Shown here: positions 1 to 64,000 of the stretch, one piece after another | Layout of the letters: every line of letters begins with the position of its first letter | Position numbering within the stretch: position 1 is the stretch's first letter | Assembly (NCBI RefSeq): GCF_023705585.1 | Contig: NZ_BOQE01000001.1 | Location: forward strand, 3,008,710 to 3,072,709 | Direction of reading: 5' to 3' | DNA: 64,000 nucleotides | Source of the DNA: Collibacillus ludicampi | Lineage (GTDB): Bacteria > Bacillota > Bacilli > Tumebacillales > BOQE01 | The notes under the pieces: model-generated | The model's input: only the letters and a program-made list of their open reading frames with translations | Told to the model about the DNA's origin: nothing | Database searches by the model: none | Position numbers and translations under genes: made by a program

Positions 1-246
1 CAAGTTGGCGGGATTGCGGAACAGATCGTTCACGGGGAGACGGGACTGCTCGTTCCTGTAGATGATGCGATCGCATTGAGTGACGCGTTGCAAAAGTTGA
101 TCGATGATGAAGAATATCGGCAAAAACTTGCCAACGCGGGACGTGAATATGCGTTGAAACATTTCTCTTTGGACCGTGTGGTCAAGGAGTACGGTGAATT
201 GTATAGATCGGTTCTTGAGGGAAATAAAACACGGCAGTCGAATTGA
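1..246 (+). CDS. Glycosyltransferase family 4, C-terminal fragment (5' cut by window)
   Basis: The reading frame is open from base 1 and ends with TGA at 244-246, leaving 81 residues. The N-terminal part of this fragment reads VGGIAEQIVHGETGLLVP, the nucleotide-sugar binding loop typical of retaining GT4 (GT-B fold) glycosyltransferases. The rest is the usual C-terminal helix pair (DALQKLIDDEE, REYALKHFSLDRVVKEY). The acceptor and sugar cannot be told because the N-terminal domain lies outside the window. The stop codon lies inside an intrinsic terminator, so this is the last gene of its transcript. Confidence 0.85.
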   Translation, partial: QVGGIAEQIVHGETGLLVPVDDAIALSDALQKLIDDEEYRQKLANAGREYALKHFSLDRVVKEYGELYRSVLEGNKTRQSN

Positions 247-261
247 CTGTCTTTTTTTTTA
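235..261 (+). terminator. Intrinsic terminator of the GT4 gene
   Basis: CAGTC GAATT GACTG forms a short stem, followed directly by a run of nine Ts. It overlaps the stop codon of the glycosyltransferase. Confidence 0.75.
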
Positions 262-290
262 TGATTCAATATGATTCCTTCAGTCTATCA

Positions 291-335
291 TTGATAGATT
301 ACAGCTTGGTTGCTATAATGTTACCATTGTGTAAC
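291..335 (+). promoter_or_regulatory. Sigma-A promoter with palindromic operator
   Basis: TTGATA (291-296), a 17-nt spacer and TATAAT (314-319) form a near-consensus promoter. The palindrome GTTAC-N6-GTAAC (320-335) follows at once and covers the expected transcription start, where a repressor could sit. The regulator is unknown. Confidence 0.7.
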
Positions 336-349
336 GAAAGAGGTGTACT

Positions 350-1249
350 ATGCTGCGGCGTTTCTATCTCGGATTATTGGCCATTGTCGTCGTTGCAATT
401 GTCATTGCCATATCGAGAGTAGAAGCTTGGGTTTGGTACAATTGGCTGTTTCTTGCCATTCTCATGCTTGATTATAAAAAAGATCAACGAGAAATCGACT
501 GGAGTCAGTTTCTTCCCAAGGGGATTTTGCTTTTGGGGATTCCTTATCTTGTATATAAATATGCCCCAGCTTTCTGGTACATGGTAGCGAAATGGGAGTT
601 TCATAACGTTCATCATCTATGGAACTGGAACGGAGTATTCCGAAAAATTCCATTCAATAATGGCGCGATCTTTCGCGTGTACCACCCTGAATGGCTAACA
701 GCATTTCTTCGCTGGGTTTACCGTTATGGATTTGCTCTCGCTTTATGGGTTGCGGTCATCCGCAGTTTTTTGGCGAAGGACGGGAGGAAGATGTTGCGCT
801 ATGTGCTTTCCGGACATACGCTCCAGCTTCCCCTAATTATTCCTTTCTATATGACGATCATGCTGCAGGAAGTCTGGTACGTTTCAGGCGATCCTGATGG
901 AATGGCGAGGAACTTTACACCTGAACAAGCAGACTATTACACACAAAATTGTTTCCCAAGCATGCATACTTCGATTTCTGTAGCCGTCTTGCTCCTCGCT
1001 CTGAGGGAGAAGGGAAAACTGTTCAAATGGACGATGGTGACCTACTGCAGCTTGATCGTCTATTCGACCCTCTATCTCGAGATCCATTGGGTGCTCGACG
1101 TCATCGGAGGAATCATTCTGGGTTACGTCACTGTTAAGCTTAGCGATCTCTTGTTGGGCAAGATCTGGCCGGAGGCGGAGCAAGTGTCCGGAAAAAGTGC
1201 TCCCGTGGTTCTTCAATCAAAACCGCAAACGCAACAAATGCCCTCTTAG
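350..1249 (+). CDS. PAP2 / inositolphosphotransferase-like membrane phosphatase
   Basis: This is a 299-residue polytopic membrane protein. Two PAP2 signature stretches are visible: NCFPSMHTSISVA near residue 205, holding the catalytic SxxH, and LEIHWVLDVIGG near residue 247, holding the second histidine and aspartate. The long N-terminal membrane part before the signatures resembles the PAP2_3/Aur1-like subgroup, which acts on lipid phosphates or phosphodiesters. About six membrane segments can be counted. The C-terminal 25 residues are polar and probably cytosolic. A strong promoter with an operator-like palindrome precedes it, and it appears monocistronic. The substrate is unknown; polyprenyl or phosphatidyl phosphates are candidates. 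Confidence 0.8.
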   Translation: MLRRFYLGLLAIVVVAIVIAISRVEAWVWYNWLFLAILMLDYKKDQREIDWSQFLPKGILLLGIPYLVYKYAPAFWYMVAKWEFHNVHHLWNWNGVFRKIPFNNGAIFRVYHPEWLTAFLRWVYRYGFALALWVAVIRSFLAKDGRKMLRYVLSGHTLQLPLIIPFYMTIMLQEVWYVSGDPDGMARNFTPEQADYYTQNCFPSMHTSISVAVLLLALREKGKLFKWTMVTYCSLIVYSTLYLEIHWVLDVIGGIILGYVTVKLSDLLLGKIWPEAEQVSGKSAPVVLQSKPQTQQMPS

Positions 1250-1409
1250 CTCGAGGCATAGTCATGCCAACCATAGAAAATGGTTGGCTTTTTCAATGTA
1301 TAGGGAAAATGCCTTTTTTATAGGTTGTAGTTACCCGTCTATACGAATTGGGAGACTTTTGCATTCAATAAGAGTGTGGATGATTCCACCGCAGAAAGGA
1401 GTGCCTGCC

Positions 1410-1502
1410 ATGTACGATATCTTTGGAGGATATACTCGTTGGGCGGTTGTTTTTCTGATTATCTTTGTACTTTTCATCTTGCTGGTACCCGGAAACTATT
1501 AA
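1410..1502 (+). CDS. YjcZ-like sporulation miniprotein (30 aa)
   Basis: The 30-residue frame MYDIFGGYTRWAVVFLIIFVLFILLVPGNY has a polar, glycine- and tyrosine-containing head and one hydrophobic segment ending in VPG. This is the layout of YjcZ/YhfH-type tiny membrane proteins of spore formers. An AAAGGAG ribosome site lies at 1395-1401, 8 nt before the ATG. A clear terminator follows 12 nt after the stop. Family membership is judged by pattern only. Confidence 0.65.
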   Translation: MYDIFGGYTRWAVVFLIIFVLFILLVPGNY

Positions 1503-1514
1503 TCGTATGAAGGG

Positions 1515-1541
1515 TCCGCCTTCACAGGCGGATTTTTTATT
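1515..1541 (+). terminator. Intrinsic terminator
   Basis: TCCGCC-ttcaca-GGCGGA followed by TTTTTTATTTT, just downstream of the miniprotein gene. Confidence 0.85.
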
Positions 1542-1638
1542 TTCCGCATTTTCCCGATAATCAAGCGCTTAAACGGGGGAAGATCATGTATAATATACAA
1601 ATCCATATGCAAACAAGTATACATCTGGAGGAAAACGT

Positions 1639-2232
1639 ATGGGACAATGGATACGGATCATCAATCTCCCTCAAAATCTGATCCTGCTGATGATCATAAA
1701 CGCTCTGGGCACCCTATACGGGTATTATTGGTATGCGGACCAGCTCAAGGCAACGCCCCTGATTTTCTGGCCTGTCGTTCCGGACAGTCCCACATCAAGT
1801 CTCTTCTTTACTTGGGCATTGATCGTATTCTTACGAAAGAAACATTCGCCTTACATCGAATCGTTCGGTGCATTGCTATCCGTTAAATACGGCGTCTGGG
1901 CGGTTGCCATTATTCTTTTTTTCGACAGTCAATCAGGTATGATCAATTCCGCTGATTGGATGCTCATGGTCTCTCATTTTAGTATGGCGGTCGAATCGTT
2001 TTTGTTTCTTCCTCGTTACTCTTTCCGCGGGAGACATATCGCGGCAGCTGGTTGCTGGCTCTTGTTTAACGATCTCATTGATTACACGTTTGATGTTCAT
2101 CCGTGGTTACCCAGTGATACATATGATACGACGATCGGATGGTTGACCGCATGCTTGTCCGGGGCCGTCATTCTTGTGTTCCTTTGGTTGAAAGGTTCGA
2201 AACAAAAAAGAGCAACGTCCATCCTCGAGTGA
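1639..2232 (+). CDS. DUF1405 (YpjA-like) membrane protein
   Basis: The 197-residue integral membrane protein has about six hydrophobic segments. The pattern NALGTLYGYYWYADQL near residue 21, PDSPTSS near residue 49 and FDVHPWLPSDTYD near residue 150 is typical of the DUF1405 family, whose B. subtilis member is YpjA. The conserved acidic and histidine residues between the helices suggest a function in the membrane, but no activity is known. The ATG follows a GGAGG site at 1627-1631. The gene converges with ecfT, whose terminator hairpin lies within its 3' end. Confidence 0.8.
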   Translation: MGQWIRIINLPQNLILLMIINALGTLYGYYWYADQLKATPLIFWPVVPDSPTSSLFFTWALIVFLRKKHSPYIESFGALLSVKYGVWAVAIILFFDSQSGMINSADWMLMVSHFSMAVESFLFLPRYSFRGRHIAAAGCWLLFNDLIDYTFDVHPWLPSDTYDTTIGWLTACLSGAVILVFLWLKGSKQKRATSILE

Positions 2233-2249
2233 GGATAGGCGTTGCTCTT
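2204..2249 (-). terminator. Terminator of the ecf operon
   Basis: Read on the minus strand, AAGAGCAACG pairs with CGTTGCTCTT with an inner ATCCTC/GAGGAT stem, then six Ts. It overlaps the end of the convergent DUF1405 gene. Confidence 0.85.
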
Positions 2250-3048
2250 ACATCTTGTGAAACCAGAACAAGCTGACACTGAGAATCAGGGAAACAATGA
2301 GAGAAATCACATCCATTCGCCGCAAAGATCGTCGATAATATTGGGTTCGTCCGATGTCACCGCGGTACGCGCGTGCATCCATGGCAATTGACAATTCTTC
2401 CGCACGCTCAAACGTATGAATCAACAAGGGGATGACGAGTGAAGCCAAATGGCGCGTGCGACGGATGAATGATCCGTGTTCCAAGTTCGCCCCCCGTGCC
2501 ATTTGTGCAAGTTTGATTCGCTGCCATTCCCGCATAAGGATCGGAAAAAATCGATAGGCGAGCGCGATGGTCATGGCGATCGCATGGACAGGAATTCCGA
2601 ATCGTTTTAAGGGGGCGAACATTCGTTCAAGGCCATTTGCCAGTTCCGTGGGAACGGTTGTCCAACCGAGCAAAGCTGCGGCCAAAAAGAGAAGAGCAAA
2701 TTGCAAGGAAGTAAGCCCTGCCGTATAGAGCCCTTCCCGTGTCACTTGTATAGGTCCCGCAATATAAATCGCATGCCCCTGATCAAAACATATATGAATG
2801 ACTGCCAGAAGTATCATCAGGGGAAAAATGGGACGCAATGCATTCCACACCTCATGCATTCGGGTTTGCGCAAGTATGATTCCGAGAATAATCATAAACG
2901 CGACGGGAACCAGTGAAGGGAACGATTTCACACGATAAAGGTCGACTGCGAGCAAAAGTGTTATGATCCATTTTGTGCGCGGGTCAAGGCGATGCAAGAA
3001 AGAATTACGCTGGATATAAGTACCGATGGACAAGCGGTATTGGGTCAT
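2248..3048 (-). CDS. ecfT: Energy-coupling factor transporter transmembrane protein EcfT
   Basis: EcfT is the membrane scaffold of ECF vitamin importers. It couples the two ATPases to a substrate-binding S component. The 266-residue frame starts RLSIGTYIQRNSFLHRLDPRTKWI, the usual EcfT opening, and contains MARGANLEHGSF, an Ala-Arg-Gly coupling motif that docks on the ATPases. A second coupling motif, AMDARAYRG, lies near the C-terminus. I chose the ATG at 3048 because it overlaps the ecfA2 stop (TGATG), showing translational coupling; an upstream in-frame ATG would reach into ecfA2. It is last in ecfA1-ecfA2-ecfT. Confidence 0.93.
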   Translation of the reverse strand: MTQYRLSIGTYIQRNSFLHRLDPRTKWIITLLLAVDLYRVKSFPSLVPVAFMIILGIILAQTRMHEVWNALRPIFPLMILLAVIHICFDQGHAIYIAGPIQVTREGLYTAGLTSLQFALLFLAAALLGWTTVPTELANGLERMFAPLKRFGIPVHAIAMTIALAYRFFPILMREWQRIKLAQMARGANLEHGSFIRRTRHLASLVIPLLIHTFERAEELSIAMDARAYRGDIGRTQYYRRSLRRMDVISLIVSLILSVSLFWFHKM

Positions 3049-3914
3049 CACCGTGCTTCCTCCATTGTGCGTTTCTTCCACTCATTCAGTATCTCATCTT
3101 TAATCGAGGACAACTGGAACTGTTTCGCATCAAGCTTCCATCCCCTTTTCTTTAGATCGTAGACCACTCGGGCAAGTGAAGGCAGGTCGAGGCCCGCTTC
3201 GAAGAGAGGGGCAGGTGACGCGAGCAATGAGGATAGGTCTCCATCGTACGTAAGACATCCCTCATTCAACACCAGCGCCCTCTTTGCAAAAGGTGCGAAT
3301 TCTCCAATGTCATGCGTTACGCTGATGATCGTGACACCGCGTTCTCGCTGCCAAGCGGCAAGCAGATGCAATAATTCCTTTCGTTGTCCAGGATCCAGTC
3401 CGGCTGTCGGTTCATCAAGAATAAGGATAGCGGGTTCGTACACGAGCGTGCATGCGATAGCGACACGTCTTTTCTCTCCGCCCGATAATTGGAAGGGATT
3501 GCGTTCCCGGTATTGGGAGGGGGAAAGACCAACTGCCGAGAGAGAACGATTGACCCGCTCGTCATATTCACAAGGGGGAACAATTCCTTGTGCTTCGAGT
3601 GCGAACGATACATCTCTTGCTACTTGATCGGCAAAGAGTTGGTGTTCCGGATACTGAAAGACAAGTCCGATATGCCTTCGCCATTTCGTCCACCCATGCT
3701 TGCTTTGCGAAGGATCGATGCCGTCGATCCGAATATGCCCCTTTGTCGGATACAACAGACCATTCAAAAGTTGAACTAGTGTGGACTTGCCCGAGCCTGT
3801 GCGACCGAGCAAACAAACCCATTCCCCTTCCTCGATCGTGAAAGAGATGTCTTTAAGGATGGGGGATGGGTTTCCCGGATAGGAGTATGTCACATGTTCC
3901 ATTACAAGCTGCAT
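3048..3914 (-). CDS. ecfA2: ECF transporter ATP-binding protein EcfA2
   Basis: The 288-residue ABC ATPase has Walker A GRTGSGKST near residue 37, signature LSGGEKRRVAIA near residue 143, Walker B ILILDEPTAGLD and a switch histidine in SVTHD. The C-terminal extension after the ATPase core is typical of ECF ATPases. It pairs with EcfA1 to power vitamin uptake. It overlaps ecfA1 by 13 nt upstream and ecfT by one base downstream. Confidence 0.93.
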   Translation of the reverse strand: MQLVMEHVTYSYPGNPSPILKDISFTIEEGEWVCLLGRTGSGKSTLVQLLNGLLYPTKGHIRIDGIDPSQSKHGWTKWRRHIGLVFQYPEHQLFADQVARDVSFALEAQGIVPPCEYDERVNRSLSAVGLSPSQYRERNPFQLSGGEKRRVAIACTLVYEPAILILDEPTAGLDPGQRKELLHLLAAWQRERGVTIISVTHDIGEFAPFAKRALVLNEGCLTYDGDLSSLLASPAPLFEAGLDLPSLARVVYDLKKRGWKLDAKQFQLSSIKDEILNEWKKRTMEEAR

Positions 3915-4729
3915 AGAGCATTCACCAGATCCTCTTCTGTCATGATCGGAAAAGACAAGGGGACGCCATTTTTTCTCAGTTCATGTGCCAAATGAACCAC
4001 GGGAGGAAGAGATAAGCCATATTTATACAATTCGTTCTCTGGTGAAAAGATATCTGCGGGTGTTCCGTCCAGAACGACTTCTCCATGGTGAAATACGAGA
4101 ACGCGATCGCAGTGTACCGTTTCTTCCAGATGGTGTGTAATCGTTAGCAAAGTTATATGATGTTCCTGATGTAGGGTCTGGATGAGTCTCAGAAGATCAC
4201 GCCTTGCCCGCAGGTCCAGCATGGCAGTCGCTTCGTCGAGAATGAGAATTTGAGGCTTCATCGCCAATGCCGCTGCGATGGCGAGACGTTGTTTTTGCCC
4301 GCCGGAAAGATGTTCCGTCATTTCGTGTTGATACGCGCTCAATCCCGTTTGCACGAGCGCCCATTCGATCCTTTGATCGATTTCCTCCCGCGATAATCCC
4401 AGATTTTCTAGCCCGAAAATCAAATCTTCTCGTACGGTTGCACCGACGATCTGATTTTCCGGGTTTTGAAAGACCATTTGCACTTTTTGCCGGACTTGCC
4501 AAACCTCGCAGTCATCTGCCGGATTCAGACCAAAGACGCGAATCGTCCCTTTCTTCGGTTTTAACAAACCATTGACCAGACGCGCAAACGTCGATTTTCC
4601 TGACCCGTTGCTTCCTACAATTGCCACCCATTCACCTTTACGAATAGTCAAGTCTAAACCTTCAAAAACCGGCGTCACGTTTCTCTTATAATCCGGATAT
4701 CGAAACAAGAGATCCTTGCATTCGATCAT
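3902..4729 (-). CDS. ecfA1: ECF transporter ATP-binding protein EcfA1
   Basis: The 275-residue ABC ATPase has Walker A GSNGSGKST near residue 40, Q-loop VFQNPENQIV, signature LSGGQKQRLAIA and Walker B ILILDEATAMLD. The Ala in DEA instead of DEP is common in EcfA1. The ribosome site GAGGGG lies 7 nt before the ATG. The gene is divergent from bioY across about 100 bp carrying a BirA-type palindrome. The module may therefore serve mainly BioY and be biotin-regulated, although ECF ATPases are often shared by several S components. Confidence 0.93.
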   Translation of the reverse strand: MIECKDLLFRYPDYKRNVTPVFEGLDLTIRKGEWVAIVGSNGSGKSTFARLVNGLLKPKKGTIRVFGLNPADDCEVWQVRQKVQMVFQNPENQIVGATVREDLIFGLENLGLSREEIDQRIEWALVQTGLSAYQHEMTEHLSGGQKQRLAIAAALAMKPQILILDEATAMLDLRARRDLLRLIQTLHQEHHITLLTITHHLEETVHCDRVLVFHHGEVVLDGTPADIFSPENELYKYGLSLPPVVHLAHELRKNGVPLSFPIMTEEDLVNALCSL

Positions 4730-4771
4730 TCGTTTCCCCTCACACTTCTGCTTTTCAACATCCTTTTTTAT

Positions 4772-4803
4772 ATGTTAACATTAACTAGAATTCATGTTAA
4801 CAT
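4772..4803. promoter_or_regulatory. BirA-type biotin operator between ecfA1 and bioY
   Basis: ATGTTAAC (4772-4779) and GTTAACAT (4796-4803) are perfect inverted arms 16 nt apart. This is the arm type and spacing of bipartite BirA operators (TTGTnAAC-N16-GTTnACAA type). It sits 27 nt before the bioY start and 42 nt before ecfA1, so biotin-loaded BirA could repress both directions. Confidence 0.8.
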
Positions 4804-4830
4804 TTTTTGTTGTTGACAGGGGGATAGCAA

Positions 4831-5411
4831 ATGAGACAGTGGAAGACGAGGCAATTGGCTTTTGCCGCACTATTTGCCGCACTTACTGGCGTTTTTTCTT
4901 ATGTGTTCATTCCGATTGGCACGGTTCCGATCACTTTGCAGACATTGGCCGTCATGTTAGCGGGGTGTGTTTTGGGGGCGCGCCTTGGATTTTTAGTCAA
5001 TTGATCTTCGTGCTTCTGATCGGTATCGGTATCATGATCCTACCTGGGGGACGCACGGGATTGGGCGCACTACTCGGACCGACAGGCGGTTACATCGTTT
5101 CTTGGCCGTTTGCCGCATGGCTCATTGGCTGGTTTGCGGAGAAAGCCCAGCAGCGCGATAAACCGGTCATCCTTTTGCTCCTTGGAAATCTGATCGGAGG
5201 AATCCTGCTCGTATATGTTGTGGGCGTTGCATGGCTTTCTCATGCGGCACACCTAACACTGAAACAAGCATTGGCAACGGGAGCTTTCCCGTTTCTTCCG
5301 GGTGATCTTTTGAAGGCGGTGGCTGCCGCTGTGATCGCCGCGGGAGTTGCGAAAGTATACCCCATCGATCGCGTTCTTGGACGCGAATATGATACGAACG
5401 AAACGCTGTAA
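4831..5411 (+). pseudogene. bioY: Biotin transporter S component BioY, interrupted by a -1 frameshift
   Basis: BioY is the biotin-binding membrane component of an ECF importer. From the ATG at 4831 (AGGGGG site at 4818-4823) the first frame reads 54 good BioY residues, through VPITLQTLAVMLAGCVLGARLGF, then hits TGA at 5002. The next frame continues with SQLIFVLLIGIGI and the diagnostic GGRTGLGALLGPTGGYI through to a stop at 5409. The join is at a run of five Ts (4990-4994). One extra T restores a 193-residue BioY of normal length, with no other damage. It could be a recent inactivating deletion, a sequencing error in a homopolymer, or slippage-dependent expression. The operator upstream is intact. 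Confidence 0.85.
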
Positions 5412-5437
5412 TTGACGCTTGCGCTTTACTCCTGACT

Positions 5438-5580
5438 TGAACAACGGGGGTTTGCGGGTGCGCGTGGTTCGTTCGTGAGCCATGAGGTCGTCTTGCACGG
5501 TATCATGTCAATCGTTGCGAGACGACCTTTACAATTGTCTCATGAAAAGTATTACGCCCGCGCACAGCTCTTTTCCATTC
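5438..5580. repeat. Long palindromic element, copy A
   Basis: This imperfect inverted repeat of about 140 bp lies between the convergent bioY and cytochrome c genes. Inner arms GAGGTCGTCTTGCA and TGCGAGACGACCT flank a loop of about 18 nt; outer arms GTGCGCG and CGCGCAC close it. The right half carries ATTACGCCC as in copies B and C. The left half lacks part of the GGCGTATGCTTT segment seen in the others. It is the most diverged of the four sites together with copy D. Confidence 0.75.
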
Positions 5581-5619
5581 ATCTGTTGCCTTCATGCGGC
5601 GGACGACCACCGCCTTCTG

Positions 5620-6027
5620 TCATTTCTGATCTTTTAATGAGGCGATAAAGGAAGCCACTTCTTTTTCTTTACCTTTAACGAGCCCCGCAGGCATCTGCCC
5701 CTTATCCCCACGCTTACCGTCTATCAATATCTTTTCGATTTCTTCTGGCTTATACTTCTTTGCCGCTTCATAGAGGGATGGACCTACCTGTCCTTTCAAA
5801 TCGGATCCATGACATCCCGCACAAGTGGTCATCACGATGTTTTTTGCGTCATCATTTGCACCGCCCGAGTTTGTGCTTTTTGTATCAGAGACGGCATCTT
5901 TTTTCCCATCGTTCGTCTGCACCGCTTTCTGGTTCTTGATACCTGTCGTGATAACTCCCGCTGCAAATGCCAGCCCTATCAAGAAGGGGATACCGGCGAC
6001 GAGAAGTGCTTTGACATTTCGATTCAT
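5620..6027 (-). CDS. Membrane-anchored c-type cytochrome
   Basis: The 135-residue protein has an N-terminal membrane anchor (residues 8-28), a polar Asn/Asp/Ser-rich linker, and a class I cytochrome c domain with heme site CAGCH near residue 70 and a distal methionine in KGQMPAG near residue 112. This is the build of the B. subtilis CccA (cytochrome c-550) type of small electron carrier facing outward from the membrane. I start at MNRNVK; an ATG four codons upstream abuts the GGAGG site too closely, although spacing to the chosen start is long (12 nt). It is monocistronic and converges with bioY. Confidence 0.88.
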   Translation of the reverse strand: MNRNVKALLVAGIPFLIGLAFAAGVITTGIKNQKAVQTNDGKKDAVSDTKSTNSGGANDDAKNIVMTTCAGCHGSDLKGQVGPSLYEAAKKYKPEEIEKILIDGKRGDKGQMPAGLVKGKEKEVASFIASLKDQK

Positions 6028-6197
6028 ACCCTCGCTCATCCTCCCTTAATTGCATCTAACGTATCATATAATTCTTTTGATTCTTACATGCGTATAAATG
6101 ACATCGTCGGGGTAACAGGGAAACAAGTTCGTCTTTTTGCTAGATGAGTTGAATACAGTAAAAGCAGACAGATTGTAAAGGATGAAGGGGACTGCCT

Positions 6198-7085
6198 ATG
6201 ACCCAACACACGCTCACGTTTACACTCAAGAAAATGGGGGAAAAACCTGCCGAACCTTTAACCGCAAAAGCCGTCCGACAAACGCTGCCGGAACGGAGTT
6301 ATGAAGGGGTCTTGCGTGAAATCGATGCGCTGATTGGCTTGGAACCCGTTAAAGGTGCCATTCGGGAGCTTGCCCATTATACGGCGGTACAACAATATCG
6401 TCGCAAGGCAGGGTGGAAAACGCCCTCGATGTCGTTGCATATGGCGTTTCTCGGCAATCCTGGTACCGGTAAGACAACGATTGCGCGCCTATTAGCGAAA
6501 CTTTTTCACCGCCTCGGGGTGATCAAGGAAGAGAAGTTTCGCGAAGTCAGTCGCGTGAATTTGGTCGGTAATTATGTGGGGCATACGGCAAAAGACACCT
6601 ATGCGGTTCTTGAGGAATCGAAAGGAGGGGTGTTGTTTATCGATGAAGCGTATGCACTTGTGAAAGAAAACCCGAATGATTTTGGGATTGAAGCGGTAGA
6701 AACCATTCTCAAATATATGGAAGACCATCGCAATGAGATCATCATCATTTTTGCCGGTTATCAAGATCAAATGAAGAAGTTTCTCAAAAGCAACCCGGGG
6801 CTCGCTTCTCGTATCCCGTATCAGTTGCTTTTTCCCGATTATGAGACGAACGAATTGATAAGGATCGCGAGACAAATGGCACAAGAGTACGATTACAGAC
6901 TCCATGAATTATATGAAAAGGAATTGGAGCGGATCTGTTTTCGTGAACGACAAAAGGAAAATTTTTCAAACGCCCGATTTGTCCGCAATAAACTGGAAGC
7001 CAGCATCCGTAAACAAAATGCTCGAATCACACGACAAGGATTTACGGAGGCGGAATTAAATCTATTGTTGAAAGAAGATCTGTAG
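6198..7085 (+). CDS. spoVK: Stage V sporulation protein K, AAA+ ATPase
   Basis: The 295-residue AAA+ protein of the CbbX/SpoVK family shows Walker A GNPGTGKTT near residue 92, Walker B GGVLFIDEAYAL near residue 143, and the sensor/arginine-finger region GLASRIPYQLLFPDY near residue 203. The N-terminal stretch IDALIGLEPVKGAIRELAHY is the family's linker. SpoVK is needed late in spore maturation in B. subtilis and its substrate is unknown. A short distinctive N-terminus (FTLKKMGEKPAEPLTAK) precedes the core. It stands alone in its transcript. The sequence after its stop can fold into the hairpin described at 7105. Confidence 0.9.
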   Translation: MTQHTLTFTLKKMGEKPAEPLTAKAVRQTLPERSYEGVLREIDALIGLEPVKGAIRELAHYTAVQQYRRKAGWKTPSMSLHMAFLGNPGTGKTTIARLLAKLFHRLGVIKEEKFREVSRVNLVGNYVGHTAKDTYAVLEESKGGVLFIDEAYALVKENPNDFGIEAVETILKYMEDHRNEIIIIFAGYQDQMKKFLKSNPGLASRIPYQLLFPDYETNELIRIARQMAQEYDYRLHELYEKELERICFRERQKENFSNARFVRNKLEASIRKQNARITRQGFTEAELNLLLKEDL

Positions 7086-7104
7086 AGTACGGTTCCACAT
7101 AAAA

Positions 7105-7145
7105 GATCCTCCTCCTAACCATGCTAAGCGAAAAGGAGGAGGATT
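7105..7145 (+). promoter_or_regulatory. RBS-masking hairpin upstream of the secreted-protein gene
   Basis: ATCCTCCTCCT (7106-7116) is perfectly complementary to AGGAGGAGGAT (7134-7144), with a 17-nt loop. The right arm is the ribosome binding site of the gene starting at 7153. No U-run follows, so this is not a standard terminator. Folding would hide the site and gate translation. Confidence 0.7.
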
Positions 7146-7152
7146 CTGTCAT

Positions 7153-8172
7153 ATGTGGCGGTTCGTCATTTCAATCATTGCGTTTCTTCAGATACTCGCG
7201 TCAAGTCCGGCGCTTCCCGTTTCCGCCGAAAAAGTGCAATCATACGCAGGAAAAAGCGATATGAAAGAAGAAAACAGTCTATTGCGTTACGAAGATGTGG
7301 ATATTCAATTGCCAGTTAAGCATGTTGCGAAGAATGGCGACTATTTGTCCGATATCGTTTCTTTTGTGCCATTATTCGATTTACATGTTGAAAGACAACA
7401 AGATAAAATATTGATTTACAAAGGGTCTCATCTCTTGGTTGCCAGGGTTGGCCAGAGGGGGGCTCTTCTCGACGGGCGATTCGTTCTACTGCATGCTTCA
7501 CCGGAATTACGAGGGGAACATATACTGCTTCCAATCAAGCAAACGATGGCCCTTTTGCAGATCCCTTGCCGTGAAGAACGTGGACAAATCGTTATTACAT
7601 GTTCCTTGCACCTGATCAACGATTTGCACAAAGCGATCAGTTCCATTGATGATACGAAACAGCGCATCGGTTTTGTGGGAATACTCGGGCCTGAGCGTTT
7701 CGTTGTGGCGGTTCGCCCAATAATTCACGGAACGTATCATGGCTTTAGCGGCATGTATGAATTGCGCAAAGAACATACATGGAAAGCAAGTAAATTACGC
7801 ATGATATCGGATACGTCTGCAAGCGTTTACTTGGAATGGATGCCAAACGGAACCGTCTTGGAAAATGTGGCGGTTGATCAGAGACCTGAATTCGTATTCG
7901 TTGAGTCTTGTTCGTGTGCGGGAAGGTATCATTATGCGACGATGTTTACAGTTACGGAAATGGGGATCCAGTCCATCTGGTATTCTTCCGCCATCTTTTC
8001 TCATGTAGTGAAGAACGGCTCCCGTTATGAACTCGTAACGATCAAGAAAGAAAATATTCCTGAAAAAAATTCAGGTTTGCTTCCGTATTGGATCATTCAT
8101 GAAACCTGGAACGGTCAATCGTTTGTTGTCACCAAAGAGGAGTACCATGATCCCTCGAAAGACAAAAGATAA
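7153..8172 (+). CDS. Secreted protein of unknown function with a stalk-like domain
   Basis: I do not recognise this 339-residue protein. Residues 1-25 form a signal peptide ending SSPALPVSAEK. Residues 50-150 alternate short strands (DVDIQLPVKHVAKNGDYL, DKILIYKGSHLLVARVGQ, LLDGRFVLLHASPELRGEHILLPIKQTMALL), like the copper-amine-oxidase-type stalk domain seen in many Bacillota surface proteins. The C-terminal 180 residues are beta-rich, contain one CSC pair (VESCSCAG) and match nothing I know. The start follows an unusually long AGGAGGAGGA ribosome site that lies in a perfect hairpin. The gene is flanked by spoVK and greA without evident operon links. Confidence 0.6.
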   Translation: MWRFVISIIAFLQILASSPALPVSAEKVQSYAGKSDMKEENSLLRYEDVDIQLPVKHVAKNGDYLSDIVSFVPLFDLHVERQQDKILIYKGSHLLVARVGQRGALLDGRFVLLHASPELRGEHILLPIKQTMALLQIPCREERGQIVITCSLHLINDLHKAISSIDDTKQRIGFVGILGPERFVVAVRPIIHGTYHGFSGMYELRKEHTWKASKLRMISDTSASVYLEWMPNGTVLENVAVDQRPEFVFVESCSCAGRYHYATMFTVTEMGIQSIWYSSAIFSHVVKNGSRYELVTIKKENIPEKNSGLLPYWIIHETWNGQSFVVTKEEYHDPSKDKR

Positions 8173-8209
8173 AAGCAGCCGAAAAAAAGCTTTCCTAGAA
8201 TTAAGAATA

Positions 8210-8218
8210 TGTTACAAT
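8210..8218 (+). promoter_or_regulatory. Extended -10 promoter of greA
   Basis: TGtTACAAT (8210-8218) is an extended -10 element 31 nt before the greA ATG. No good -35 hexamer is seen. Confidence 0.5.
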
Positions 8219-8249
8219 AGTTAGGTGAAATTTTCCGGGGGTGTACATA

Positions 8250-8723
8250 ATGAGCGATAACAAATTTTATGTGACTGAAGAAGGATTGCGAAAACTCGAA
8301 GAAGAATTAGAATATTTAAAGACTACAAAACGTGCAGAAGTAAAAGAACGTTTGAAAATCGCTCGCTCCTATGGCGATTTGAGCGAGAACAGCGAATATG
8401 AGGCTGCCAAAGATGAGCAAGGGATGGTTGAGTCTCGTATCATGATGTTGGAGAACCAACTTCGCAACGCAGTCATCATTCGCGAAGAGGATAAAGTACA
8501 GGGTGTCGTCTCGGTGGGTTCGACCGTTTCCATTCGTGAATTGCCGGATGGAGAACTCGAGACGTATACGATCGTCGGTACGGCTGAGACGGATCCGCTC
8601 GCGGGACGTATTTCCAATGAATCGCCATTAGGCAAAAGCTTGCTCGGACGCCAGGTTGGTGACCATGTCCTTGTACCCGCTCCAGGCGGCGAAATCGAAT
8701 TTGAAATCGTAGAAGTGAAATAA
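8250..8723 (+). CDS. greA: Transcription elongation factor GreA
   Basis: GreA rescues backtracked RNA polymerase by stimulating transcript cleavage. The 157-residue length is standard. The N-terminal coiled coil (residues 10-75) contains the tip motif [20 protein letters not shown] with the catalytic acidic pair, and the C-terminal FKBP-like domain ends [26 protein letters not shown] chose the ATG at 8250; an in-frame GTG at 8241 is part of the ribosome site. It is monocistronic with its own promoter and terminator. Confidence 0.96.
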
Positions 8724-8743
8724 CGAATCCATTTACGATACAG

Positions 8744-8776
8744 ACCGTTCTTCTTCCGGGAAGAGCGGTTTTTTTG
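8744..8776 (+). terminator. Terminator of greA
   Basis: ACCGTTCTT pairs with AAGAGCGGT across an 8-nt loop, followed by seven Ts. Confidence 0.9.
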
Positions 8777-8879
8777 TTAAAAGTTGCTCATTTGTTCATT
8801 CGCATGCTAACGATTCAATCGGAATCATACATCATATGAATGAAATGAAGCAAAAAGTAGTGTCATACTTTGGTTAATA

Positions 8880-8888
8880 TGTTATACT
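8880..8888 (+). promoter_or_regulatory. Extended -10 promoter of the 58-codon gene
   Basis: TGtTATACT (8880-8888), with a weak TGTCAT at 8861-8866, lies directly upstream of the small gene at 8913. Confidence 0.5.
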
Positions 8889-8912
8889 ATTTACTGAGAG
8901 GAGGGATTCGCA

Positions 8913-9089
8913 GTGACACAATATTTGGAGTCTCGCTTGATGGAGATGAAGACGTTTGTGGAACAATGCGAACGACGTTACGGAATGAAGAGCCATGAAT
9001 TTGTAAAATACTATCGTGAGTTAGAGAGCCACGGTACGGAAGAGCAATATCAGTGGTGGGTCTACCTTTCATTCTTGGGTATGAGATGA
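8913..9089 (+). CDS. Small protein of unknown function (58 aa)
   Basis: A GTG start at 8913 lies 7 nt after a strong GAGGAGGG ribosome site (8898-8905). The frame runs 58 codons to TGA at 9087. The product begins MTQYLESRLMEMKTFVEQC and ends EEQYQWWVYLSFLGMR. It looks like a soluble two-helix protein with a charged middle and an aromatic tail. Its own extended -10 promoter and a perfect terminator 30 bp downstream show it is an independent gene. No family is recognised. Confidence 0.7.
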   Translation: MTQYLESRLMEMKTFVEQCERRYGMKSHEFVKYYRELESHGTEEQYQWWVYLSFLGMR

Positions 9090-9117
9090 AAGCGATTTCG
9101 ATTCGTGTATAAGGGTA

Positions 9118-9148
9118 ACGTATGGAAAAGTTCCATACGTTTTTTTGT
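9118..9148 (+). terminator. Terminator of the 58-codon gene
   Basis: ACGTATGGAA-aag-TTCCATACGT is a perfect 10-bp stem with a T run. Confidence 0.92.
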
Positions 9149-9186
9149 TTTTTGGGAAAAGATAGAAGGGAGGAGGGAGACCTGAC

Positions 9187-10302
9187 GTGCATGCGTTGCG
9201 AAGAGCGTTTTTCATTTTCGTGGTTCATAAAATCTGGGTGACTGCAGCCAGTTTTTATTTTGTTTCTCACTTACATCGAACGCACACATGGAAAGCGTTC
9301 GTCAAAGCATCGCTGATCAGCAATTTTGCAAAATGGGATTCTGTCTGGTACATCGGTATTGCCGCACACGGTTATACTAAAGTATCAGCCGCGTTCTTCC
9401 CGCTTTACCCGTTGACGATACGGGTCGGATCCGAGTGGTTAGGGATCAGTTATCGATCCTCCGGTTTACTGATCACGAACATCAGTCTTTTGCTCGCACT
9501 TTTTTTCTTGGTACGTTTGATCGATCTCGATTATGAAGAACCTGTTTCTTGGCGGGCGGGACTTCTCTTGGTCCTCTTTCCGACCGGGTTCTATCTGAGC
9601 TCTGTCTACACGGAAGCGATGTTTCTTATGTGGACGATCGGTTGCATGTATTATGCGCGAATGAATCAATGGTGGATGGCCGGCCTCTTCGGAATGTTCG
9701 CATCACTGACACGCAACACGGGGATCCTGATGCTGCTCCCCGTCGCGTATGAATATATGCGGCAAGCAGGCTGGAAACTCCGCAATATTCGTTTTCAAGC
9801 ATGCGCTATGGCGCTTATACCACTCGGACTTGGCCTGTATATGTTGCATCTTCTAAAACGCCTAGGTGATCCGCTTGCATTCGTCCATGCGCAACAGTAC
9901 TGGCACCGGGAGTTCCGATTTCCGTTGTCCACATGGTTTGAAGGGACTTATCACTTAACAGTTACGAAACGAAAAGGGTGGAGACTCATTTATCGATGGA
10001 TGAGTTGGCTGGCGGCCACTCTTGAACTCGCGGGAACGATCTTTTCCGTTGTACTGAAGATGCGTGGAAGCTATCTCGTTTATCTGATTCCTGCCGTCTT
10101 GATTCCTTTGATGTCTCCCAATGTGGCGGGGGAGGATTATTTCTATAGCATACCTAGATTTTTCTTGACCGTTTTCCCTTTATTCTTGACAGCGGCGATC
10201 CTGCTTGCTCGCAAGCTTTGCTTCATCGTCATACTCGTGTTGAGTGCATTGGGACAAGTGTATCTCATGTATCACATCACAGCAGGGCACTTCGTGTCCT
10301 GA
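9187..10302 (+). CDS. PIG-V-like mannosyltransferase (GT-C membrane enzyme)
   Basis: The 371-residue protein has about nine membrane segments. FAKWDSVWYIGIAAHGY near residue 55 is the PIG-V family signature with the catalytic aspartate in the first external loop. PLYPLTIRV and SLTRNTGILMLLP further on are also typical. PIG-V-like enzymes use a polyprenyl-phosphate sugar donor on the outer membrane face. The GTG start lies 9 nt after AGGAGGG. The next gene, 19 bp downstream, encodes the expected donor synthase, so the two form a pair. The acceptor is not known. Confidence 0.83.
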   Translation: MHALRRAFFIFVVHKIWVTAASFYFVSHLHRTHTWKAFVKASLISNFAKWDSVWYIGIAAHGYTKVSAAFFPLYPLTIRVGSEWLGISYRSSGLLITNISLLLALFFLVRLIDLDYEEPVSWRAGLLLVLFPTGFYLSSVYTEAMFLMWTIGCMYYARMNQWWMAGLFGMFASLTRNTGILMLLPVAYEYMRQAGWKLRNIRFQACAMALIPLGLGLYMLHLLKRLGDPLAFVHAQQYWHREFRFPLSTWFEGTYHLTVTKRKGWRLIYRWMSWLAATLELAGTIFSVVLKMRGSYLVYLIPAVLIPLMSPNVAGEDYFYSIPRFFLTVFPLFLTAAILLARKLCFIVILVLSALGQVYLMYHITAGHFVS

Positions 10303-10321
10303 ATGAAAGCGAGGGAGCGAT

Positions 10322-11422
10322 TTGCTGAGTATCATCATCCCGACGTTTAATGAATCACAAAATGTGCCTGTCATTATCCAACGTATCGATCAAACCCTCT
10401 CGGAGATCGTTCCCTATGAAGTCATCTTTGTGGATGACAGTACGGATGAAACTCCTCGTATCCTCGCGGACATGGCAAAAAAGAACCCGCATGTGCGCTT
10501 TTTTCATAGAAGCGGCGAACGGGGACTGGCGACTGCCGTAATGAAAGGGCTGGCAGAAGCGAGAGGAGACGTTCTCGCGGTGCTCGATGCCGATTTGCAA
10601 CATCCTCCTGAATTATTACCTGTTATGTTGAAAAAGATTGACTGCGGTTATGATCTTGTCATTCCCAGTCGGTTTGTTCCCGGTGGGAATGATGGGGGGC
10701 TATCCCCGTTTCGCAAACTCGTTTCCTGGGGGGCGCGTATGATCGGACGGGCGATGCTTTCGCGAGTACGCTCTTGCACAGACCCCACTGGCGGATACTT
10801 CATGTTGCGACGGTCTGTGATAGAAAATGTAGACTTGCATCCTCTTGGCTGGAAAATCCTCATGGAGATTCTCGTAAGGGGAAACTATAAGAAATTGGTG
10901 GAAATTCCCTATCAATTTCATCGAAGGCTAGGCGACCGTTCAAAAATGAACATACGTGAACAGGTGAATTACATAAGGCACGTCGCACGCTTGGTCAAAG
11001 CGAGCCCCGATGATTGGCGACTTCTTAAGTTTCTCATTGTAGGTTTGTCAGGTGTAGGCGTAAATCTGACGGTGTTTACATTTCTGTTGCATGTGCTGGA
11101 TCAAAGTGAAGTGACTTCGGCGACTGTAGCTGCTACTATCAGCATGCTGTCGAATTTTCTATTGCATGATCATTTCACGTGGAAAGGTATGGGGAAAGGG
11201 ATCAAGTTTGTTCGTTTGATCAAATTTGGGCTTGTGTCCAGTATCGGCATCATGATCCAAGTTGGAATCGTTTTTTTATGTATGGAATGGTGGGATTGGT
11301 ATTCCTTCATGGCGAATTTGGCGGGAATCGCAGGGGGGACCGTTTGGAATTATGTCGGAAACAATCGTTGGACATGGACCAACCATGAAAGATGGGCGGT
11401 TCTTGCAAAAATAAGAAAATAG
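10322..11422 (+). CDS. Polyprenyl-phosphate glycosyltransferase (DPM1-like GT2) fused to GtrA-like domain
   Basis: Residues 1-230 form a GT2 domain of the dolichyl-phosphate-mannose-synthase type: IIIPTFNESQNVP at the N-terminus, FVDDSTDET near residue 36, and the catalytic-site VLDADLQHPPELLP near residue 88. Residues 235-350 form a GtrA-like four-helix membrane domain (LLKFLIVGLSGVGVNLTVF, ending WNYVGNNRWTW). This fused layout is known for bacterial polyprenyl-phosphate mannose/glucose synthases. The start is TTG at 10322 after a GAGGGAG site. It most likely makes the lipid-linked sugar used by the PIG-V-like enzyme upstream. Confidence 0.88.
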   Translation: MLSIIIPTFNESQNVPVIIQRIDQTLSEIVPYEVIFVDDSTDETPRILADMAKKNPHVRFFHRSGERGLATAVMKGLAEARGDVLAVLDADLQHPPELLPVMLKKIDCGYDLVIPSRFVPGGNDGGLSPFRKLVSWGARMIGRAMLSRVRSCTDPTGGYFMLRRSVIENVDLHPLGWKILMEILVRGNYKKLVEIPYQFHRRLGDRSKMNIREQVNYIRHVARLVKASPDDWRLLKFLIVGLSGVGVNLTVFTFLLHVLDQSEVTSATVAATISMLSNFLLHDHFTWKGMGKGIKFVRLIKFGLVSSIGIMIQVGIVFLCMEWWDWYSFMANLAGIAGGTVWNYVGNNRWTWTNHERWAVLAKIRK

Positions 11423-11423
11423 A

Positions 11424-11452
11424 TTGACAAACGTTTTGTTGTATCCTATACT
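11424..11452 (+). promoter_or_regulatory. Sigma-A promoter of the serA leader
   Basis: TTGACA (11424-11429), a 17-nt spacer and TATACT (11447-11452) give a nearly perfect vegetative promoter immediately before the ZTP riboswitch. Confidence 0.88.
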
Positions 11453-11478
11453 TTTTTCAACAATAAATGAAATGTCAG

Positions 11479-11590
11479 TAGATCGCATGACTGGCGGAAG
11501 TGGATTCAACCACAAGGGAGTGCGATTGAATAGATTGGCCGACCGCCTGGGCCCCATGAGAGATTCATTATGGGCTCAGGCGGTTTTTCG
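11479..11590 (+). ncRNA. ZTP (pfl) riboswitch with terminator, controlling serA
   Basis: The leader contains the conserved pfl elements in order: a GATCGCA/TGCGATT closing helix (11481-11487 with 11521-11527), TGACTGGCG (11489-11497), GTGG...CCAC hairpin, CAAGGGAGTGCG and then GGCCGACCGCCTGGGC (11537-11552). The last segment also forms the 5' arm of an intrinsic terminator, CCGCCTGGGCCCCAT pairing with ATGGGCTCAGGCGG and followed by TTTTT. Known ZTP aptamers sense the folate-stress alarmone ZMP/ZTP, and ligand binding blocks terminator formation. The downstream gene serA feeds serine and one-carbon units, which suits this signal. Confidence 0.9.
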
Positions 11591-11680
11591 TATTGTGAAT
11601 GCTTGTTCCCTCTATCATTCTTTACTTGCAATTGAAGGTTAATCGTGCAAATATTTAATCTATACAGGAGGTATAAAACT

Positions 11681-13267
11681 ATGTTCAGAATTCTCGTAAG
11701 CGATCCAATTTCCGAACAAGGTCTTGCAGCATTATACGCTGCAGAGAACATGCAAATCGACATCAAGATGGGCTTGAAGGAAGAAGAGTTGTGCGCAGTG
11801 ATTGGAGAGTATGACGCACTGCTCGTTCGCTCTCAAACGAAAGTGACTGCAAAAGTGCTTGAAAGCGCGAAAAGACTTCGCGTCATAGGCCGCGCGGGTG
11901 TAGGGGTCGATAATATCGACGTGGAAACGGCAACCCGCTGCGGTATCGTAGTGATCAACGCTCCAGACGGGAATACGATCTCAACGGCTGAGCATACGTT
12001 CGCGATGATGATGGCGATGGCGCGAAAGATCCCTCAGGCAGATGCTTCCTTGCGCAGAGGAGAGTGGGATCGCAAATCTTTCGTCGGTGTCGAACTCAAT
12101 AATAAAATTTTGGGAATCTTGGGTCTTGGGCGAATCGGTACAGAAGTGGCGAAACGGGCGATGGCTTTTGGAATGCGGGTTCTCGCATATGACCCGTTTT
12201 TGACGGAATCACGGGCGGAGAGCCTTGGTGTACGCAAAGCAACAGTTGACGAAATCGTCACACAAGCGGATTTTATAACCGTGCATACGCCATTGACGAA
12301 AGAAACGAAACATTTACTCTCAGAACGGGAATTTGAGATGATGAAACAAGGCGTTCGTATCTTGAACTGCGCGAGAGGCGGTATCATTAAAGAGTCGGCG
12401 CTGATAGAAGCGTTGAAATCAGGTAAGGTTGCAGGTGCGGCTCTTGACGTTTACGAAGAAGAACCATTGGCGGCAGAACATCCTTTACGTGATTTTCAAA
12501 ATGTTGTCTTGACCCCTCATCTTGGAGCGTCAACGAAAGAAGCACAAATCAATGTGGCGATCGACGTTGCCGATGAAGTCGCGAAGTTTCTACGCAACGA
12601 ACCGTTCAAAAATGCGGTCAATCTGCCTTCACTCCCTGCAGAACGAATGCAGCAGGTTCAACCTTTCTTGACATTGGGAGAAAAGCTAGGAAAACTTGCT
12701 GCACAACTATTGAAAGGAAACGTTTCAAAGTTACAAATTACGTACGGCGGTGAAGTGGCCACCTACGAAGTCGGTCCGATTACGCGTACGATCTTGAAAG
12801 GCTTCCTCGCATACCATCACGGGGATGAGGTCAATTACGTGAACGCACCGTTTATTGCGGAACAAAACGGGATTATCGTGAATGAAACAAAGACGAGCAA
12901 AGCGAAAGTGTTCACAAACATGATCACGCTTGAGGTGGAATCGAATGGCGAGACCAAAACGGTGACGGGAACGCTCTACAACGGTTTTGGGCCGCGGATT
13001 GTGCAAATTAACGGATACACGGTAGATGCGGCTCCGGAAGGACAAATGTTGATCACACTGCACGAAGATATTCCGGGTATCATCGGACGGATCGGAACGA
13101 TCCTCGGCAATGACGGCGTGAACATTGCGACGATGCAAGTTGGACGGAGAGAAGCGGGAGGAACCGCACTCATGGTCATGGGGGTAGACGCTCGCGTTTC
13201 CGGCCAGGCGTTGAATGAAATCGCGCGCATGGAACCCATTCATTCGGTATACCTTGTTGAACTTTAA
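11681..13267 (+). CDS. serA: D-3-phosphoglycerate dehydrogenase
   Basis: SerA performs the first step of serine synthesis. The 528-residue protein has the catalytic and NAD domains in residues 1-315, including GILGLGRIGTEVAKRA near residue 145, the substrate arginine in NCARGG near residue 231 and LTPHLGAST with the catalytic histidine near residue 280. An intervening ASB domain and a C-terminal ACT domain (MLITLHEDIPGIIGRIGTIL) follow; this is the long, serine-regulated type. I chose the ATG at 11681 because AGGAGG lies at 11667; an upstream in-frame ATG lacks one. The leader carries a ZTP riboswitch. Confidence 0.96.
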   Translation: MFRILVSDPISEQGLAALYAAENMQIDIKMGLKEEELCAVIGEYDALLVRSQTKVTAKVLESAKRLRVIGRAGVGVDNIDVETATRCGIVVINAPDGNTISTAEHTFAMMMAMARKIPQADASLRRGEWDRKSFVGVELNNKILGILGLGRIGTEVAKRAMAFGMRVLAYDPFLTESRAESLGVRKATVDEIVTQADFITVHTPLTKETKHLLSEREFEMMKQGVRILNCARGGIIKESALIEALKSGKVAGAALDVYEEEPLAAEHPLRDFQNVVLTPHLGASTKEAQINVAIDVADEVAKFLRNEPFKNAVNLPSLPAERMQQVQPFLTLGEKLGKLAAQLLKGNVSKLQITYGGEVATYEVGPITRTILKGFLAYHHGDEVNYVNAPFIAEQNGIIVNETKTSKAKVFTNMITLEVESNGETKTVTGTLYNGFGPRIVQINGYTVDAAPEGQMLITLHEDIPGIIGRIGTILGNDGVNIATMQVGRREAGGTALMVMGVDARVSGQALNEIARMEPIHSVYLVEL

Positions 13268-13282
13268 AATATGGACGGATGG

Positions 13283-13316
13283 CACACAGGAAGTACTCCT
13301 GTGTGTTTTTCTTTTT
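13283..13316 (+). terminator. Terminator of serA
   Basis: CACACAGGA-agtac-TCCTGTGTG is a perfect stem followed by TTTTTCTTTTT. Confidence 0.92.
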
Positions 13317-13466
13317 GGGGATTTGAATAGCGATTCTATTTTCAGCGCAAGTTATCCAAATGTAGTTTCAGTTAATTGGATATAAAATCCATTCATAAAC
13401 AAGAAGGAGAATATGAAAGTTTAGCGAATATTATATGAAAAATACGTGAAGAGAGGGAGGGCCCTC

Positions 13467-13649
13467 ATGTCGAATCGCCAAGATGATTTGAGAAAGAAAA
13501 TGGTCCCGAAAAACGAAGAGGAGTTACTTGCCTGGCTTCGATCTCATTTCACGAATGGAAAAGACCCGTTAATGGAACTGTCGGAAAGGTTCTCGTCACC
13601 GAAAAGGAAAACGCAACACCGTAGAAATTGGTATGATGAGGAAGCCTGA
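13467..13649 (+). CDS. Small basic/acidic protein of unknown function (60 aa)
   Basis: The 60-residue frame starts at an ATG 6 nt after GAGGGAGGG. The product begins MSNRQDDLRKKM, continues with EEELLAWLRSHF and LMELSERFSS, and ends RRNWYDEEA. It is charged, soluble, has one likely helix and lacks cysteine. Codon use resembles the neighbours and a terminator overlaps its stop, supporting a real gene. I do not recognise the family. Confidence 0.6.
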   Translation: MSNRQDDLRKKMVPKNEEELLAWLRSHFTNGKDPLMELSERFSSPKRKTQHRRNWYDEEA

Positions 13650-13661
13650 AAGGCTTTTTCA
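13642..13661 (+). terminator. Terminator of the 60-aa gene
   Basis: AAGCCT-gaa-AGGCTT with a T run overlaps the TGA stop of the 60-residue gene. Confidence 0.7.
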
Positions 13662-13767
13662 TCGGGTCGAGCGAGAAAGCGATTACATACGAAAGACGGA
13701 AGGCGCTAAGCGAGCGGCTTTTTTTATTTGCAAAAAAATAGCACACAAAGACACAGCTTTGCATGCG

Positions 13768-14010
13768 TTAGTTTCCAATGTATCTTGTGTATCAAGAGCG
13801 GGCAAGAACAGGGGCGTTCGTTCCTTGGACGAGAACCCTCCCGTCGGGGAAGATCACCAGACGGTACGAATCGACATAAAAACGCAACAGGAATCGATTT
13901 CGTTCAATCCTTCCTAGAGGTGAAAGCCGTTTGGCAAATGATTCAAGATCCAGTGTCACTTGACGTTGGAGCGAGATTTGAATCGTGTCAAAAATAATAA
14001 CATAGGTAGG
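13768..14010 (-). pseudogene. Decayed C-terminal remnant of a ThiF/MoeB-like adenylyltransferase
   Basis: On the minus strand about 70 codons read QISLQRQVTLDLESFAKRL, then FLLRFYVDSYRLVIFPDGRV and GTNAPVLARS. This is the conserved tail of Bacillota ThiF/MoeB-like sulfur-carrier adenylyltransferases. At 13792-13794 a TGA stands where a leucine codon is expected; beyond it the frame continues YTRYIGN and ends at TAA 13768. The adenylation domain is missing: upstream of about 14010 no homologous sequence is seen before the divergent moaC. It is therefore a truncated relic with an internal stop, lying next to the moaC-moaB genes of the same cofactor pathway. Confidence 0.75.
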
Positions 14011-14101
14011 AGATGCATTCCATTCCCTGTGATATAATGAAACAAAACTCTCAGACGGATAACACGGCTTGAGGATCCGGAGAAAGGAGAACAAAAGTTC
14101 T

Positions 14102-14623
14102 GTGGAGAAAGTTCTTACACATTTTAATGAACAGGGTAGGGCTCGCATGGTCGACATATCTGCGAAAGAAAGTACGAAGAGATCGGCAACCGCGTATGCA
14201 CGTATCCTGATGCGGCCTGAGACGTTACAATTGATTCGTGAAGGTAAAATGAAAAAAGGGGACGTACTTGCTGTGTCACAAGTGGCTGGCGTGATGGGCG
14301 CGAAGAAAACGTGGGATTTAATCCCCATGTGCCATCCTCTTCCATTGACAGGCGTTGATATTCGTTTTAAGGATGTACCTGAGGAGAATGCTCTTGAAAT
14401 TTTTTGCACCGTTAATACCGTAGGCCCAACCGGCGTGGAGATGGAGGCATTGACAGCCGTAACGATCACGGCATTAACCGTTTACGACATGTGTAAAGCG
14501 GTTGATAAAGGAATGGAGATCGTCAGCATTTGTCTGCTAGAAAAGTCTGGTGGCAAAAGTGGCGATTACAAACGGGGAGAGGAAGTTGTTCATGTGGAAA
14601 GTCGGCATTCTGACAGCCAGTGA
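14102..14623 (+). CDS. moaC: Cyclic pyranopterin monophosphate synthase MoaC
   Basis: MoaC completes the first stage of molybdenum cofactor synthesis, forming cyclic pyranopterin monophosphate. The 173-residue product shows [19 protein letters not shown] at the N-terminus, [14 protein letters not shown] near residue 77 and [19 protein letters not shown] near residue 112, all family hallmarks. The GTG at 14102 follows AAAGGAG; a TTG 33 nt upstream would add residues not seen in the family. The end overlaps moaB by 32 nt. No moaA, moaD, moaE, moeA or mobA is in the window. Confidence 0.95.
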
Positions 14624-15074
14624 TAAAGGGGCAAGAGGAGAGCGGGAAGATCTGTCCGCTCAAGTGATCCGGGAAATGGTTCAAGATATCGGCGGACAAG
14701 TCGTCGAATATGTCGTGGTTCCCGATGAATATTCTCTCATTAGTGAACATCTCACACGCCTGGTGGATGAACTTGGCCTCGACCTCATTCTTACGACCGG
14801 AGGAACCGGGCTTGGCCCAAGGGACGTGACTCCGGAAGCCACTCGTTCAGTGATCGACCGTGAAGTCCCAGGTTTGGCGGAAGCGATGCGGGCCATAACC
14901 ATGAAGAAGACCCCCCGGGCAATGCTATCCCGTTCATTGGCGGGAACGCGCGGACAATCCCTCATCATCAATCTGCCGGGCAGTCCGAAGGGCGTGCGTG
15001 AGTGCTTGGAAGCAGTTATCGATGTATTGCCGCATGCACTCGAAATTCTTCGAGGGGGTGGAGACCATCAGTAG
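14592..15074 (+). CDS. moaB: Molybdenum cofactor biosynthesis protein MoaB/Mog
   Basis: The 160-residue MoCF-binding-domain protein catalyses or assists molybdopterin adenylylation. Diagnostic stretches are [20 protein letters not shown] at the N-terminus, [19 protein letters not shown] near residue 70 and [13 protein letters not shown] near residue 132. The ATG at 14592 is preceded by GGGGAGAGGA within the end of moaC, so the two are translationally linked. Whether it acts as MoaB or MogA cannot be decided from sequence alone. Confidence 0.93.
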
Positions 15075-15426
15075 TGAACAAACGTTCAGGAAATATGAGT
15101 TTATAAAAGATGAACGGTTGGGTATTTCATTGCCCAAATTGTACAGTGAATGGAGTGAGCTCACAGAAGAGGAGCGACATGATATGATTCTGACGTGGGA
15201 AGCAATCCGCGGGCATATCCCCGACCGTATCAAAGAATTAGAGTCTCTTATTGACGAAAAGCAGGAGGAAGTCTTCCGGGAAGAAGACTGGGAGAGGATC
15301 TGTTCGTTATTTGCCGAGATCAACGACTATGCGGGCCGCATCAATGATTTAAATATATGGTCGCGCGTTCAACAGGATTTCGATACGGCCGATTTGGCAG
15401 ATGAGCATCTCAATCGGGAGAAATAA
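15058..15426 (+). CDS. Hypothetical soluble helical protein downstream of moaB
   Basis: The frame gives about 122 residues from a GTG at 15058 that overlaps the moaB end by 17 nt. The start is uncertain because no convincing ribosome site is visible. The product is acidic and mostly helical, with KLYSEWSELTEEERHDMILTW, ELESLIDEKQEEVF and AEINDYAGRINDLNIWSRV. There are no membrane segments or cysteine motifs beyond one Cys. The last gene of the moaC-moaB transcript, its role is unknown and nothing ties it to molybdopterin beyond position. Confidence 0.65.
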   Translation: METISSEQTFRKYEFIKDERLGISLPKLYSEWSELTEEERHDMILTWEAIRGHIPDRIKELESLIDEKQEEVFREEDWERICSLFAEINDYAGRINDLNIWSRVQQDFDTADLADEHLNREK

Positions 15427-15561
15427 TACAGACTGATACCGTGATGAACATGTGAACAAGAGTAATGCTTTGATCCTTTCGATGGATTTGGACAGGATTC
15501 CCTGCCCCACCATTGGAAAGGATTTATTTATACATAGGGAAAAGGTATGAGCAGGTGATGT

Positions 15562-15596
15562 GGGTTTGATCGTAACGATCGAACCCTCATTTTTTC
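15562..15596 (+). terminator. Terminator upstream of steA
   Basis: GGGTTTGATC-gtaac-GATCGAACCC forms a 10-bp stem with one G-U pair, followed by TCATTTTTT. It separates the moa transcript from steA. Confidence 0.8.
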
Positions 15597-15614
15597 GTTT
15601 TCGTTACATGTTTC

Positions 15615-15643
15615 TTGGGATGGAAAACAATACTATGTATACC
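15615..15643 (+). promoter_or_regulatory. Probable sigma-A promoter of the steA operon
   Basis: TTGGGA (15615-15620), 17 nt, TATACC (15638-15643), 42 nt before the steA start. Confidence 0.5.
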
Positions 15644-15684
15644 TCATCGTTTGCAAATGTACGAGAGGGAAAGGAGCAAAGATC

Positions 15685-16842
15685 TTGTCGTACTTACCGC
15701 GTGAGATCAGGAAAACGGGAGTGCGTGTGAGCGGGAAAGCCCGTTGTGATAAGAAAACCAAACGGCTGATTTCTCGCCTTCTCCCCGGTGAAATCGCGAT
15801 CATTGACCATCCCGATATCGATGAAATGGCGGCCGTTGGTCTGATCGAAGCAAAAGCATCAGCTGTTATCAATATTTCTCCATCCATGACCGGTCGATAC
15901 CAGAACCAAGGACCGATTCGATTGTTACAGGCGGGCATACCCGTGATCGATGTACAGGATGGGGAGCTCATGGTGAAGATCCGCGAAGAGCAATCGCTCA
16001 CGATCATCGATGGATGCATCTATATGGAGGGGATGTTGCTTACAGTAGGGGAATTGTTGACATATGAGAAAATCATGCAGTGCATGGCTGACGCGAAAAA
16101 AAATGCTCCTGACGAGTTGCAACGTTTTTTTGAAAACACGTTGTTTTACGCAAATAAGGAGAAAAACTTTTTTCTGGGTGATGTTCCCCGACTATCTTTA
16201 CGTACGAAGATCCAAGGGCGCCATGTCCTTGTCGTGGTACGAGGCTTGAACTATCGCGAAGATTTACGCGCCATCATGACTTATATTCATGAAGTTCAGC
16301 CTGTGCTGATCGGAGTTGACGGAGGGGCCGATGCCTTGATGCAAGCCGGGTTGCGCCCGCATCTGATCATCGGTGACATGGATTCTGTCAGCGATTCCGC
16401 CCTGCGCTCGGGGGCAGAAATCGTCGTCCATGCTTATCCGGACGGACATGCACCGGGCTTAGAAAGGATACAAAGGTTGGGACTGAAGGCGCACAGATAC
16501 CCGGCTCCGGGAACGAGTGAGGATATCGCCTTGTTACTCGCGTATGAAAACGGAGCTGACTTAATCGTAGCCGTCGGAACACATACACATATGGTCGATT
16601 TTTTGGAAAAAGGGCGAAAAGGAATGGCGAGCACGCTGTTAACGCGTCTGCGTGTGGGAGCGAAACTGGTGGATGCAAAAGGGGTCAGTCAATTGTACCA
16701 GAAGCGTCGGATCTCGTGGACCGCTTTAGTCATCGTTTGTACCGCTTCGATGATCCCGGTGGCCATGATCGCGGCGGTCAATCCGATTGTGCGGAACCTT
16801 TTGCGCATGTTTTATTGGCATGTACGTTTGTGGTTCGGTTAG
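15685..16842 (+). CDS. steA: Putative cytokinetic ring protein SteA
   Basis: The 385-residue protein matches the SteA family, a division factor characterised in corynebacteria. Its core resembles thiamin pyrophosphokinase: VLIGVDGGADALMQAGLRPHLIIGDMDSVSD near residues 211-240, then YPAPGTSEDIALLLAYE. An N-terminal domain with VGLIEAKASAVINISPSMTGRYQNQGP precedes it. One membrane helix (TALVIVCTASMIPVAMIAAV) near residue 355 anchors the C-terminus. The start is TTG at 15685 after GGGAAAGGAG. The stop overlaps the ribosome site of steB. It is first in a four-gene coupled operon. Confidence 0.85.
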   Translation: MSYLPREIRKTGVRVSGKARCDKKTKRLISRLLPGEIAIIDHPDIDEMAAVGLIEAKASAVINISPSMTGRYQNQGPIRLLQAGIPVIDVQDGELMVKIREEQSLTIIDGCIYMEGMLLTVGELLTYEKIMQCMADAKKNAPDELQRFFENTLFYANKEKNFFLGDVPRLSLRTKIQGRHVLVVVRGLNYREDLRAIMTYIHEVQPVLIGVDGGADALMQAGLRPHLIIGDMDSVSDSALRSGAEIVVHAYPDGHAPGLERIQRLGLKAHRYPAPGTSEDIALLLAYENGADLIVAVGTHTHMVDFLEKGRKGMASTLLTRLRVGAKLVDAKGVSQLYQKRRISWTALVIVCTASMIPVAMIAAVNPIVRNLLRMFYWHVRLWFG

Positions 16843-16853
16843 GAGGGGGCGAA

Positions 16854-17744
16854 ATGTACGGATTTCGCTATCATCTGGTTACGGTTGTGTCATTCTTTAT
16901 GGCACTGGGAATCGGATTACTGCTCGGAGGATCGATCGGACAGGACGTTTTTAGCAAACAGCAGGCACAGTTATTCAGCAAACTCGAAGAAAAATACGCA
17001 ACGGTGAAAGTTGAAAATAGCCGTTTGTCCAAAAAGGCGGAAGAATTGGCGAAACGAGAGAAAGAAGTCGAGAGCGCGTTGGCACAGATTGGATCCCATT
17101 CCGTGGAAGAACGCTTGCAAGGAAAAAAAATTGTACTGATAAATCTGAACCACTCGAATATCGACTTTCTCGTGCAGATTTTACATACGGCAGGCGCGGA
17201 GATTCAAGGAACGATCAGCGTAAAAGATCCTTCGGTGTTTACGCCTGGTAGCAGTAGCAAAGAATTCGTACAGGCTTTCGCGATCGATGACAACCCAAGA
17301 AATGTACAGGTGTTCGCACAGGCTGCGGAAACTTTGGCGAATGAACTTTGCGGGGAAACGGACGGGCATTGGATCGAAAACATGGTATCACATGGCTGGT
17401 TGGAACGATTCGGTACTTTCGGAACATCCCCGGATGCTGTCATCGTTGTCGGAGGGGCTACGCAAGAAACCCAGGGGCGTGTACGTGCGTTCGATATCCC
17501 ATTGATTCAAACGCTCTGCAGAAAAGGAGTGAAAATCATCGGCGTGGAGAGGGGAGACGCTCCCGTATCGACGTTAGACAGTTATGCGGAACAAGGAATC
17601 TCTACTGTCGATTCGGTGAACGAGACAATTGGCGGTGTGGCGCTCGTCGATGTGATTAATGGAGCGAAGGGACATTTCGGAGCAAGACGAACGGCGGAAA
17701 CCCTTCTGCCTGATGTTTCACAAAAAAGGGAGGCATTACGATGA
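16854..17744 (+). CDS. steB: SteB/MctB-like membrane protein (copper transporter MctB family, PF11382 type)
   Basis: The 296-residue protein opens MYGFRYHLVTVVSFFMALGIGLLLGGSIGQD, a single membrane anchor with the family's LGxGxLLGxxIG pattern, then a 50-residue coiled coil (residues 40-80) and a globular extracytoplasmic domain. This is the SteB/MctB build; in actinobacteria the protein pairs with SteA or affects outer-membrane copper. Here linkage to steA favours the SteB role in division or envelope assembly. It has an AGGAGGGGG site at 16841 and overlaps the next gene by 4 nt. Confidence 0.82.
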   Translation: MYGFRYHLVTVVSFFMALGIGLLLGGSIGQDVFSKQQAQLFSKLEEKYATVKVENSRLSKKAEELAKREKEVESALAQIGSHSVEERLQGKKIVLINLNHSNIDFLVQILHTAGAEIQGTISVKDPSVFTPGSSSKEFVQAFAIDDNPRNVQVFAQAAETLANELCGETDGHWIENMVSHGWLERFGTFGTSPDAVIVVGGATQETQGRVRAFDIPLIQTLCRKGVKIIGVERGDAPVSTLDSYAEQGISTVDSVNETIGGVALVDVINGAKGHFGARRTAETLLPDVSQKREALR

Positions 17745-18409
17745 GAGTGAGTGTATTGATTCCTGCCTTTAATGAAGGGGATCGCATTGGCCCAACCATT
17801 CGGGCGGCGCGAGCAGTGGATGAAGTAAGCGAAATTATCGTTGTGGATGATGGTTCTGCGGATGACACGGAAAAACAAGCACGCAAGGCGGGCGCACGGG
17901 TGATCCGTCATTCCCGCAATTACGGAAAGGGAGCCGCCTTGTATTCGGCGATCGGCGCTTCTACGGGAGACGTTCTTGTTTTCTTAGATGCCGATGTGGG
18001 GGAACATGCCACAGAGATCGTAAAATTAATCACTCCCATTGCACAAGGGCGCGCGGATATGACGATCGCGAAGTTCCCGGCTTCAGATGTTAAGAGCGGA
18101 TGGGGATGGGTGAAAGGGCTTGCAAAAAAAGGAATCTTTCATCTGGCATCGCTGGAAGTGGAAGCGCCCCTCTCAGGACAAAGGGCACTGCGGCGTGAAG
18201 TGCTTTCTGTTCTCGGTTCACTTTCGTCCGGGTACGGGGTAGAGGTCGGGATGACAATCGATGCAGCAAAAGGTGGATACCGCATCCTTGAAGTCCCTGT
18301 CGAAATGAAACATCGCGACTATGGGAGGAATTGGAGGGGTGTTCTTCATCGTGGACGGCAATTTTTGCATGTAGCAATCGCACTTGCGGAAAGGTGGGCT
18401 TTAAGATGA
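17741..18409 (+). CDS. GT2 family glycosyltransferase
   Basis: The 222-residue enzyme shows VSVLIPAFNEGDRIGPTIRA, IIVVDDGSADDT near residue 35 and VFLDADVGE near residue 79, the GT-A nucleotide-sugar site. It has no membrane segments. It looks like the short GT2 enzymes that transfer to lipid or small-molecule acceptors. ATGA overlaps at both ends couple it to steB and the membrane transferase downstream. Confidence 0.85.
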   Translation: MRVSVLIPAFNEGDRIGPTIRAARAVDEVSEIIVVDDGSADDTEKQARKAGARVIRHSRNYGKGAALYSAIGASTGDVLVFLDADVGEHATEIVKLITPIAQGRADMTIAKFPASDVKSGWGWVKGLAKKGIFHLASLEVEAPLSGQRALRREVLSVLGSLSSGYGVEVGMTIDAAKGGYRILEVPVEMKHRDYGRNWRGVLHRGRQFLHVAIALAERWALR

Positions 18410-19299
18410 CGGTTGTGCCCAACAAGGAGTTTACGCTGCTTGCCTTACTCGTATTCGGAATCGGTTATGGCATGACGCGCATGATGATCCCTTTCGCTCG
18501 TAAACGGTTTGTGCAAGCTGGATGGGTTCGTGAAAATTGGCAAAAGAAATCGATTCCCTCGGGAGTCGGTTTCGTTTGCGCCGTTCCATTTCTGCTTTTT
18601 GGAGTGCTGCTGATCCGTTTTAGTACCTACTTCCCCGTGATTCCTGTGAATGAATATTCGGCGCTTTTGATCTGGTCTTCAGGAATGACGCTGTTCGGCT
18701 GGTTGGATGATCGCTTCGGCACCCGAGATGTAGGGGGCTTCCTTGGCCATCTCCGCAAACTCATGATTGAAGGGGAAATGACGACAGGTTTGTTAAAAGC
18801 GATCGGAGGTGCAGCTCTATCGCTTGGAGTGGCCATCCTTTTAAACCGTGAAGGGTACGTCGTTCTGATCGACGGAATGACGATGGCATTGATGGCTAAC
18901 GCAATTAACTTGTTGGATGTAAAACCTGGACGGGCGATCAAAGGCGTTATCTTAGTTGGAATTTCCATATTGATCGTCAGCCGGTCTGTTGATATCCTGC
19001 TTCCGCTTTTGCTTCTATTTGGTGTGATTTTGGCTTTCTTCCCGGCCGATATGGCTGGCCAAGTGATGTTGGGTGATACAGGAGCCAATTTTCTCGGTGC
19101 TGTGCTAGGGTTTCTGCTGGTGCGCATGCTTGATGTTCCCGAAACCTGTATGTTACTTGCGGGATTGATGCTTTTCCACATCTATACGGAGTTTCATTCT
19201 CTTTCAGAACTTATAGAAAACAATCGGTTTCTGCGATGGCTCGATGAATGGGGGAGGGGACAGAGTGATCAAGAGAATGATGATCAGCAGGTAGCGTAA
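18406..19299 (+). CDS. MraY/WecA-like membrane glycosyl-1-phosphate transferase
   Basis: The 297-residue polytopic protein belongs to the glycosyltransferase 4 membrane family (MraY/WecA/TagO). Recognisable parts are GWLDDRFGTRDVGG near residue 104 (the DDxxG site), NAINLLDVKPGRAIKG near residue 165 and the magnesium-site QVMLGDTGANFLGAVLGF near residue 220. It lacks the C-terminal HHHFE of MraY, so it is not the peptidoglycan enzyme, which is at 38013. Being last in steA-steB-GT2, it likely starts a lipid-linked saccharide whose second sugar is added by the GT2. Confidence 0.82.
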   Translation: MTVVPNKEFTLLALLVFGIGYGMTRMMIPFARKRFVQAGWVRENWQKKSIPSGVGFVCAVPFLLFGVLLIRFSTYFPVIPVNEYSALLIWSSGMTLFGWLDDRFGTRDVGGFLGHLRKLMIEGEMTTGLLKAIGGAALSLGVAILLNREGYVVLIDGMTMALMANAINLLDVKPGRAIKGVILVGISILIVSRSVDILLPLLLLFGVILAFFPADMAGQVMLGDTGANFLGAVLGFLLVRMLDVPETCMLLAGLMLFHIYTEFHSLSELIENNRFLRWLDEWGRGQSDQENDDQQVA

Positions 19300-19435
19300 T
19301 CCTTATTGTGTTTTCAGCGATTCACCTAAGGCTGAGAACATTCTTGAGAGTGATGTCCTCCTTTAGTAAGAATGCTTCAAGTATGCACGTACGATTGATT
19401 CATTTGTGATATAATTATTATAAATCGGACTACTT

Positions 19436-19581
19436 TGAAAATGTGTAGTTTGGTGGGCGTATGCTTTGCGTTCTCGCTCCGTGGAGGTCGTCTCGCATGG
19501 AATCATAATCAAATGTTGCGAGACGACCTCCAAAGTCGCTGTCTCACGCAAAGCATTACGCCCACATAAAGACATTTTTCA
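19436..19581. repeat. Long palindromic element, copy B
   Basis: The best-preserved simple copy is 146 bp. It starts TGAAAATGTGTAGTTTGGTG and ends CATAAAGACATTTTTCA. Arms GTGGGCGTATGCTTTGCG and CGCAAAGCATTACGCCCAC pair, as do GGAGGTCGTCTCGCA and TGCGAGACGACCTCC, around a loop of about 20 nt (TGGAATCATAATCAAATGT). The two ends differ (GTGTAGTTTGG versus GTCTTTATG) and so define an orientation. The 342-bp gap between the steA operon and the gene at 19642 holds this element and little else. Confidence 0.85.
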
Positions 19582-19641
19582 TTATCTGATGGTACCGCCC
19601 TTGAGGAAAGGTAGATGACTGTGGAAAGGGGAGCTGCTCGA

Positions 19642-20097
19642 ATGGCCGAAAATGTGCGCCCAGAACTTCATGAAGAATTATTTAATCATCTGCAAGGAGA
19701 GAAGATAGTCCTGCTTGCAACGATTGATCACGAAACGGGGGCGCCGAATGTGACGGCGATCTCCTGGTTGGTGGCGACCGATCCGAGAACGCTTCGTTTC
19801 GCGATTGACCCGCGATCACGCGTAGTACAAAACATCAATAAGGAGAATCGTGTAACTGTAGCCGTTCTAGGTGCGGGATCCGCATTCGCCATTTCGGGGA
19901 GGGCTTTCGTGGAAGAAGAGAAAATGGAAGGCGTTTCACTTAAGATGGTTCGTGCGGAAATCTCCATCGAAGAGGTGCGTGAAGTCATGTTCTATGGAGG
20001 GAAGTTAACAGTTGAGCCCGCGTATGAGAAAACATACGACCCGAAACTTGCGGAAAAATTTGATTCGGAAGTTTATACAGCGCTACGGAAGGCATAA
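19642..20097 (+). CDS. Pyridoxamine 5'-phosphate oxidase family protein
   Basis: The 151-residue split-barrel protein reads GEKIVLLATIDHETGAPNVTAISWLVATDPRTLRFAID near residues 20-60, the usual FMN-binding N-terminus of PPOX-like proteins. It is too short and too divergent to be PdxH. It may bind FMN, F420 or heme, or act as a general flavin reductase; the substrate cannot be assigned. The ATG at 19642 follows GGGGAG; an alternative start lies nine codons upstream. Confidence 0.78.
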   Translation: MAENVRPELHEELFNHLQGEKIVLLATIDHETGAPNVTAISWLVATDPRTLRFAIDPRSRVVQNINKENRVTVAVLGAGSAFAISGRAFVEEEKMEGVSLKMVRAEISIEEVREVMFYGGKLTVEPAYEKTYDPKLAEKFDSEVYTALRKA

Positions 20098-20161
20098 TGG
20101 AAGATAGAGAGAAGTTAAGGCCTTTCTCGATTGAAGGATAGGCGTGTAAGGAGGGTTTTTC

Positions 20162-20617
20162 ATGGAGAAACCATTTCACTTCCCGCTTACGATGAAAAAC
20201 GGGCGGGTCTACGACTCCGCTGGAAAAGATATTACGGAAGCCTATCAACGGTATAAACAAGAGGAGACGGCGGAAAAGCTTGCGGCGGCATTTGAGGAAC
20301 TGGCCCGAGTCAAAGCGGAAGGCCATGAAACCCGTCGCCTGTTATTTATCGATACCGCATATAAATATGCGGCCGTAGTGGAAACATTCGTTGGTGATGA
20401 CTTGTCTGAACGGCTGGGACTTTCTTATGCGGGACAAGTGAAGGAGAATGAGGACGGAACTTGGGGGCTCGGCAAGCTGAACCGCATGCTTCTCCCACTC
20501 GAAAGCCTTCCTCAGTTGTACAGTTATGTTGCGAAAGGATATCTGACAATCTCCATGGCTGAGCAGGCGTGGGACCAACGAAACGCATCGATCTTCGTGA
20601 TCAAACCCGCACAGTAA
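20162..20617 (+). CDS. Hypothetical protein, 151 aa
   Basis: An AAGGAGGG site lies 8 nt before the ATG. The product is soluble, with a charged helix (EETAEKLAAAFEELARVKAEGHETRR, residues 38-63) and a C-terminal alpha/beta stretch ending SIFVIKPAQ. No cysteine, signal peptide or membrane segment is present. I do not recognise the family. The gene may share a transcript with the PPOX gene 64 bp upstream and ends at a strong terminator. Confidence 0.65.
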   Translation: MEKPFHFPLTMKNGRVYDSAGKDITEAYQRYKQEETAEKLAAAFEELARVKAEGHETRRLLFIDTAYKYAAVVETFVGDDLSERLGLSYAGQVKENEDGTWGLGKLNRMLLPLESLPQLYSYVAKGYLTISMAEQAWDQRNASIFVIKPAQ

Positions 20618-20634
20618 ACGTGTGGGCTTTTTTT
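20606..20634 (+). terminator. Terminator at the convergent junction
   Basis: CCCGCAC-agtaaac-GTGTGGG with seven Ts overlaps the end of the 151-aa gene and abuts the end of the convergent reductase gene. Confidence 0.85.
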
Positions 20635-21403
20635 ATGTGAGAAATCCCCCGTTGGGCGAGATCACCTGGCCCGTTAAAAAAGAGGATGATGGCTCTGCCA
20701 GAAAACGAACGACAGATGCGATGTCTGCAGGAGTACCGAGACGTCCGACCGCCGTTTCCTCTACCAGTGCTTCCCGCTCTTCTTCACGCAAGTGTGAAAT
20801 CATATCTGTATCGATCGCCCCTGGAGCCACAGCATTCACGGTGATTCCCGAAGGACCTACTTCTTTCGCCAGCGCTTTGGTGAAAGCGATCAGTCCGCCT
20901 TTCGACGCGGAATATGCGACTTCGCAAGAACCCCCCGCAATCCCCCAGATCGAAGAGATATTGATGATCCTTCCGTAATGATTATGCAGCATGTGCGGGA
21001 TCACTTCTTTCGCACATAAATATGCAGCCTTCAGGTTGGTGTCAATGATGGCGTCCCATTCCTCTTCGCTCGTGTCAATGAGCAGACGGGTGGAAGAAAT
21101 GCCGGCATTGTTTACGAGTATCGACGGTTTTCCTAAATATAGACATGTTGTTTGAATCAATTGTTTTACGTCCTGTGACTTTGTGACGTCAGCCTGGGCG
21201 GCGAGCGCTTGCACTCCATACTGCTTGCAATGTTTGGCGACCTGTTCGGCAGCTTCTTGCGAACGCAGGTAGTTCACGGCAACGTGTGCACCGCTTTGGG
21301 CGAGCGCCAAGCATATCGCTTTGCCGATTCCGCGGGAACCGCCCGTAACGATGGCCACTTGTCCGTCAAGCGGGCGTAGGTTATGAACGAGATTACGTGA
21401 CAC
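20633..21403 (-). CDS. FabG-like short-chain dehydrogenase/reductase
   Basis: The 256-residue SDR has the NAD(P) loop VTGGSRGIGKAI near residue 19, NNAGIS near residue 93, catalytic Ser in NISSIWG near residue 143 and YSASKGG with catalytic Tyr and Lys near residue 157. It resembles 3-oxoacyl-ACP reductases, but the position, divergent from an acyl-CoA carboxylase operon, would also suit a 3-hydroxyacyl-CoA dehydrogenase. The GTG at 21403 follows TAAGGAGG; an upstream ATG lies inside the leader. Confidence 0.85.
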   Translation of the reverse strand: MSRNLVHNLRPLDGQVAIVTGGSRGIGKAICLALAQSGAHVAVNYLRSQEAAEQVAKHCKQYGVQALAAQADVTKSQDVKQLIQTTCLYLGKPSILVNNAGISSTRLLIDTSEEEWDAIIDTNLKAAYLCAKEVIPHMLHNHYGRIINISSIWGIAGGSCEVAYSASKGGLIAFTKALAKEVGPSGITVNAVAPGAIDTDMISHLREEEREALVEETAVGRLGTPADIASVVRFLAEPSSSFLTGQVISPNGGFLT

Positions 21404-21547
21404 TGGAATAACCTCCTTATGTACGATCATAACATGAACCGTTCAGTCGATCCACGAAGAAGGAATTTTTTTTATTGTCGTAGAACTAAAGTTAATGGTA
21501 TCTTTAAGAATAGAACAACATAGTGGAGAGAGGAGTGCACGGGAGAC

Positions 21548-22894
21548 ATGTTCAAGAAGATCCTGATTGCAAACCGCGGAGAAATCGCAGTACGCATCAT
21601 GCGGACTTGTATGTCATTAGGCGTCCAAACGGTTGGTATATACTCGGAAGCCGATAAAGATTCTCCTCATGTCGCCATGGCTAATGAGGCCTATCTTATC
21701 GGAGGTCCACGCGTGAACGAGAGTTATCTCAACATCGAGAAAATAGTGGAAGTGGCCAAAACTGCCGGAGTGGATGCGATTCATCCGGGATACGGGCTCT
21801 TGTCGGAAAATGCTTCGTTTGCGAAGCGTTGCCAGGAAGAAGGTATTACGTTTATCGGACCGAGTCCGGAAGTGATAGCGAAGATGGGATCGAAGATCGA
21901 ATCGCGTAAAGTGATGGAAGAGATCGGTGTCCCCGTCGTCCCGGGTATCACACACCCTCTCTCCGATGTGGAAGAAGCGGTACAGGTTGCAGAGTCGTTC
22001 GGTTATCCCGTCATGTTGAAAGCTTCAGCTGGCGGCGGAGGGATCGGCATGCAATTGGTTCATGACGAAGAGGAATTGCGAAAAGTTTTTGCCGGCAATC
22101 AGAAAAGGGCGACCGATTTCTTTGGTGACGGTGCGATGTATATTGAGAAGGCGATCGTTAACCCGCGACACATCGAAATTCAGGTGCTCGCCGATCAACA
22201 CGGAAACGCCGTGTACTTGTGGGAGCGCGAGTGTTCCATTCAGCGGCGAAACCAGAAAGTCGTCGAAGAAGCACCGTCTCCATTTGTTGATGACGAGTTG
22301 CGACGCCGCATGGGTGAAGCGGCCATGAAAGCGGTTCATGCGTTGCATTATACGAGCGCCGGTACGATTGAATTCCTCGTAGACGAAAATAAAAATTTTT
22401 ATTTTCTAGAGATGAATACCCGTTTGCAAGTGGAGCATCCGGTCACAGAAGAGATCACCGGAATGGATTTGGTGGAACAAATGGTACGTATTGCCTGCGG
22501 GGAATCCCTGGGATTTACGCAGGAAGATGTCAAAAGGGAAGGGCATGCGATCGAAGTGCGTATTTACGCAGAAGACCCGAAAACGTTTTTTCCATCCCCC
22601 GGAACGATTACCAAGTTGGTCTTACCACAAGGGGAAGGGATTCGTCATGAACTCGCGGTGAGCGAACGCTCGGTCGTCTCTCCGTTTTACGATCCGATGA
22701 TTGCTAAATGTATCGTCAAAGGCCGCGACCGCAAAGAAGCAATCGAAAAATTGCAAGAAGCGCTCGCCGCATACGAAGTGGAAGGAATCAAAACGAACAT
22801 CCCGATGTTACGTGAAGTGGCGGCACATCCTGCTTTTCTGAACGGGGATACAACGACCCAATTTGTGACACAACATGTAACAGGAAAGAAATGA
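21548..22894 (+). CDS. Acyl-CoA carboxylase biotin carboxylase subunit (YngH/AccC type)
   Basis: The 448-residue ATP-grasp enzyme carboxylates carrier-bound biotin. It shows KKILIANRGEIAVRIMRTC at the N-terminus, the glycine-rich KASAGGGGIGM near residue 158, and EMNTRLQVEHPVTEEITG near residue 290 with active-site residues. Since HMG-CoA lyase, enoyl-CoA hydratase and a carboxyltransferase follow in the B. subtilis yngH-HB-G-F-E order, it is probably the catabolic branched-chain/propionyl-type enzyme, not the housekeeping AccC. Confidence 0.92.
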   Translation: MFKKILIANRGEIAVRIMRTCMSLGVQTVGIYSEADKDSPHVAMANEAYLIGGPRVNESYLNIEKIVEVAKTAGVDAIHPGYGLLSENASFAKRCQEEGITFIGPSPEVIAKMGSKIESRKVMEEIGVPVVPGITHPLSDVEEAVQVAESFGYPVMLKASAGGGGIGMQLVHDEEELRKVFAGNQKRATDFFGDGAMYIEKAIVNPRHIEIQVLADQHGNAVYLWERECSIQRRNQKVVEEAPSPFVDDELRRRMGEAAMKAVHALHYTSAGTIEFLVDENKNFYFLEMNTRLQVEHPVTEEITGMDLVEQMVRIACGESLGFTQEDVKREGHAIEVRIYAEDPKTFFPSPGTITKLVLPQGEGIRHELAVSERSVVSPFYDPMIAKCIVKGRDRKEAIEKLQEALAAYEVEGIKTNIPMLREVAAHPAFLNGDTTTQFVTQHVTGKK

Positions 22895-22915
22895 TGAAAG
22901 AAGGAGATGAATGCG

Positions 22916-23128
22916 ATGAGTCAAATCACAGCTTCAATGGCAGGAAATGTATGGAAGGTGCTTGTTCAAGTAGGGGAATCTGTAGAAGAGGGACAAGATG
23001 TCGTCATTCTTGAATCGATGAAAATGGAAATTCCCATTGCAGCTGAAACCAGTGGAATCGTTAAAGAAGTGAAGACAGCCGAAGGTGATTTCGTCAATGA
23101 AGGGGATGTATTGATCGAGTTGGAATAA
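22916..23128 (+). CDS. Biotin carrier (biotinyl domain) protein, YngHB type
   Basis: The 70-residue protein is one biotinyl domain with the modified lysine in ESMKME near residue 36. The start ATG at 22916 is preceded by AAGGAGATG; an ATG three codons upstream lies in the ribosome site. It carries the carboxyl group between the biotin carboxylase upstream and the carboxyltransferase at 25249. The biotin need ties it to the BioY/ECF genes at 2.2-5.4 kb. Confidence 0.93.
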   Translation: MSQITASMAGNVWKVLVQVGESVEEGQDVVILESMKMEIPIAAETSGIVKEVKTAEGDFVNEGDVLIELE

Positions 23129-23190
23129 GTAAGCGTTCAAGAAAGGGATCAGACAAGAGAAGAAAATACCGGTGAGGAGATGGGGTTACA

Positions 23191-24099
23191 GTGAAATGGC
23201 CGGAGAAAGTCGTTGTGAGAGAAGTAGGTCCAAGGGACGGTCTGCAAAATGAAAAAAAATTTATCGCTACTGCTGACAAAATTGACTGGATCAATCTCTT
23301 GTCGGAAACGGGGCTTACGCATATTGAAATCACTTCCTTTGTGAATCCGAAGTGGATTCCTCCCCTCTCCGACGCCTTTGAAGTGGCGCAAGGGATCAAG
23401 CGAGTGCCGGGTGTCATATACAGTGCGCTCGTCCCCAATCGCAAAGGATTGGAAAGAGCATTGGAAGCAGATCTTGATGAAATCGCCGTGTTTATGTCTG
23501 CCAGTGAAACACACAATCGAAAAAATATCAATAAAGATATCGCTTCCACATTTCCGGTATTGAGAGAAGTGGTTGAAGAGGCATTGCGGGCAGGAAAACG
23601 AGTGCTCGGATACGTATCTACCGTTTTCGGTTGTCCCTACGAGGGCACCGTCCCGGTTGAACAGGTGATGCGCGTCGTTGATGAACTTTTGTCCATGGGC
23701 ATCCACGAACTGTCTCTTGGAGATACCATCGGCGTGGCTAACCCCCGCCAGGTACAAGAGGTGTTATCCGTCATCCTTCACCGGTTTCCGGCTGAACACT
23801 TGACGATGCATTTCCATGATACACGCGGAACCGCATTGGCCAATGTGCTAGCGTCTCTGGATATGGGCATCACCCGTTTTGACGGTGCGTTGGGCGGTCT
23901 CGGCGGTTGTCCTTATGCGCCCGGGGCCTCAGGGAACCTAGCTACCGATGATTTGTTATATATGCTCGATGGCATGGGCATTCAAACGGGAATCGATGCC
24001 GCCAAACTGCTTGAAGCTGCAGCTTTCATCCAGGAGAAATTAGGAAAGCCTTTGCCCAGTCATAATTTACAGGCACGAGGGAATCTCTGTTCTGCGTGA
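23191..24099 (+). CDS. Hydroxymethylglutaryl-CoA lyase (YngG type)
   Basis: HMG-CoA lyase splits HMG-CoA to acetoacetate and acetyl-CoA in the last step of leucine breakdown. The 302-residue TIM-barrel enzyme shows VREVGPRDGLQNE with catalytic Arg and Asp, ITSFVNPKWIPPLSDA near residue 47, HFHDTRG near residue 207 with metal-ligand histidines, and GGLGGCPYAPGASGN near residue 237 with the catalytic cysteine. The GTG start follows a GAGGAG site. It is third in the yng-type operon. Confidence 0.94.
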   Translation: MKWPEKVVVREVGPRDGLQNEKKFIATADKIDWINLLSETGLTHIEITSFVNPKWIPPLSDAFEVAQGIKRVPGVIYSALVPNRKGLERALEADLDEIAVFMSASETHNRKNINKDIASTFPVLREVVEEALRAGKRVLGYVSTVFGCPYEGTVPVEQVMRVVDELLSMGIHELSLGDTIGVANPRQVQEVLSVILHRFPAEHLTMHFHDTRGTALANVLASLDMGITRFDGALGGLGGCPYAPGASGNLATDDLLYMLDGMGIQTGIDAAKLLEAAAFIQEKLGKPLPSHNLQARGNLCSA

Positions 24100-24115
24100 A
24101 AGGAGTGTATGGAGA

Positions 24116-24901
24116 GTGACTGAGCCGGTAATTCGGACGGAAAAAACTGAAGATGGATTGGTTGTGGTTACACTGAACAGACCAGAGGCGGCGAATGCGT
24201 TATCTTTACAATTACTGCAAGAATTGAATGAAACGCTGCGGGAGATTCAATTTGATCGTTCGGTCCGCGTTGTGGTGATCACCGGCGCGGGAACCCGCTC
24301 CTTCTGTTCGGGAGCCGATCTGAAGGAACGAGCGGGGATGGATCCGGTGCAAGTGAGAAAAACCGTTTCTCTTATCCGTGAGACGATCAATGCGGTTGAG
24401 CGTTTGCCGCAACCGGTGATCGCTGCAATCAATGGTGTTGCCTTCGGGGGCGGAACGGAGTTGGCGCTTGCCTGCGATATCCGCATTGTCGCCGATACAG
24501 CCAAACTCGGTCTGACGGAAACGTCGCTCGCCATCATTCCGGGAGCGGGAGGAACACAACGTCTGCCACGTTTGATCGGTTTAGGAAAAGCGAAAGAATT
24601 AATCTTCACCGCCCGGCGTATCGATGCGGAAGAAGCTCTCAACATCGGGTTGGTGGAACATGTGGTGCCGGCCGACCAACTGATGGATCGGGTGAAAGAA
24701 ATCGCGCGTGAAATCGCGAAAAACGGACCTATCGCTGTGACACAAGCCAAGTTTGCGATTAATAAAGGGTTCGATGTCGATCTTCAAACCGGGTTGGAGA
24801 TCGAACGTGCAGCGTACGAAGTAACGATCCCGACCAAAGACCGTCTGGAAGGGCTGCAGGCTTTCAAAGAGAAACGGCCACCTGTGTATACAGGTGAGTA
24901 A
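24116..24901 (+). CDS. Enoyl-CoA hydratase/isomerase family (methylglutaconyl-CoA hydratase, YngF type)
   Basis: The 261-residue crotonase shows the oxyanion-hole stretch FCSGADLKERAGM near residue 63 and GVAFGGGTELALACDIRI near residue 104, followed by ETSLAIIPGAGGTQRLPR with a glutamate of the active site. In this operon the fitting reaction is hydration of 3-methylglutaconyl-CoA to HMG-CoA. The start is GTG at 24116 after AAAGGAGTG. The 347-bp gap behind it carries palindromic element C. Confidence 0.92.
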   Translation: MTEPVIRTEKTEDGLVVVTLNRPEAANALSLQLLQELNETLREIQFDRSVRVVVITGAGTRSFCSGADLKERAGMDPVQVRKTVSLIRETINAVERLPQPVIAAINGVAFGGGTELALACDIRIVADTAKLGLTETSLAIIPGAGGTQRLPRLIGLGKAKELIFTARRIDAEEALNIGLVEHVVPADQLMDRVKEIAREIAKNGPIAVTQAKFAINKGFDVDLQTGLEIERAAYEVTIPTKDRLEGLQAFKEKRPPVYTGE

Positions 24902-24968
24902 GACAGCCACTCAATCACTAATTTTCATAATAGCCACTCATGCCGCATACGGCGGCGCCATCAGAAGA

Positions 24969-25221
24969 TGAAAAGTGTCTTTGGGTGGGCGTAATGCTTT
25001 GCGTGAGACAGCGACTTTGGAGATCGTCTCGCTTCCTTTCGGATGTAAAAGGGTATATGCATTGCGCGTAATAGCGACTTTGAAGGTCGTCTCGCAACAT
25101 ATGATTATGATTCCATGCGAGACGACCTTCACGGAGCATAAGCGCAATGCATATACCCGCTGAAACGATCTCCACGGAGCACGAACGCAAAGCATACGCC
25201 CGCCAAACTACACATTTTTCA
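24969..25221. repeat. Long palindromic element, copy C (outer, in reverse orientation to B)
   Basis: The outer palindrome begins TGAAAAGTGTCTTTGGGTGG and ends CCAAACTACACATTTTTCA, the same two ends as copy B but swapped. Arms GTGGGCGTAATGCTTTGCG and CGCAAAGCATACGCCCGC pair, then GGAGATCGTCTCG and CGATCTCC. Its loop holds a whole second palindrome (25051-25158). The element splits the yngF-type and yngE-type genes of one operon. Confidence 0.85.
25051..25158. repeat. Inner palindrome nested in copy C
   Basis: GGGTATATGCATTGCGC and GCGCAATGCATATACCC are perfect outer arms, while AAGGTCGTCTCGCA and TGCGAGACGACCTT are the family core. The loop ACATATGATTATGATTCCA matches the loop of copy B read in reverse (ACATTTGATTATGATTCCA). 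Outer arm sequences differ from other copies yet still pair, so pairing rather than sequence is conserved. Confidence 0.85.
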
Positions 25222-25248
25222 AGATAGATATAGAAGGAGGTAAGTCCT

Positions 25249-26778
25249 TTGTCACTGGGGAAAATTCTGGAGGAACGAGTAGATCGAATTAAACGCGGGG
25301 GTGCCGCTAAATATCATGAGAAGAACAAAGAACAAGGAAAACTGTTTGTACGCGATCGGCTGAAGCTTTTGCTCGATCCAGGTTTTGAACTGGAGGATGG
25401 CTTATTCGCAAACAACCTGGCCGAAGATTTGCCTGCGGACGGTGTTGTTACGGTGATCGGCAAAATTGGGGGACGCACCGTTTGTGTCATGGCGAACGAC
25501 TCGACCGTCAAAGCTGGATCCTGGGGCTCTCGAACGGTAGAAAAAATCATCCGTATTCAAGAAACAGCAGAAAAGTTACGCGTGCCTTTGTTATACCTGG
25601 TGGATTCGGCGGGGGCACGGATCACCGACCAAGTGGAAATGTTCCCAGGGCGTCGCGGTGCTGGGCGCATCTTCTATAACCAGGTGAAACTATCTGGCAA
25701 AATTCCGCAAGTCTGCATTTTATTCGGTCCGTCCGCGGCCGGAGGTGCTTATATTCCCGCTTTCTGCGATATCGTGATTATGGTGAATAAAAACGCATCC
25801 ATGTATTTAGGTTCTCCCCGCATGGCTGAGATGGTCATTGGCGAGAAGGTCACGCTTGAAGAAATGGGCGGTGCTCGAATGCATTGCTCCGTTTCCGGAT
25901 GCGGGGATGTTCTGGCGGCAAACGAAGAAGAAGCGATCGCCCTCGCGCGCCAATATCTCTCCTATTTTCCGTCGAATTACGCGGAGAAACCGCCCATGCA
26001 TGAGTCTGTAGACGCGAAATCGTTTGAAAAAACGATCGAACAGATCATTCCGGTAAACCAAAACACACCGTTCAATATGTACGATCTGATTCAGCGTATT
26101 ATTGATGAAGGTTCCTTTTTTGAGATCAAGAAGTTATTCGCCTCAGAACTGATCACTGGTCTAGCCCGATTGAACGGTCGACCTGTCGGGATCATCGCGA
26201 ATCAGCCACGCGTGAAAGGCGGGGTCTTGTTCCATGACAGTGCCGACAAAGCTGCCCGGTTTATTACATTATGTGATGCATTCCACATCCCGTTATTATT
26301 CCTTGCGGATGTTCCGGGATTTATGATCGGTACCAAAGTCGAGCGTGCGGGAATCATTCGACATGGCGCCAAAATGATTTCTGCGATGTCTGAGGCGTCA
26401 GTGCCGAAGATTTCAGTCATTGTACGCAAAGCGTATGGTGCAGGATTGTACGCGATGGCTGGTCCTGCTTTCGAGCCCGATTGTTGTCTCGCGTTGCCGA
26501 CCGCACAGATTGCCGTAATGGGACCGGAAGCTGCCGTCAATGCGGTCTACGCGAACAAAATCGCGGAACTGCCGGAAGAAGAACGCGCGGCGTTCGTTGA
26601 ACAGAAGAGAGAAGAATACAAGAAAGATATCGATATATACAGACTTGCATCAGAAATGGTGATCGACGGGATCATTCAACCGAATGCACTGCGCGATGAA
26701 CTGATCAAGCGCTTCGATGCCTATTCTTCCAAATATATGGTATTCTCGGAACGGAAACATCCGGTTTATCCAGTATAG
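25249..26778 (+). CDS. Acyl-CoA carboxylase carboxyltransferase subunit (YngE type)
   Basis: The 509-residue protein has the two crotonase-fold halves of AccD/AccA-like fused carboxyltransferases: SAGARITDQVEMFPGRRGAGRI near residue 124, FGPSAAGGAYIPAFCD near residue 163, and the C-terminal DVPGFMIGTKVERAGIIRHGAKM and RKAYGAGLYAMAGPAF. It transfers the carboxyl group from biotin to an acyl-CoA such as methylcrotonyl- or propionyl-CoA. The TTG start follows AGGAGGT. Lying 347 bp after the hydratase gene, it may be partly uncoupled from the operon by element C. Confidence 0.92.
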   Translation: MSLGKILEERVDRIKRGGAAKYHEKNKEQGKLFVRDRLKLLLDPGFELEDGLFANNLAEDLPADGVVTVIGKIGGRTVCVMANDSTVKAGSWGSRTVEKIIRIQETAEKLRVPLLYLVDSAGARITDQVEMFPGRRGAGRIFYNQVKLSGKIPQVCILFGPSAAGGAYIPAFCDIVIMVNKNASMYLGSPRMAEMVIGEKVTLEEMGGARMHCSVSGCGDVLAANEEEAIALARQYLSYFPSNYAEKPPMHESVDAKSFEKTIEQIIPVNQNTPFNMYDLIQRIIDEGSFFEIKKLFASELITGLARLNGRPVGIIANQPRVKGGVLFHDSADKAARFITLCDAFHIPLLFLADVPGFMIGTKVERAGIIRHGAKMISAMSEASVPKISVIVRKAYGAGLYAMAGPAFEPDCCLALPTAQIAVMGPEAAVNAVYANKIAELPEEERAAFVEQKREEYKKDIDIYRLASEMVIDGIIQPNALRDELIKRFDAYSSKYMVFSERKHPVYPV

Positions 26779-27077
26779 TATCTGGGTTACTTCGTGTCTT
26801 GTAAGAGCTGTATCGATAGCAGAATAGGAATATGAATCGAGAGGGGTAGGTGATTCCTGCCCCTGTTTTATTATTCACGGGGTGTTTTTTAAAATTGACT
26901 ACATGATATTTCGAGCGCCAGTATAACAGGTATAATCGGTTATAAACGTATTATGAATGATACGAAAGGAATTTCTGCTACACGTGACTTCACTTTAGAT
27001 CGCACGTAATTCCGTATGATTGATGATTCCATCGTCATAGTTTTTTCGATCATACTGGCTTGATAAGGAGGGAACAT
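26779..27077 (+). other. 299-bp intergenic region
   Basis: Apart from the terminator at 26842 it is AT-rich and carries several TATAAT-like strings near 26925-26945 without a matching -35. I see no gene or repeat in it. Confidence 0.5.
26842..26872 (+). terminator. Terminator of the yng-type operon
   Basis: AGGGGTAGG-tgatt-CCTGCCCCT with one G-U pair is followed by GTTTTATTATT. Confidence 0.85.
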
Positions 27078-27911
27078 ATGGCGGGCCCTTCAGGTTGCGG
27101 GCAATTGTTGGGAGTAGCAGGTACGATGGGCTTGTTGGGAGCCGGGATGTATTCGTTTGCCATTGAACGATTCTGGCTGGATATTCGTCAAGTGCGCATT
27201 ACACTTTCGCGTCTGCCCCGTTCTTTCGCAGGCTTGCGGATCGTTCTATTGAGTGATATCCATTTGGGTTTTTATTACTTCGCAAAAAACTTCTCACGTG
27301 TTGTCGACGAAATCAACGGGCTCAGTCCGGATGTGATCTGTTTCACTGGTGATTTGATCGATTCGGACACTTGTTTGGGATCTCTCGAACCGGCCATTCC
27401 GGTCTTCTCACGCTTGCAAGCAACACTTGGAAAATTCGCCGTATTGGGTAATCACGATTATCGGTCCGGAGTCGAACATGTGATCCGGGGTTTGAAGAGT
27501 GGAGGCTTTCAGGTTCTCCAAAATCAACATGCCGTAGTGAAAAAAGCAAACGAACGCATATACCTGATCGGGCTTGATGATGTGCTGGAAGGAAATCCGA
27601 ATCTCCTAACGGCGATGAAAGGGATCCCGGAAAACGCTTGTAACATCCTGCTCGTCCATGAACCGGACTATGCGTGCTACACCAGACAATTCCCGATCGA
27701 TTTGCAACTTTCTGGTCACAGTCATGGCGGTCAAGCCCGAGTTCCTTTCATTTGGCCATTCTTTACTTCAAGAATGGGCAAAAAATACGTTTCCGGTTTG
27801 TACAAAACCGGGAAATTACGGGTCTATACCAATAGGGGATTAGGTACAACCACGCTTCCGTTTCGGTTTCTGTGTCGGCCGGAGATTACAGTGATCACGC
27901 TTGAAAGGTAA
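27078..27911 (+). CDS. Metallophosphoesterase (YkuE-like)
   Basis: The 277-residue protein has a membrane-type N-terminus (residues 8-30) and the calcineurin-like metal motifs in order: LSDIHLG near residue 59, GDLID near residue 89, GNHDY near residue 123, VHEPD, and SGHSHGGQ near residue 212. It resembles B. subtilis YkuE, a membrane-associated metallophosphoesterase thought to act on lipid or cell-wall substrates. The start ATG at 27078 follows AAGGAGGG; an upstream in-frame codon lacks a site. Confidence 0.88.
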   Translation: MAGPSGCGQLLGVAGTMGLLGAGMYSFAIERFWLDIRQVRITLSRLPRSFAGLRIVLLSDIHLGFYYFAKNFSRVVDEINGLSPDVICFTGDLIDSDTCLGSLEPAIPVFSRLQATLGKFAVLGNHDYRSGVEHVIRGLKSGGFQVLQNQHAVVKKANERIYLIGLDDVLEGNPNLLTAMKGIPENACNILLVHEPDYACYTRQFPIDLQLSGHSHGGQARVPFIWPFFTSRMGKKYVSGLYKTGKLRVYTNRGLGTTTLPFRFLCRPEITVITLER

Positions 27912-27940
27912 AATCAGAGATATATAAGGATGTGGTGACG

Positions 27941-28849
27941 ATGAATGTACTACTGATCGGGGCAGGGGCTTTGGGAAAATTGATAGCGGCGCAGTTAGCC
28001 AGGTCGGGCACGAAGATACAAGTTCTCGTTCGCCGCGAAGAGCAGATGAAGGCGATCCGTGAACGAGGAGTTTGCGTGAACCATAATAACACTACATATA
28101 CACAAAAGCTTGAAGTGTTTACTGAAATAAGCGATTTAACACCTGATGTAGTCATACTAACGGTGAAGAGCTATCAGACAGAGGAAGCGGCTAAACAAAT
28201 CACCCGTCTGTGTAATTCCCCGACTGTACTGTCTTTGCAAAACGGTTTGGGCAATGAGATTCCGCTCGCAAAGTATTGTTCGAAGGATCGAATCATGCTC
28301 GGTGTGTGTACACATGGAGTCACCGCATTGTCTGACACGACAGTGGCGTGGAACGGAGTGGGGGAGATTCTCATCGGCTCTAAACGACACACATTGGCTC
28401 CAAGTGTTGAACGTCTTGTACGACTTTTAAGCGCAGCGGGTCTCCATGCACGATGTTCTCAACATATAGAAGAAGATGTTTGGCGGAAAGTGTTGGTGAA
28501 CTGCGCGATCAACCCATTAACGGCGGTCACTCGTTTGAAAAACGGAGATCTGCTTGAGAGGGAAGATCTTCTACGGATAATGCGTGATGTCGTCGACGAG
28601 GCAGTCCGAATCGCAGAAGCCAAAGGTATCAAAGTTGGGGAAATCTGGCCCCGTGTACTCGATGTTTGTCGTAAAACGGCCGAGAATCGCTCTTCCATGC
28701 TTCAGGATCTGGAAGCTAATCGCCCGACGGAGATCGATGCCCTCAATGGAGCCATTGTAAAATTGGCGGAAGAGATGAGTTATCCCGTTCCCGTCAATCG
28801 CACGCTCGTGTCGCTTGTTCGTACTCTTTCGTCGAAAGAAGTAATCTGA
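27941..28849 (+). CDS. panE: 2-dehydropantoate 2-reductase
   Basis: PanE (ketopantoate reductase) makes pantoate for CoA. The 302-residue protein has the N-terminal NADP motif LLIGAGALGKLIAAQL, the KSYQTEEA loop near residue 72, QNGLGNE near residue 92, the catalytic lysine in VWRKVLVNCAINPLTAVT near residue 175, and DLEANRPTEIDALNGAIV near residue 250. The ATG at 27941 follows GATGTGGTG. It lies 30 bp after the phosphoesterase and may be cotranscribed. A terminator precedes the division cluster. Confidence 0.92.
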   Translation: MNVLLIGAGALGKLIAAQLARSGTKIQVLVRREEQMKAIRERGVCVNHNNTTYTQKLEVFTEISDLTPDVVILTVKSYQTEEAAKQITRLCNSPTVLSLQNGLGNEIPLAKYCSKDRIMLGVCTHGVTALSDTTVAWNGVGEILIGSKRHTLAPSVERLVRLLSAAGLHARCSQHIEEDVWRKVLVNCAINPLTAVTRLKNGDLLEREDLLRIMRDVVDEAVRIAEAKGIKVGEIWPRVLDVCRKTAENRSSMLQDLEANRPTEIDALNGAIVKLAEEMSYPVPVNRTLVSLVRTLSSKEVI

Positions 28850-28889
28850 GACTGTAAACGGTCGAAATAAGTAAATAAAAAACTCTTAC

Positions 28890-28920
28890 ATCCTGTCAGT
28901 CAATCGGCAGGATTTTTTTA
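28890..28920 (+). terminator. Terminator before the division cluster
   Basis: ATCCTG and CAGGAT pair across a 12-nt loop, with a run of seven Ts. Confidence 0.8.
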
Positions 28921-28943
28921 TTGGGAACAGAAATGGTATAACT

Positions 28944-28969
28944 GTGGTGGAAAGTGGTGTGAAGTGGGG
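28944..28969 (+). promoter_or_regulatory. Probable MraZ operator repeats
   Basis: GTGG occurs at 28944, 28954 and 28964, each about 10 bp apart and within the pattern GAAAGTGG/TGAAGTGG. Phased direct repeats of this type upstream of mraZ are the known binding site of MraZ, which regulates its own operon. Confidence 0.7.
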
Positions 28970-28997
28970 GGATTTCCCTCAAGGTGGGTGACAAGTG

Positions 28998-29429
28998 GTG
29001 TTCATGGGGGAATATCAACACAATATCGATGATAAAGGGCGTTTAACCATCCCGGCAAAATTCCGGGAAGAGCTTGGCGCTTCCTTTGTCATCACACGAG
29101 GCCTTGATAACTGCTTGTTCGTATACCCACGATCTGAATGGGAGATCCTAGAAGCCAAATTGAAAAGCCTTCCATTTACGCGTTCAGATGCGCGTGCATT
29201 CGTCCGCTTCTTTTTCTCCGGTGCCACCGAATCGGACCTCGATAAACAAGGTCGTGTGCTCATCCCGCCCACCTTGCGCGAATACGCAAAACTTGTGCGT
29301 GATTGCGTGGTGATCGGAGTTTCGAACCGTGTGGAGATCTGGAGTAAAGAAACATGGGAAGCTTATAGTGCCAAAGCGGCCGAATCGTTTGCAGAAATTG
29401 CGGAGAACATCGTTGATTTTGATTTGTAG
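28998..29429 (+). CDS. mraZ: Transcriptional regulator / division protein MraZ
   Basis: The 143-residue protein consists of two AbrB-like half-barrels, with start [23 protein letters not shown] and second-half [22 protein letters not shown] near residue 75. MraZ binds DNA repeats upstream of its gene and controls the division cluster. The GTG at 28998 gives the conserved MFMGEYQH start; another GTG lies one codon upstream. Confidence 0.95.
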
Positions 29430-29440
29430 GGGATGAAGTT

Positions 29441-30382
29441 ATGTCAGACTTTCACCACATCTCTGTTTTTGGCGTAGAAGCGGTCGATGCGTTACAGCCA
29501 ATATCAGGCGGTATTTACGTGGATTGCACATTGGGAGGCGCCGGCCATAGTGAGCGGATCTTGGCACAAAGCGCTCCGGAAGGACTGTTAATTGGAATCG
29601 ATCAGGATCCCAAAGCGATCGCTCACGCGAGAGAGGTTTTACAACCGTTCGAAGGACGCTACACGCTGATTCATTCGAATTTCCGCCATTTGCGCCGTAT
29701 CGTTCAAATTGATTTAGGGATGTCTCATGTTGATGGGGTACTCTTCGATTTGGGCGTTTCTTCTCCCCAATTAGATGAAGGGGAAAGAGGCTTTAGTTAT
29801 AAGCAAGACGCTCCTTTGGATATGCGTATGGATCCCGCGCAATCATTTTCTGCGTATGATCTTCTCAATACATGGAGTGAAGAAGAGATCGCGAGAATCA
29901 TTTGGGAATACGGGGAGGAGCGTTTTGCAAGACGGATCGCTTCTTTCATCGTAAAGGAGCGCAACCTTGGTCCGGTCGAGACGACGGGACAGCTTGTCGA
30001 TATTATCAAAGCGGCCATTCCAGCGGCGGCACGAAGGGAAGGGCCACATCCGGCCAAACGTACCTTCCAGGCGATCCGTATCGCCGTGAACGATGAGTTG
30101 AACGCTTTTGCTGAAGCCGTTCGCGATGCTGTGGAGATTCTGAAACCCGGGGGAAGAGTCGCAGTGATCACCTTCCATTCTTTAGAGGATCGCATAGCGA
30201 AGCAATCGTTCCAGGAATTGGCGAAAGATTGTATCTGTCCGCCGGAACTTCCGATCTGTCAATGTAACCATCGCGCGAAGGTTCGCTTGATCACCCGGAA
30301 ACCTATTTCACCGTCCGGGGAAGAGTTGGCGAGAAACCCGCGGGCAAGATCGGCGAAATTGCGCATTGCAGAGAAGATCTGA
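29441..30382 (+). CDS. rsmH: 16S rRNA (cytosine(1402)-N(4))-methyltransferase
   Basis: RsmH (MraW) methylates C1402 of 16S rRNA in the decoding centre. The 313-residue protein shows [16 protein letters not shown] near residue 28 (SAM site), [23 protein letters not shown] near residue 98, and [20 protein letters not shown] near residue 235. It follows mraZ by 11 bp. Confidence 0.96.
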
Positions 30383-30420
30383 AATACGACCCAACACTAC
30401 AGGGAGAGGAGAGTCGCCAT

Positions 30421-30810
30421 ATGCTCGCAACCAAACCGAATACGAGGGAAAACACGGCTCGTCATCTATCTACTTATCCAGCAACGCTGGAAACGAACGT
30501 GCGTGCTCGTAACGCATCTTTGAACAAGAAAAGTAAGGAAAAATTAAAATGGATCGGTACCGTTCTCTTTTGCACAGCCATTGCTTCCGGCCTAATTTAT
30601 CGTTACGCGTTAATTGCGCAAGCCAATCTGCAGGTGGAAAACTTGAAACAACAAGTGATGGACAAACAGGACGAAGTGGCCAAGATGACGAAAAACATAC
30701 AAGATTTGGAACGTCCAGCGCGAATCATCGAGATTGCGAAAGATAAGTTGGGAATGGTATTTGTAAACAGTCCCACTGCGCAAGGGGGGCAGAGTGGGGA
30801 TAGTCAATGA
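30421..30810 (+). CDS. ftsL: Cell division protein FtsL
   Basis: The 129-residue bitopic protein has a cytoplasmic N-terminus of about 45 residues, one membrane segment (WIGTVLFCTAIASGLIY), and an external leucine-zipper-like coiled coil (ANLQVENLKQQVMDKQDEVAKM) ending with ERPARIIEIAKDKLGM, the FtsL signature. FtsL binds DivIC and, in other bacilli, DivIB to activate septal synthesis. Its partner divIB is missing from this cluster. The stop overlaps pbpB by 4 nt. Confidence 0.9.
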   Translation: MLATKPNTRENTARHLSTYPATLETNVRARNASLNKKSKEKLKWIGTVLFCTAIASGLIYRYALIAQANLQVENLKQQVMDKQDEVAKMTKNIQDLERPARIIEIAKDKLGMVFVNSPTAQGGQSGDSQ

Positions 30811-32945
30811 ATTCAATTACGAACAGACGCACCGGTAAATTGCGGTTTGTCTTGTTCCTGATGATGGCACTCTTGATCCTGCGCCTTGCCTATCTTCAGG
30901 TATTTCAGGGGAAGGCGTTGGCTGATAAGGCGGAAGCGGTTTGGCAAGAAATCGAGACGATCCCTGCCGTCCGGGGTACGATCTATGACCGCAATGGGAA
31001 CAAACTTGCGTACACAACGGTGGCTTATACGGTCTCTGCCGATCTCAATCAAATGAGAGAGGCACACAAAAAAGATCCAAGCAAGGGCAACCCCGAAGAT
31101 TATGCACGACAATTGGCACCCTTGCTCGATATGCCGGAAAGCCAGATCTATAAAACCTTAACCTCAACGGATGGCGTAGGATTCGATTTAAAACAGCAGG
31201 TGGACGAAGCGACCAAAGAGAAGATTGAAAATCTGAAACTCCCGGGTATCTTCTTCACTCGAACAAGCAAAAGGGTGTATCCTAACAATGAATTAGCGGC
31301 ACATGTACTCGGATACGTGTTCGATGACGGAAAACAAGGAGCGGGAATTGAAGGGGAATACAACAAATATTTAAGGGGAACAGACGGTAAAACGACTTAT
31401 TTGAAAGACAGCAAAGGAAATCCTTTGCCATATGACCACCGTCAGACGATTCCCGCAAAGAACGGAAATGATGTATATCTGACGATCGATGAGACGTTGC
31501 AGTACTTTGCTGAGTCTGCTCTCGATCATATGTATCAGAAATACCATCCGAAAACGGCTTCGATCGTCGTCGCTGATCCGAACACGGGTGAGATTCTCGC
31601 ATTGGCCAACAGACCTACGTACAACCCGAACAAGTTCAACGAGTATCCGCAAGAAGTGCTCGACAATGACTGGGCGGTGAACGCTTCGTTCGAACCGGGA
31701 TCCACGTTTAAGATCGTCACATTGACAGCCGCATTGACAGAAAAGAAAGCGAGTCTGGATGAAACGTTCCCATCGGGTTCCATTACGGTCATGGGTACTC
31801 CGATCCACGATTGGAACTACCAAGGGTGGGGGACGATTTCATTCCGGGAAGGTGTCGTTCATTCCAGTAACGTGGGGTTTGTCATCCTGGGACAGCGGCT
31901 TGGGAAAAAGTTGCTCTATGATTACATCTATAAGTTCGGCTTTAATACAAAAACAGGAATCGACCTGCCAGGAGAAGGCGATTCCCAGTTGTTTAACGTG
32001 GATAAAATGACGGATCTCGATTTGGCTGTCACTTCATTCGGACAAGGTGTATCGGTCACACCCATGCAACAGGTATCAGCTGTAACGGCAGTTGCCAACG
32101 GTGGCAAAGTGATGCGTCCGTACCTGTTAAAGGAAGTGCGTGAACCGAACGGAGGGCCTACCGTTTTCGAGAATAAACCGTTGGTTCGAAGTGAAGTGTC
32201 AAATCCTGATGTCATGGCTCAGGTTCGCAGTTCTATGGAAGATGTTGTAAAAGACGATGAATCGAAAGCCGCCTACGTACCTGGATATCATATCGCGGGG
32301 AAGACAGGAACGGCACAAATCCCCAAACCTGGGGGCGGATATTATCCTGATCGGTACATTACATCGTTCATCGGTTTCGCGCCCGCTGATAAACCGAAGT
32401 TGCTCGTCTACGTCACTGCCGATTATCCAAGGGATGCCGTGCAGTTCGGAAACGTGGTAGCGTCGCCGGTGGCGAAGGAATTTTTCCAAAATGCTCTTCC
32501 TTACTTGGGAATCGCTCCTGATTCCGACGGGAAGAAGCAAGAGAAAAATAAAGACGATCAAGCTGTTTCTTATGTCGAGGTTCCTGATTTCACAAATCTG
32601 ACGAAAGACCAGGCGGAAGATTTAGCGAAGAAAACGAAATTAAATCTTCAAGTACTCGGAAATGATGCGAAAGTTACCAATCAATGGCCTGCGCCGGGCA
32701 GCAAAGTTGTTTCTGGATCATCGGAAATGGTTTTGCTTGGACGAGCCACCGGAAAAGACGGTACGGTTCCTGTACCCGATTTGAGCGGAAAATCGGTGAG
32801 AGATGTGGCGGAAATTCTTACATTCTTAGGACTTTCATTCGAACCATCAGGAAGCGGTTATGCAGTATCGCAAGACAAACCTCCGGGTACAGGTGTTCCT
32901 CCCGGAACCAAGATAAAAGTCACATTCGCCCCGCAGTCACAATAG
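30807..32945 (+). CDS. pbpB: Penicillin-binding protein 2B / FtsI with two PASTA domains
   Basis: This division-specific transpeptidase has 712 residues: a membrane anchor (residues 12-30), a dimerisation domain starting RGTIYDRNGNKLAYT, and a transpeptidase domain with SxxK in EPGSTFKIVTL near residue 297, SxN in HSSNVGF near residue 353 and KTGTAQIP near residue 499. Two PASTA domains follow (VEVPDFTNLTKDQAEDLAKK and VPVPDLSGKSVRDVAEILTFL). It starts in ATGA overlap with ftsL. It works with SpoVE/FtsW-type flippase-polymerases at the septum. Confidence 0.95.
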   Translation: MNSITNRRTGKLRFVLFLMMALLILRLAYLQVFQGKALADKAEAVWQEIETIPAVRGTIYDRNGNKLAYTTVAYTVSADLNQMREAHKKDPSKGNPEDYARQLAPLLDMPESQIYKTLTSTDGVGFDLKQQVDEATKEKIENLKLPGIFFTRTSKRVYPNNELAAHVLGYVFDDGKQGAGIEGEYNKYLRGTDGKTTYLKDSKGNPLPYDHRQTIPAKNGNDVYLTIDETLQYFAESALDHMYQKYHPKTASIVVADPNTGEILALANRPTYNPNKFNEYPQEVLDNDWAVNASFEPGSTFKIVTLTAALTEKKASLDETFPSGSITVMGTPIHDWNYQGWGTISFREGVVHSSNVGFVILGQRLGKKLLYDYIYKFGFNTKTGIDLPGEGDSQLFNVDKMTDLDLAVTSFGQGVSVTPMQQVSAVTAVANGGKVMRPYLLKEVREPNGGPTVFENKPLVRSEVSNPDVMAQVRSSMEDVVKDDESKAAYVPGYHIAGKTGTAQIPKPGGGYYPDRYITSFIGFAPADKPKLLVYVTADYPRDAVQFGNVVASPVAKEFFQNALPYLGIAPDSDGKKQEKNKDDQAVSYVEVPDFTNLTKDQAEDLAKKTKLNLQVLGNDAKVTNQWPAPGSKVVSGSSEMVLLGRATGKDGTVPVPDLSGKSVRDVAEILTFLGLSFEPSGSGYAVSQDKPPGTGVPPGTKIKVTFAPQSQ

Positions 32946-33040
32946 ACCGCGGGGTCTTCTTCTGATAACATGTCTAGTCCCCTCTTGTCAGGCATAGGTT
33001 TGTATAGAAGGACAAAGCATGCGGCAAAGGGGGGAGCGTT

Positions 33041-34981
33041 TTGCGAGCGTCAAATGCGCTTTTGCGAAAGCGTCTCATGATTATTTTGTTCATTTTGGCA
33101 GCGGTGTTGATCCTATTGATCGTCCGGCTTGCGTATTTACAAATTATAAAAGCGCCGTGGTTGACACAGAAAGCGGAAGAATTATGGTCGAGAGCCATTC
33201 GTGTTGAGCCAAAACGTGGCGTTATTTATGATAGGAATGGAGAAGTGTTAGCGTATAATGGAAGTGCTCCGACTGTGGTGGCCGTTCCTGCACAGATCAA
33301 GGATAAAGAGGCTACAGCCGCGAAATTGGCGCCAGTTCTCGGAATGAAAAAGGAAGATGTAGTAAAAACGATCTCCAAACGATCATTGCTTGTCTATCTA
33401 GCTCCCGGCGGACGTAAGATCGATGATGCCAAAGCGCGCGAGGTGCGCTCACTCAAACTGCCGGGCATTTACATCACGGAAGAAGGGAAGCGTTATTACC
33501 CCAATGAGTCATTGGCGGCACATATTCTCGGGTTTGCGGGGATCGAGAATCAGGGATTAACAGGCCTTGAACTTTGGTATGATGAACGATTGCGCGGGAA
33601 ACCGGGCTATATTTCGTTCTACGCGAATGCACGCGGGGAAGAAATGCCGCAGGAAGATGATAAATACGTTCCTCCACAAAACGGGGATGATCTGGTCTTG
33701 ACGATCGACAAGGAAATCGATACGTTCGTGAAACGTGAGGTCGACAACGTGGTTGCTACGTACCACCCAGACGGCGTGATGGCGATCGTCGCCGATCCTA
33801 ACACGGGCGAGATACTCGCGTTGGAGAACTATCCGACTTTCAACCCGGCCGATTATCGAAACTACTCGCAAGAGGTGTACAATCGGAATTTATCGATCTG
33901 GAAAACGTTCGAACCCGGTTCGACATTTAAGATCGTGACATTGGCGGCCGCATTAGAAGAGAAGAAGGTGAACCTGAACGAAGGTTTTTTCGATCCGGGA
34001 TATTTTGAAGTAGCGGGTCGGCGCGTGAAGTGTTGGAAAGCGGGAGGTCATGGATCCGAAACGTTTCTTCAAGTGGTGGAAAACTCGTGCAATCCGGGGT
34101 TTATGCTTCTCGGACAACGGTTGGGTAAAGAGAAACTGTTTGAGTACATCCACAAATTCGGATTTGGTGAAAAAACGGGTATCGATATGCCGGGAGAGGG
34201 AAAAGGGATTCTTTTTAAACTGAATCGAGTAGGCCCGCTGGAATTGGCAACGACTTCGTTCGGACAGGGGGTTTCGGTGACTCCGATCCAACAGGTGATG
34301 GCTGTTTCGGCAATCGCCAACGGCGGCAAGTTGATGAAACCTTATATCGCTAAGGAATGGCGTGATCCTGATACGGGTGAAGTCTTAGAACGCAATGAGC
34401 CTACCGTTGTTCGCCGCGTCGTTTCGGAACAGACGGCGAAACTGGTGCGGGAAGCCATGGAAAGCGTTGTTGCGAGGGGAAGCGGGAAAAATGCTTATCT
34501 GGACGGATACCGTGTAGGAGGGAAAACCGGAACCGCGCAAGTGGCTTCTCCCGGAGGGGGATACGAGAATGGACACTATATCGTTTCCTTCATCGGGATG
34601 GCTCCTGTCGATAATCCCCGCTTAGTCGCGTATATTGCGATTGATAATCCGAAGGCACCGCTCGTTTTCGGGGGCGTCATTGCTGCACCTGTGGTCGGCA
34701 ACATCCTGGCGGATTCTCTGCGTTACTTAAATGTTCCTCCTTCTACAAATGGCATCGAACGCAAATACGGATATCTGGATGTGCGCCCTGTCGCTGTCCC
34801 TCAATTGGCTGGCTTATCGAAAGAAGAAGCACAAAAAGTGATGATCACCTCGGACGCCAATTTAAAAACCGAAACGGTCGGTCAAGGAAATTATGTTGTT
34901 GCGCAGTCACCCGAAGCGGGTATGAAAGTAAAACCTGGTTCAACGATCCGGCTCTATTTGAGTGATCAACCGACTTCTTGA
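33041..34981 (+). CDS. spoVD: Stage V sporulation protein D (SpoVD), class B PBP
   Basis: SpoVD builds spore cortex peptidoglycan together with SpoVE. The 646-residue protein has a membrane anchor (residues 12-31), RGVIYDRNGEVLAYN, SxxK in EPGSTFKIVTL near residue 294, SxN in ENSCNPGFM near residue 348 and KTGTAQVA near residue 494, plus one C-terminal PASTA domain (VAVPQLAGLSKEEAQKVM). The single PASTA and the position after pbpB match SpoVD of B. subtilis. The TTG start follows AAAGGGGGGAG. The pbpB 3' end has a weak CCCCGC/GCGGGG hairpin before it. Confidence 0.94.
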   Translation: MRASNALLRKRLMIILFILAAVLILLIVRLAYLQIIKAPWLTQKAEELWSRAIRVEPKRGVIYDRNGEVLAYNGSAPTVVAVPAQIKDKEATAAKLAPVLGMKKEDVVKTISKRSLLVYLAPGGRKIDDAKAREVRSLKLPGIYITEEGKRYYPNESLAAHILGFAGIENQGLTGLELWYDERLRGKPGYISFYANARGEEMPQEDDKYVPPQNGDDLVLTIDKEIDTFVKREVDNVVATYHPDGVMAIVADPNTGEILALENYPTFNPADYRNYSQEVYNRNLSIWKTFEPGSTFKIVTLAAALEEKKVNLNEGFFDPGYFEVAGRRVKCWKAGGHGSETFLQVVENSCNPGFMLLGQRLGKEKLFEYIHKFGFGEKTGIDMPGEGKGILFKLNRVGPLELATTSFGQGVSVTPIQQVMAVSAIANGGKLMKPYIAKEWRDPDTGEVLERNEPTVVRRVVSEQTAKLVREAMESVVARGSGKNAYLDGYRVGGKTGTAQVASPGGGYENGHYIVSFIGMAPVDNPRLVAYIAIDNPKAPLVFGGVIAAPVVGNILADSLRYLNVPPSTNGIERKYGYLDVRPVAVPQLAGLSKEEAQKVMITSDANLKTETVGQGNYVVAQSPEAGMKVKPGSTIRLYLSDQPTS

Positions 34982-35047
34982 CAGGGGGTTCTAAAAGACC
35001 TACAGTTGTCAATAATGAGGAAGAAGAATGGCGAGGAGGAAATTCAG

Positions 35048-36532
35048 TTGCTGCTGCAAGAACTCATTGCTCCTATTTTATTGAAGAAAGTCATTGGGTC
35101 CGTCGAAGGTATCGAGATCACAGGGATCACCGCCGATTCTCGATCGGTCGGTCCCGGTATGATGTTTATCGCATTACGCGGAGCAACCGTTGACGGCCAC
35201 GATTTTGTGGAGCAGGCGGTTTCAAAAGGTGCGGCGGCCGTTGTCGTAGAACAAGAGATGGAAGGAATCATAGCACCGCAGATTGTTGTCCGCAGCACGC
35301 GGGCAGCAATTTCGGTGCTTGCGTCCGTTTTTTACGGACATCCGTCGAAACAAATGAAAGTGATCGGTGTTACCGGAACCAATGGGAAAACCACCGTCAC
35401 CCATTTGATCGACCGAATTCTTACCGACAATGGGCATGTGACCGGCTTGATTGGAACCATCAAAAAACGGATCGGCAATAAGGAATTTGATGTCGTGAAT
35501 ACGACACCGGAAGCGCTTGAACTACAGGAAACGTTTCGAGCCATGAAAGATATCGGAACGGAATACCCGATTATGGAAGTTTCTTCACATGCGGTCGAAT
35601 TGAAACGCGTGGCAGGAACCGATTTTCATATCGCGGTATTTACCAATCTGACACAGGATCATTTGGATTTTCACGGTACGATGGAAAACTATCGGATCGC
35701 GAAAGGTAAGTTTTTTGCGCAACTCGGCAACACGTTCACGAGCGACGTTTCGACGAACAAGTACGCCGTAATCAACATAGATGATCCTTCCGCGGAATAC
35801 TTCCTGGGACAGTGTGCCGTACAAACGGTTACATACGGGATCAAGAACGACGCAGACGTACGTGCTACAGACGTGAAGATTGAAGCGGAGGGTGCCGCTT
35901 TTCGTATCGAATCGTGGGCGGGTTCCATCGACCTTCAGTTACAGATGACGGGTACGTTTGCCGTATATAATGCACTTGCGGCTGCTGCCGTTTGCCTGTG
36001 TGAAGGGATACCGCTTGAAAAAATCAAGCCTTCACTCGAGGCGGTCTCTGGAGTTCCCGGAAGGTTTGAACGTGTGCTTGCAGGTCAGCCTTATACAGTC
36101 GTCGTCGATTATGCACATACGCCCGATTCTTTGGAAAATGTTTTAAGGACGATTCGCGAATTTGCGAAAGGCAAGGTATATACAGTGGTGGGGTGCGGGG
36201 GTGACCGCGACCGAACCAAACGTCCCAAGATGGCCAAAATTGCAGTCGATTATTCCGACTTGACAGTGCTCACTTCCGATAATCCGCGCACGGAAGATCC
36301 GGAACAGATTCTCGACGATATGGAAGCGGGATTGCACGATGTGGCAAGAGAACGCTACGTGCGCTTGACAGACAGGACGGAAGCGATTCGCTTCGCGATC
36401 GGTAAGGCGATCGAAGGAGATGTGGTCTTAATCGCCGGGAAAGGGCATGAAACCTATCAGATTATCGGCAAGACGAAGTATCATTATGATGACAGAGAAA
36501 TCGCCGCAAAAGCGATACGAGGTGAAATATGA
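35048..36532 (+). CDS. murE: UDP-MurNAc-L-Ala-D-Glu:meso-DAP ligase
   Basis: MurE adds the third stem-peptide residue. The 494-residue protein has ATP loop GVTGTNGKTTVTHL near residue 111, NTTPEALELQ, and the specificity motif TSDNPRTEDP near residue 410, in which DNPR marks meso-diaminopimelate users. The TTG at 35048 lies 8 nt after a GAGGAGG site and gives the standard length; an upstream ATG lacks such a site. It ends in an ATGA overlap with murF. Confidence 0.95.
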   Translation: MLLQELIAPILLKKVIGSVEGIEITGITADSRSVGPGMMFIALRGATVDGHDFVEQAVSKGAAAVVVEQEMEGIIAPQIVVRSTRAAISVLASVFYGHPSKQMKVIGVTGTNGKTTVTHLIDRILTDNGHVTGLIGTIKKRIGNKEFDVVNTTPEALELQETFRAMKDIGTEYPIMEVSSHAVELKRVAGTDFHIAVFTNLTQDHLDFHGTMENYRIAKGKFFAQLGNTFTSDVSTNKYAVINIDDPSAEYFLGQCAVQTVTYGIKNDADVRATDVKIEAEGAAFRIESWAGSIDLQLQMTGTFAVYNALAAAAVCLCEGIPLEKIKPSLEAVSGVPGRFERVLAGQPYTVVVDYAHTPDSLENVLRTIREFAKGKVYTVVGCGGDRDRTKRPKMAKIAVDYSDLTVLTSDNPRTEDPEQILDDMEAGLHDVARERYVRLTDRTEAIRFAIGKAIEGDVVLIAGKGHETYQIIGKTKYHYDDREIAAKAIRGEI

Positions 36533-37914
36533 TACAGATATCGATTCCTGAATGTATTCGAATGGTTAATGGTATGAAACTGATCGGTCCCGATGGGGGG
36601 ATGATCCGGGGGGTTTCCATCGATTCCCGTAAAGAACAGAAAGGAAGGTTGTTCGTCCCGTTAAAAGGAGAACGGTTTGATGCACACGAATTCGTGCCGC
36701 AAGCGATCGAGAACGGAGCGACCGCCGTGTTATGGCAACTGGATCGTCCATTGCCAGACGGAGTCCGAAAGGATGTCACGTATATCGGAGTGGACGATAC
36801 GTTGATCGCATTACAGCAACTGGCTAAAGCATATCGGCAAATGTTGTCTGTGACGATTATCGGCGTGACGGGCAGTAATGGAAAAACCTCTACGAAAGAT
36901 ATGATTGCGGCAGTTTTAAAAGAAAACCACACGGTGCAAAAGACGGAAGGTAATCTGAACAACCATATTGGAGTGCCTCTTACCCTTTTGCAACTGGAGA
37001 AAACCACACAGTATGCGGTCGTGGAGATGGGGATGAGCGACATCGGTGAAATCCGACTTCTTGCGGAAATCGCAGCTCCTCAAATGGGTGTCATCACAAA
37101 CATCGGGGAAGCCCACCTCGAACAACTGGGTTCACGAGAGAGGATCGCGCAGGCGAAGTTTGAGCTGATCGAGTGTTTGACGGCGAAAGACACGGCCATT
37201 CTTCAGGGAGATGAACCTCTGCTTCGTTCGCTTGCGACTCATTCGGAAGCTTCAGTCATTTGGTTCGGCTTCACTGATGGCAATGATGTAAGAGCCACCG
37301 ATGTACAGGCGAATGGTTTGAAAGGTTCTATGTTCCGCGTGAAAGGCACGGATATGAGGTTTCGATTGCCCGTACCGGGAAGACATCAAGTTTCAAACGC
37401 TTTATCCGCCATCGCGATCGGGAGGTTGATCGGCCTCTCGGATGAGCAAATTGCAACCGGTCTGGCGAACGTCACTCTCACCGGCATGCGTTTTGAAGTC
37501 CAACCTGGACGCTTTGGCGGTCAGGTGATCAATGATGCATATAACGCTAGCCCCACGTCCATGCGAGCGGCTCTCCATACGCTTGCTGGCATCACGGAAG
37601 CGGATTTGAAAGTGGCCGTTTTGGGTGACATGCTGGAACTCGGTCCGGATGCCGCACGTTTGCATTGGGAAGTAGGGCGGCTCGCAGGTGAGCTTGGAAT
37701 CGACCGCCTATTGATCATCGGAAATCATGCGGCGGATATGAGGGATGGGGCGCTCGCGGGAGGAATGACCTCTGAGAGTATTCTAGCCCGTGATTCGGCT
37801 GCGGATGTGATCCCAATCCTCGAAGAATGGCTGAAAGAGGCGGATCATCCGGTTGTTTTGGTGAAAGCTTCCAGAGGGATGAAGCTTGAAACGGTTGCAA
37901 GAGCATTGATTTGA
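36529..37914 (+). CDS. murF: UDP-MurNAc-tripeptide:D-Ala-D-Ala ligase
   Basis: MurF adds D-Ala-D-Ala to complete the pentapeptide. The 461-residue protein has GVTGSNGKTSTKDMIAAVL near residue 109, NLNNHIGVPLTLL near residue 142, EMGMSDIGEI and VINDAYNASPTSMRAAL near residue 328. It is coupled to murE. The 98-bp gap to mraY carries the hairpin at 37928-37990. Confidence 0.95.
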   Translation: MIQISIPECIRMVNGMKLIGPDGGMIRGVSIDSRKEQKGRLFVPLKGERFDAHEFVPQAIENGATAVLWQLDRPLPDGVRKDVTYIGVDDTLIALQQLAKAYRQMLSVTIIGVTGSNGKTSTKDMIAAVLKENHTVQKTEGNLNNHIGVPLTLLQLEKTTQYAVVEMGMSDIGEIRLLAEIAAPQMGVITNIGEAHLEQLGSRERIAQAKFELIECLTAKDTAILQGDEPLLRSLATHSEASVIWFGFTDGNDVRATDVQANGLKGSMFRVKGTDMRFRLPVPGRHQVSNALSAIAIGRLIGLSDEQIATGLANVTLTGMRFEVQPGRFGGQVINDAYNASPTSMRAALHTLAGITEADLKVAVLGDMLELGPDAARLHWEVGRLAGELGIDRLLIIGNHAADMRDGALAGGMTSESILARDSAADVIPILEEWLKEADHPVVLVKASRGMKLETVARALI

Positions 37915-37927
37915 TGGCAGTTAGCGT

Positions 37928-37990
37928 GTTCAAAAAAGCTTCTGCTGTGACAGGGATATGAACAGCACATCGAACGAAGCCTTTTTGAAC
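37928..37990 (+). repeat. Intercistronic hairpin between murF and mraY
   Basis: GTTCAAAAAAGCTTC (37928-37942) pairs with GAAGCCTTTTTGAAC (37976-37990), 14 of 15 positions, and an inner TGCTGT/ACAGCA pair extends it. No T run follows, so it is not an ordinary terminator. Its right end is 10 nt from the mraY ribosome site. Its arm sequence recurs in part at 53597-53679. Confidence 0.75.
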
Positions 37991-38012
37991 AACGTCTTGA
38001 GGAGGACCTTTG

Positions 38013-38972
38013 ATGGATATGCAGACATTGTTCATCACAACTGGAGTAGCTTTTGTGGTCGGTGTGATCCTTGGCCCGCTTTTTATTCCGATTTTACGAA
38101 AGTTAAAGTTTGGCCAGGCGATTCGCGCGGAAGGTCCGCAAGCACATCAGAAAAAAGCGGGAACGCCGACGATGGGTGGTATCATCATTCTGGTGGCACT
38201 CACGTTTACGACACTGATCTTATCCGATCGTTCATGGGATGTTCTCCTGCTTCTCATCGTCACACTGGGCTACGGCTTGGTTGGATTCCTCGATGATTAC
38301 ATCAAAGTGGTGATGAAACGTAATCTAGGCTTGCGAGCGAAACAGAAGCTTCTTGGACAGATCCTGATCGGGTTGATCTTTTTCTTGATTTTGTATCTTC
38401 GCGGATTTGATATGTCATTGGACATCCCAGGAATCGACGTGCATTGGAACTTGGGACTTTTGTATCTTCCTTTCCTGATTTTCGTGGTGATTGGCACCTC
38501 TAACGCGGTCAATCTGACAGACGGACTTGATGGATTGGCGGCGGGAACAACTGCGATCGCATTTGGAGCCTATTCGATCATCGCGCTCTTGGGCAGCAAG
38601 TATGATGTTTCTGTGTTTTGTGCCGCCATGGTGGGCGGTGTACTCGCTTTTCTCGTGTTTAACGCTCATCCCGCCAAAGTGTTCATGGGCGATACAGGAT
38701 CGTTGGCGATCGGGGGAGCGTTGGCGGCTGTCGCTGTGTTGACCAAAACCGAATTTTTACTCGTGCTGATCGGCGGTGTGTTTGTCGTCGAAGCACTATC
38801 CGTCATCATTCAGGTGATTTCTTTTCAAACCACCGGTAAACGAGTCTTTAAAATGAGCCCCCTTCACCATCATTTCGAATTGTCAGGCTGGTCCGAATGG
38901 CGCGTGGTAGGTACATTCTGGGCGGTTGGCTTGTTCCTGTCAATCGGGGCTTTGGCTCTATATATGAAATGA
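38013..38972 (+). CDS. mraY: Phospho-MurNAc-pentapeptide transferase MraY
   Basis: MraY forms lipid I on undecaprenyl phosphate. The 319-residue ten-helix membrane protein has GTPTMGG near residue 51, GFLDDYIKV near residue 92, [15 protein letters not shown] near residue 166, [14 protein letters not shown] near residue 224 and the family [15 protein letters not shown] near residue 289. The ATG at 38013 is 7 nt after GGAGG; a second ATG two codons on is possible. Confidence 0.95.
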
Positions 38973-38985
38973 AAGGACGTACGAT

Positions 38986-40344
38986 ATGATGGACTTCCGA
39001 GGGAAAAACATTCTCGTGCTCGGCCTCGCCCGTAGCGGCGCGGCTGTGGCACGTCTTTTACATACGCAGGGAGCCAGGGTCACTGTGAATGACATGAAAG
39101 AGAGAGAGAGTCTTGGACCTGAGGTGGAAGAACTGGAGGAGAGGGGGATCCCGGTGATTTTGGGGGGACATCCCGAAGGGATTGTTTCCCCTGCAGTTGA
39201 TCTGATTGTAAAAAATCCGGGGATTCCTTATACGGCTACACCTGTAAAAAAAGCGTTACAACTGGGAATCCCAGTCGTAACAGAAGTTGAAATCGCCTAT
39301 TTGTACTGTAAAGCGCCCATTCTGGGAATCACTGGATCCAACGGGAAAACTACGACAACCACATTGACTGGTAAAATTCTGGAAGAGGCGGGTCTCAAGC
39401 CTGTCGTAGCAGGAAATATTGGACGAGCTCTTTCGGAAATTGTAAGCACAGTCCGTTCTGATCAATGGGTTGTTGCCGAATTGTCAAGCTTTCAGTTAAT
39501 GGGAACGTTAGAGTTTCGCCCAAGAATCGCTGTACTTTTGAATCTATATGAAGCGCATCTCGATTACCATGGGACGTTAGAAGCGTACCGTCAGGCGAAG
39601 AGCCGTTTATTTATCAATCAGAAAGAGGATGATATCGCTGTTTTGAACGCGGATCAACCTCTTGTGATGGAACTTGCTTCGTCAATCCGCGCGCGGATTT
39701 TTCCATTCAGTCGTACAAAGCGGCTCCATGAAGGGGTTTTTGTACAAGACGGCGTGATTATCGCACGGAAAGACGGGCAGGAACGAGAGATCTGCAATGT
39801 CTCCGAAGTCGCCTTGCCGGGTGAACACAATCTTGAGAACGCGTTGGCTGCCACGGCCGCTTCTTTTGCGGCTGGTGCATGCGAACAGGCGATTCGCACC
39901 GTATTGATGCGTTTCCGCGGTGTCGAACACCGCTTGGAATATGTAGGAGCGAAAGATGGGGTCAAGTATTATAACGATTCGAAAGCGACCAATTCGCAAG
40001 CAGCATTGAGAGCAATTACCTCATTTCCTGAACGTGTGATCTTGATCGCGGGAGGACTGGATCGCGGAGATGATTTTCACCTCTTGATTCCCGTTTTTCA
40101 AAAACATGTGAAAGCGATCGTCACACTGGGCCAATCGGCCGACAAATTGCTTCTGGCTGCCGAGAAAGCAGGCGTATCCAAGCGTATTAAAGTATCACGG
40201 ATCGAAGAAGCGGTTCAAGTCGCGAAGAGCCTGGCCGAACCTGGTGATACGGTCTTGCTTTCTCCCGCATGTGCGAGTTGGGATATGTATAAATCGTTCG
40301 AAGAGAGAGGGCGCATATTTAAACAAGCCGTGCATACAATGTAG
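38986..40344 (+). CDS. murD: UDP-MurNAc-L-alanine:D-glutamate ligase
   Basis: MurD adds D-glutamate. The 452-residue protein has an N-terminal Rossmann start ILVLGLARSGAAVARLL, ATP loop GITGSNGKTTTTTLTGKIL near residue 110, and the C-terminal YNDSKATNSQAALRA near residue 324 with the Mur-ligase lysine region. An AAAGGAC site precedes ATG-ATG. Confidence 0.95.
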   Translation: MMDFRGKNILVLGLARSGAAVARLLHTQGARVTVNDMKERESLGPEVEELEERGIPVILGGHPEGIVSPAVDLIVKNPGIPYTATPVKKALQLGIPVVTEVEIAYLYCKAPILGITGSNGKTTTTTLTGKILEEAGLKPVVAGNIGRALSEIVSTVRSDQWVVAELSSFQLMGTLEFRPRIAVLLNLYEAHLDYHGTLEAYRQAKSRLFINQKEDDIAVLNADQPLVMELASSIRARIFPFSRTKRLHEGVFVQDGVIIARKDGQEREICNVSEVALPGEHNLENALAATAASFAAGACEQAIRTVLMRFRGVEHRLEYVGAKDGVKYYNDSKATNSQAALRAITSFPERVILIAGGLDRGDDFHLLIPVFQKHVKAIVTLGQSADKLLLAAEKAGVSKRIKVSRIEEAVQVAKSLAEPGDTVLLSPACASWDMYKSFEERGRIFKQAVHTM

Positions 40345-40382
40345 CGATTGGGACGAGACCGTGTCATCGAGGGGGTTCTCAC

Positions 40383-41483
40383 TTGGATACAAGAGTGCGA
40401 AAGAATCCGGACCTGCTGATTATCGTTTCAACGCTACTGTTGCTTGGCATCGGCATCGTTATGATTTACAGCGCGAGCGCCGTGCTCTCAGGGCAGAAAT
40501 ACGGGGATTCTTTTTATTTTGCCAAACGTCAACTCTTGTGGGCGATCGCCGGGCTGATTATGATGTATGTGATGATGAATTACGATTACCGGAAGTTGAA
40601 GCAGTATGCGAAACCGGGGTTGCTGCTCTGTATCCTGTTATTGATCGCCGTGATCATTCCTGGGATCGGGCAGGTGCGCAACGGTTCCCGTGCATGGCTT
40701 GGAATCGGCTCATTGGGGATCCAGCCTTCCGAATTTGCGAAATTAGGCATGATCGTGTTTTTCGCTCACTGGTTAGAAAAACATCAAGCGCGAATTCAGG
40801 AGTTTCGCCGTGGGCTTTTACCACCGCTTCTGATCGTTATAGGGATCGTCGGATTGATTATGCTGGAACCGGATCTGGGACAGAGTGTTGTCATCATGGG
40901 GACGGCGATCTTGATCATCTTTGCGGCCGGTGCGCGTTTTAAGCATTTGGCGGGATTGGCTTCGTTAGGTATCCCTGTGTTCGCCTTGTTGGTGATTGTG
41001 GCCCCTTACCGTTTGAAGCGAATTTTCGCTTTTCTCGATCCATGGGCTTATGAACGAACAGAAGGCTATCAAATCATACAGTCTTTGTTTGCCATAGGCC
41101 CAGGCGGTTTGTTAGGGCTCGGTCTTGGAAGATCGAGACAAAAATTCTTGTACTTACCTGAGCCGCAGACAGACTTTATTTTCGCCATCTTGTCGGAAGA
41201 ACTTGGTTTCCTCGGCGCCACCACCGTCATCCTGCTCTTCTTGCTTCTGCTCTGGCGCGGGGTGCGCACGGCGATCACGGCTCCCGATACGTTTGGTTCT
41301 CTGCTCGCAGTTGGCATTACCGGTATGATCGCCGTACAGGTCATCATCAATATCGGTGTGGTTACAGGTTCGATGCCGGCGACGGGAATCACCCTGCCGT
41401 TTATCAGTTTCGGCGGCTCTTCACTAATGCTCATGCTCACATGTGTGGGAATCTTATTGAATATCTCTCGATACGCGAAGTGA
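40383..41483 (+). CDS. spoVE: SEDS glycosyltransferase SpoVE (FtsW/RodA family)
   Basis: SEDS proteins polymerise lipid II. The 366-residue ten-helix protein has RAWLGIGSLGIQPSEFAKLG near residue 100, EPDLGQSVVI near residue 160 with the catalytic-site aspartate, and TGITLPFISFGGSSLM near residue 337. Its position between murD and murG is that of spoVE in B. subtilis, partner of SpoVD; it could also serve as the vegetative FtsW. The TTG start follows GAGGGGGT. Confidence 0.92.
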   Translation: MDTRVRKNPDLLIIVSTLLLLGIGIVMIYSASAVLSGQKYGDSFYFAKRQLLWAIAGLIMMYVMMNYDYRKLKQYAKPGLLLCILLLIAVIIPGIGQVRNGSRAWLGIGSLGIQPSEFAKLGMIVFFAHWLEKHQARIQEFRRGLLPPLLIVIGIVGLIMLEPDLGQSVVIMGTAILIIFAAGARFKHLAGLASLGIPVFALLVIVAPYRLKRIFAFLDPWAYERTEGYQIIQSLFAIGPGGLLGLGLGRSRQKFLYLPEPQTDFIFAILSEELGFLGATTVILLFLLLLWRGVRTAITAPDTFGSLLAVGITGMIAVQVIINIGVVTGSMPATGITLPFISFGGSSLMLMLTCVGILLNISRYAK

Positions 41484-41498
41484 GAGGATGATTACTGA

Positions 41499-42626
41499 GT
41501 GAGAGTGCTTCTTACCGGTGGCGGTACGGGTGGGCATATCTATCCCGCGCTCGCCATCGCGAAATACTTGCAACGAAAAGAAAAACAGGTTGAGATTTTA
41601 TATGTGGGGACCGAACGAGGGCTGGAAAGTGATATTGTTCCACGTTCGGGCTTTACTTTCCGTACGATTGAAGTTTCCGGCTTGAAACGGAGTTTATCGT
41701 TTGATACGATAAAAACTTTCTGGAAACTAACCAAGGGAATTCGTCAGGCACACTCGATCATCCGTGAGTTCAAACCGGATATCGTCATCGGAACCGGTGG
41801 GTATGTTTGTGCTCCTGTATTGTTTGTGGCGCGGCTCATGGGTCACCTGACGGTCATTCACGAACAGAACGTCTATCCGGGATTGACGAACCGTTTTCTC
41901 AGCCGTTTTGTACATCGCGTGTGTATTTCTTTTGCCGATGCGGAAAAGTACTTAAGTAAATATAAACAAAAAGTTATACTTACGGGTAATCCGCGAGCAA
42001 GTGAAGTGATTCAAGTCGACAAGGACAGCGCTCACCGGGCAGGCACGGAACTGGGATTGGATCGAAAGCTTAAGACTGTCGTTGTCGTTTCGGGATCACG
42101 TGGGGCTAAACCGATCAACGAGGCGGTCATGAATATGTTGGAAGAAGTTGCTCGGCAGGATGTCTTTCAACTGCTGTACATTACGGGAAAAGTTCACTAT
42201 GATGAAATCATGAAGCGCGTGCGTGATAAAAAGCTTGACAAGGCGCGCACGATTCTCGTCCGTCCGTTCGTGTATGAGATGCCTGAATTGTTGTCACAGA
42301 CCGATTTGTTGATCGGACGCGCGGGAGCGTCTACCATCGCGGAATTGACGGCGATGGGCGTCCCAGCTGTGTTTATTCCGTCTCCTTACGTGACTGCAAA
42401 CCATCAGGAGCTCAACGCGCGCTGGGTCGTGGAACATGGAGGCGGAGTGATGATTCGGGAGTCCGAATTGACGGGAAAACGTTTGTTTGATACCGTTTTT
42501 TCCCTTGTATCAAATCCGCAGCAACTCGCTGCGATGAGTGAAAGCAGCCGGACATTAGGAATGCCCGATGCATTAGAGAATATCTACCGAGTTATGAAGG
42601 AACTGCTCACCGTCACGAAAACCTGA
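41499..42626 (+). CDS. murG: UDP-GlcNAc:lipid I GlcNAc transferase
   Basis: MurG converts lipid I to lipid II at the cytoplasmic face. The 375-residue GT-B protein has VLLTGGGTGGHIYPALAIA at the N-terminus, GTGGYVCAPVLFVA near residue 94, HEQNVYPGLTNR near residue 121, SRGAKPINEAV near residue 198 and RAGASTIAELTAMGVPAVFIP near residue 268. It ends at a clear terminator. Confidence 0.96.
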   Translation: MRVLLTGGGTGGHIYPALAIAKYLQRKEKQVEILYVGTERGLESDIVPRSGFTFRTIEVSGLKRSLSFDTIKTFWKLTKGIRQAHSIIREFKPDIVIGTGGYVCAPVLFVARLMGHLTVIHEQNVYPGLTNRFLSRFVHRVCISFADAEKYLSKYKQKVILTGNPRASEVIQVDKDSAHRAGTELGLDRKLKTVVVVSGSRGAKPINEAVMNMLEEVARQDVFQLLYITGKVHYDEIMKRVRDKKLDKARTILVRPFVYEMPELLSQTDLLIGRAGASTIAELTAMGVPAVFIPSPYVTANHQELNARWVVEHGGGVMIRESELTGKRLFDTVFSLVSNPQQLAAMSESSRTLGMPDALENIYRVMKELLTVTKT

Positions 42627-42654
42627 GCGATTGACCTGGCTCAGGTTTTTATTT
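42621..42654 (+). terminator. Terminator of murG
   Basis: ACCTGAGC pairs with GCTCAGGT across a 10-nt loop and is followed by TTTTTATTT. It overlaps the murG stop and splits the cluster before murB. Confidence 0.88.
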
Positions 42655-42739
42655 GCAAAGTGATGAACTTGGACGTTTGTCACACTCTTTTATAGATGGC
42701 ATACTATGAGGGTACGAGGATCAATGCTGGAGGTAAGTC

Positions 42740-43657
42740 ATGGAGAAACATATCTTGCAATCGTTATTGAGCAAACATGAGGTAGGTGCGGTGTTTTTCG
42801 ATGAACCCATGTCAAAACATACGACTTGGAAGGTCGGTGGACCTGCCGACGTGTTTGTCGTTCCCACAAAGATTGAGCACATCCAGCGACTTATGAACAT
42901 ATGCACAGACCATGCTTTGCCCTGGCATGTGATAGGAAGGGGGTCAAACCTTCTCGTCCGCGACGGAGGGATCCGCGGTGTGGTGATTAAGCTTGCGGAT
43001 AATTTTTCGCAGATTTCCCTGGAAAATGATTTCTGTGTCCGGGCAGAATCGGGGCGCTCGTATGTATCTTGCGCAAACTTTTCGATGCGAAACGGATTGA
43101 GCGGGTTGGAGTTCGCTACAGGAATTCCGGGGACGGTTGGTGGCGCGGTGATGATGAATGCAGGGGCTCATGGCAGCGAAACGAAGGATGTCCTTTTGCA
43201 TGCAGAAATTGTTGAGGCTGATGGTACAATAAGCAGACTCTCCAACGCAGATCTGCATTTCGAATATCGTTACAGTATATTGAAAGATCATCCTCGCATT
43301 GTAGTCTCCGCAACGTTTCAATTGAAACAAGGGGATACGGAGAAGATGCTGGAGACAGTCAGAGGTTGGACGAAGCGCAGGCAAACGACCCAACCTCTTC
43401 AACTGCCCAGTTGCGGAAGTGTCTTTCGAAATCCGGAGCATACTCATGCCGGATTTCTCATTGAACAATCAGGGCTAAAGGGAAAGAAGATCGGGGGAGC
43501 GCAAATCTCCGAACTGCATGGAAACTTTATCGTCAACCTGGGCAATGCGAGAGCATCTGACATCTTGCAACTCATCGAACTCGCGCAAACCACTATTCTG
43601 GAAAAATACGGGATATCTCTCATTCCGGAAGTGAGAATTGTAGGTGAGGATGTCTAG
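42740..43657 (+). CDS. murB: UDP-N-acetylenolpyruvoylglucosamine reductase
   Basis: MurB reduces UDP-GlcNAc-enolpyruvate to UDP-MurNAc. The 305-residue FAD enzyme has HTTWKVGGPADVFVVP near residue 27, IGRGSNLLVRDGGIRGVVI near residue 66, ATGIPGTVGGAVMMNAGAHG near residue 124 and the catalytic serine region SCGSVFRNP near residue 228. It is the short type II enzyme usual in Bacillota. Confidence 0.95.
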   Translation: MEKHILQSLLSKHEVGAVFFDEPMSKHTTWKVGGPADVFVVPTKIEHIQRLMNICTDHALPWHVIGRGSNLLVRDGGIRGVVIKLADNFSQISLENDFCVRAESGRSYVSCANFSMRNGLSGLEFATGIPGTVGGAVMMNAGAHGSETKDVLLHAEIVEADGTISRLSNADLHFEYRYSILKDHPRIVVSATFQLKQGDTEKMLETVRGWTKRRQTTQPLQLPSCGSVFRNPEHTHAGFLIEQSGLKGKKIGGAQISELHGNFIVNLGNARASDILQLIELAQTTILEKYGISLIPEVRIVGEDV

Positions 43658-43684
43658 CTGCATGTAACAACAGGAGGTGACACG

Positions 43685-44944
43685 GTGGAACGTTTGGCTA
43701 TCGTAGGAGGACGACCGCTCACCGGCTCGGTTCGCGTTCACGGTGCGAAGAATGCCGCTCTTCCCATTCTTGCGGCGAGCGTTCTAGCGGCGGGCAAAAG
43801 CACCATTACCGATGTGCCTGATCTCAAAGACATACGTGTCATGTCGCAAATTCTTGAATCATTGGGCGCCAAGGTCTCGATTGAAGGAAGAACGGCACAA
43901 GTTGATTCTTCAACGATTCATACCTTTGAAGTTCCTGAAGAAATGATGCGGCAGATGCGTTCGTCGATTTTTCTCATGGGCCCGATTCTCGCTCGATTCG
44001 GCACGGTACGGGTATCCAAGCCGGGTGGATGTACCATCGGTTCGCGCCCGATAGACCTTCACCTTAAAGGTTTGAAAGCGTTGGGTGCGAACATTGAAGA
44101 GAAGGGCGGATACATTCAATGCACTACGGAACGATTACGCGGGGATCATATTTATTTAGACATTCCGAGTGTAGGTACCACCGAGAATCTGATGATGGCG
44201 GCGACTTTAGCGGAAGGTACGACGACGATCGGAAACGCTGCGAGAGAACCAGAAATTGTGGATTTGGCCCGCTTTCTCAATAAGATGGGTGCAAAGATAA
44301 GCGGTGCTGGTGAAGATACGATAACCATTCAAGGTGTGGAAGAGTTGCGTCCTACAAGACATACGATTATCCCCGATCGCATTGTCGCCGGGACATTTCT
44401 GTTAGCCGGTGCGATCACCAGAGGGGATATCCGTTTGATCAATGTGATCCCCGGACATCTGGGCGTGGTGCTCACGAAACTCCGTGAGGCCGGTGTTGAA
44501 ATCAAGGTGGATCGTGATATAATTAACGTGCGATCGCGCGGAGAATTGCGTGCGGTTGATCGCATACAAACAGCTCCATATCCGGGTTTTCCTACCGATT
44601 TACAAGCACCGTTTATGTCTCTCCTTACAATCGCGAAAGGTTCCTCCATTGTTTCAGAAACGATATTCGAAGAGAGGTTTAAACATGTCAGCGAACTGAG
44701 GCGAATGGGTGCGAATATCAAAGTGGATCTTCGAACAGCATTCGTCCAAGGGGTGTCTGAACTGACTGCCGCTTCTGTTGAAGCGTCCGATCTAAGGGCA
44801 GGTGCGGCATTGGTGATCGCAGCCTTGGCAGCTAAAGGTGTCACTCATATTACTGGGTTGCAGCATATCGATCGCGGTTACGAACGAATCGAGGACGTAC
44901 TGAACTCGTTGGGAGCGCGTGCATGGCGCATAAAATCAGGTTAA
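43685..44944 (+). CDS. murA: UDP-GlcNAc 1-carboxyvinyltransferase
   Basis: MurA makes the first committed muropeptide precursor. The 419-residue EPSP-synthase-like protein has GAKNAALPILAAS near residue 20 and PGGCTIGSRPIDLHLKGL near residue 115; the cysteine there is the fosfomycin target, so the enzyme should be sensitive. The GTG start follows AGGAGGTGA. In related bacilli divIB often follows murB or murA; here a terminator follows instead. Confidence 0.95.
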   Translation: MERLAIVGGRPLTGSVRVHGAKNAALPILAASVLAAGKSTITDVPDLKDIRVMSQILESLGAKVSIEGRTAQVDSSTIHTFEVPEEMMRQMRSSIFLMGPILARFGTVRVSKPGGCTIGSRPIDLHLKGLKALGANIEEKGGYIQCTTERLRGDHIYLDIPSVGTTENLMMAATLAEGTTTIGNAAREPEIVDLARFLNKMGAKISGAGEDTITIQGVEELRPTRHTIIPDRIVAGTFLLAGAITRGDIRLINVIPGHLGVVLTKLREAGVEIKVDRDIINVRSRGELRAVDRIQTAPYPGFPTDLQAPFMSLLTIAKGSSIVSETIFEERFKHVSELRRMGANIKVDLRTAFVQGVSELTAASVEASDLRAGAALVIAALAAKGVTHITGLQHIDRGYERIEDVLNSLGARAWRIKSG

Positions 44945-44955
44945 ATTCATGAGGT

Positions 44956-44986
44956 GGTGGCATATATAAGTGTGCCGCCCTTTTTT
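44956..44986 (+). terminator. Terminator between murA and the DUF881 genes
   Basis: GGTGGCA (44956-44962) pairs with TGCCGCC (44973-44979), then CTTTTTT. It occupies the site where divIB usually stands. Confidence 0.75.
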
Positions 44987-45002
44987 GGGAGGAGCGATGG
45001 AC

Positions 45003-45749
45003 ATGCCGTCTGCCAGAGCGCGTTCGACCGTCATACTTACGATTATCTCAATGGTTTTTGGATTTATGTTGGCTATACAATATCGCGTAACACAGCAGAC
45101 AAGCAGCAGCGTGGAAATTCTCTCGTCAAACCAGAATACCAAACAAACGCTGGAGGAATTGAAGGTTATTCAAGATACGAACAAACAATTGGAAACCAAG
45201 TTGAGTGAACTGGAACAGCAAATCGTGCAATATGAGAAACAATCGGGGGCGATGAACGAGAATTTGCGCAAAGAGCTTGAAAATGCGCGGATCCTTGCAG
45301 CTACCGTCCCCGTTCAAGGGCCGGGTATCCAATTGACGATTTCAGATAGCGACATGAATCGTGTTCCCAATTCCGGGGATCCGGAAAAAGAGATTCCACG
45401 TATCATTCATGATGTAGATATAAACCGGGTCGTCAATGAGTTGTTTCTGGCGGGCGCGGAAGCGGTCGCCGTCAACGGTATACGGGTGGCAACAACGAGA
45501 TCGATCGTTTGTATCGGGCCGGTGGTCAAAGTAAACGATCAAACGACGACCGTTCCCGTCAAGATTGAAGCCATTGGGAACCCTCAGCAACTGATTACCG
45601 CTCTCACAATGCGCGCGGGAGTGCTTGATTATCTTCGCGGGCCTGATCGTCAGTTAACGGTCGTCCCTCCCAAAGAAGTTCCACTTCTGAAGTTGCCAGC
45701 ATATACAGGCGATTTCAACCGTTTGAGCAAGAACGAAGACGGGGGTTAA
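45003..45749 (+). CDS. DUF881 family protein (YlxW-like)
   Basis: The 248-residue protein has a membrane anchor (residues 9-28), a coiled coil (residues 38-95, QTLEELKVIQDTNKQLETKL) and the DUF881 globular domain (VPVQGPGIQLTISDSD, then AGAEAVAVNGIRVATTRSIVCIGPVVKVN). DUF881 proteins YlxW and YlxX sit next to sbp and ftsA in bacilli and are thought to touch the division machinery. GGGAGGAG at 44987 favours the ATG at 45003; the ATG at 44997 is closer than usual. Confidence 0.82.
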   Translation: MPSARARSTVILTIISMVFGFMLAIQYRVTQQTSSSVEILSSNQNTKQTLEELKVIQDTNKQLETKLSELEQQIVQYEKQSGAMNENLRKELENARILAATVPVQGPGIQLTISDSDMNRVPNSGDPEKEIPRIIHDVDINRVVNELFLAGAEAVAVNGIRVATTRSIVCIGPVVKVNDQTTTVPVKIEAIGNPQQLITALTMRAGVLDYLRGPDRQLTVVPPKEVPLLKLPAYTGDFNRLSKNEDGG

Positions 45750-45786
45750 TCGGGAAAACTTTTTCCGCTCGCGAAGGAGGAATACG

Positions 45787-46542
45787 ATGGAGAATCAGAA
45801 AGCCGGCTGGGGATTTCGCATCAGCTTGTTTACAGTCAGCCTGCTCCTCGGAACGATGCTGACCGTGCAGTTTACTGCGAATAACAGACCCCGCACACCC
45901 TTCGCCGGTGACATCATACAACTGAGAAGCCAGTTGGCATATGAGATGGACAATCAGAAATCGTTGCGCAAACAAATCGACTTGGCAAACGAAAAGATCG
46001 AGGAGTACAAACGATCGTCTGGCGACCAGAAGAAGATGGTTCAAACGATGGAAGATGAATTGGCAAAAGTGAAACGTGAAGCGGGTCTGACTGATGTTGA
46101 AGGTCACGGTATCAAAATCGAAATTCGTGACAACCCTTTGTTTTTTACACAATTACCCCCTTCTACAAGGCCTGAGGATATCGCTGTCAGGGACGAGGAA
46201 CTGATCAGTATGGTCAACACGCTTTTTGCAAACGGTGCGCAGGCCGTATCGATCAATGACAATCGAATCGTGACAACATCGTGTATCCGTTCAATTTCAC
46301 CGAATGTTTTGCAAGTAAATACTCGAAATGTGGTTTTACCTTTCGAGATCAAAGCGGTTGGTGAAGATGTCGAGAGAATGAAGAGTGTGATACAGTCCAT
46401 GTACGCGGAAAACCTCCGCCTGTTTAACGCAAAAGAAATGGTGATCACAGAGTATCGTGACACCCCTCTCCGTGTTCCGGCTTATTCCGAACCGGTAGAC
46501 ATCCGTTATGCTCAGGTGGATACGGAAGGTGGTAAGAAATGA
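45787..46542 (+). CDS. DUF881 family protein (YlxX-like)
   Basis: The 251-residue paralogue of the preceding gene has the same layout: anchor (residues 10-28), coiled coil (residues 45-95) and DUF881 domain (VEGHGIKIEIRDNP, then NGAQAVSINDNRIVTTSCIRSISPNVLQVN). It ends in an ATGA overlap with sbp, so the two are co-translated. Confidence 0.82.
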   Translation: MENQKAGWGFRISLFTVSLLLGTMLTVQFTANNRPRTPFAGDIIQLRSQLAYEMDNQKSLRKQIDLANEKIEEYKRSSGDQKKMVQTMEDELAKVKREAGLTDVEGHGIKIEIRDNPLFFTQLPPSTRPEDIAVRDEELISMVNTLFANGAQAVSINDNRIVTTSCIRSISPNVLQVNTRNVVLPFEIKAVGEDVERMKSVIQSMYAENLRLFNAKEMVITEYRDTPLRVPAYSEPVDIRYAQVDTEGGKK

Positions 46543-46889
46543 TTTGGATACCCATCGTCGGTTTGGCGTTAGGTGTTTTCATTGGACTTGTCATTAATTT
46601 CTCGATTCCAATACAGTACAGCAGCTATTTGTCCATTGCGATTTTGGCCGCTTTGGATACTGTGTTCGGAGGGATTCGCGCGAGTTTGGAACGTCATTTT
46701 GACAGCAAAGTGTTCATTAGCGGTTTTTTCTTTAATACGTTATTGGCGGCGTTGCTTGCGTTCATTGGTGTCAAACTAGGGGTAGATCTTTATCTTGCGG
46801 CTGTATTTGCCTTCGGTGTACGCCTTTTCCAAAATATCGCAACCATTCGCAGGCTTTTGATGAACCGACGTCAGAATTCTGTAAAATAA
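46539..46889 (+). CDS. sbp: Small basic protein Sbp (DUF1290)
   Basis: The 116-residue membrane protein has three or four hydrophobic segments and the family stretch YLSIAILAALDTVFGGIRASLE near residue 30. Its position just before ftsA is conserved in Bacillota. The role is unknown. The transcript ends at a perfect hairpin over its stop. Confidence 0.9.
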   Translation: MIWIPIVGLALGVFIGLVINFSIPIQYSSYLSIAILAALDTVFGGIRASLERHFDSKVFISGFFFNTLLAALLAFIGVKLGVDLYLAAVFAFGVRLFQNIATIRRLLMNRRQNSVK

Positions 46890-46915
46890 TGGTCGAATCC
46901 CATTATTTTTTTTAT
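46884..46915 (+). terminator. Terminator of sbp
   Basis: AAATAATGG pairs with CCATTATTT across a 7-nt loop and runs into eight Ts. ftsA therefore needs its own promoter. Confidence 0.85.
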
Positions 46916-47011
46916 AAAGTTTGCGAGAAAAAGAGGGATACGCCAGATGGCGTTGAATTTTATTTTTGATAGGGATTTTTTTGGGGTCTTAACAGTGGGA
47001 GGTGCCAACGC

Positions 47012-48235
47012 TTGACTAAAGGCGATATCATCGTCAGCCTGGATATTGGAACATCGAAAGTGCGGGCGATCATTGGAGAATTGGATGGCACGACCCTGAA
47101 TGTCATTGGAGTTGGGTCTGCTGACGGTGACGGTATTCGGAAGGGTGCAATCGTTGATATAGATAGGACTGTTCAGTCGATTCGTGAAGCGATTGATCAC
47201 GCAGAACGCATGGTGGGTATTCAAATTCAATCAGCATATGTGGGGATTTCCGGCAATCATATTGCTCTGCAAAACAGCCATGGTGTCGTGGCCGTATCCT
47301 CCCCTGATCGTGAGATCGGAGAGGAAGATATCGCGCGTGTGATGCAGGCTGCAAGAGTGATTGCTCTCCCCCCTGAAAGGGAGGTTATCGACGTCGTCCC
47401 TAAGGAGTTCATCGTCGACGGGCTTGACGGTATCCACGATCCGCGCGGTATGATCGGCGTGCGCCTTGAAGTGAATGCGTACATAGTCACAGGTTCCAGG
47501 ACGGTCATTCATAACCTGGTGCGATGCGTGGAGCGCGCGGGCATCCAATATGCGGGCCTCGTCTTGATGCCGCTGGCAGCCAGTGCGGTCGCTTTATCCA
47601 GCGATGAACGTAATCTGGGAGTAGTGCTTTGTGATATCGGTGCTGGTCAAACGACGGTTTCCTATTTTGAACATGGAGTACTCACCGCGACATCCGTGAT
47701 TCCTATTGGCGGGGATTATATCACCAATGATATAGCCATAGGTCTTCGCACCACGACAGAAGTTGCCGAAGCGATAAAAAGTCGACATGGTTGTGCTCTC
47801 GTCTCTCTTGCATCTGAAGACGAGACCTTCAAAGTTCCGCGCATAGGAAGTAACATTGAGAAGGAGTTTAACCAGGTTGATCTGGCAAACATCATAGAAC
47901 CTCGCATGCAAGAGATCTTTCTTCTCATTCAACGGGAAGTTGAAAAAATGGGGATACCGCCAAAGGAAGTTCCTGGCGGGTACGTATTGGCGGGTGGCGT
48001 GGTTTCCATGCCAGGTACCGATAAACTGGCCGAATACGAATTTGACGCCGTCGTTCGTGTAGCCGTTCCCGAGTATTTGGGAGTTCGCGACCCTTCGTTC
48101 GTCAATGGGGTAGGGATTATCAAATATGTGGCGAAAACGTATGTGCGCAAGTCGAATGCCGGAACAGTTCCTACCCGCCGCAAAGTCAATGGCTTCATGG
48201 ACAGAATCAAGGGCTGGTTTAGCGAATTCGTATAA
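47012..48235 (+). CDS. ftsA: Cell division protein FtsA
   Basis: FtsA tethers FtsZ to the membrane. The 407-residue actin-like ATPase has IVSLDIGTSKVRAIIGE at the N-terminus, CDIGAGQTTVSYFEHG near residue 210, GGYVLAGGVVSMPG near residue 322, and an amphipathic C-terminal membrane helix (GFMDRIKGWFSEFV). The TTG start follows GGGAGGT. FtsZ follows 46 bp later. Confidence 0.95.
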   Translation: MTKGDIIVSLDIGTSKVRAIIGELDGTTLNVIGVGSADGDGIRKGAIVDIDRTVQSIREAIDHAERMVGIQIQSAYVGISGNHIALQNSHGVVAVSSPDREIGEEDIARVMQAARVIALPPEREVIDVVPKEFIVDGLDGIHDPRGMIGVRLEVNAYIVTGSRTVIHNLVRCVERAGIQYAGLVLMPLAASAVALSSDERNLGVVLCDIGAGQTTVSYFEHGVLTATSVIPIGGDYITNDIAIGLRTTTEVAEAIKSRHGCALVSLASEDETFKVPRIGSNIEKEFNQVDLANIIEPRMQEIFLLIQREVEKMGIPPKEVPGGYVLAGGVVSMPGTDKLAEYEFDAVVRVAVPEYLGVRDPSFVNGVGIIKYVAKTYVRKSNAGTVPTRRKVNGFMDRIKGWFSEFV

Positions 48236-48281
48236 CAACTAAGACATACTTTACGGTTTTCGATATGAGGAGGATATGGGA

Positions 48282-49352
48282 ATGCTAGAATTCGATATGG
48301 AAATGGAGGCCCTCGCCCATATTAAAGTCATTGGTGTTGGTGGCGGTGGATGTAATGCGGTCAATCGAATGATTGAAGCAGGAGTAAAAGGAGTCGAATT
48401 TATCACCGTTAACACAGACGCACAAGCTCTTCAAATGTCTAAAGCAGAACAACGTCTGCAAATCGGAGAGAAATTGACACGTGGATTAGGCGCGGGTGCA
48501 AATCCTGAAATCGGAAAAAAAGCGGCGGAAGAGAGTCGCGAAATCATTTTGAACGCACTGAAGGGTGCGGACATGGTGTTCGTAACTGCCGGAATGGGGG
48601 GCGGGACAGGAACTGGGGCCGCGCCTGTCATCGCTGAGATTTCCAAGGAATTGGGGGCGCTGACGGTCGGGGTTGTCACCAAGCCGTTTACATTCGAAGG
48701 TCGCCGCCGTTTTACACAAGCGGAGCAAGGGATTGCCAACTTGAAGGAAAAAGTCGACACATTGATCGTCATTCCCAATGACCGATTGTTGGAAATTGTC
48801 GATCGCAATACTCCGATGCTCGAAGCTTTCCATGAAGCCGATAACGTATTGCGCCAAGGTGTGCAGGGGATCTCCGAGCTGATCGCCGTTCCGGGCCTCA
48901 TCAACGTGGACTTTGCCGACGTGAAAACGATCATGACCGAACGCGGATCTGCACTTATGGGTATCGGCGTGGCAACCGGGGAGAACCGTGCGGCAGAAGC
49001 TGCGAAGAAGGCGATCTGCTCACCCTTGTTGGAAACTTCCATCGATGGGGCGAGAGGGGTGCTCATGCATATTGCTGGCGGATCCAACTTGTCCTTGTTC
49101 GAAGTAAATGAGGCGGCTGATATCGTTTCCTCTGCAGCCGATCCTGAAGTGAACATGATTTTCGGTGCGGTCATTAATCAGGATCTGAAAGACCAGATTG
49201 TCGTAACCGTAATTGCGACAGGATTCGAGCACAGAGAACGGCAACCGCAACCCAAACCGTTGAACAAAATCGATCTTCGTCCGGTGAATCAGCCTGTGAG
49301 CTCGCCGGAAGACCTTGACATTCCTGCATTTCTACGCAGAAAACACAAATAA
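48282..49352 (+). CDS. ftsZ: Cell division protein FtsZ
   Basis: FtsZ is the tubulin-like GTPase of the Z ring. The 356-residue protein has [17 protein letters not shown] near residue 14, the GTP signature [16 protein letters not shown] near residue 104, and a conserved C-terminal peptide [13 protein letters not shown] that binds FtsA and SepF. The linker (residues 315-340) is short. I prefer the ATG at 48282 because GGAGG at 48269 is correctly spaced and MLEF is the usual start; an ATG two codons upstream is too close. Confidence 0.97.
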
Positions 49353-49360
49353 TCTCCACG

Positions 49361-49392
49361 AAGTCTGCACGCGTATGTGCAGACTTTTTTTG
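49361..49392 (+). terminator. Terminator of ftsZ
   Basis: AAGTCTGCAC-gcgtat-GTGCAGACTT is a perfect 10-bp stem with a T run. Confidence 0.93.
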
Positions 49393-49456
49393 TCGAAATC
49401 TTTTTCGTAATACTCGTCAAGTTCTGACAAACTTTGTAATAGACATAGACTATACT
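49391..49456 (+). promoter_or_regulatory. spoIIG promoter with Spo0A boxes
   Basis: A perfect 0A box TGTCGAA lies at 49391-49397 and a near box TGACAAA at 49425-49431. CTGACA (49424) and TATACT (49451-49456) are 21 nt apart, longer than the normal 17. This repeats the known B. subtilis spoIIG layout, where Spo0A~P activates sigma-A polymerase on a promoter with a stretched spacer. Confidence 0.75.
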
Positions 49457-49493
49457 AGGGTCACGATTGGCGATATCGGGAGGTCAGCATCCC

Positions 49494-50468
49494 ATGCCGG
49501 TTCTGTATGTCGATGTCTTTTGGCTGATCAATGCCGTCATGGACAGTTTCATATTGTTTCTCACCGCATGGATGGCAAGAAGAGAGGTAAGGTGGTGGCG
49601 TTTCCTTGTTGGTGCGGTGATCGGTGCCAGTTATGCGCTGCTTCTCTTTATGAACGACTGGGCTAAGGTTGGACTAGTTTTCACGGTTAAGGTACTCGTT
49701 TCTCTCGTCATCATCTATGCGACCTTCACGCCTCGCGGGCTGATTGAATGGATACGATTGTTTGCGCTTTTTTACTTAGCATCGTTTATCACAGGAGGCG
49801 CTGCGTTTGGCCTGAGTGCCTTGTTCCAAAGCGGGACAAGTGTGGAGGATCGTCTCGTGTACCTAGGCGGCGGTCCTGTTTGGATCATGCCCATAAAGCT
49901 CATCTTTGTTTTTGCAGCAATTCCACTGGTTTATTTTTTGGGGAAGACGGCGTGGAAACGTTTGCTGCAATTACGCAGACGCGAAGAACATCTTTGGCAT
50001 GTGGAGGTGGTTTTTTGCGGACAATCTTTTGTTTTAAAGGGGCTCCTTGACACGGGAAACTCGCTGACTGACCCGTTGAGCCGCTTGCCTGTCGCTGTCG
50101 CCGATTGGTCTGTATTCCGCTCTGTTCTTCCTGAAACCATCGTGCGGGCGTTTGAGCATGGGAAAGATCCGATGTCTCAATTGGGAGGGAGTGAGATCGA
50201 TGCAGAATGGCAGTCCCGTTTGCGGCTTGTTCCCTACAGGGGGATTGGGAACGCGATGGGGATGCTGTTGGCTTTCCGTCCTGACCAGTGTATATGCAGG
50301 AGGGAGAATGAAGAATATCCATACGAGAGACTGCTTATTGGCCTCAATCCGAAGGGATTGTCTTCAGACGGAACCTACCAAATGATCTTACATCCATCGT
50401 TCCTTACAACTTCCACCCGAACAGGGGAGACGGTGAAACAGGGAGTGAAAGGGGAGTCGATCGCATGA
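49494..50468 (+). CDS. spoIIGA: Sporulation sigma-E factor-processing peptidase SpoIIGA
   Basis: SpoIIGA is the membrane aspartic protease that removes the sigma-E pro-sequence at the septum. The 324-residue protein has five membrane segments (residues 1-150) and a cytosolic protease domain with [19 protein letters not shown] near residue 185, whose DTG is the single catalytic aspartate of this dimeric enzyme. The ATG at 49494 follows GGGAGGT. The stop overlaps sigE by 4 nt. Confidence 0.94.
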
Positions 50469-51193
50469 AACTATCGCACAGATTGCGCTTGCAATTCCGC
50501 ATTTTTTGTTTGCGCATCTTATTGAGATTGGGTGTACGCGCTGAAGAAATTTATTACGTAGGGGGAAGCGAAGCGCTACCGCCACCTCTCACGCGGGAAG
50601 AAGAAGAGTATTTATTGGAAAAACTGCCTTCCGGTGATGAAGCGATCCGTGCGGTCTTGATCGAACGAAATTTGCGTCTGGTTGTGTATATCGCCCGCAA
50701 ATTCGAAAATACTGGAATCAATATCGAAGACTTGGTGTCAATCGGCACGATCGGTCTCATTAAAGCGGTGAATACGTTTGATCCGGAGAAAAAAATCAAG
50801 CTGGCGACATACGCTTCCCGCTGTATTGAGAATGAAATTCTCATGTTTTTGCGCAGAAACAATAAGATCCGTACCGAAGTTTCTTTTGATGAGCCTCTCA
50901 ATGTGGATTGGGATGGAAATGAGCTGTTATTATCCGATGTGTTGGGAACAGAAAATGATACGATTTACAGGAATATAGAAGAACAGGTGGACAGAAATCT
51001 GTTGTACAAAGCTTTAGAGAAACTATCGGAAAGAGAAAGAAAAATTATGGAGCTGCGTTTCGGCCTGCAAGACGGGAAGGAAATGACGCAAAAGGATGTG
51101 GCCGATCTGTTGGGTATTTCTCAATCGTATATCTCTCGCTTGGAAAAAAGAATAATCAAGAGATTGCGCAAAGAATTTAACAAAATGATTTAA
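50465..51193 (+). CDS. sigE: RNA polymerase sporulation sigma-E factor precursor
   Basis: Sigma-E drives early mother-cell genes. The 242-residue precursor has a pro-sequence of about 27 residues ([20 protein letters not shown]), then [13 protein letters not shown] at the cleavage region, region 2 ([34 protein letters not shown]) and region 4 ([18 protein letters not shown] through [16 protein letters not shown]). Its protease is the overlapping gene upstream. Confidence 0.97.
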
Positions 51194-51195
51194 GT

Positions 51196-51224
51196 GCATA
51201 TTTCTTCCCCCCAGGGAAATACTG
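51196..51224 (+). promoter_or_regulatory. Probable sigma-F/sigma-G promoter of sigG
   Basis: GCATA (51196-51200) and GGGAAATACTG (51214-51224) fit the forespore sigma-F/G pattern (GYATA and GGnnAnAnTR). B. subtilis spoIIIG has the same kind of promoter in the same gap. Confidence 0.65.
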
Positions 51225-51266
51225 TTTACGAATCCCAAAGGCAGATGTTGACATGGGGGGAACATC

Positions 51267-52043
51267 ATGAAAAGAAACAAAGTCGAGATCTGCGGTGTCA
51301 ACACGTCTCAGTTGCCTGTACTCACAAACGCTGAAATGCGCAAATTGTTTGTGCAATTGCAACAAGGGGAACTGGCAGCGCGAGAAAAACTGGTCAACGG
51401 GAATTTACGGCTCGTTCTTTCGGTGATTCAACGGTTCAACAACCGCGGAGAATATGTAGATGATCTATTTCAAGTAGGTTGTATCGGACTTATGAAAGCG
51501 ATCGATAATTTTGATTTGGAACAAAATGTAAAATTTTCTACATATGCAGTTCCCATGATTATCGGTGAAATTCGACGCTATCTTAGAGACAACAATCCGA
51601 TCCGTGTCAGTCGTAGTCTGCGGGATATCGCCTATAAAGCTCTGCAAGTGCGGGATCAGTTAACGAACCAGATTTTGCGCGAACCATCGATCATCGAAAT
51701 CTCGGAAGCGATGGATGTCGCAAAAGAAGAGGTCGTCTTCGCGCTGGATGCGATTCAGGATCCCGTTTCTTTGTTTGAACCGATTTATCATGACGGCGGC
51801 GATCCGATTTATGTCATGGATCAGATCAGTGATGAGAAAAACCAGGATTCACTCTGGGTGGAGGAGATCGCCATTCGAGAGGCGTTGCAAAAACTCAGCG
51901 AGCGGGAAAAACGGATCTTGTCCATGCGTTTTTTTGAAGGGAAAACGCAAATGGAAGTAGCCGAAGAGATTGGAATCTCACAAGCACAGGTATCACGCGT
52001 AGAGAAAGCCGCCATTGCTCATATGCAAAAGTATATTCGTTGA
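51267..52043 (+). CDS. sigG: RNA polymerase sporulation sigma-G factor
   Basis: Sigma-G controls late forespore genes. The 258-residue protein begins MKRNKVEICGVNTSQLPVLTN, the sigma-G start with the anti-sigma-interacting CGVNTS stretch. Region 2 is NLRLVLSVIQRFNNRGEYVDDLFQVG, with NPIRVSRSLRDIAYKAL following; region 4 ends IGISQAQVSRVEKAAIAHM. Confidence 0.97.
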   Translation: MKRNKVEICGVNTSQLPVLTNAEMRKLFVQLQQGELAAREKLVNGNLRLVLSVIQRFNNRGEYVDDLFQVGCIGLMKAIDNFDLEQNVKFSTYAVPMIIGEIRRYLRDNNPIRVSRSLRDIAYKALQVRDQLTNQILREPSIIEISEAMDVAKEEVVFALDAIQDPVSLFEPIYHDGGDPIYVMDQISDEKNQDSLWVEEIAIREALQKLSEREKRILSMRFFEGKTQMEVAEEIGISQAQVSRVEKAAIAHMQKYIR

Positions 52044-52046
52044 AAA

Positions 52047-52078
52047 AAGCCGCAGTTCTTGCGGTTTTTTTATTTTTT
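52047..52078 (+). terminator. Terminator of sigG
   Basis: AAGCCGCA-gttct-TGCGGTTT with a long T run, directly after the stop. The following 180 bp up to ylmC hold only a TGAACAT/ATGTTCA palindrome at 52185-52214. Confidence 0.85.
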
Positions 52079-52261
52079 AACATCGAGGATCATGAAATCA
52101 CGCGAGGAAGATACCGCGATCATCGGCTCTTCTCTTCAATAGCAAATGCTTTGATTGAAGTCTTTTTAATCATTTTAGGTTCAATGAACATATATATTGT
52201 TATGAGAATGTTCAGCCGCATGATTCGCATCCTTGGCAGCAAGGAGATGATTATTATTGTG

Positions 52262-52552
52262 ATGAAAGTCTCGGAATTGCAGACGAAAGATGTGGTGAGT
52301 GTTACAGACGGTCGAAAATTGGGGATGATCGGTGACCTGGACATCGACTTGGAAAACGGAATGATTCGCGCCATTATCGTCCCCAGTTCCGGCCGGTTTT
52401 TCGGAATGTTTGGCGGCGGTCAAGATTTCGTGATTCCATGGAATCAGATCATAAAAATCGGATCGGATGTTGTGCTGGTGGAACTCGGCCAATCGAACAA
52501 CCATTCTTCATATCTTCCTTCGAAAATCGACGGAAGTTCCGGCGGGTATTAA
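52262..52552 (+). CDS. ylmC: YlmC/YmxH family sporulation protein (PRC-barrel)
   Basis: The 96-residue PRC-barrel protein reads MKVSELQTKDVVSVTDGRKLGMIGDLDIDLENGMIRAIIVP, the YlmC/YmxH pattern. The ATG at 52262 is the family start; a GTG one codon upstream is possible, and the AAGGAGATG site is 12-15 nt away. It is the first of the ylm genes after sigG. The function is not known. Confidence 0.88.
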   Translation: MKVSELQTKDVVSVTDGRKLGMIGDLDIDLENGMIRAIIVPSSGRFFGMFGGGQDFVIPWNQIIKIGSDVVLVELGQSNNHSSYLPSKIDGSSGGY

Positions 52553-52581
52553 CATTTCCACCGATATACGGGCCTTGCTTC

Positions 52582-52700
52582 TATACGAAGGCGTATGCTT
52601 TGTGTAAACGAGCGACCCTGGAATTCGTCATGTATCTTAGGCAGAATTCAAGGAGACGATCTCCAGGGAACACGAACGCGAAGTATACGCCGTTTGTATA
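52582..52700. repeat. Long palindromic element, copy D
   Basis: TATACGAAGGCGTATGCTTT and its partner AAGTATACGCCGTTTGTATA close the element; inner segments GACCCTGGAATTCGTC and GACGATCTCCAGGG pair. The half with CACGAACGCG and CTCCAGGG matches the GTGTAG-type end of B and C. The outer TGAAAAATGT tips are lost. It lies between ylmC and pgeF. Confidence 0.75.
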
Positions 52701-52759
52701 CTCTTTTCTTGTATGATACGATGCAAGTAAGGAGACATGTGTGAGGAGGAGAAAACGGA

Positions 52760-53554
52760 GTGCGTTTTACAAATACGATTGACGTAGAACGGATGTCAAG
52801 AACACAACGGGTGCGCGCATTGTTCACGACAAGGTTGGGTGGTGTATCGCAAGGAGAGTTTTCCAGCTTAAATCTTGGGCTTCATGTAGGTGACAGAAAG
52901 GAAGACGTGTTGCAAAACCGAAAAAGGGTTGCTGAACAGATCGGAGTTCCTCTTGAACATTGGGTAGCGGGTGAACAGGTGCACGGGGATCATGTAGCGG
53001 TGATACGTGAAAGTGAGCGCGGCAGAGGGGCTTTTGACTACGAAGATGCAATCCCGGCAAGCGACGCATTGATCACACGGGAGAAAGGAATCGTTCTTTC
53101 TACATACGCGGCTGATTGTGTTCCTCTGTTGTTATTTGATCCTGTGATGAACGCCATCGGTGTAGTCCATGCGGGCTGGAAAGGAACTTCTTCAAAAGTG
53201 GCGAAAAAAGCAATACAAATGATGCAACAAGAGTTTGGCTCAAGACCGGAAGATATCGTCACGGCGATCGGGCCGTCCATCGGTCCCTGTTGTTATGAAG
53301 TTGACCAGCGTGTTCGTCAAGCAATCCTATCCTCATTTATCCATGGCGACAGGTTTTTTACGGAGAACGAGCGTGGGAAGTGGCAATTCTCTTTGTGGGA
53401 TGCAAATATCTCCGCATTGCTGGAGGCGGGGGTCAAGCGTGACAATATTGAACATCTCGCGATGTGTACAAGCTGTTCGGTGCATCAATTCTATTCCTAT
53501 CGGAAAGAATCCGGCAATACGGGAAGACACGCGGGATTGATCGTTCTCGTATAG
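52760..53554 (+). CDS. pgeF: Peptidoglycan editing factor PgeF (YlmD/YfiH, multicopper-like laccase domain)
   Basis: The 264-residue protein has the DUF152 core: TTRLGGVSQGEFSSLNLGLHVGD near residue 22, EQVHGD near residue 74, the zinc cysteine and histidine in TYAADCVPLLLFDP and VVHAGWKGTSSKV near residue 135, and IGPSIGPCCYEV near residue 170. Members act as purine nucleoside enzymes or remove misplaced residues from muropeptides. The GTG start follows GAGGAGGAG. Confidence 0.92.
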   Translation: MRFTNTIDVERMSRTQRVRALFTTRLGGVSQGEFSSLNLGLHVGDRKEDVLQNRKRVAEQIGVPLEHWVAGEQVHGDHVAVIRESERGRGAFDYEDAIPASDALITREKGIVLSTYAADCVPLLLFDPVMNAIGVVHAGWKGTSSKVAKKAIQMMQQEFGSRPEDIVTAIGPSIGPCCYEVDQRVRQAILSSFIHGDRFFTENERGKWQFSLWDANISALLEAGVKRDNIEHLAMCTSCSVHQFYSYRKESGNTGRHAGLIVLV

Positions 53555-53596
53555 CAGGAAAATCATGCACTTAAAGAGAATATATATCTGTTGCTT

Positions 53597-53679
53597 AAGA
53601 GGTTCAAAAAGGCTCTCGCATAACTAGAATGAGCATCGAAGAGACTCTTCGGATGATGCAGCCTTTTGCACAACCTCTT
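53597..53679 (+). repeat. Hairpin upstream of ylmE
   Basis: AAGAGGTT and CAAAAAGGCT (53597-53614) pair with AGCCTTTTG and AACCTCTT (53660-53679), with an inner GCATC/GATGC and GAAG/CTTC stem. It ends a few bases before the ylmE ribosome site. GGTTCAAAAAGGCT is shared with the murF-mraY hairpin. Confidence 0.65.
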
Positions 53680-53697
53680 TACAGAGGAGAGATTGTC

Positions 53698-54381
53698 ATG
53701 GATTATACAGCCAAAATCAATGTGGTTCGCCAGCGAATCGTTCACGCGTGCGAGCGTGCCGGTCGTCACGCGGATGAGGTGAAACTGGTCGCTGTAACCA
53801 AATATATAGGTGTGGAGGAGACACGTGCACTCATACGTTCGGGCATCACAGATTTGGCCGAAAACCGGGTGCAAGTGGCTTTGCCCAAAGTGAAAGAGAT
53901 CCATGAGAATGTTTGCTGGCATTTTATCGGCCATCTGCAAACGAACAAGGTGAAAGATGTTTTGCCCTATTTTCAAATGATTCATTCACTTGATCGTTTT
54001 TCGCTGGCCAAGGAGATCGATCAGCGAGCGAAGAAAATGGGAATCGAAACAGTTTCGTGTCTGGTGCAGGTGAACGTTTCCGGAGAGGCAACAAAGGGAG
54101 GCCTCAAGCCGGATGAGGTTCGGCCTTTTCTTGAGTCGCTGGCGGAATTTTCATCCATCCGCGTCCATGGTCTTATGACGATGGCACCCAGGGTGGAGAA
54201 TCCGGAAGAGACCCGTCCTGTCTTCCGCCGGTTGAAAGAATTAAGAGATTCACTGCAGCATATTGACTTCCCGTATGTCGAAATGAGGGAGCTTTCCATG
54301 GGGATGTCTGAGGATTTTGAAGTAGCGATCGAAGAAGGCGCGACTATGGTTCGGTTAGGCAGCGTTTTAGTCAAACCGTAA
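53698..54381 (+). CDS. ylmE: YggS family pyridoxal phosphate homeostasis protein
   Basis: The 227-residue PLP-binding TIM-barrel protein has [19 protein letters not shown] near residue 29 with the PLP lysine, [31 protein letters not shown] near residue 74 and [23 protein letters not shown] near residue 202. The ATG at 53698 follows AGAGGAGAG; an in-frame ATG 23 codons upstream lies in the hairpin. Confidence 0.93.
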
Positions 54382-54402
54382 TCACGTTTGGAGGGACGAT
54401 TT

Positions 54403-54855
54403 ATGAGTTTTGTCAATAAATTTATGCAGTTCATTGGGCTCGCCGAAGAGGAAGAAAAGATACCTGCATCCCAAATGGTGAAAGAAGCGGAGGAACCGCA
54501 AAACGACGTGATGTCGGTACAGCGCAAAGGAACGGTGGTTAATTTACACACCAATAAACAAGTGAAAGTCATTCTCTCCGAGCCAGAATGTTACAGTGAT
54601 GCTCAGATGATCGCGGATTACCTGCGCGCGAGACGTCCGGTTGTGATCAATCTTCACAAAGCGCCTTTCGACCAGGCGATTCGCGTCATCGACTTCATCT
54701 CCGGCACGATATACGCGCTCGGAGGAAGGATGGATAAAATCGGGCATCAGATTTTTCTCTGCGCGCCGGAAAATGTTGATGTGCAAGGTTCCATATCGGA
54801 ATTCCTCAATACGAAGGAAGAGCAACACCGGGTTTCACAAACACAATTGCGTTGA
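54403..54855 (+). CDS. sepF: Cell division protein SepF
   Basis: SepF (YlmF) binds membrane and FtsZ and bundles filaments. The 150-residue protein has an N-terminal amphipathic helix ([14 protein letters not shown]), an acidic linker, and a core with [33 protein letters not shown] near residue 77. It starts 6-7 nt after GGAGGG. Confidence 0.95.
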
Positions 54856-54863
54856 GGTGAAGA

Positions 54864-55154
54864 ATGGAATTCTATCTTTTTAACCTAATCCGTTGGATCT
54901 TAAATATTTACTACTATATTCTCATTGCCCGTATCTTGATGTCCTGGGTGCCTGGTATGGAGAGAACGCCTATTGGAGGTATCCTTTACCGGCTGACAGA
55001 ACCTTACTTGTCACCGTTTCGTCGTATCATTCCGCCCATCTCATTTGGTGGTATGGGGCTTGATTTGTCGCCAATCGTGGCGTTTCTTGCTTACAGTTTT
55101 CTTGAGGGCGGCATCTTTACCGTGTTGCGCAGTCTTTTCCATTGGGTGGGGTAG
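54864..55154 (+). CDS. ylmG: YggT family membrane protein YlmG
   Basis: The 96-residue protein has two membrane segments (residues 5-24 and 66-88) and the family motif ILMSWVPGMERTPIGGILYRLTEPYLSPFRRIIPP between them. It lies 8 bp after sepF. Members link to division-site placement and plastid nucleoid organisation in plants. Confidence 0.9.
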   Translation: MEFYLFNLIRWILNIYYYILIARILMSWVPGMERTPIGGILYRLTEPYLSPFRRIIPPISFGGMGLDLSPIVAFLAYSFLEGGIFTVLRSLFHWVG

Positions 55155-55157
55155 TGC

Positions 55158-55937
55158 GTGAAAAAGGATGTTTTTATGCATTACAGGCCGGAAGAGCGCC
55201 CATTCATCCAACGTGTGATTGAATTCGCGGAACGCACGGATGAACGCCAAACTCCGATGCTTACCGATTTTTTGGATCCGCGGCAAGTCATGATCGCGAA
55301 TAATATCGCCCGCACGATGGGAACCGTCCAGATCTATACGTATGGCGGATATGAAGAAGCGGAGCGCCAACGTGCGCTCTTCTTGCCCCTTTATTGGCAG
55401 CCGGATGAAGGAGATTTCGCACTTGCATATTTTCGTGCGGAAATTATAGGGGATGGAAAAACAGTACAACATGGAGATTATTTGGGAGCGTTGACGGGTC
55501 TCGGCCTCAAGCGCTCCAAAATGGGCGATATCTCCGTGTACGACGGCGGTGCCGATTTTGTTGTTGCGCAGGAGATAGCAGACTATGTTCGTCTCCATCT
55601 TCATCAAGTGGGGAGAATGTCTGTCCGTTTACGGGAAATCGGAAAAGAGGATTTTCGTAACCCCAACGTACAGTATGCGGAGAAGGAATTCACGGTGATG
55701 TCCCTTCGTTTGGACGCGGTGGCAGCAGAAGGTTTCGGTTTGTCTCGCAGCAAGATTATTGAACCCGTGCGTTCGGGAAAAGTACAACTCAATTGGCAAG
55801 TGGCAGACGATCCGTCGACGCCCGTCGAGGAAGGCGATGTCATTTCCGTACGTGGAAAAGGTCGTTTACGCATATTGGAGATCGGTAAAACGACGAAAAA
55901 AGGTCGGACAGTCGTCCGTGTTGGGAAATATATATGA
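55158..55937 (+). CDS. ylmH: S4-domain RNA-binding protein YlmH
   Basis: The 259-residue protein ends in an S4 domain (RLDAVAAEGFGLSRSKIIEPVRSGKVQLNWQ near residue 177, VRGKGRLRILEIG). The N-terminal domain has FLDPRQVMIANNIA near residue 42. YlmH is known in B. subtilis as a rescue factor for stalled ribosomes. The GTG is 3 bp after ylmG; an ATG six codons in is an alternative. Confidence 0.92.
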   Translation: MKKDVFMHYRPEERPFIQRVIEFAERTDERQTPMLTDFLDPRQVMIANNIARTMGTVQIYTYGGYEEAERQRALFLPLYWQPDEGDFALAYFRAEIIGDGKTVQHGDYLGALTGLGLKRSKMGDISVYDGGADFVVAQEIADYVRLHLHQVGRMSVRLREIGKEDFRNPNVQYAEKEFTVMSLRLDAVAAEGFGLSRSKIIEPVRSGKVQLNWQVADDPSTPVEEGDVISVRGKGRLRILEIGKTTKKGRTVVRVGKYI

Positions 55938-56026
55938 TGGTAGGTTGATGAAACGGCAGGAATTGGCGGAACGGTGTCGAAATAAGTCTGTAAAGTTTTT
56001 GTATCGTATGTATGGAGGTGAAAGCT

Positions 56027-56536
56027 GTGCCATTGTCTCCTCTTGATATTCATAATAAAGAGTTTAGTCGCTCTTTTCGCGGATATAACGAAGATGAAGT
56101 TAACGAATTTTTAGACCAAATCATCAAAGATTATGAAACGTTGATCCGTGAGAACAAGGCTTATGAGGAAAAGATCGCCCAATTGGAAGAACGCCTCAAA
56201 CATTTTATGAATCTGGAAGAAAGTTTGTCCAAATCGATCATCGTTGCACAGGAAACCGCGGAAGAAGTCAGAACGAATGCCCGCAAAGAAGCGCAATTAA
56301 TCATCAAAGAAGCTGAGAAGAATGCAGACCGGATCATCAATGAGGCGTTTGTTAAATCCCGTAAAATCACAATGGAGCTTGACGAGATTCGTAAGCAGGC
56401 GGCCGTCTTACGCGCGCGTTTTCGCTCATTGATCCAAGCGCAAATGGAAATGCTGGATAACAAAGTTTGGGATGAACTTGTCGCATCGAAAGATGAAGAA
56501 GTGGAAATCAATGAATCAGTCGAGAACCAGGTTTGA
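56027..56536 (+). CDS. divIVA: Septum site-determining protein DivIVA
   Basis: The 169-residue protein starts MPLSPLDIHNKEFSRSFRGYNEDEVNEFLDQI, the DivIVA membrane-binding head, followed by a long coiled coil (residues 30-140). It recognises curved membranes at poles and septa. The GTG at 56027 follows ATGGAGGTG. The gene ends inside the promoter of the ileS leader. Confidence 0.95.
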   Translation: MPLSPLDIHNKEFSRSFRGYNEDEVNEFLDQIIKDYETLIRENKAYEEKIAQLEERLKHFMNLEESLSKSIIVAQETAEEVRTNARKEAQLIIKEAEKNADRIINEAFVKSRKITMELDEIRKQAAVLRARFRSLIQAQMEMLDNKVWDELVASKDEEVEINESVENQV

Positions 56537-56561
56537 AATTTTCGTTCTTTCATCATATAAT
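56533..56561 (+). promoter_or_regulatory. Sigma-A promoter of the ileS leader
   Basis: TTGAAA (56533-56538), a 17-nt spacer and TATAAT (56556-56561). The -35 overlaps the divIVA stop. Confidence 0.85.
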
Positions 56562-56667
56562 ATTTCACATACATATCCAAGCATGGGTTGATAAGGGTTT
56601 TCTAAAATCTGCTTTCTAACCTCGATGTACATCCCAGAAGCTCTTCGACTGAAGATTTTTTGGAACA

Positions 56668-56946
56668 ACCTGAAGGATAAAGACGATGAATGGACCAGTA
56701 CTGATGATCTGCTTTTACAGCGAACCGGAGAGGGTGCGAGCCGGGAAAGCGGACATTCAGGAAGATCAGCCATGAGTCGCTAGCTGAACCTCACTTTCGC
56801 CCGGATGTGAACAGTAAGCCAAGCCGGTTCGGCCCGTTATCGCCGTAAGAGTGGCCGTGTGCGCATATTTTGTTCATGCGGCAATTAGGGTGGTACCACG
56901 GGAATAGAACCTCTCGTCCCTTCATTAGGGATGAGAGGTTTTTTAA
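56668..56946 (+). promoter_or_regulatory. T-box leader of ileS with terminator
   Basis: The T-box sequence AGGGTGGTACCACGG lies at 56887-56901; it pairs with the uncharged tRNA acceptor end through TGG. Upstream, AAAGACGATGAA and ACCAGTACTG mark stem I, and GAGAGGGTGCGAGCC is the usual apical part. A likely specifier is ATC at about 56764-56766, fitting isoleucine. The terminator is CCTCTCGTCCCT-tcatt-AGGGATGAGAGG (56910-56938) plus six Ts. The 591-bp gap between divIVA and ileS holds only this leader and its promoter. Confidence 0.92.
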
Positions 56947-57127
56947 CGTGCAGGAGAGTATACCATGTGGTATACATGTATCCGCATAGTATACTTTCAC
57001 TTCGGGGGAAATAAGCTTCCGTGAGGATGCTTTTCGCTTCGTTGAACGAGCTTTCAAACTTTTTTACTCGTATTCGGATATGGGATGAAAGATTTGGACG
57101 AAATCTGTGGATTCAAGGAGGATCAAT

Positions 57128-59908
57128 ATGACTCTCGATTATGGCAAAACGCTCAATCTGCCGGAAACGAAATTTCCGATGAGGGGAAATTTGCCGCAAC
57201 GTGAACCCATGATTCAAAAACGTTGGGAAGAAATCCGTCTGTATGAAAAAGTACAGGAAAAACAGGCGAATCGGCCGAAGTTTATTTTGCATGACGGACC
57301 GCCGTATGCGAACGGGAATATTCACCTTGGCCATGCGTTAAATAAGATTTTGAAGGATTTCATCGTCAAATCAAAGACGATGGACGGTTATAACGCTCCT
57401 TACGTTCCCGGTTGGGATACGCACGGGTTGCCAATTGAGCATGCAATTATTAAGAATAAAGGCATCAATCGGCATGAAATTTCAATTCCCGAATTCCGTG
57501 AGATGTGTAAAGAGTATGCATTGCAATTTATCGATAAACAAAGGGATCAGTTTAAACGCTTAGGTGTGCGGGGGGATTGGGAGCATCCCTATATTTCCCT
57601 TTTGCCGAAATATGAAGCGGAGCAGATTCGCGTTTTTGGTGCAATGGCGAAAAAAGGGTATATTTACAAAGGATTAAAGCCTGTGTATTGGTGTACTTCC
57701 TGTGAAACCGCACTGGCAGAAGCGGAGATTGAATATGCAGATAAAACGTCTCCTTCCATTTATGTGAAATTCCCAGTGATTGATGGAAAAGGAAAACTGC
57801 CTCATGACTCTTCGATCGTCATCTGGACGACAACACCTTGGACGCTGCCCGCGAATGTGGCGATTGCGGTCGGTTCTGAATATGAGTACGCGCTTGTGGA
57901 AGTGGACGGCGAGAAGCTCGTATTGGCGAAAGAGCTTGTGGAGAAAGTGCTCAAAGAAGCAGGTTTGGCAGATGGATATTCGATTCTGCAAACATGTAAA
58001 GGTTCCGAACTGGAGCATGTGATTGCGAAACATCCTTTATTTGACAGAGAGTCTCGTGTGGTCCTTGGAAATCACGTAACGCTTGATGCAGGAACCGGAT
58101 GTGTGCATACGGCTCCCGGCCACGGGATGGAAGACTACGAAGTGGGACTTGCTTATGGTCTGCCGATTTTGGCTCCGATCGACAATCAAGGAAAGTTTAC
58201 GAAGGAAGTCGAAGCGTACGAAGGGCAATTTTATCTCAAAGCGAATAAACAGATCACCGCAGATCTCCATGAGGCTGGGCGAATGTTGCATGAAGCAAAG
58301 ACGGATCATTCCTATCCTCATTGCTGGCGATGCAAAAATCCCGTGATCTTCCGTGCTACAGAGCAATGGTTTGCTTCTGTTGACGCGTTCCGTGAGCAAC
58401 TTCTGAAACAAGTGAAAGAAGTGAAATGGACCCCCTCTTGGGGTGAAATCCGCATGCATAACATGGTGGCAGACCGCCAAGATTGGTGTATCTCCCGCCA
58501 GCGTGTTTGGGGCGTACCGATCCCGATATTCTATTGTAAGGATTGTAACAAAGAACTGATCAATGAAGCGACCATTGAGCATGTGGCCAAACTGTTTGAA
58601 GAACATGGTTCGCAAGTTTGGTTTGAACGGGAAGCGGATGAACTGTTGCCTGAAGGAACCGTTTGTTCGTGTGGAGGTACGCATTTCCGCAAGGAAACGG
58701 ACATCATGGATGTATGGTTTGATTCCGGATCTTCCCATATGGCCGTTTGTCAGCAACGCGATGAATTGGGATGGCCTGCCGACTTGTATCTGGAAGGTTC
58801 CGACCAGTATCGCGGTTGGTTCCAATCTTCATTGATCACCGGTGTTGCCGTCAAAGGCAGAGCACCGTACAAAGAAGTGCTCTCCCACGGATTCCTGCTG
58901 GACGGTGAAGGACGAAAAATGTCCAAGAGCCTGGGCAATGTCGTTGATCCGCTTAAAGTCATGGAACAAATGGGTGCGGATATCCTTCGGCTTTGGGTGG
59001 CATCTGTCGATTACCGTTCCGATGTTCGTGTTTCGGATGCAATCTTAAAACAGGTGGCGGAAGTCTACCGTAAAATCCGCAACACGTTGCGTTATCTGCT
59101 CGGAAACTTGAAGGATTACGATCCGGTTACGAATGAAGTCGCTTATGTGGATCTGCCCGAACTGGATCGCTATGCGTTGAATAAACTTGCCCGCATGCAG
59201 GAAAGGGTCATGCAAGCCTACCGCAATTACGAATTTCATGTGGTCTTCCATGAGGTGAACAATTTCTGTGCGGTAGACATGAGTGCTTTTTATCTGGATG
59301 TGCTGAAAGATCGGCTTTATACGTCTGCACCCGATTCACTCGCACGTCGATCCGCTCAAACAGTTCTTTATAAAATCTTGACGGTTTTGGTAAAATTGAT
59401 CGCTCCCATTCTCACGCACACTGCGGATGAGGTTTGGGAATTTGTTCCGGGTGCTACGGAAGAGAGTGTACAGCTTGTGTCTTGGGAGCCTGTGCATACA
59501 GAGTGGATGGATGACAAGCTTGAGAAAAAGTGGGAGAAAATTTTAGAAGTCCGCGGCGAAATCGCGAAAGCGTTAGAGGAGGCGCGGAAAGAGAAAATCA
59601 TCGGCCAATCGCTCATGGCGAAAGTGGATCTTTATCCGTCCGAACGAGTGCATGAGATTCTCGCACAAACGCCGGAACTGGACAAAGTGTTGATCGTTTC
59701 ACAAGTCAACTTGCACCAGCCGGGTACGGAAGCCCCAGCAGATGCAGGCCAATACGAAGGACTCAAAGTGCTCGTTAGCCTCGCGGAAGGAGAAAAATGT
59801 GAGCGATGCTGGACAGTTACCACAGACGTCGGTTCAGACCCAGATCATCCGACGATCTGTGCAAGATGTGCGGAAAATGTCGTCTATTTTCTGGATCAGC
59901 AAGAATAA
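57128..59908 (+). CDS. ileS: Isoleucyl-tRNA synthetase
   Basis: The 926-residue class I synthetase has [21 protein letters not shown] near residue 58 with the HIGH-type motif, an editing domain with [17 protein letters not shown] near residue 233, [10 protein letters not shown] near residue 526, KMSKSLGN near residue 597, and a C-terminal zinc site CERCW...CARC. It is the eubacterial IleRS1 form, normally mupirocin sensitive. The ATG at 57128 lies 7 nt after AAGGAGG. Charged-tRNA status controls it through the T-box. Confidence 0.97.
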
Positions 59909-59928
59909 GAGAGGATAGAAATGTTATG

Positions 59929-59961
59929 AACCCCCGAAAACACAGTGTTTCGGGGGTTTTG
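59929..59961 (+). terminator. Terminator of ileS
   Basis: AACCCCCGAAA-acacagtg-TTTCGGGGGTT with TTTT, a perfect 11-bp stem. Confidence 0.93.
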
Positions 59962-59976
59962 GATGTTTCGTCCTAC

Positions 59977-60007
59977 TGTAGCGCAACAGTTGTAGCGATT
60001 CGCTACA
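59977..60007 (+). promoter_or_regulatory. Probable enhancer sites of a sigma-54 activator
   Basis: TGTAGCGCAACA (59977-59988) and the perfect palindrome TGTAGCGATTCGCTACA (59991-60007) share TGTAGCG and lie about 95-125 bp upstream of the -24/-12 promoter, the usual distance for enhancer-binding proteins. Confidence 0.65.
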
Positions 60008-60101
60008 CTGGATCAAATTCGATGATCAGCAAGTTTGCGAAGAAAAGAAAGCAGCAGCCAAAAACACAGAAAAATCATAACAATTTATGTATTCTAATAC
60101 G

Positions 60102-60118
60102 TTGGCATTGTTCTTGCT
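60102..60118 (+). promoter_or_regulatory. Sigma-54 (-24/-12) promoter of the acx operon
   Basis: TTGGCATTGTTCTTGCT has GG at 60104-60105 and GC at 60116-60117, exactly 10 nt between them, matching the sigma-54 consensus TTGGCACN5TTGCW in nearly all invariant bases. The predicted transcript starts near 60129. Confidence 0.85.
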
Positions 60119-60182
60119 TATCTATATTGGCAACAAGGGGACACCCTCTTGTAACGATATTAGAGGTTGAAGGGAGATGATT

Positions 60183-62333
60183 TTGGACATGGCGAGAGCA
60201 AATGCACAAATTCTAGCGATTGATGCCGGAGGGACCATGACGGACACCTTCATCATTAACGACAAGGGGGAATTTGTGGTCGGCAAAGCGCAATCCACTC
60301 CAGAAGACGAGTCGATCGGCCTCTTGAATTCGGCTCGCGACGCGTTGTCTTATTGGGGAACGACCGTCGAAGAAGCTTTTCCCCAACTGGTGGCTGGCGT
60401 TTATTCCGGGACGGCGATGCTCAACCGCTTGGTGTCAAGGAAGGGCAGGCGAGTCGGGCTGATCGTCAACAAGGGGATGGAAGACTTCCATCGCATGGGA
60501 AGAGCCATTCAGGCGTATCTTGGGTACTCCTATTCAGACAGGTTGCACCTGAATACCCATCGCTATGATCCTCCACTGGTTCCTAGGGAATTGACCCGGG
60601 GTGTCACCGAACGTGTAGATTTATTTGGCAACGTAGTCATTCCGCTTTATGAACACGAAGTGGAACAAGCTGTGGTGGAACTACTGGAACAGAACGTGGA
60701 AGCGATTGTGATCAGTTTCCTTCACTCCTATAAATACCCAGCACATGAACGCCGGGTTCGGGACATGGCAAAGGAAATCATGAAAAAACGGGGACAAGAG
60801 GTGCCGATTTTTGCTTCGGTCGATTACTATCCGGTACGCAAAGAATCGCACCGTACCAATACGACGATTATCGAGGCCTATGCTGCCGATCCGTCCCGAA
60901 AAACGTTATCGACCATCGATAAACGGGTCAAGGAAAAAGGAGCTAAGTTTGATCTGCGGGTGATGGCAAGCCATGGCGGAACGATCAGCTATCAGGCAAA
61001 CGAGTTGGCTCGTACGCTGGTGTCCGGTCCGATCGGCGGCGTTGTAGGCGCCAAGTATCTCGGTGAGTATCTGGGCATTCGCAATATCGCATGTTCGGAC
61101 ATCGGCGGCACCAGTTTTGACATGGCGCTCATTACGCAAGGAGATTTGAGCATCAACACCAGCCCAGACATGGCCCGTCTTGTTCTGTCCCTTCCGTTGG
61201 TCGCGATGGATACCGTGGGGGCAGGCGCCGGCAGTTTTGTGCGGATTGATCCTAACTTCAAGTCGATCACCCTGGGGCCGGACAGCGCGGGTTACCGGGT
61301 GGGAGTCTGCAACCCTGCTGGAGGTATTGAAACGGTTACCGTTTCTGACTGTCACGTTGTTTTGGGATTGATCAATCCCGACAACTTCTTGGGTGGAGAA
61401 GTCAAACTCTATCCGGAACTTGCTTATAAGGCGATCAAGGAACAAATCGCCGATCCGCTTGGACTCACCGTGGAGGACGCGGCATACGGTGTGATCGACC
61501 TGCTGGAATCGCAGCTTCGTAACTATCTCGAGTCGATGATTCTCGGAAAAGGATATTCACCGTCCCAGTATGTCTGCTTCTCTTATGGTGGTGGAGGACC
61601 GCTGCATACTGCCGGTTACACGAAAGGACTCGGTTTTGAAGATATTCTTGTTCCTGCGTGGGCAGCCGGATTCTCAGCTTTTGGTTGCGGAGCCGCGGAT
61701 TTCGAATATCGTTACGACAAAACGCTGGACCTGAACGTGAGTCCGAACGCTGGAGATGAGGAAAAGGTAGAGGCCGGACAGAATTTGCAATTGGCGTGGG
61801 AAGAACTGTCGGATAAAGTGGCGGAAGAATTTGAAAAGAATAATTTCCCGCGTGACAAAGTAGAATTTCGACTCTATTTCCGTATGCAGTACCAAGGCCA
61901 GCTGAACGATTTGGAAATCGAATCGCCGATCACTCAGGTACGAACCGCTGCAGACTGGGATAAACTCGTTGAAGCGTTTGAAGAAACGTATTCCCGCGTG
62001 TACGCGAAAGCTGCCCGTTCGCCTGAACTTGGTTACTCAGTCACCGGGGCAATTGTTAGGGGAATCACAGAAGTGCCGAAACCGAAAATTCCGGAAGAAC
62101 CGCTTGCTGGCGATATACCTCCGGAAAAAGCTTACCTTGGTACACGTAACGTGTATTGGAAAGGACAATGGGTGAAAGCCGACATTTGGGCAATGGAATC
62201 GTTGAAAGCAGGTAACCGTATTAAAGGGTTCGCGATCCTTGAATCTCCGGCGACAACATTTGTCGTTCCGCCAGGGTATGAGACGTATCTCGATCAGCAC
62301 CGTATCTTCCACCTAAAAGAACCTCGTGAGTAA
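60183..62333 (+). CDS. acxA: Acetone carboxylase beta subunit (HyuA-type)
   Basis: Acetone carboxylase converts acetone, bicarbonate and ATP to acetoacetate. The 716-residue protein belongs to the hydantoinase A/oxoprolinase family, with AIDAGGTMTDTFIIND near residue 12 (ATP phosphate loop), YSGTAMLNRLVSRKGRRVG near residue 76, ACSDIGGTSFDMALI near residue 303 and CFSYGGGGPLHTAGYTKGLGF near residue 463. The length and the acxB-like gene 54 bp downstream fit AcxA. AGGGAG at 60171-60176 favours TTG at 60183; ATG at 60189 and 60177 are alternatives. Confidence 0.88.
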   Translation: MDMARANAQILAIDAGGTMTDTFIINDKGEFVVGKAQSTPEDESIGLLNSARDALSYWGTTVEEAFPQLVAGVYSGTAMLNRLVSRKGRRVGLIVNKGMEDFHRMGRAIQAYLGYSYSDRLHLNTHRYDPPLVPRELTRGVTERVDLFGNVVIPLYEHEVEQAVVELLEQNVEAIVISFLHSYKYPAHERRVRDMAKEIMKKRGQEVPIFASVDYYPVRKESHRTNTTIIEAYAADPSRKTLSTIDKRVKEKGAKFDLRVMASHGGTISYQANELARTLVSGPIGGVVGAKYLGEYLGIRNIACSDIGGTSFDMALITQGDLSINTSPDMARLVLSLPLVAMDTVGAGAGSFVRIDPNFKSITLGPDSAGYRVGVCNPAGGIETVTVSDCHVVLGLINPDNFLGGEVKLYPELAYKAIKEQIADPLGLTVEDAAYGVIDLLESQLRNYLESMILGKGYSPSQYVCFSYGGGGPLHTAGYTKGLGFEDILVPAWAAGFSAFGCGAADFEYRYDKTLDLNVSPNAGDEEKVEAGQNLQLAWEELSDKVAEEFEKNNFPRDKVEFRLYFRMQYQGQLNDLEIESPITQVRTAADWDKLVEAFEETYSRVYAKAARSPELGYSVTGAIVRGITEVPKPKIPEEPLAGDIPPEKAYLGTRNVYWKGQWVKADIWAMESLKAGNRIKGFAILESPATTFVVPPGYETYLDQHRIFHLKEPRE

Positions 62334-62387
62334 TTTTGGCTTAACAGTATCGCAATTTTTTCGAATCTTGAGAAGGAGGGATTTCCA

Positions 62388-64000
62388 TTGGCTATTCAGG
62401 AAAAAGATTTGAAAGTTCAACAGACTTCGCGAGGGATTGGTTGGAACGGAAAAACACTCAAGCAAATGCGGGAGGAAATCGATCGATTAAGTCGTGAAAC
62501 CGGTCACTATGCTGGTTTGAAGGAACTACCGTTTAAAGAATCCGATCCAATCCGTTATGAAAAGATGTTCGCCAAGCTGCGCGGAGGCGTTGTTCATGCC
62601 CGAGAAACCGCAAAACGGGTGGCCGCTTCTCCGATTGTCGAGCAAGAAGGGGAGTTGTGCTTTACCCTGTACACTCCGGAAGCAGATTCAATCGTCACTT
62701 CCACAGGTATTATCATTCATGTGGGTACGATGGGAGCCGCGATCAAATACATGATCAAGAACGATTACGAAGAGAATCCCGGCATCGAACCTGGCGATAT
62801 ATTCTGTAACAACGACGTTCATATCGGAAACGTTCACCCTTGTGACGTGCACACCATCGTACCGATTTTCTGGGAAAATGAGGTGGTGGGCTGGGTCGGC
62901 GGCGTCACTCACGTGATCGACGTCGGTGCGACCGCTCCCGGAAGCATGACGGTCGGACCGGTATCCCGTTACGATGATGGTTATCAGGTGGCATGCAGAA
63001 AAATTGGGAAAAATGATACGCTCCTTAAAGACTGGTTGATCGAGAGCCAGAGATCAGTCCGAACCACGAAATACTGGCTGTTGGATGAACGGACACGCGT
63101 GGCCGGCTGTCATATGATTCGAGATTTGGTTTTGCAAATGATTGAAGAAGAAGGAATCGATACTTATAAACAGTTTATCCGAGAAGTGATTGAAGATGGA
63201 CGCCGTGGCTTCATCAATCAGGTCAAATCGATGACCATTCCTGGAAAATACCGCGGTGTATCGTTCGTCGATGTTCCTTACAAAAACCTGGATGTGCCTC
63301 CTTATGCGCGAATCAATACGATTATGCATGCTCCTCATGAAATGACGATTCACAAAGATGGAAAATTCGAAATCGATTTTGAGGGAGTCAACCGCTGGGG
63401 CTGGCACAGCTACAATGCGACTCCAGTTTCCATCACAAGTGGAATCTGGGTCATGATGTCACAAACGCTGATTCCGAATGACCGCGTGAACGACGGTGCT
63501 TTATATGCTAGTAAGTTCGGCTTGCCTTACGGATCCTGGCTGAACCCTGACGATATCCGGACGGCCCATAGTTACGCATGGCATTTCTTGGTTACCGCAT
63601 GGAGTCCCTTGTGGCGCTCTTTGAGCCGGACCTATTTCTCCCGCGGTTATCTGGAAGAAGTGAATGCTGGGAATGCCAATACAAGTAACTGGTTACAAGG
63701 CGGCGGCTATAACCAGTTTAATGAAAACCATGCGGTCAACAGCTTCGAATCGGCGGCTGAAGGAGTCGGGGCAAGCGCTGTCAAGGACGGAATCGATCAT
63801 GCGGCAGCCGTTTGGAATCCGGAAGGCGACATGGGTGACATGGAGATCTGGGAGCTGGCCGAACCGCTCTTGTACCTTGGACGCGCAATCAAGCCTAATA
63901 CGGGAGGATACGGTAAGTACCGCGGCGGAAACGGCTACGAAACGCTGCGGATGGTATGGGGAGCCAAAGATTGGACCATGTTTTTCATGGGGAATGGGTA
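62388..64000 (+). CDS. acxB: Acetone carboxylase alpha subunit (HyuB-type), 3' cut by window
   Basis: The frame is open from TTG 62388 (AAGGAGGG at 62373) to the window edge, about 537 codons. It is a hydantoinase B family protein, with GDIFCNNDVHIGNVHPCDVH near residue 139, a His/Asp-rich stretch likely to hold the metal site of acetone carboxylases, then GWVGGVTHVIDVGATAPGSM. The family usually has about 770 residues, so some 235 are outside the window. The gamma subunit acxC should follow. Acetoacetate is also the product of the HMG-CoA lyase in this window. Confidence 0.88.
   Translation, partial: MAIQEKDLKVQQTSRGIGWNGKTLKQMREEIDRLSRETGHYAGLKELPFKESDPIRYEKMFAKLRGGVVHARETAKRVAASPIVEQEGELCFTLYTPEADSIVTSTGIIIHVGTMGAAIKYMIKNDYEENPGIEPGDIFCNNDVHIGNVHPCDVHTIVPIFWENEVVGWVGGVTHVIDVGATAPGSMTVGPVSRYDDGYQVACRKIGKNDTLLKDWLIESQRSVRTTKYWLLDERTRVAGCHMIRDLVLQMIEEEGIDTYKQFIREVIEDGRRGFINQVKSMTIPGKYRGVSFVDVPYKNLDVPPYARINTIMHAPHEMTIHKDGKFEIDFEGVNRWGWHSYNATPVSITSGIWVMMSQTLIPNDRVNDGALYASKFGLPYGSWLNPDDIRTAHSYAWHFLVTAWSPLWRSLSRTYFSRGYLEEVNAGNANTSNWLQGGGYNQFNENHAVNSFESAAEGVGASAVKDGIDHAAAVWNPEGDMGDMEIWELAEPLLYLGRAIKPNTGGYGKYRGGNGYETLRMVWGAKDWTMFFMGNG

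Follow-up and report, generated by a model that had tools for sequence, protein, structure and literature searches.

A conserved steA-steB-GT2-PNPT operon and a candidate link between SteA and a lipid-linked glycan pathway

Introduction

The closest described systems are the SteA-SteB pairs of Mycobacterium tuberculosis (Rv1697-Rv1698/MctB) and Corynebacterium glutamicum (cgp_1603-1604), known as regulators of cell separation. PMC12977500 describes stabilization of C. glutamicum SteA by GDP and UDP, and RipA being held by SteB. A 2026 mBio paper notes the location of steAB next to spo0A in Bacillota and argues against the view of M. tuberculosis SteB (MtSteB) as a copper transporter. SteAB, and its position beside spo0A, are thus already known. 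SteAB is followed as a candidate drug target in mycobacteria, and the question is what the SteA pocket binds. Literature searches by title or abstract start returned no publication that treats a PNPT or GT2 together with SteA, or the co-decay described below, and the word "glycosyltransferase" is absent from the main text of the 2026 mBio paper.

Here we describe a steA locus in a 64,000-nucleotide stretch of DNA, referred to as the window. We consider it probable, with some reserve, that its four genes make up a single functional module of ancient origin in Gram-positive bacteria, in which SteA would serve a lipid-linked glycan pathway as its nucleotide-dependent partner and SteB would be the arm that reaches to wall hydrolases. 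This reading draws on the operon, its conservation, the co-occurrence and co-decay of its components and their predicted folds.

Results

The genes for SteA, SteB, GT2 and PNPT lie as four open frames in one tight operon on the plus strand (15685-19299). SteA (385 aa, TTG start) is encoded at 15685-16842, SteB of the MctB family (296 aa) at 16854-17744, the GT2 glycosyltransferase (222 aa) at 17741-18409, and the PNPT, a membrane protein of the MraY/WecA/DPAGT1 fold (297 aa), at 18406-19299. For the PNPT, the ATG at 18406 was chosen by us as the start, while the longest possible frame begins with a TTG at 18331. A first-pass annotation had all four genes overlapping or touching; this holds for the SteB/GT2 and GT2/PNPT junctions, both ATGA overlaps, but not for steA and steB, which are spaced 11 nt apart. 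A terminator-like hairpin upstream of steA (15562-15586, plus strand) is a possible operon boundary; the pattern scan that detected it found 6 sites of this kind, compared with 4.4 in shuffled sequence, a number not above background. In this genome the module is surrounded by moaC/mog.

SteA scored 501.5 bits against NCBIfam NF040608, "putative cytokinetic ring protein SteA" (cut-off 150), over model positions 1-368 of 369, and also matched TPK_catalytic and SteA-like_C. Like MtSteA, it combines a swivel-like N-terminal domain (about residues 12-118), recognized by the fold match of its AF2 model to 9hmy, with a single C-terminal transmembrane (TM) helix at about 345-365 (347-365 by hydropathy). 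Between them lies a TPK/HPPK-like domain (about 158-338) with the site residues DGGAD 212-216, GDMDS 230-234, H249 and SED 278-280. The AF2 model (pLDDT 91.7) matched the SteA structures 9hmy (Z 29.8) and 9hmz (Z 28.4), followed, for the C-terminal domain, by archaeal HPPK (8sd5, Z 14.3), TPK (11.2) and Maf (5mu5, 10.1). Maf and ST6GAL1 are among the fold matches listed for the model; a CstII-type sialyltransferase, as named in the 2026 mBio paper, is not. An assignment as thiamine pyrophosphokinase was rejected, the score against TIGR01378 being 37.4 bits, below the cut-off of 76.4.

SteB matched PF11382 (MctB) with 125.4 bits over positions 1-306 and has an N-terminal TM helix (8-26 by hydropathy), as expected of a SteB/MctB protein. 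The helix is followed by a charged stretch, likely a coiled coil, and an outside domain is predicted from MtSteB. With SteB scored at the locus, the C-terminal TM helix of SteA was found in all 77 loci with SteB and in 8 of the 15 without it. The seven SteA proteins without a membrane anchor all come from loci without SteB nearby, and all retain PNPT and GT2. As candidate partners of SteB, nine NlpC/P60 places were found in the genome; of eight of these loci, six gave frames, which were inspected by eye, L032 and L037 gave none, and no partner was singled out. A preprint on mycobacteria (PMC12338722) reports SteA (TapA) to be active without SteB, via MtrAB, which counts against a lipid-glycan module.

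GT2 scored 98 bits against PF00535, is devoid of TM helices by hydropathy and carries the DxD-type residues D83/D85. Its nearest solved structures are GpgS and, after it, dolichol monophosphate mannose synthase. All NCBIfam scores lie far under the curated cut-offs (PpgS 75.3 against 370, AglJ 98.3 against 325), placing the protein outside the curated equivalogs for polyprenyl-phosphate GT2 enzymes (DPM1, PpgS, AglJ).

The PNPT matched PF00953 weakly (30.2 bits against 27), and its AF2 model (pLDDT 94.0) matched DPAGT1 and MraY with a Z of 23.4 over about 250 residues. Together with the DD pair and the NxxNxxD and GDxG residues (DD 101-102, K131, N168, D171 and GD 223-224 in the window), fold and profile assign it to the MraY/WecA/DPAGT1 superfamily. 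It forms part of a separate clade with the signature NLLDxRPGRAxK (DVKPGRAIK in the window) and is 20-21% identical to the MraY and the TagO-like protein of the same genome. It is not this genome's sole MraY or TagO, since a separate mraY-type gene lies at 38010 and the TagO-like protein at C1:1985563. In the alignment with these two proteins, neither the DGxDG loop nor the His-rich loop of MraY or WecA/TagO proper was found: the PNPT reads DVKPGRA, with P174 in place of the second Asp, and has no counterpart of the His motif (HHH in MraY, HTHH in the TagO-like protein). Because both features are absent, the substrate is not readable from sequence; a lipid-linked disaccharide, as first annotated, is a possible product of GT2 and the PNPT-like enzyme.

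The missing second Asp and His motif, the latter present in both MraY and the TagO-like protein of this genome, count against a lipid-glycan module, as the PNPT could be a non-enzyme. According to this explanation, a catalytically dead MraY/WecA relative would serve SteA as membrane sensor, scaffold or lipid handler, and the module would sense the state of carrier or precursor and make no glycan. The borderline PF00953 score fits this, as do the actinobacterial forms, which matched no Pfam family at E 1e-5 (2/2 scanned) and no NCBIfam family at E 0.01 (3/3 scanned, including the SteA-less L276). However, dead enzyme copies usually lose their catalytic sites, whereas D101, D102, K131, N168, D171, P174 and R176 are kept in 91/91 survey PNPTs and D224 in 89. 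The GT2, GT4 and MurJ neighbors also suit a biosynthetic pathway, and we regard a dead PNPT as unlikely.

The gene order was surveyed in other genomes, with the labels Bacillota, Actinomycetota and Mycobacteriales read from named loci and the 9hmy match. Genome contigs were searched for SteA with an alignment as query, a single SteA sequence having given no match. In the window's phylum, Bacillota, the PNPT lies downstream of SteA in 91 of 92 steA loci, the exception (L018) ending at a contig end. GT2 is present in 90 (absent from L128 and L140), and SteB, scored at the locus, in just 77. The 59 phylum loci are a selection among the matches listed, with weaker matches left out. The 32 SteA loci of relatives contain GT2 in every case and the PNPT in 31 (again except the truncated L018), with SteB missing in eight. 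All four genes occur in 60 of 80 named genomes, and 9 of the remaining 20 have a contig end within 1.5 kb of SteA; named and survey loci partly overlap (L162, L043), and their counts are not summed. Across 299 phylum genomes, including the window's own, SteA co-occurs with the PNPT clade in 186, while 2 have SteA only, 1 has the PNPT only and 110 have neither; both SteA-only contigs stop about 0.6-1 kb behind SteA. Flanking ORFs were picked by a longest-frame rule, at most two per locus and dropping those of at least 700 aa, and no dominant conserved downstream gene was seen in the phylum (DUF3866 in 19 of 108 picked ORFs). Window and survey thus bear out that SteA and SteB are present outside Actinobacteria, joined to GT2 and a MraY/WecA-like protein. 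The gene-order survey, set beforehand as the check that could refute this, found the order kept well beyond this strain; the four-gene arrangement is not strain-specific.

Among 149 Actinomycetota genomes, 64 have both SteA and the PNPT, 6 SteA only, 2 the PNPT only and 77 neither. In 59 of the 64, both genes are on one contig, always on the same strand with the PNPT downstream. Twenty loci have both genes in the examined stretch; 12 of these contain a MurJ-family gene and 7 a GT2, never both, and one contains neither. That GT2 is not universal counts against a lipid-glycan module. The MurJ family was confirmed by Pfam in three loci; in L235, L241 and L215, the frames picked first behind the PNPT gave no Pfam match, and MurJ-like frames were found there by phmmer. 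The actinobacterial cluster can include a MurJ-family flippase and a GT4, and 16 of the 20 clusters contain pyrG. The mycobacterial order SteA-SteB-PyrG has no PNPT. In the two genomes with a PNPT relative and no SteA, this relative scored 136.6 and 163.5 bits and its signatures are changed.

The TPK/HPPK-like site of SteA is intact in the window and in all 91 survey loci scored. On the tree, 71 rows with the PNPT have an intact site and one does not (L274 of G478, 7/9), whereas the site is intact in none and not intact in 41 of the rows without it. Two loci with an intact site and no PNPT hit, L282 and L283 (G484, G495), have SteA at a contig end and were excluded from these counts as undecided. 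The loci on the tree were not sampled at random: within the order to which G432 belongs, every SteA genome was used except the fragment L363. The 72 PNPT-bearing rows include ten added for comparison, namely eight from the window's phylum, the window among them, plus L232 and L237, the latter scored as PNPT-bearing from the genome search. Of the 58 SteA positions conserved in both PNPT-bearing sets, 16 drop below 50% without the PNPT, including K26, H42, R186, D233, S234, H249, H300 and K309, and 21 stay at or above 95%; site residues still kept are D280 (100%), D216 (88%), E279 (78%), D212 (71%) and D231 (66%). Judged by these residues, the active-site-like pocket of SteA has decayed in the PNPT-less lineages examined. 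Because PNPT presence needs just three changes on the tree, two of them forced by starred branches (pair test n = 2, p = 0.5), co-occurrence and decay are not lineage-independent; the tree itself is a quick one (LG+G4) with a long-branch warning, including L274 with L384.

Alternatively, the operon could be a frozen ancestral arrangement, co-transcribed, with SteAB acting in division and GT2/PNPT in glycan synthesis apart from each other. Neighbors do persist without clear functional ties, since spo0A and spoIVB (38 and 40 of 110 picked upstream ORFs) and, in actinobacterial clusters, pyrG stay near steA. However, the module holds together in differing surroundings (moaC/mog here, spo0A, pyrG) and persists despite the absence of SteB, and PNPT presence tracks both SteA genome-wide and the integrity of its site, which makes a frozen arrangement rather improbable.

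The genome of the window carries Spo0A, in agreement with the first-pass view of an envelope glycan step in a spore former; the link is nevertheless not confined to spore formers, as the module is also found in Actinomycetota, which to our knowledge use no Spo0A, and 71 Spo0A-bearing phylum genomes manage without SteA. That the module serves sporulation only, as this view and the spo0A remark in the 2026 mBio paper suggest, is therefore very doubtful, even though Spo0A occurs in 186 of 188 SteA-bearing phylum genomes against 71 of 111 without SteA and steA often lies close to spo0A/spoIVB, which in this genome does not hold for spo0A (C1:73038 against 3024436).

Discussion

For one module linking SteA to a lipid-linked glycan pathway, we infer substrates, reaction, location, coupling and the direction of changes as follows. 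The PNPT would load undecaprenyl phosphate with the sugar phosphate of a nucleotide sugar, and GT2 would extend either the lipid or a lipid intermediate by a sugar, together yielding a lipid-linked envelope glycan. SteA may be the cytosolic nucleotide-dependent partner, its TPK/HPPK-like pocket working with the PNPT either catalytically or by sensing UDP/GDP-type metabolites of the pathway. The C-terminal membrane helix would join SteA to SteB, which, by analogy with the M. tuberculosis and C. glutamicum proteins, would reach outside and position an NlpC/P60 hydrolase. In this way glycan supply would keep step with wall cutting, probably at the septum. The SteA-SteB pair of Mycobacteriales may then be a reduced version, with the SteB arm kept and the PNPT and much of the SteA site lost.

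A more specific proposal, which we offer tentatively and with more doubt than conviction, is that SteA is an enzyme of a lipid-linked glycan pathway common to Bacillota and Actinomycetota, namely a nucleotide-dependent transferase with two domains that would act on pyrophosphoryl or glycosyl groups. Its site would consist of the TPK-like domain and K26/H42 of a moving N-terminal domain, and mycobacterial SteA would be a dead, reused form after loss of the PNPT and the glycan genes between steB and pyrG.

Should the pocket be part of a lipid-linked glycan step, its ligand could be sought where the site is intact, i.e., in Bacillota and many Actinobacteria, and not in species where it has decayed. 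The module would then represent a widespread, unnamed envelope glycan pathway in many spore formers and actinobacteria, and a direct route that could tie precursor supply to wall cutting.

In comparison to known systems, the window shares both the SteA and SteB families and their order with Rv1697-Rv1698 and cgp_1603-1604, with the C-terminal TM helix of SteA likewise beside the N-terminal TM helix of SteB; here, however, the operon continues with GT2 and PNPT. In the SteA of 9hmy and 9hmz the TPK/HPPK-like site is partly lost, whereas the window SteA keeps it. DGxA and GDxDS-type stretches of thiamine pyrophosphokinase and archaeal HPPK (8sd5) align with SteA, which differs from the TPK/HPPK/Maf fold group by its additional swivel-like N-terminal domain and TM helix. 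GT2 enzymes of the GpgS, DPM1 and AglJ type are the top PDB and NCBIfam matches of the window GT2. The PNPT has its fold in common with MraY, WecA/TagO and DPAGT1, with DD, NxxNxxD and GDxG aligning, while its clade has DxRPGRxxK in place of the DGxDGLA of MraY and WecA/TagO and does not share their His motif.

Conservation of the steA operon

The region 15685-19299 carries four genes, all on the + strand. The first encodes SteA with certainty as judged from its match to the NCBIfam profile NF040608 (501.5 bits, cut-off 150), the second the MctB family protein SteB (125.4 bits) and the third (17741-18409) a GT2 family protein (98 bits). The fourth (18406-19299), a MraY/WecA/DPAGT1-fold membrane protein hereafter called PNPT, was borderline for PF00953 with 30.2 bits against a cut-off of 27. 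The coupling of steA-steB to a GT2 and an MraY/WecA-like gene, as proposed in the first-pass annotation, was thus borne out. Its statement that all four genes overlap or touch holds for the SteB/GT2 and GT2/PNPT junctions, both ATGA overlaps, but not for steA and steB, which lie 11 nt apart.

Several other elements were observed in the window. A 142-aa frame between mog and steA (14998-15426, +) had no Pfam match above cut-off and no NCBIfam match. A second lipid-sugar gene pair occupies 9187-11422 (+), 4-6 kb upstream of steA: one gene encodes a PIG-V-like mannosyltransferase (PF04188), the other a GT2 that carries a GtrA/DPMS membrane domain. A ZMP/ZTP riboswitch (RF01750, 66.6 bits; 11477-11559, +) lies just upstream of the phosphoglycerate dehydrogenase gene serA at 11645, and a T-box leader (RF00230, 106.3 bits; 56677-56924, +) precedes a 933-aa frame at 57107. 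Palindromic MITE-like repeats at 19439-19579 and about 24980-25220 have GTGGGCGTATGCTTTGCG in common, which matches the window three times at up to 3 mismatches (third match at 52587) versus 0.06 expected.

SteA scored above cut-off in 33 of 61 genomes searched among relatives; across the phylum, 188 of the 299 genomes searched have it, the own genome counted in both sets. We fetched 32 loci from the relatives and 59 from the phylum set, the latter mostly one per family and chosen among the matches listed; these 91 loci make 92 with the window. The gene-order survey suggested by the first-pass annotation found the order kept well beyond this strain, SteA-SteB-GT2-PNPT being complete in 73 of the 92 survey loci and in 60 of 80 named loci. 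One further survey locus (L063) has all four genes with broken SteA and PNPT frames, 15 lack SteB and keep SteA-GT2-PNPT, two (L128, L140) lack GT2 and keep SteA-SteB-PNPT, and L018 shows SteA-SteB-GT2 up to the contig end. According to these counts, PNPT is the most constant neighbor of SteA and SteB the least. Among the named loci, SteA-SteB-PNPT occurred in seven, all actinobacteria (Yinghuangia, Frankiaceae, Herbidospora, Blastococcus, Geodermatophilus, Tetrasphaera and Actinomadura), and SteA-GT2-PNPT in two. SteA-SteB (7), SteA alone (1) and SteA-SteB-GT2 (1) were all found on contigs stopping at most 1.5 kb from SteA. L198 has a long GT2 frame ahead of SteB, and L237 has GT2 on the opposite strand, with PNPT not found within the stretch. 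The four-gene unit is a real module that is widely conserved.

Co-occurrence of SteA and PNPT

Profile A5, built from 26 PNPTs, sets the PNPT clade apart from MraY/WecA: in eight actinobacterial genomes the best matches scored 134-294 bits and other places 23-33, except for an 80-bit place in genome G357, which is the second piece of the same PNPT gene. At E 1e-20 or better, PNPT was present in 187 of the same 299 phylum genomes (both genes 186, SteA only 2, PNPT only 1, neither 110). In the two SteA-only genomes contigs stop 0.6-1 kb beyond SteA, and A5 did not find PNPT elsewhere in them.

Among 149 Actinomycetota, SteA was detected in 70 and PNPT, at E 1e-15 or better, in 66 (both 64, SteA only 6, PNPT only 2, neither 77). 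In two of the six SteA-only genomes (G484, G495) SteA lies close to the end of its contig, and the other four (G396, G408, G432, G454) belong to the order of G432. The PNPT-only pair, matching A5 at 136.6 and 163.5 bits, retains DD, D171 and GD and is altered at N165, R173 and K179, in locus L276 additionally at R176. These two PNPT relatives lie next to a GT4 at L276:5328-6107 and L277:5807-6556, in large actinobacterial genomes where SteA was not found. In 59 of the 64 genomes with both genes these share one contig, PNPT always lying downstream on the strand of SteA, less than 3 kb away in 38 genomes, 3-9 kb away in 19 and farther off in 2; in the other 5 they are on separate contigs. Since the genomes are related, we place weight on the counts rather than on computed Fisher values. 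The SteA-PNPT link is strong.

Predicted folds of PNPT, SteA and GT2

The AF2 model of PNPT (pLDDT 94.0, pTM 0.92) resembled DPAGT1 (6bw6) with an rmsd of 2.8 over 250 residues and MraY (9zno) with an rmsd of 3.5 over 249 residues, both at Z 23.4, the best row outside this family reaching Z 6.1. When aligned to its own genome's MraY and TagO-like protein, PNPT retained G98, DD, N165, N168, D171 and GD 223-224 and lacked the DGxDG and His motif. The SteA model (pLDDT 91.7, pTM 0.80) matched 9hmy (Z 29.8) and 9hmz (Z 28.4); the rmsd of 13.5 to 9hmy suggests that the N-terminal domain is placed differently in the model. Further predicted similarities were to HPPK (8sd5; Z 14.3, rmsd 3.2, 161 residues), TPK (3mel; Z 11.2), a Maf glycosyltransferase (5mu5; Z 10.1) and, for modeled residues 4-132, swivel-type domains (Z about 10). 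The closest solved structures to GT2 were GpgS and dolichol monophosphate mannose synthase.

Integrity of the SteA site follows PNPT

The TPK/HPPK-like pocket of SteA was scored on nine residues (D212, G213, D216, D231, D233, S234, H249, E279 and D280, window numbering), complete in 91/91 survey loci, the window and 80/80 named loci, the two sets having some loci in common. Within the order of G432, SteA was present in 78 of 81 genomes and PNPT, at 199 bits or more, in 36; a 28.6-bit match in G510 was left out. All nine residues were intact in 36/36 genomes with PNPT and in none of 41 scorable genomes of the 42 without (range 2 to 8). A SteA tree of 115 rows, calculated with the nine site columns removed, held 71 PNPT-positive rows with an intact site and one without (L274), and no intact and 41 non-intact PNPT-negative rows. 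Outside this count, L282 and L283 combine a complete site with PNPT not found at a contig end, at face value two exceptions. The tree requires three changes of PNPT presence, two forced by starred branches. Decay accompanies PNPT absence in the counted pairs, where n=2 puts significance out of reach and the tree is blind to gain versus loss. L336/L361 form one nested case, a second natural experiment, with PNPT absent inside a PNPT-positive clade and the SteA site decayed.

A general speeding up of SteA evolution would give losses, too. Of 58 positions conserved to at least 95% in both PNPT-positive sets (92 and 62 rows), 16 dropped below 50% in the 41 PNPT-negative rows. These include the N-terminal domain residues K26 and H42 as well as R186, D233, S234, H249, H300 and K309 of the C-terminal domain. 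Meanwhile, 21 remained at 95% or more; D280 stayed at 100%, and D212, D216, D231 and E279 dropped only to 66-88%. At the sequence level, the retained positions argue for a lost site.

The C-terminal transmembrane segment of SteA was present in 77/77 loci with SteB and in 8/15 without, and the seven SteA proteins lacking it retained PNPT and GT2. The SteA anchor therefore tracks SteB, whereas the pocket tracks PNPT.

Relation to sporulation

Spo0A was found in 257 of 299 phylum genomes, the window's own included. The proposed tie to spore formers holds insofar as 186 of 188 SteA-positive genomes carry it, SteA being nearly limited to Spo0A bearers within the phylum; upstream ORFs picked around the 59 loci (n=110) included 38 Spo0A_C and 40 SpoIVB peptidase proteins. 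However, 71 of 111 SteA-negative genomes also have Spo0A, and the module occurs in Actinomycetota, so it is no general requirement for sporulation.

Actinobacterial clusters and the published division pair

We compared 20 actinobacterial loci with SteA and PNPT both within the stretch; in GC-rich stretches frames overlap. A MurJ family protein was present in 12 and GT2 in 7, never together, and L274 had neither; GT4 was found in 14 and PyrG in 16. MurJ labels stem from Pfam for L230, L239 and L268, GT4 labels for L239, L266 and L268, and the others from phmmer. Nine loci encode a protein resembling three of 730-755 aa (L266:5813-8044, L268:6764-8953, L271:7312-9576), which on our reading of the sequence would combine an outside AlkP-like domain with 9-11 hydrophobic segments; the two of the three that were scanned had no Pfam or NCBIfam match.

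Among PNPT-negative loci, gene order was read for L278-L281. L278-L280 show SteA-SteB-PyrG, the gene order of M. tuberculosis; in the stretch of L281, SteA and PyrG were found and a SteB match was not. Against the M. tuberculosis SteA structure 9hmy, L279 SteA scored 606 bits and window SteA 234 bits.

PMC12977500 (mBio 2026) describes SteAB as largely restricted to Actinobacteria; here, SteA was found in 188 of the 299 phylum genomes. According to PMC12338722, TapA/SteA acts on MtrAB and functions without MctB/SteB in mycobacteria. A PNPT or GT2 partner of SteA is not mentioned in the accessible portions of PMC12977500, PMC6705760 and PMC12338722. Compared with the four-gene unit, the published division pair looks like a reduced form of the module in Mycobacteriales.
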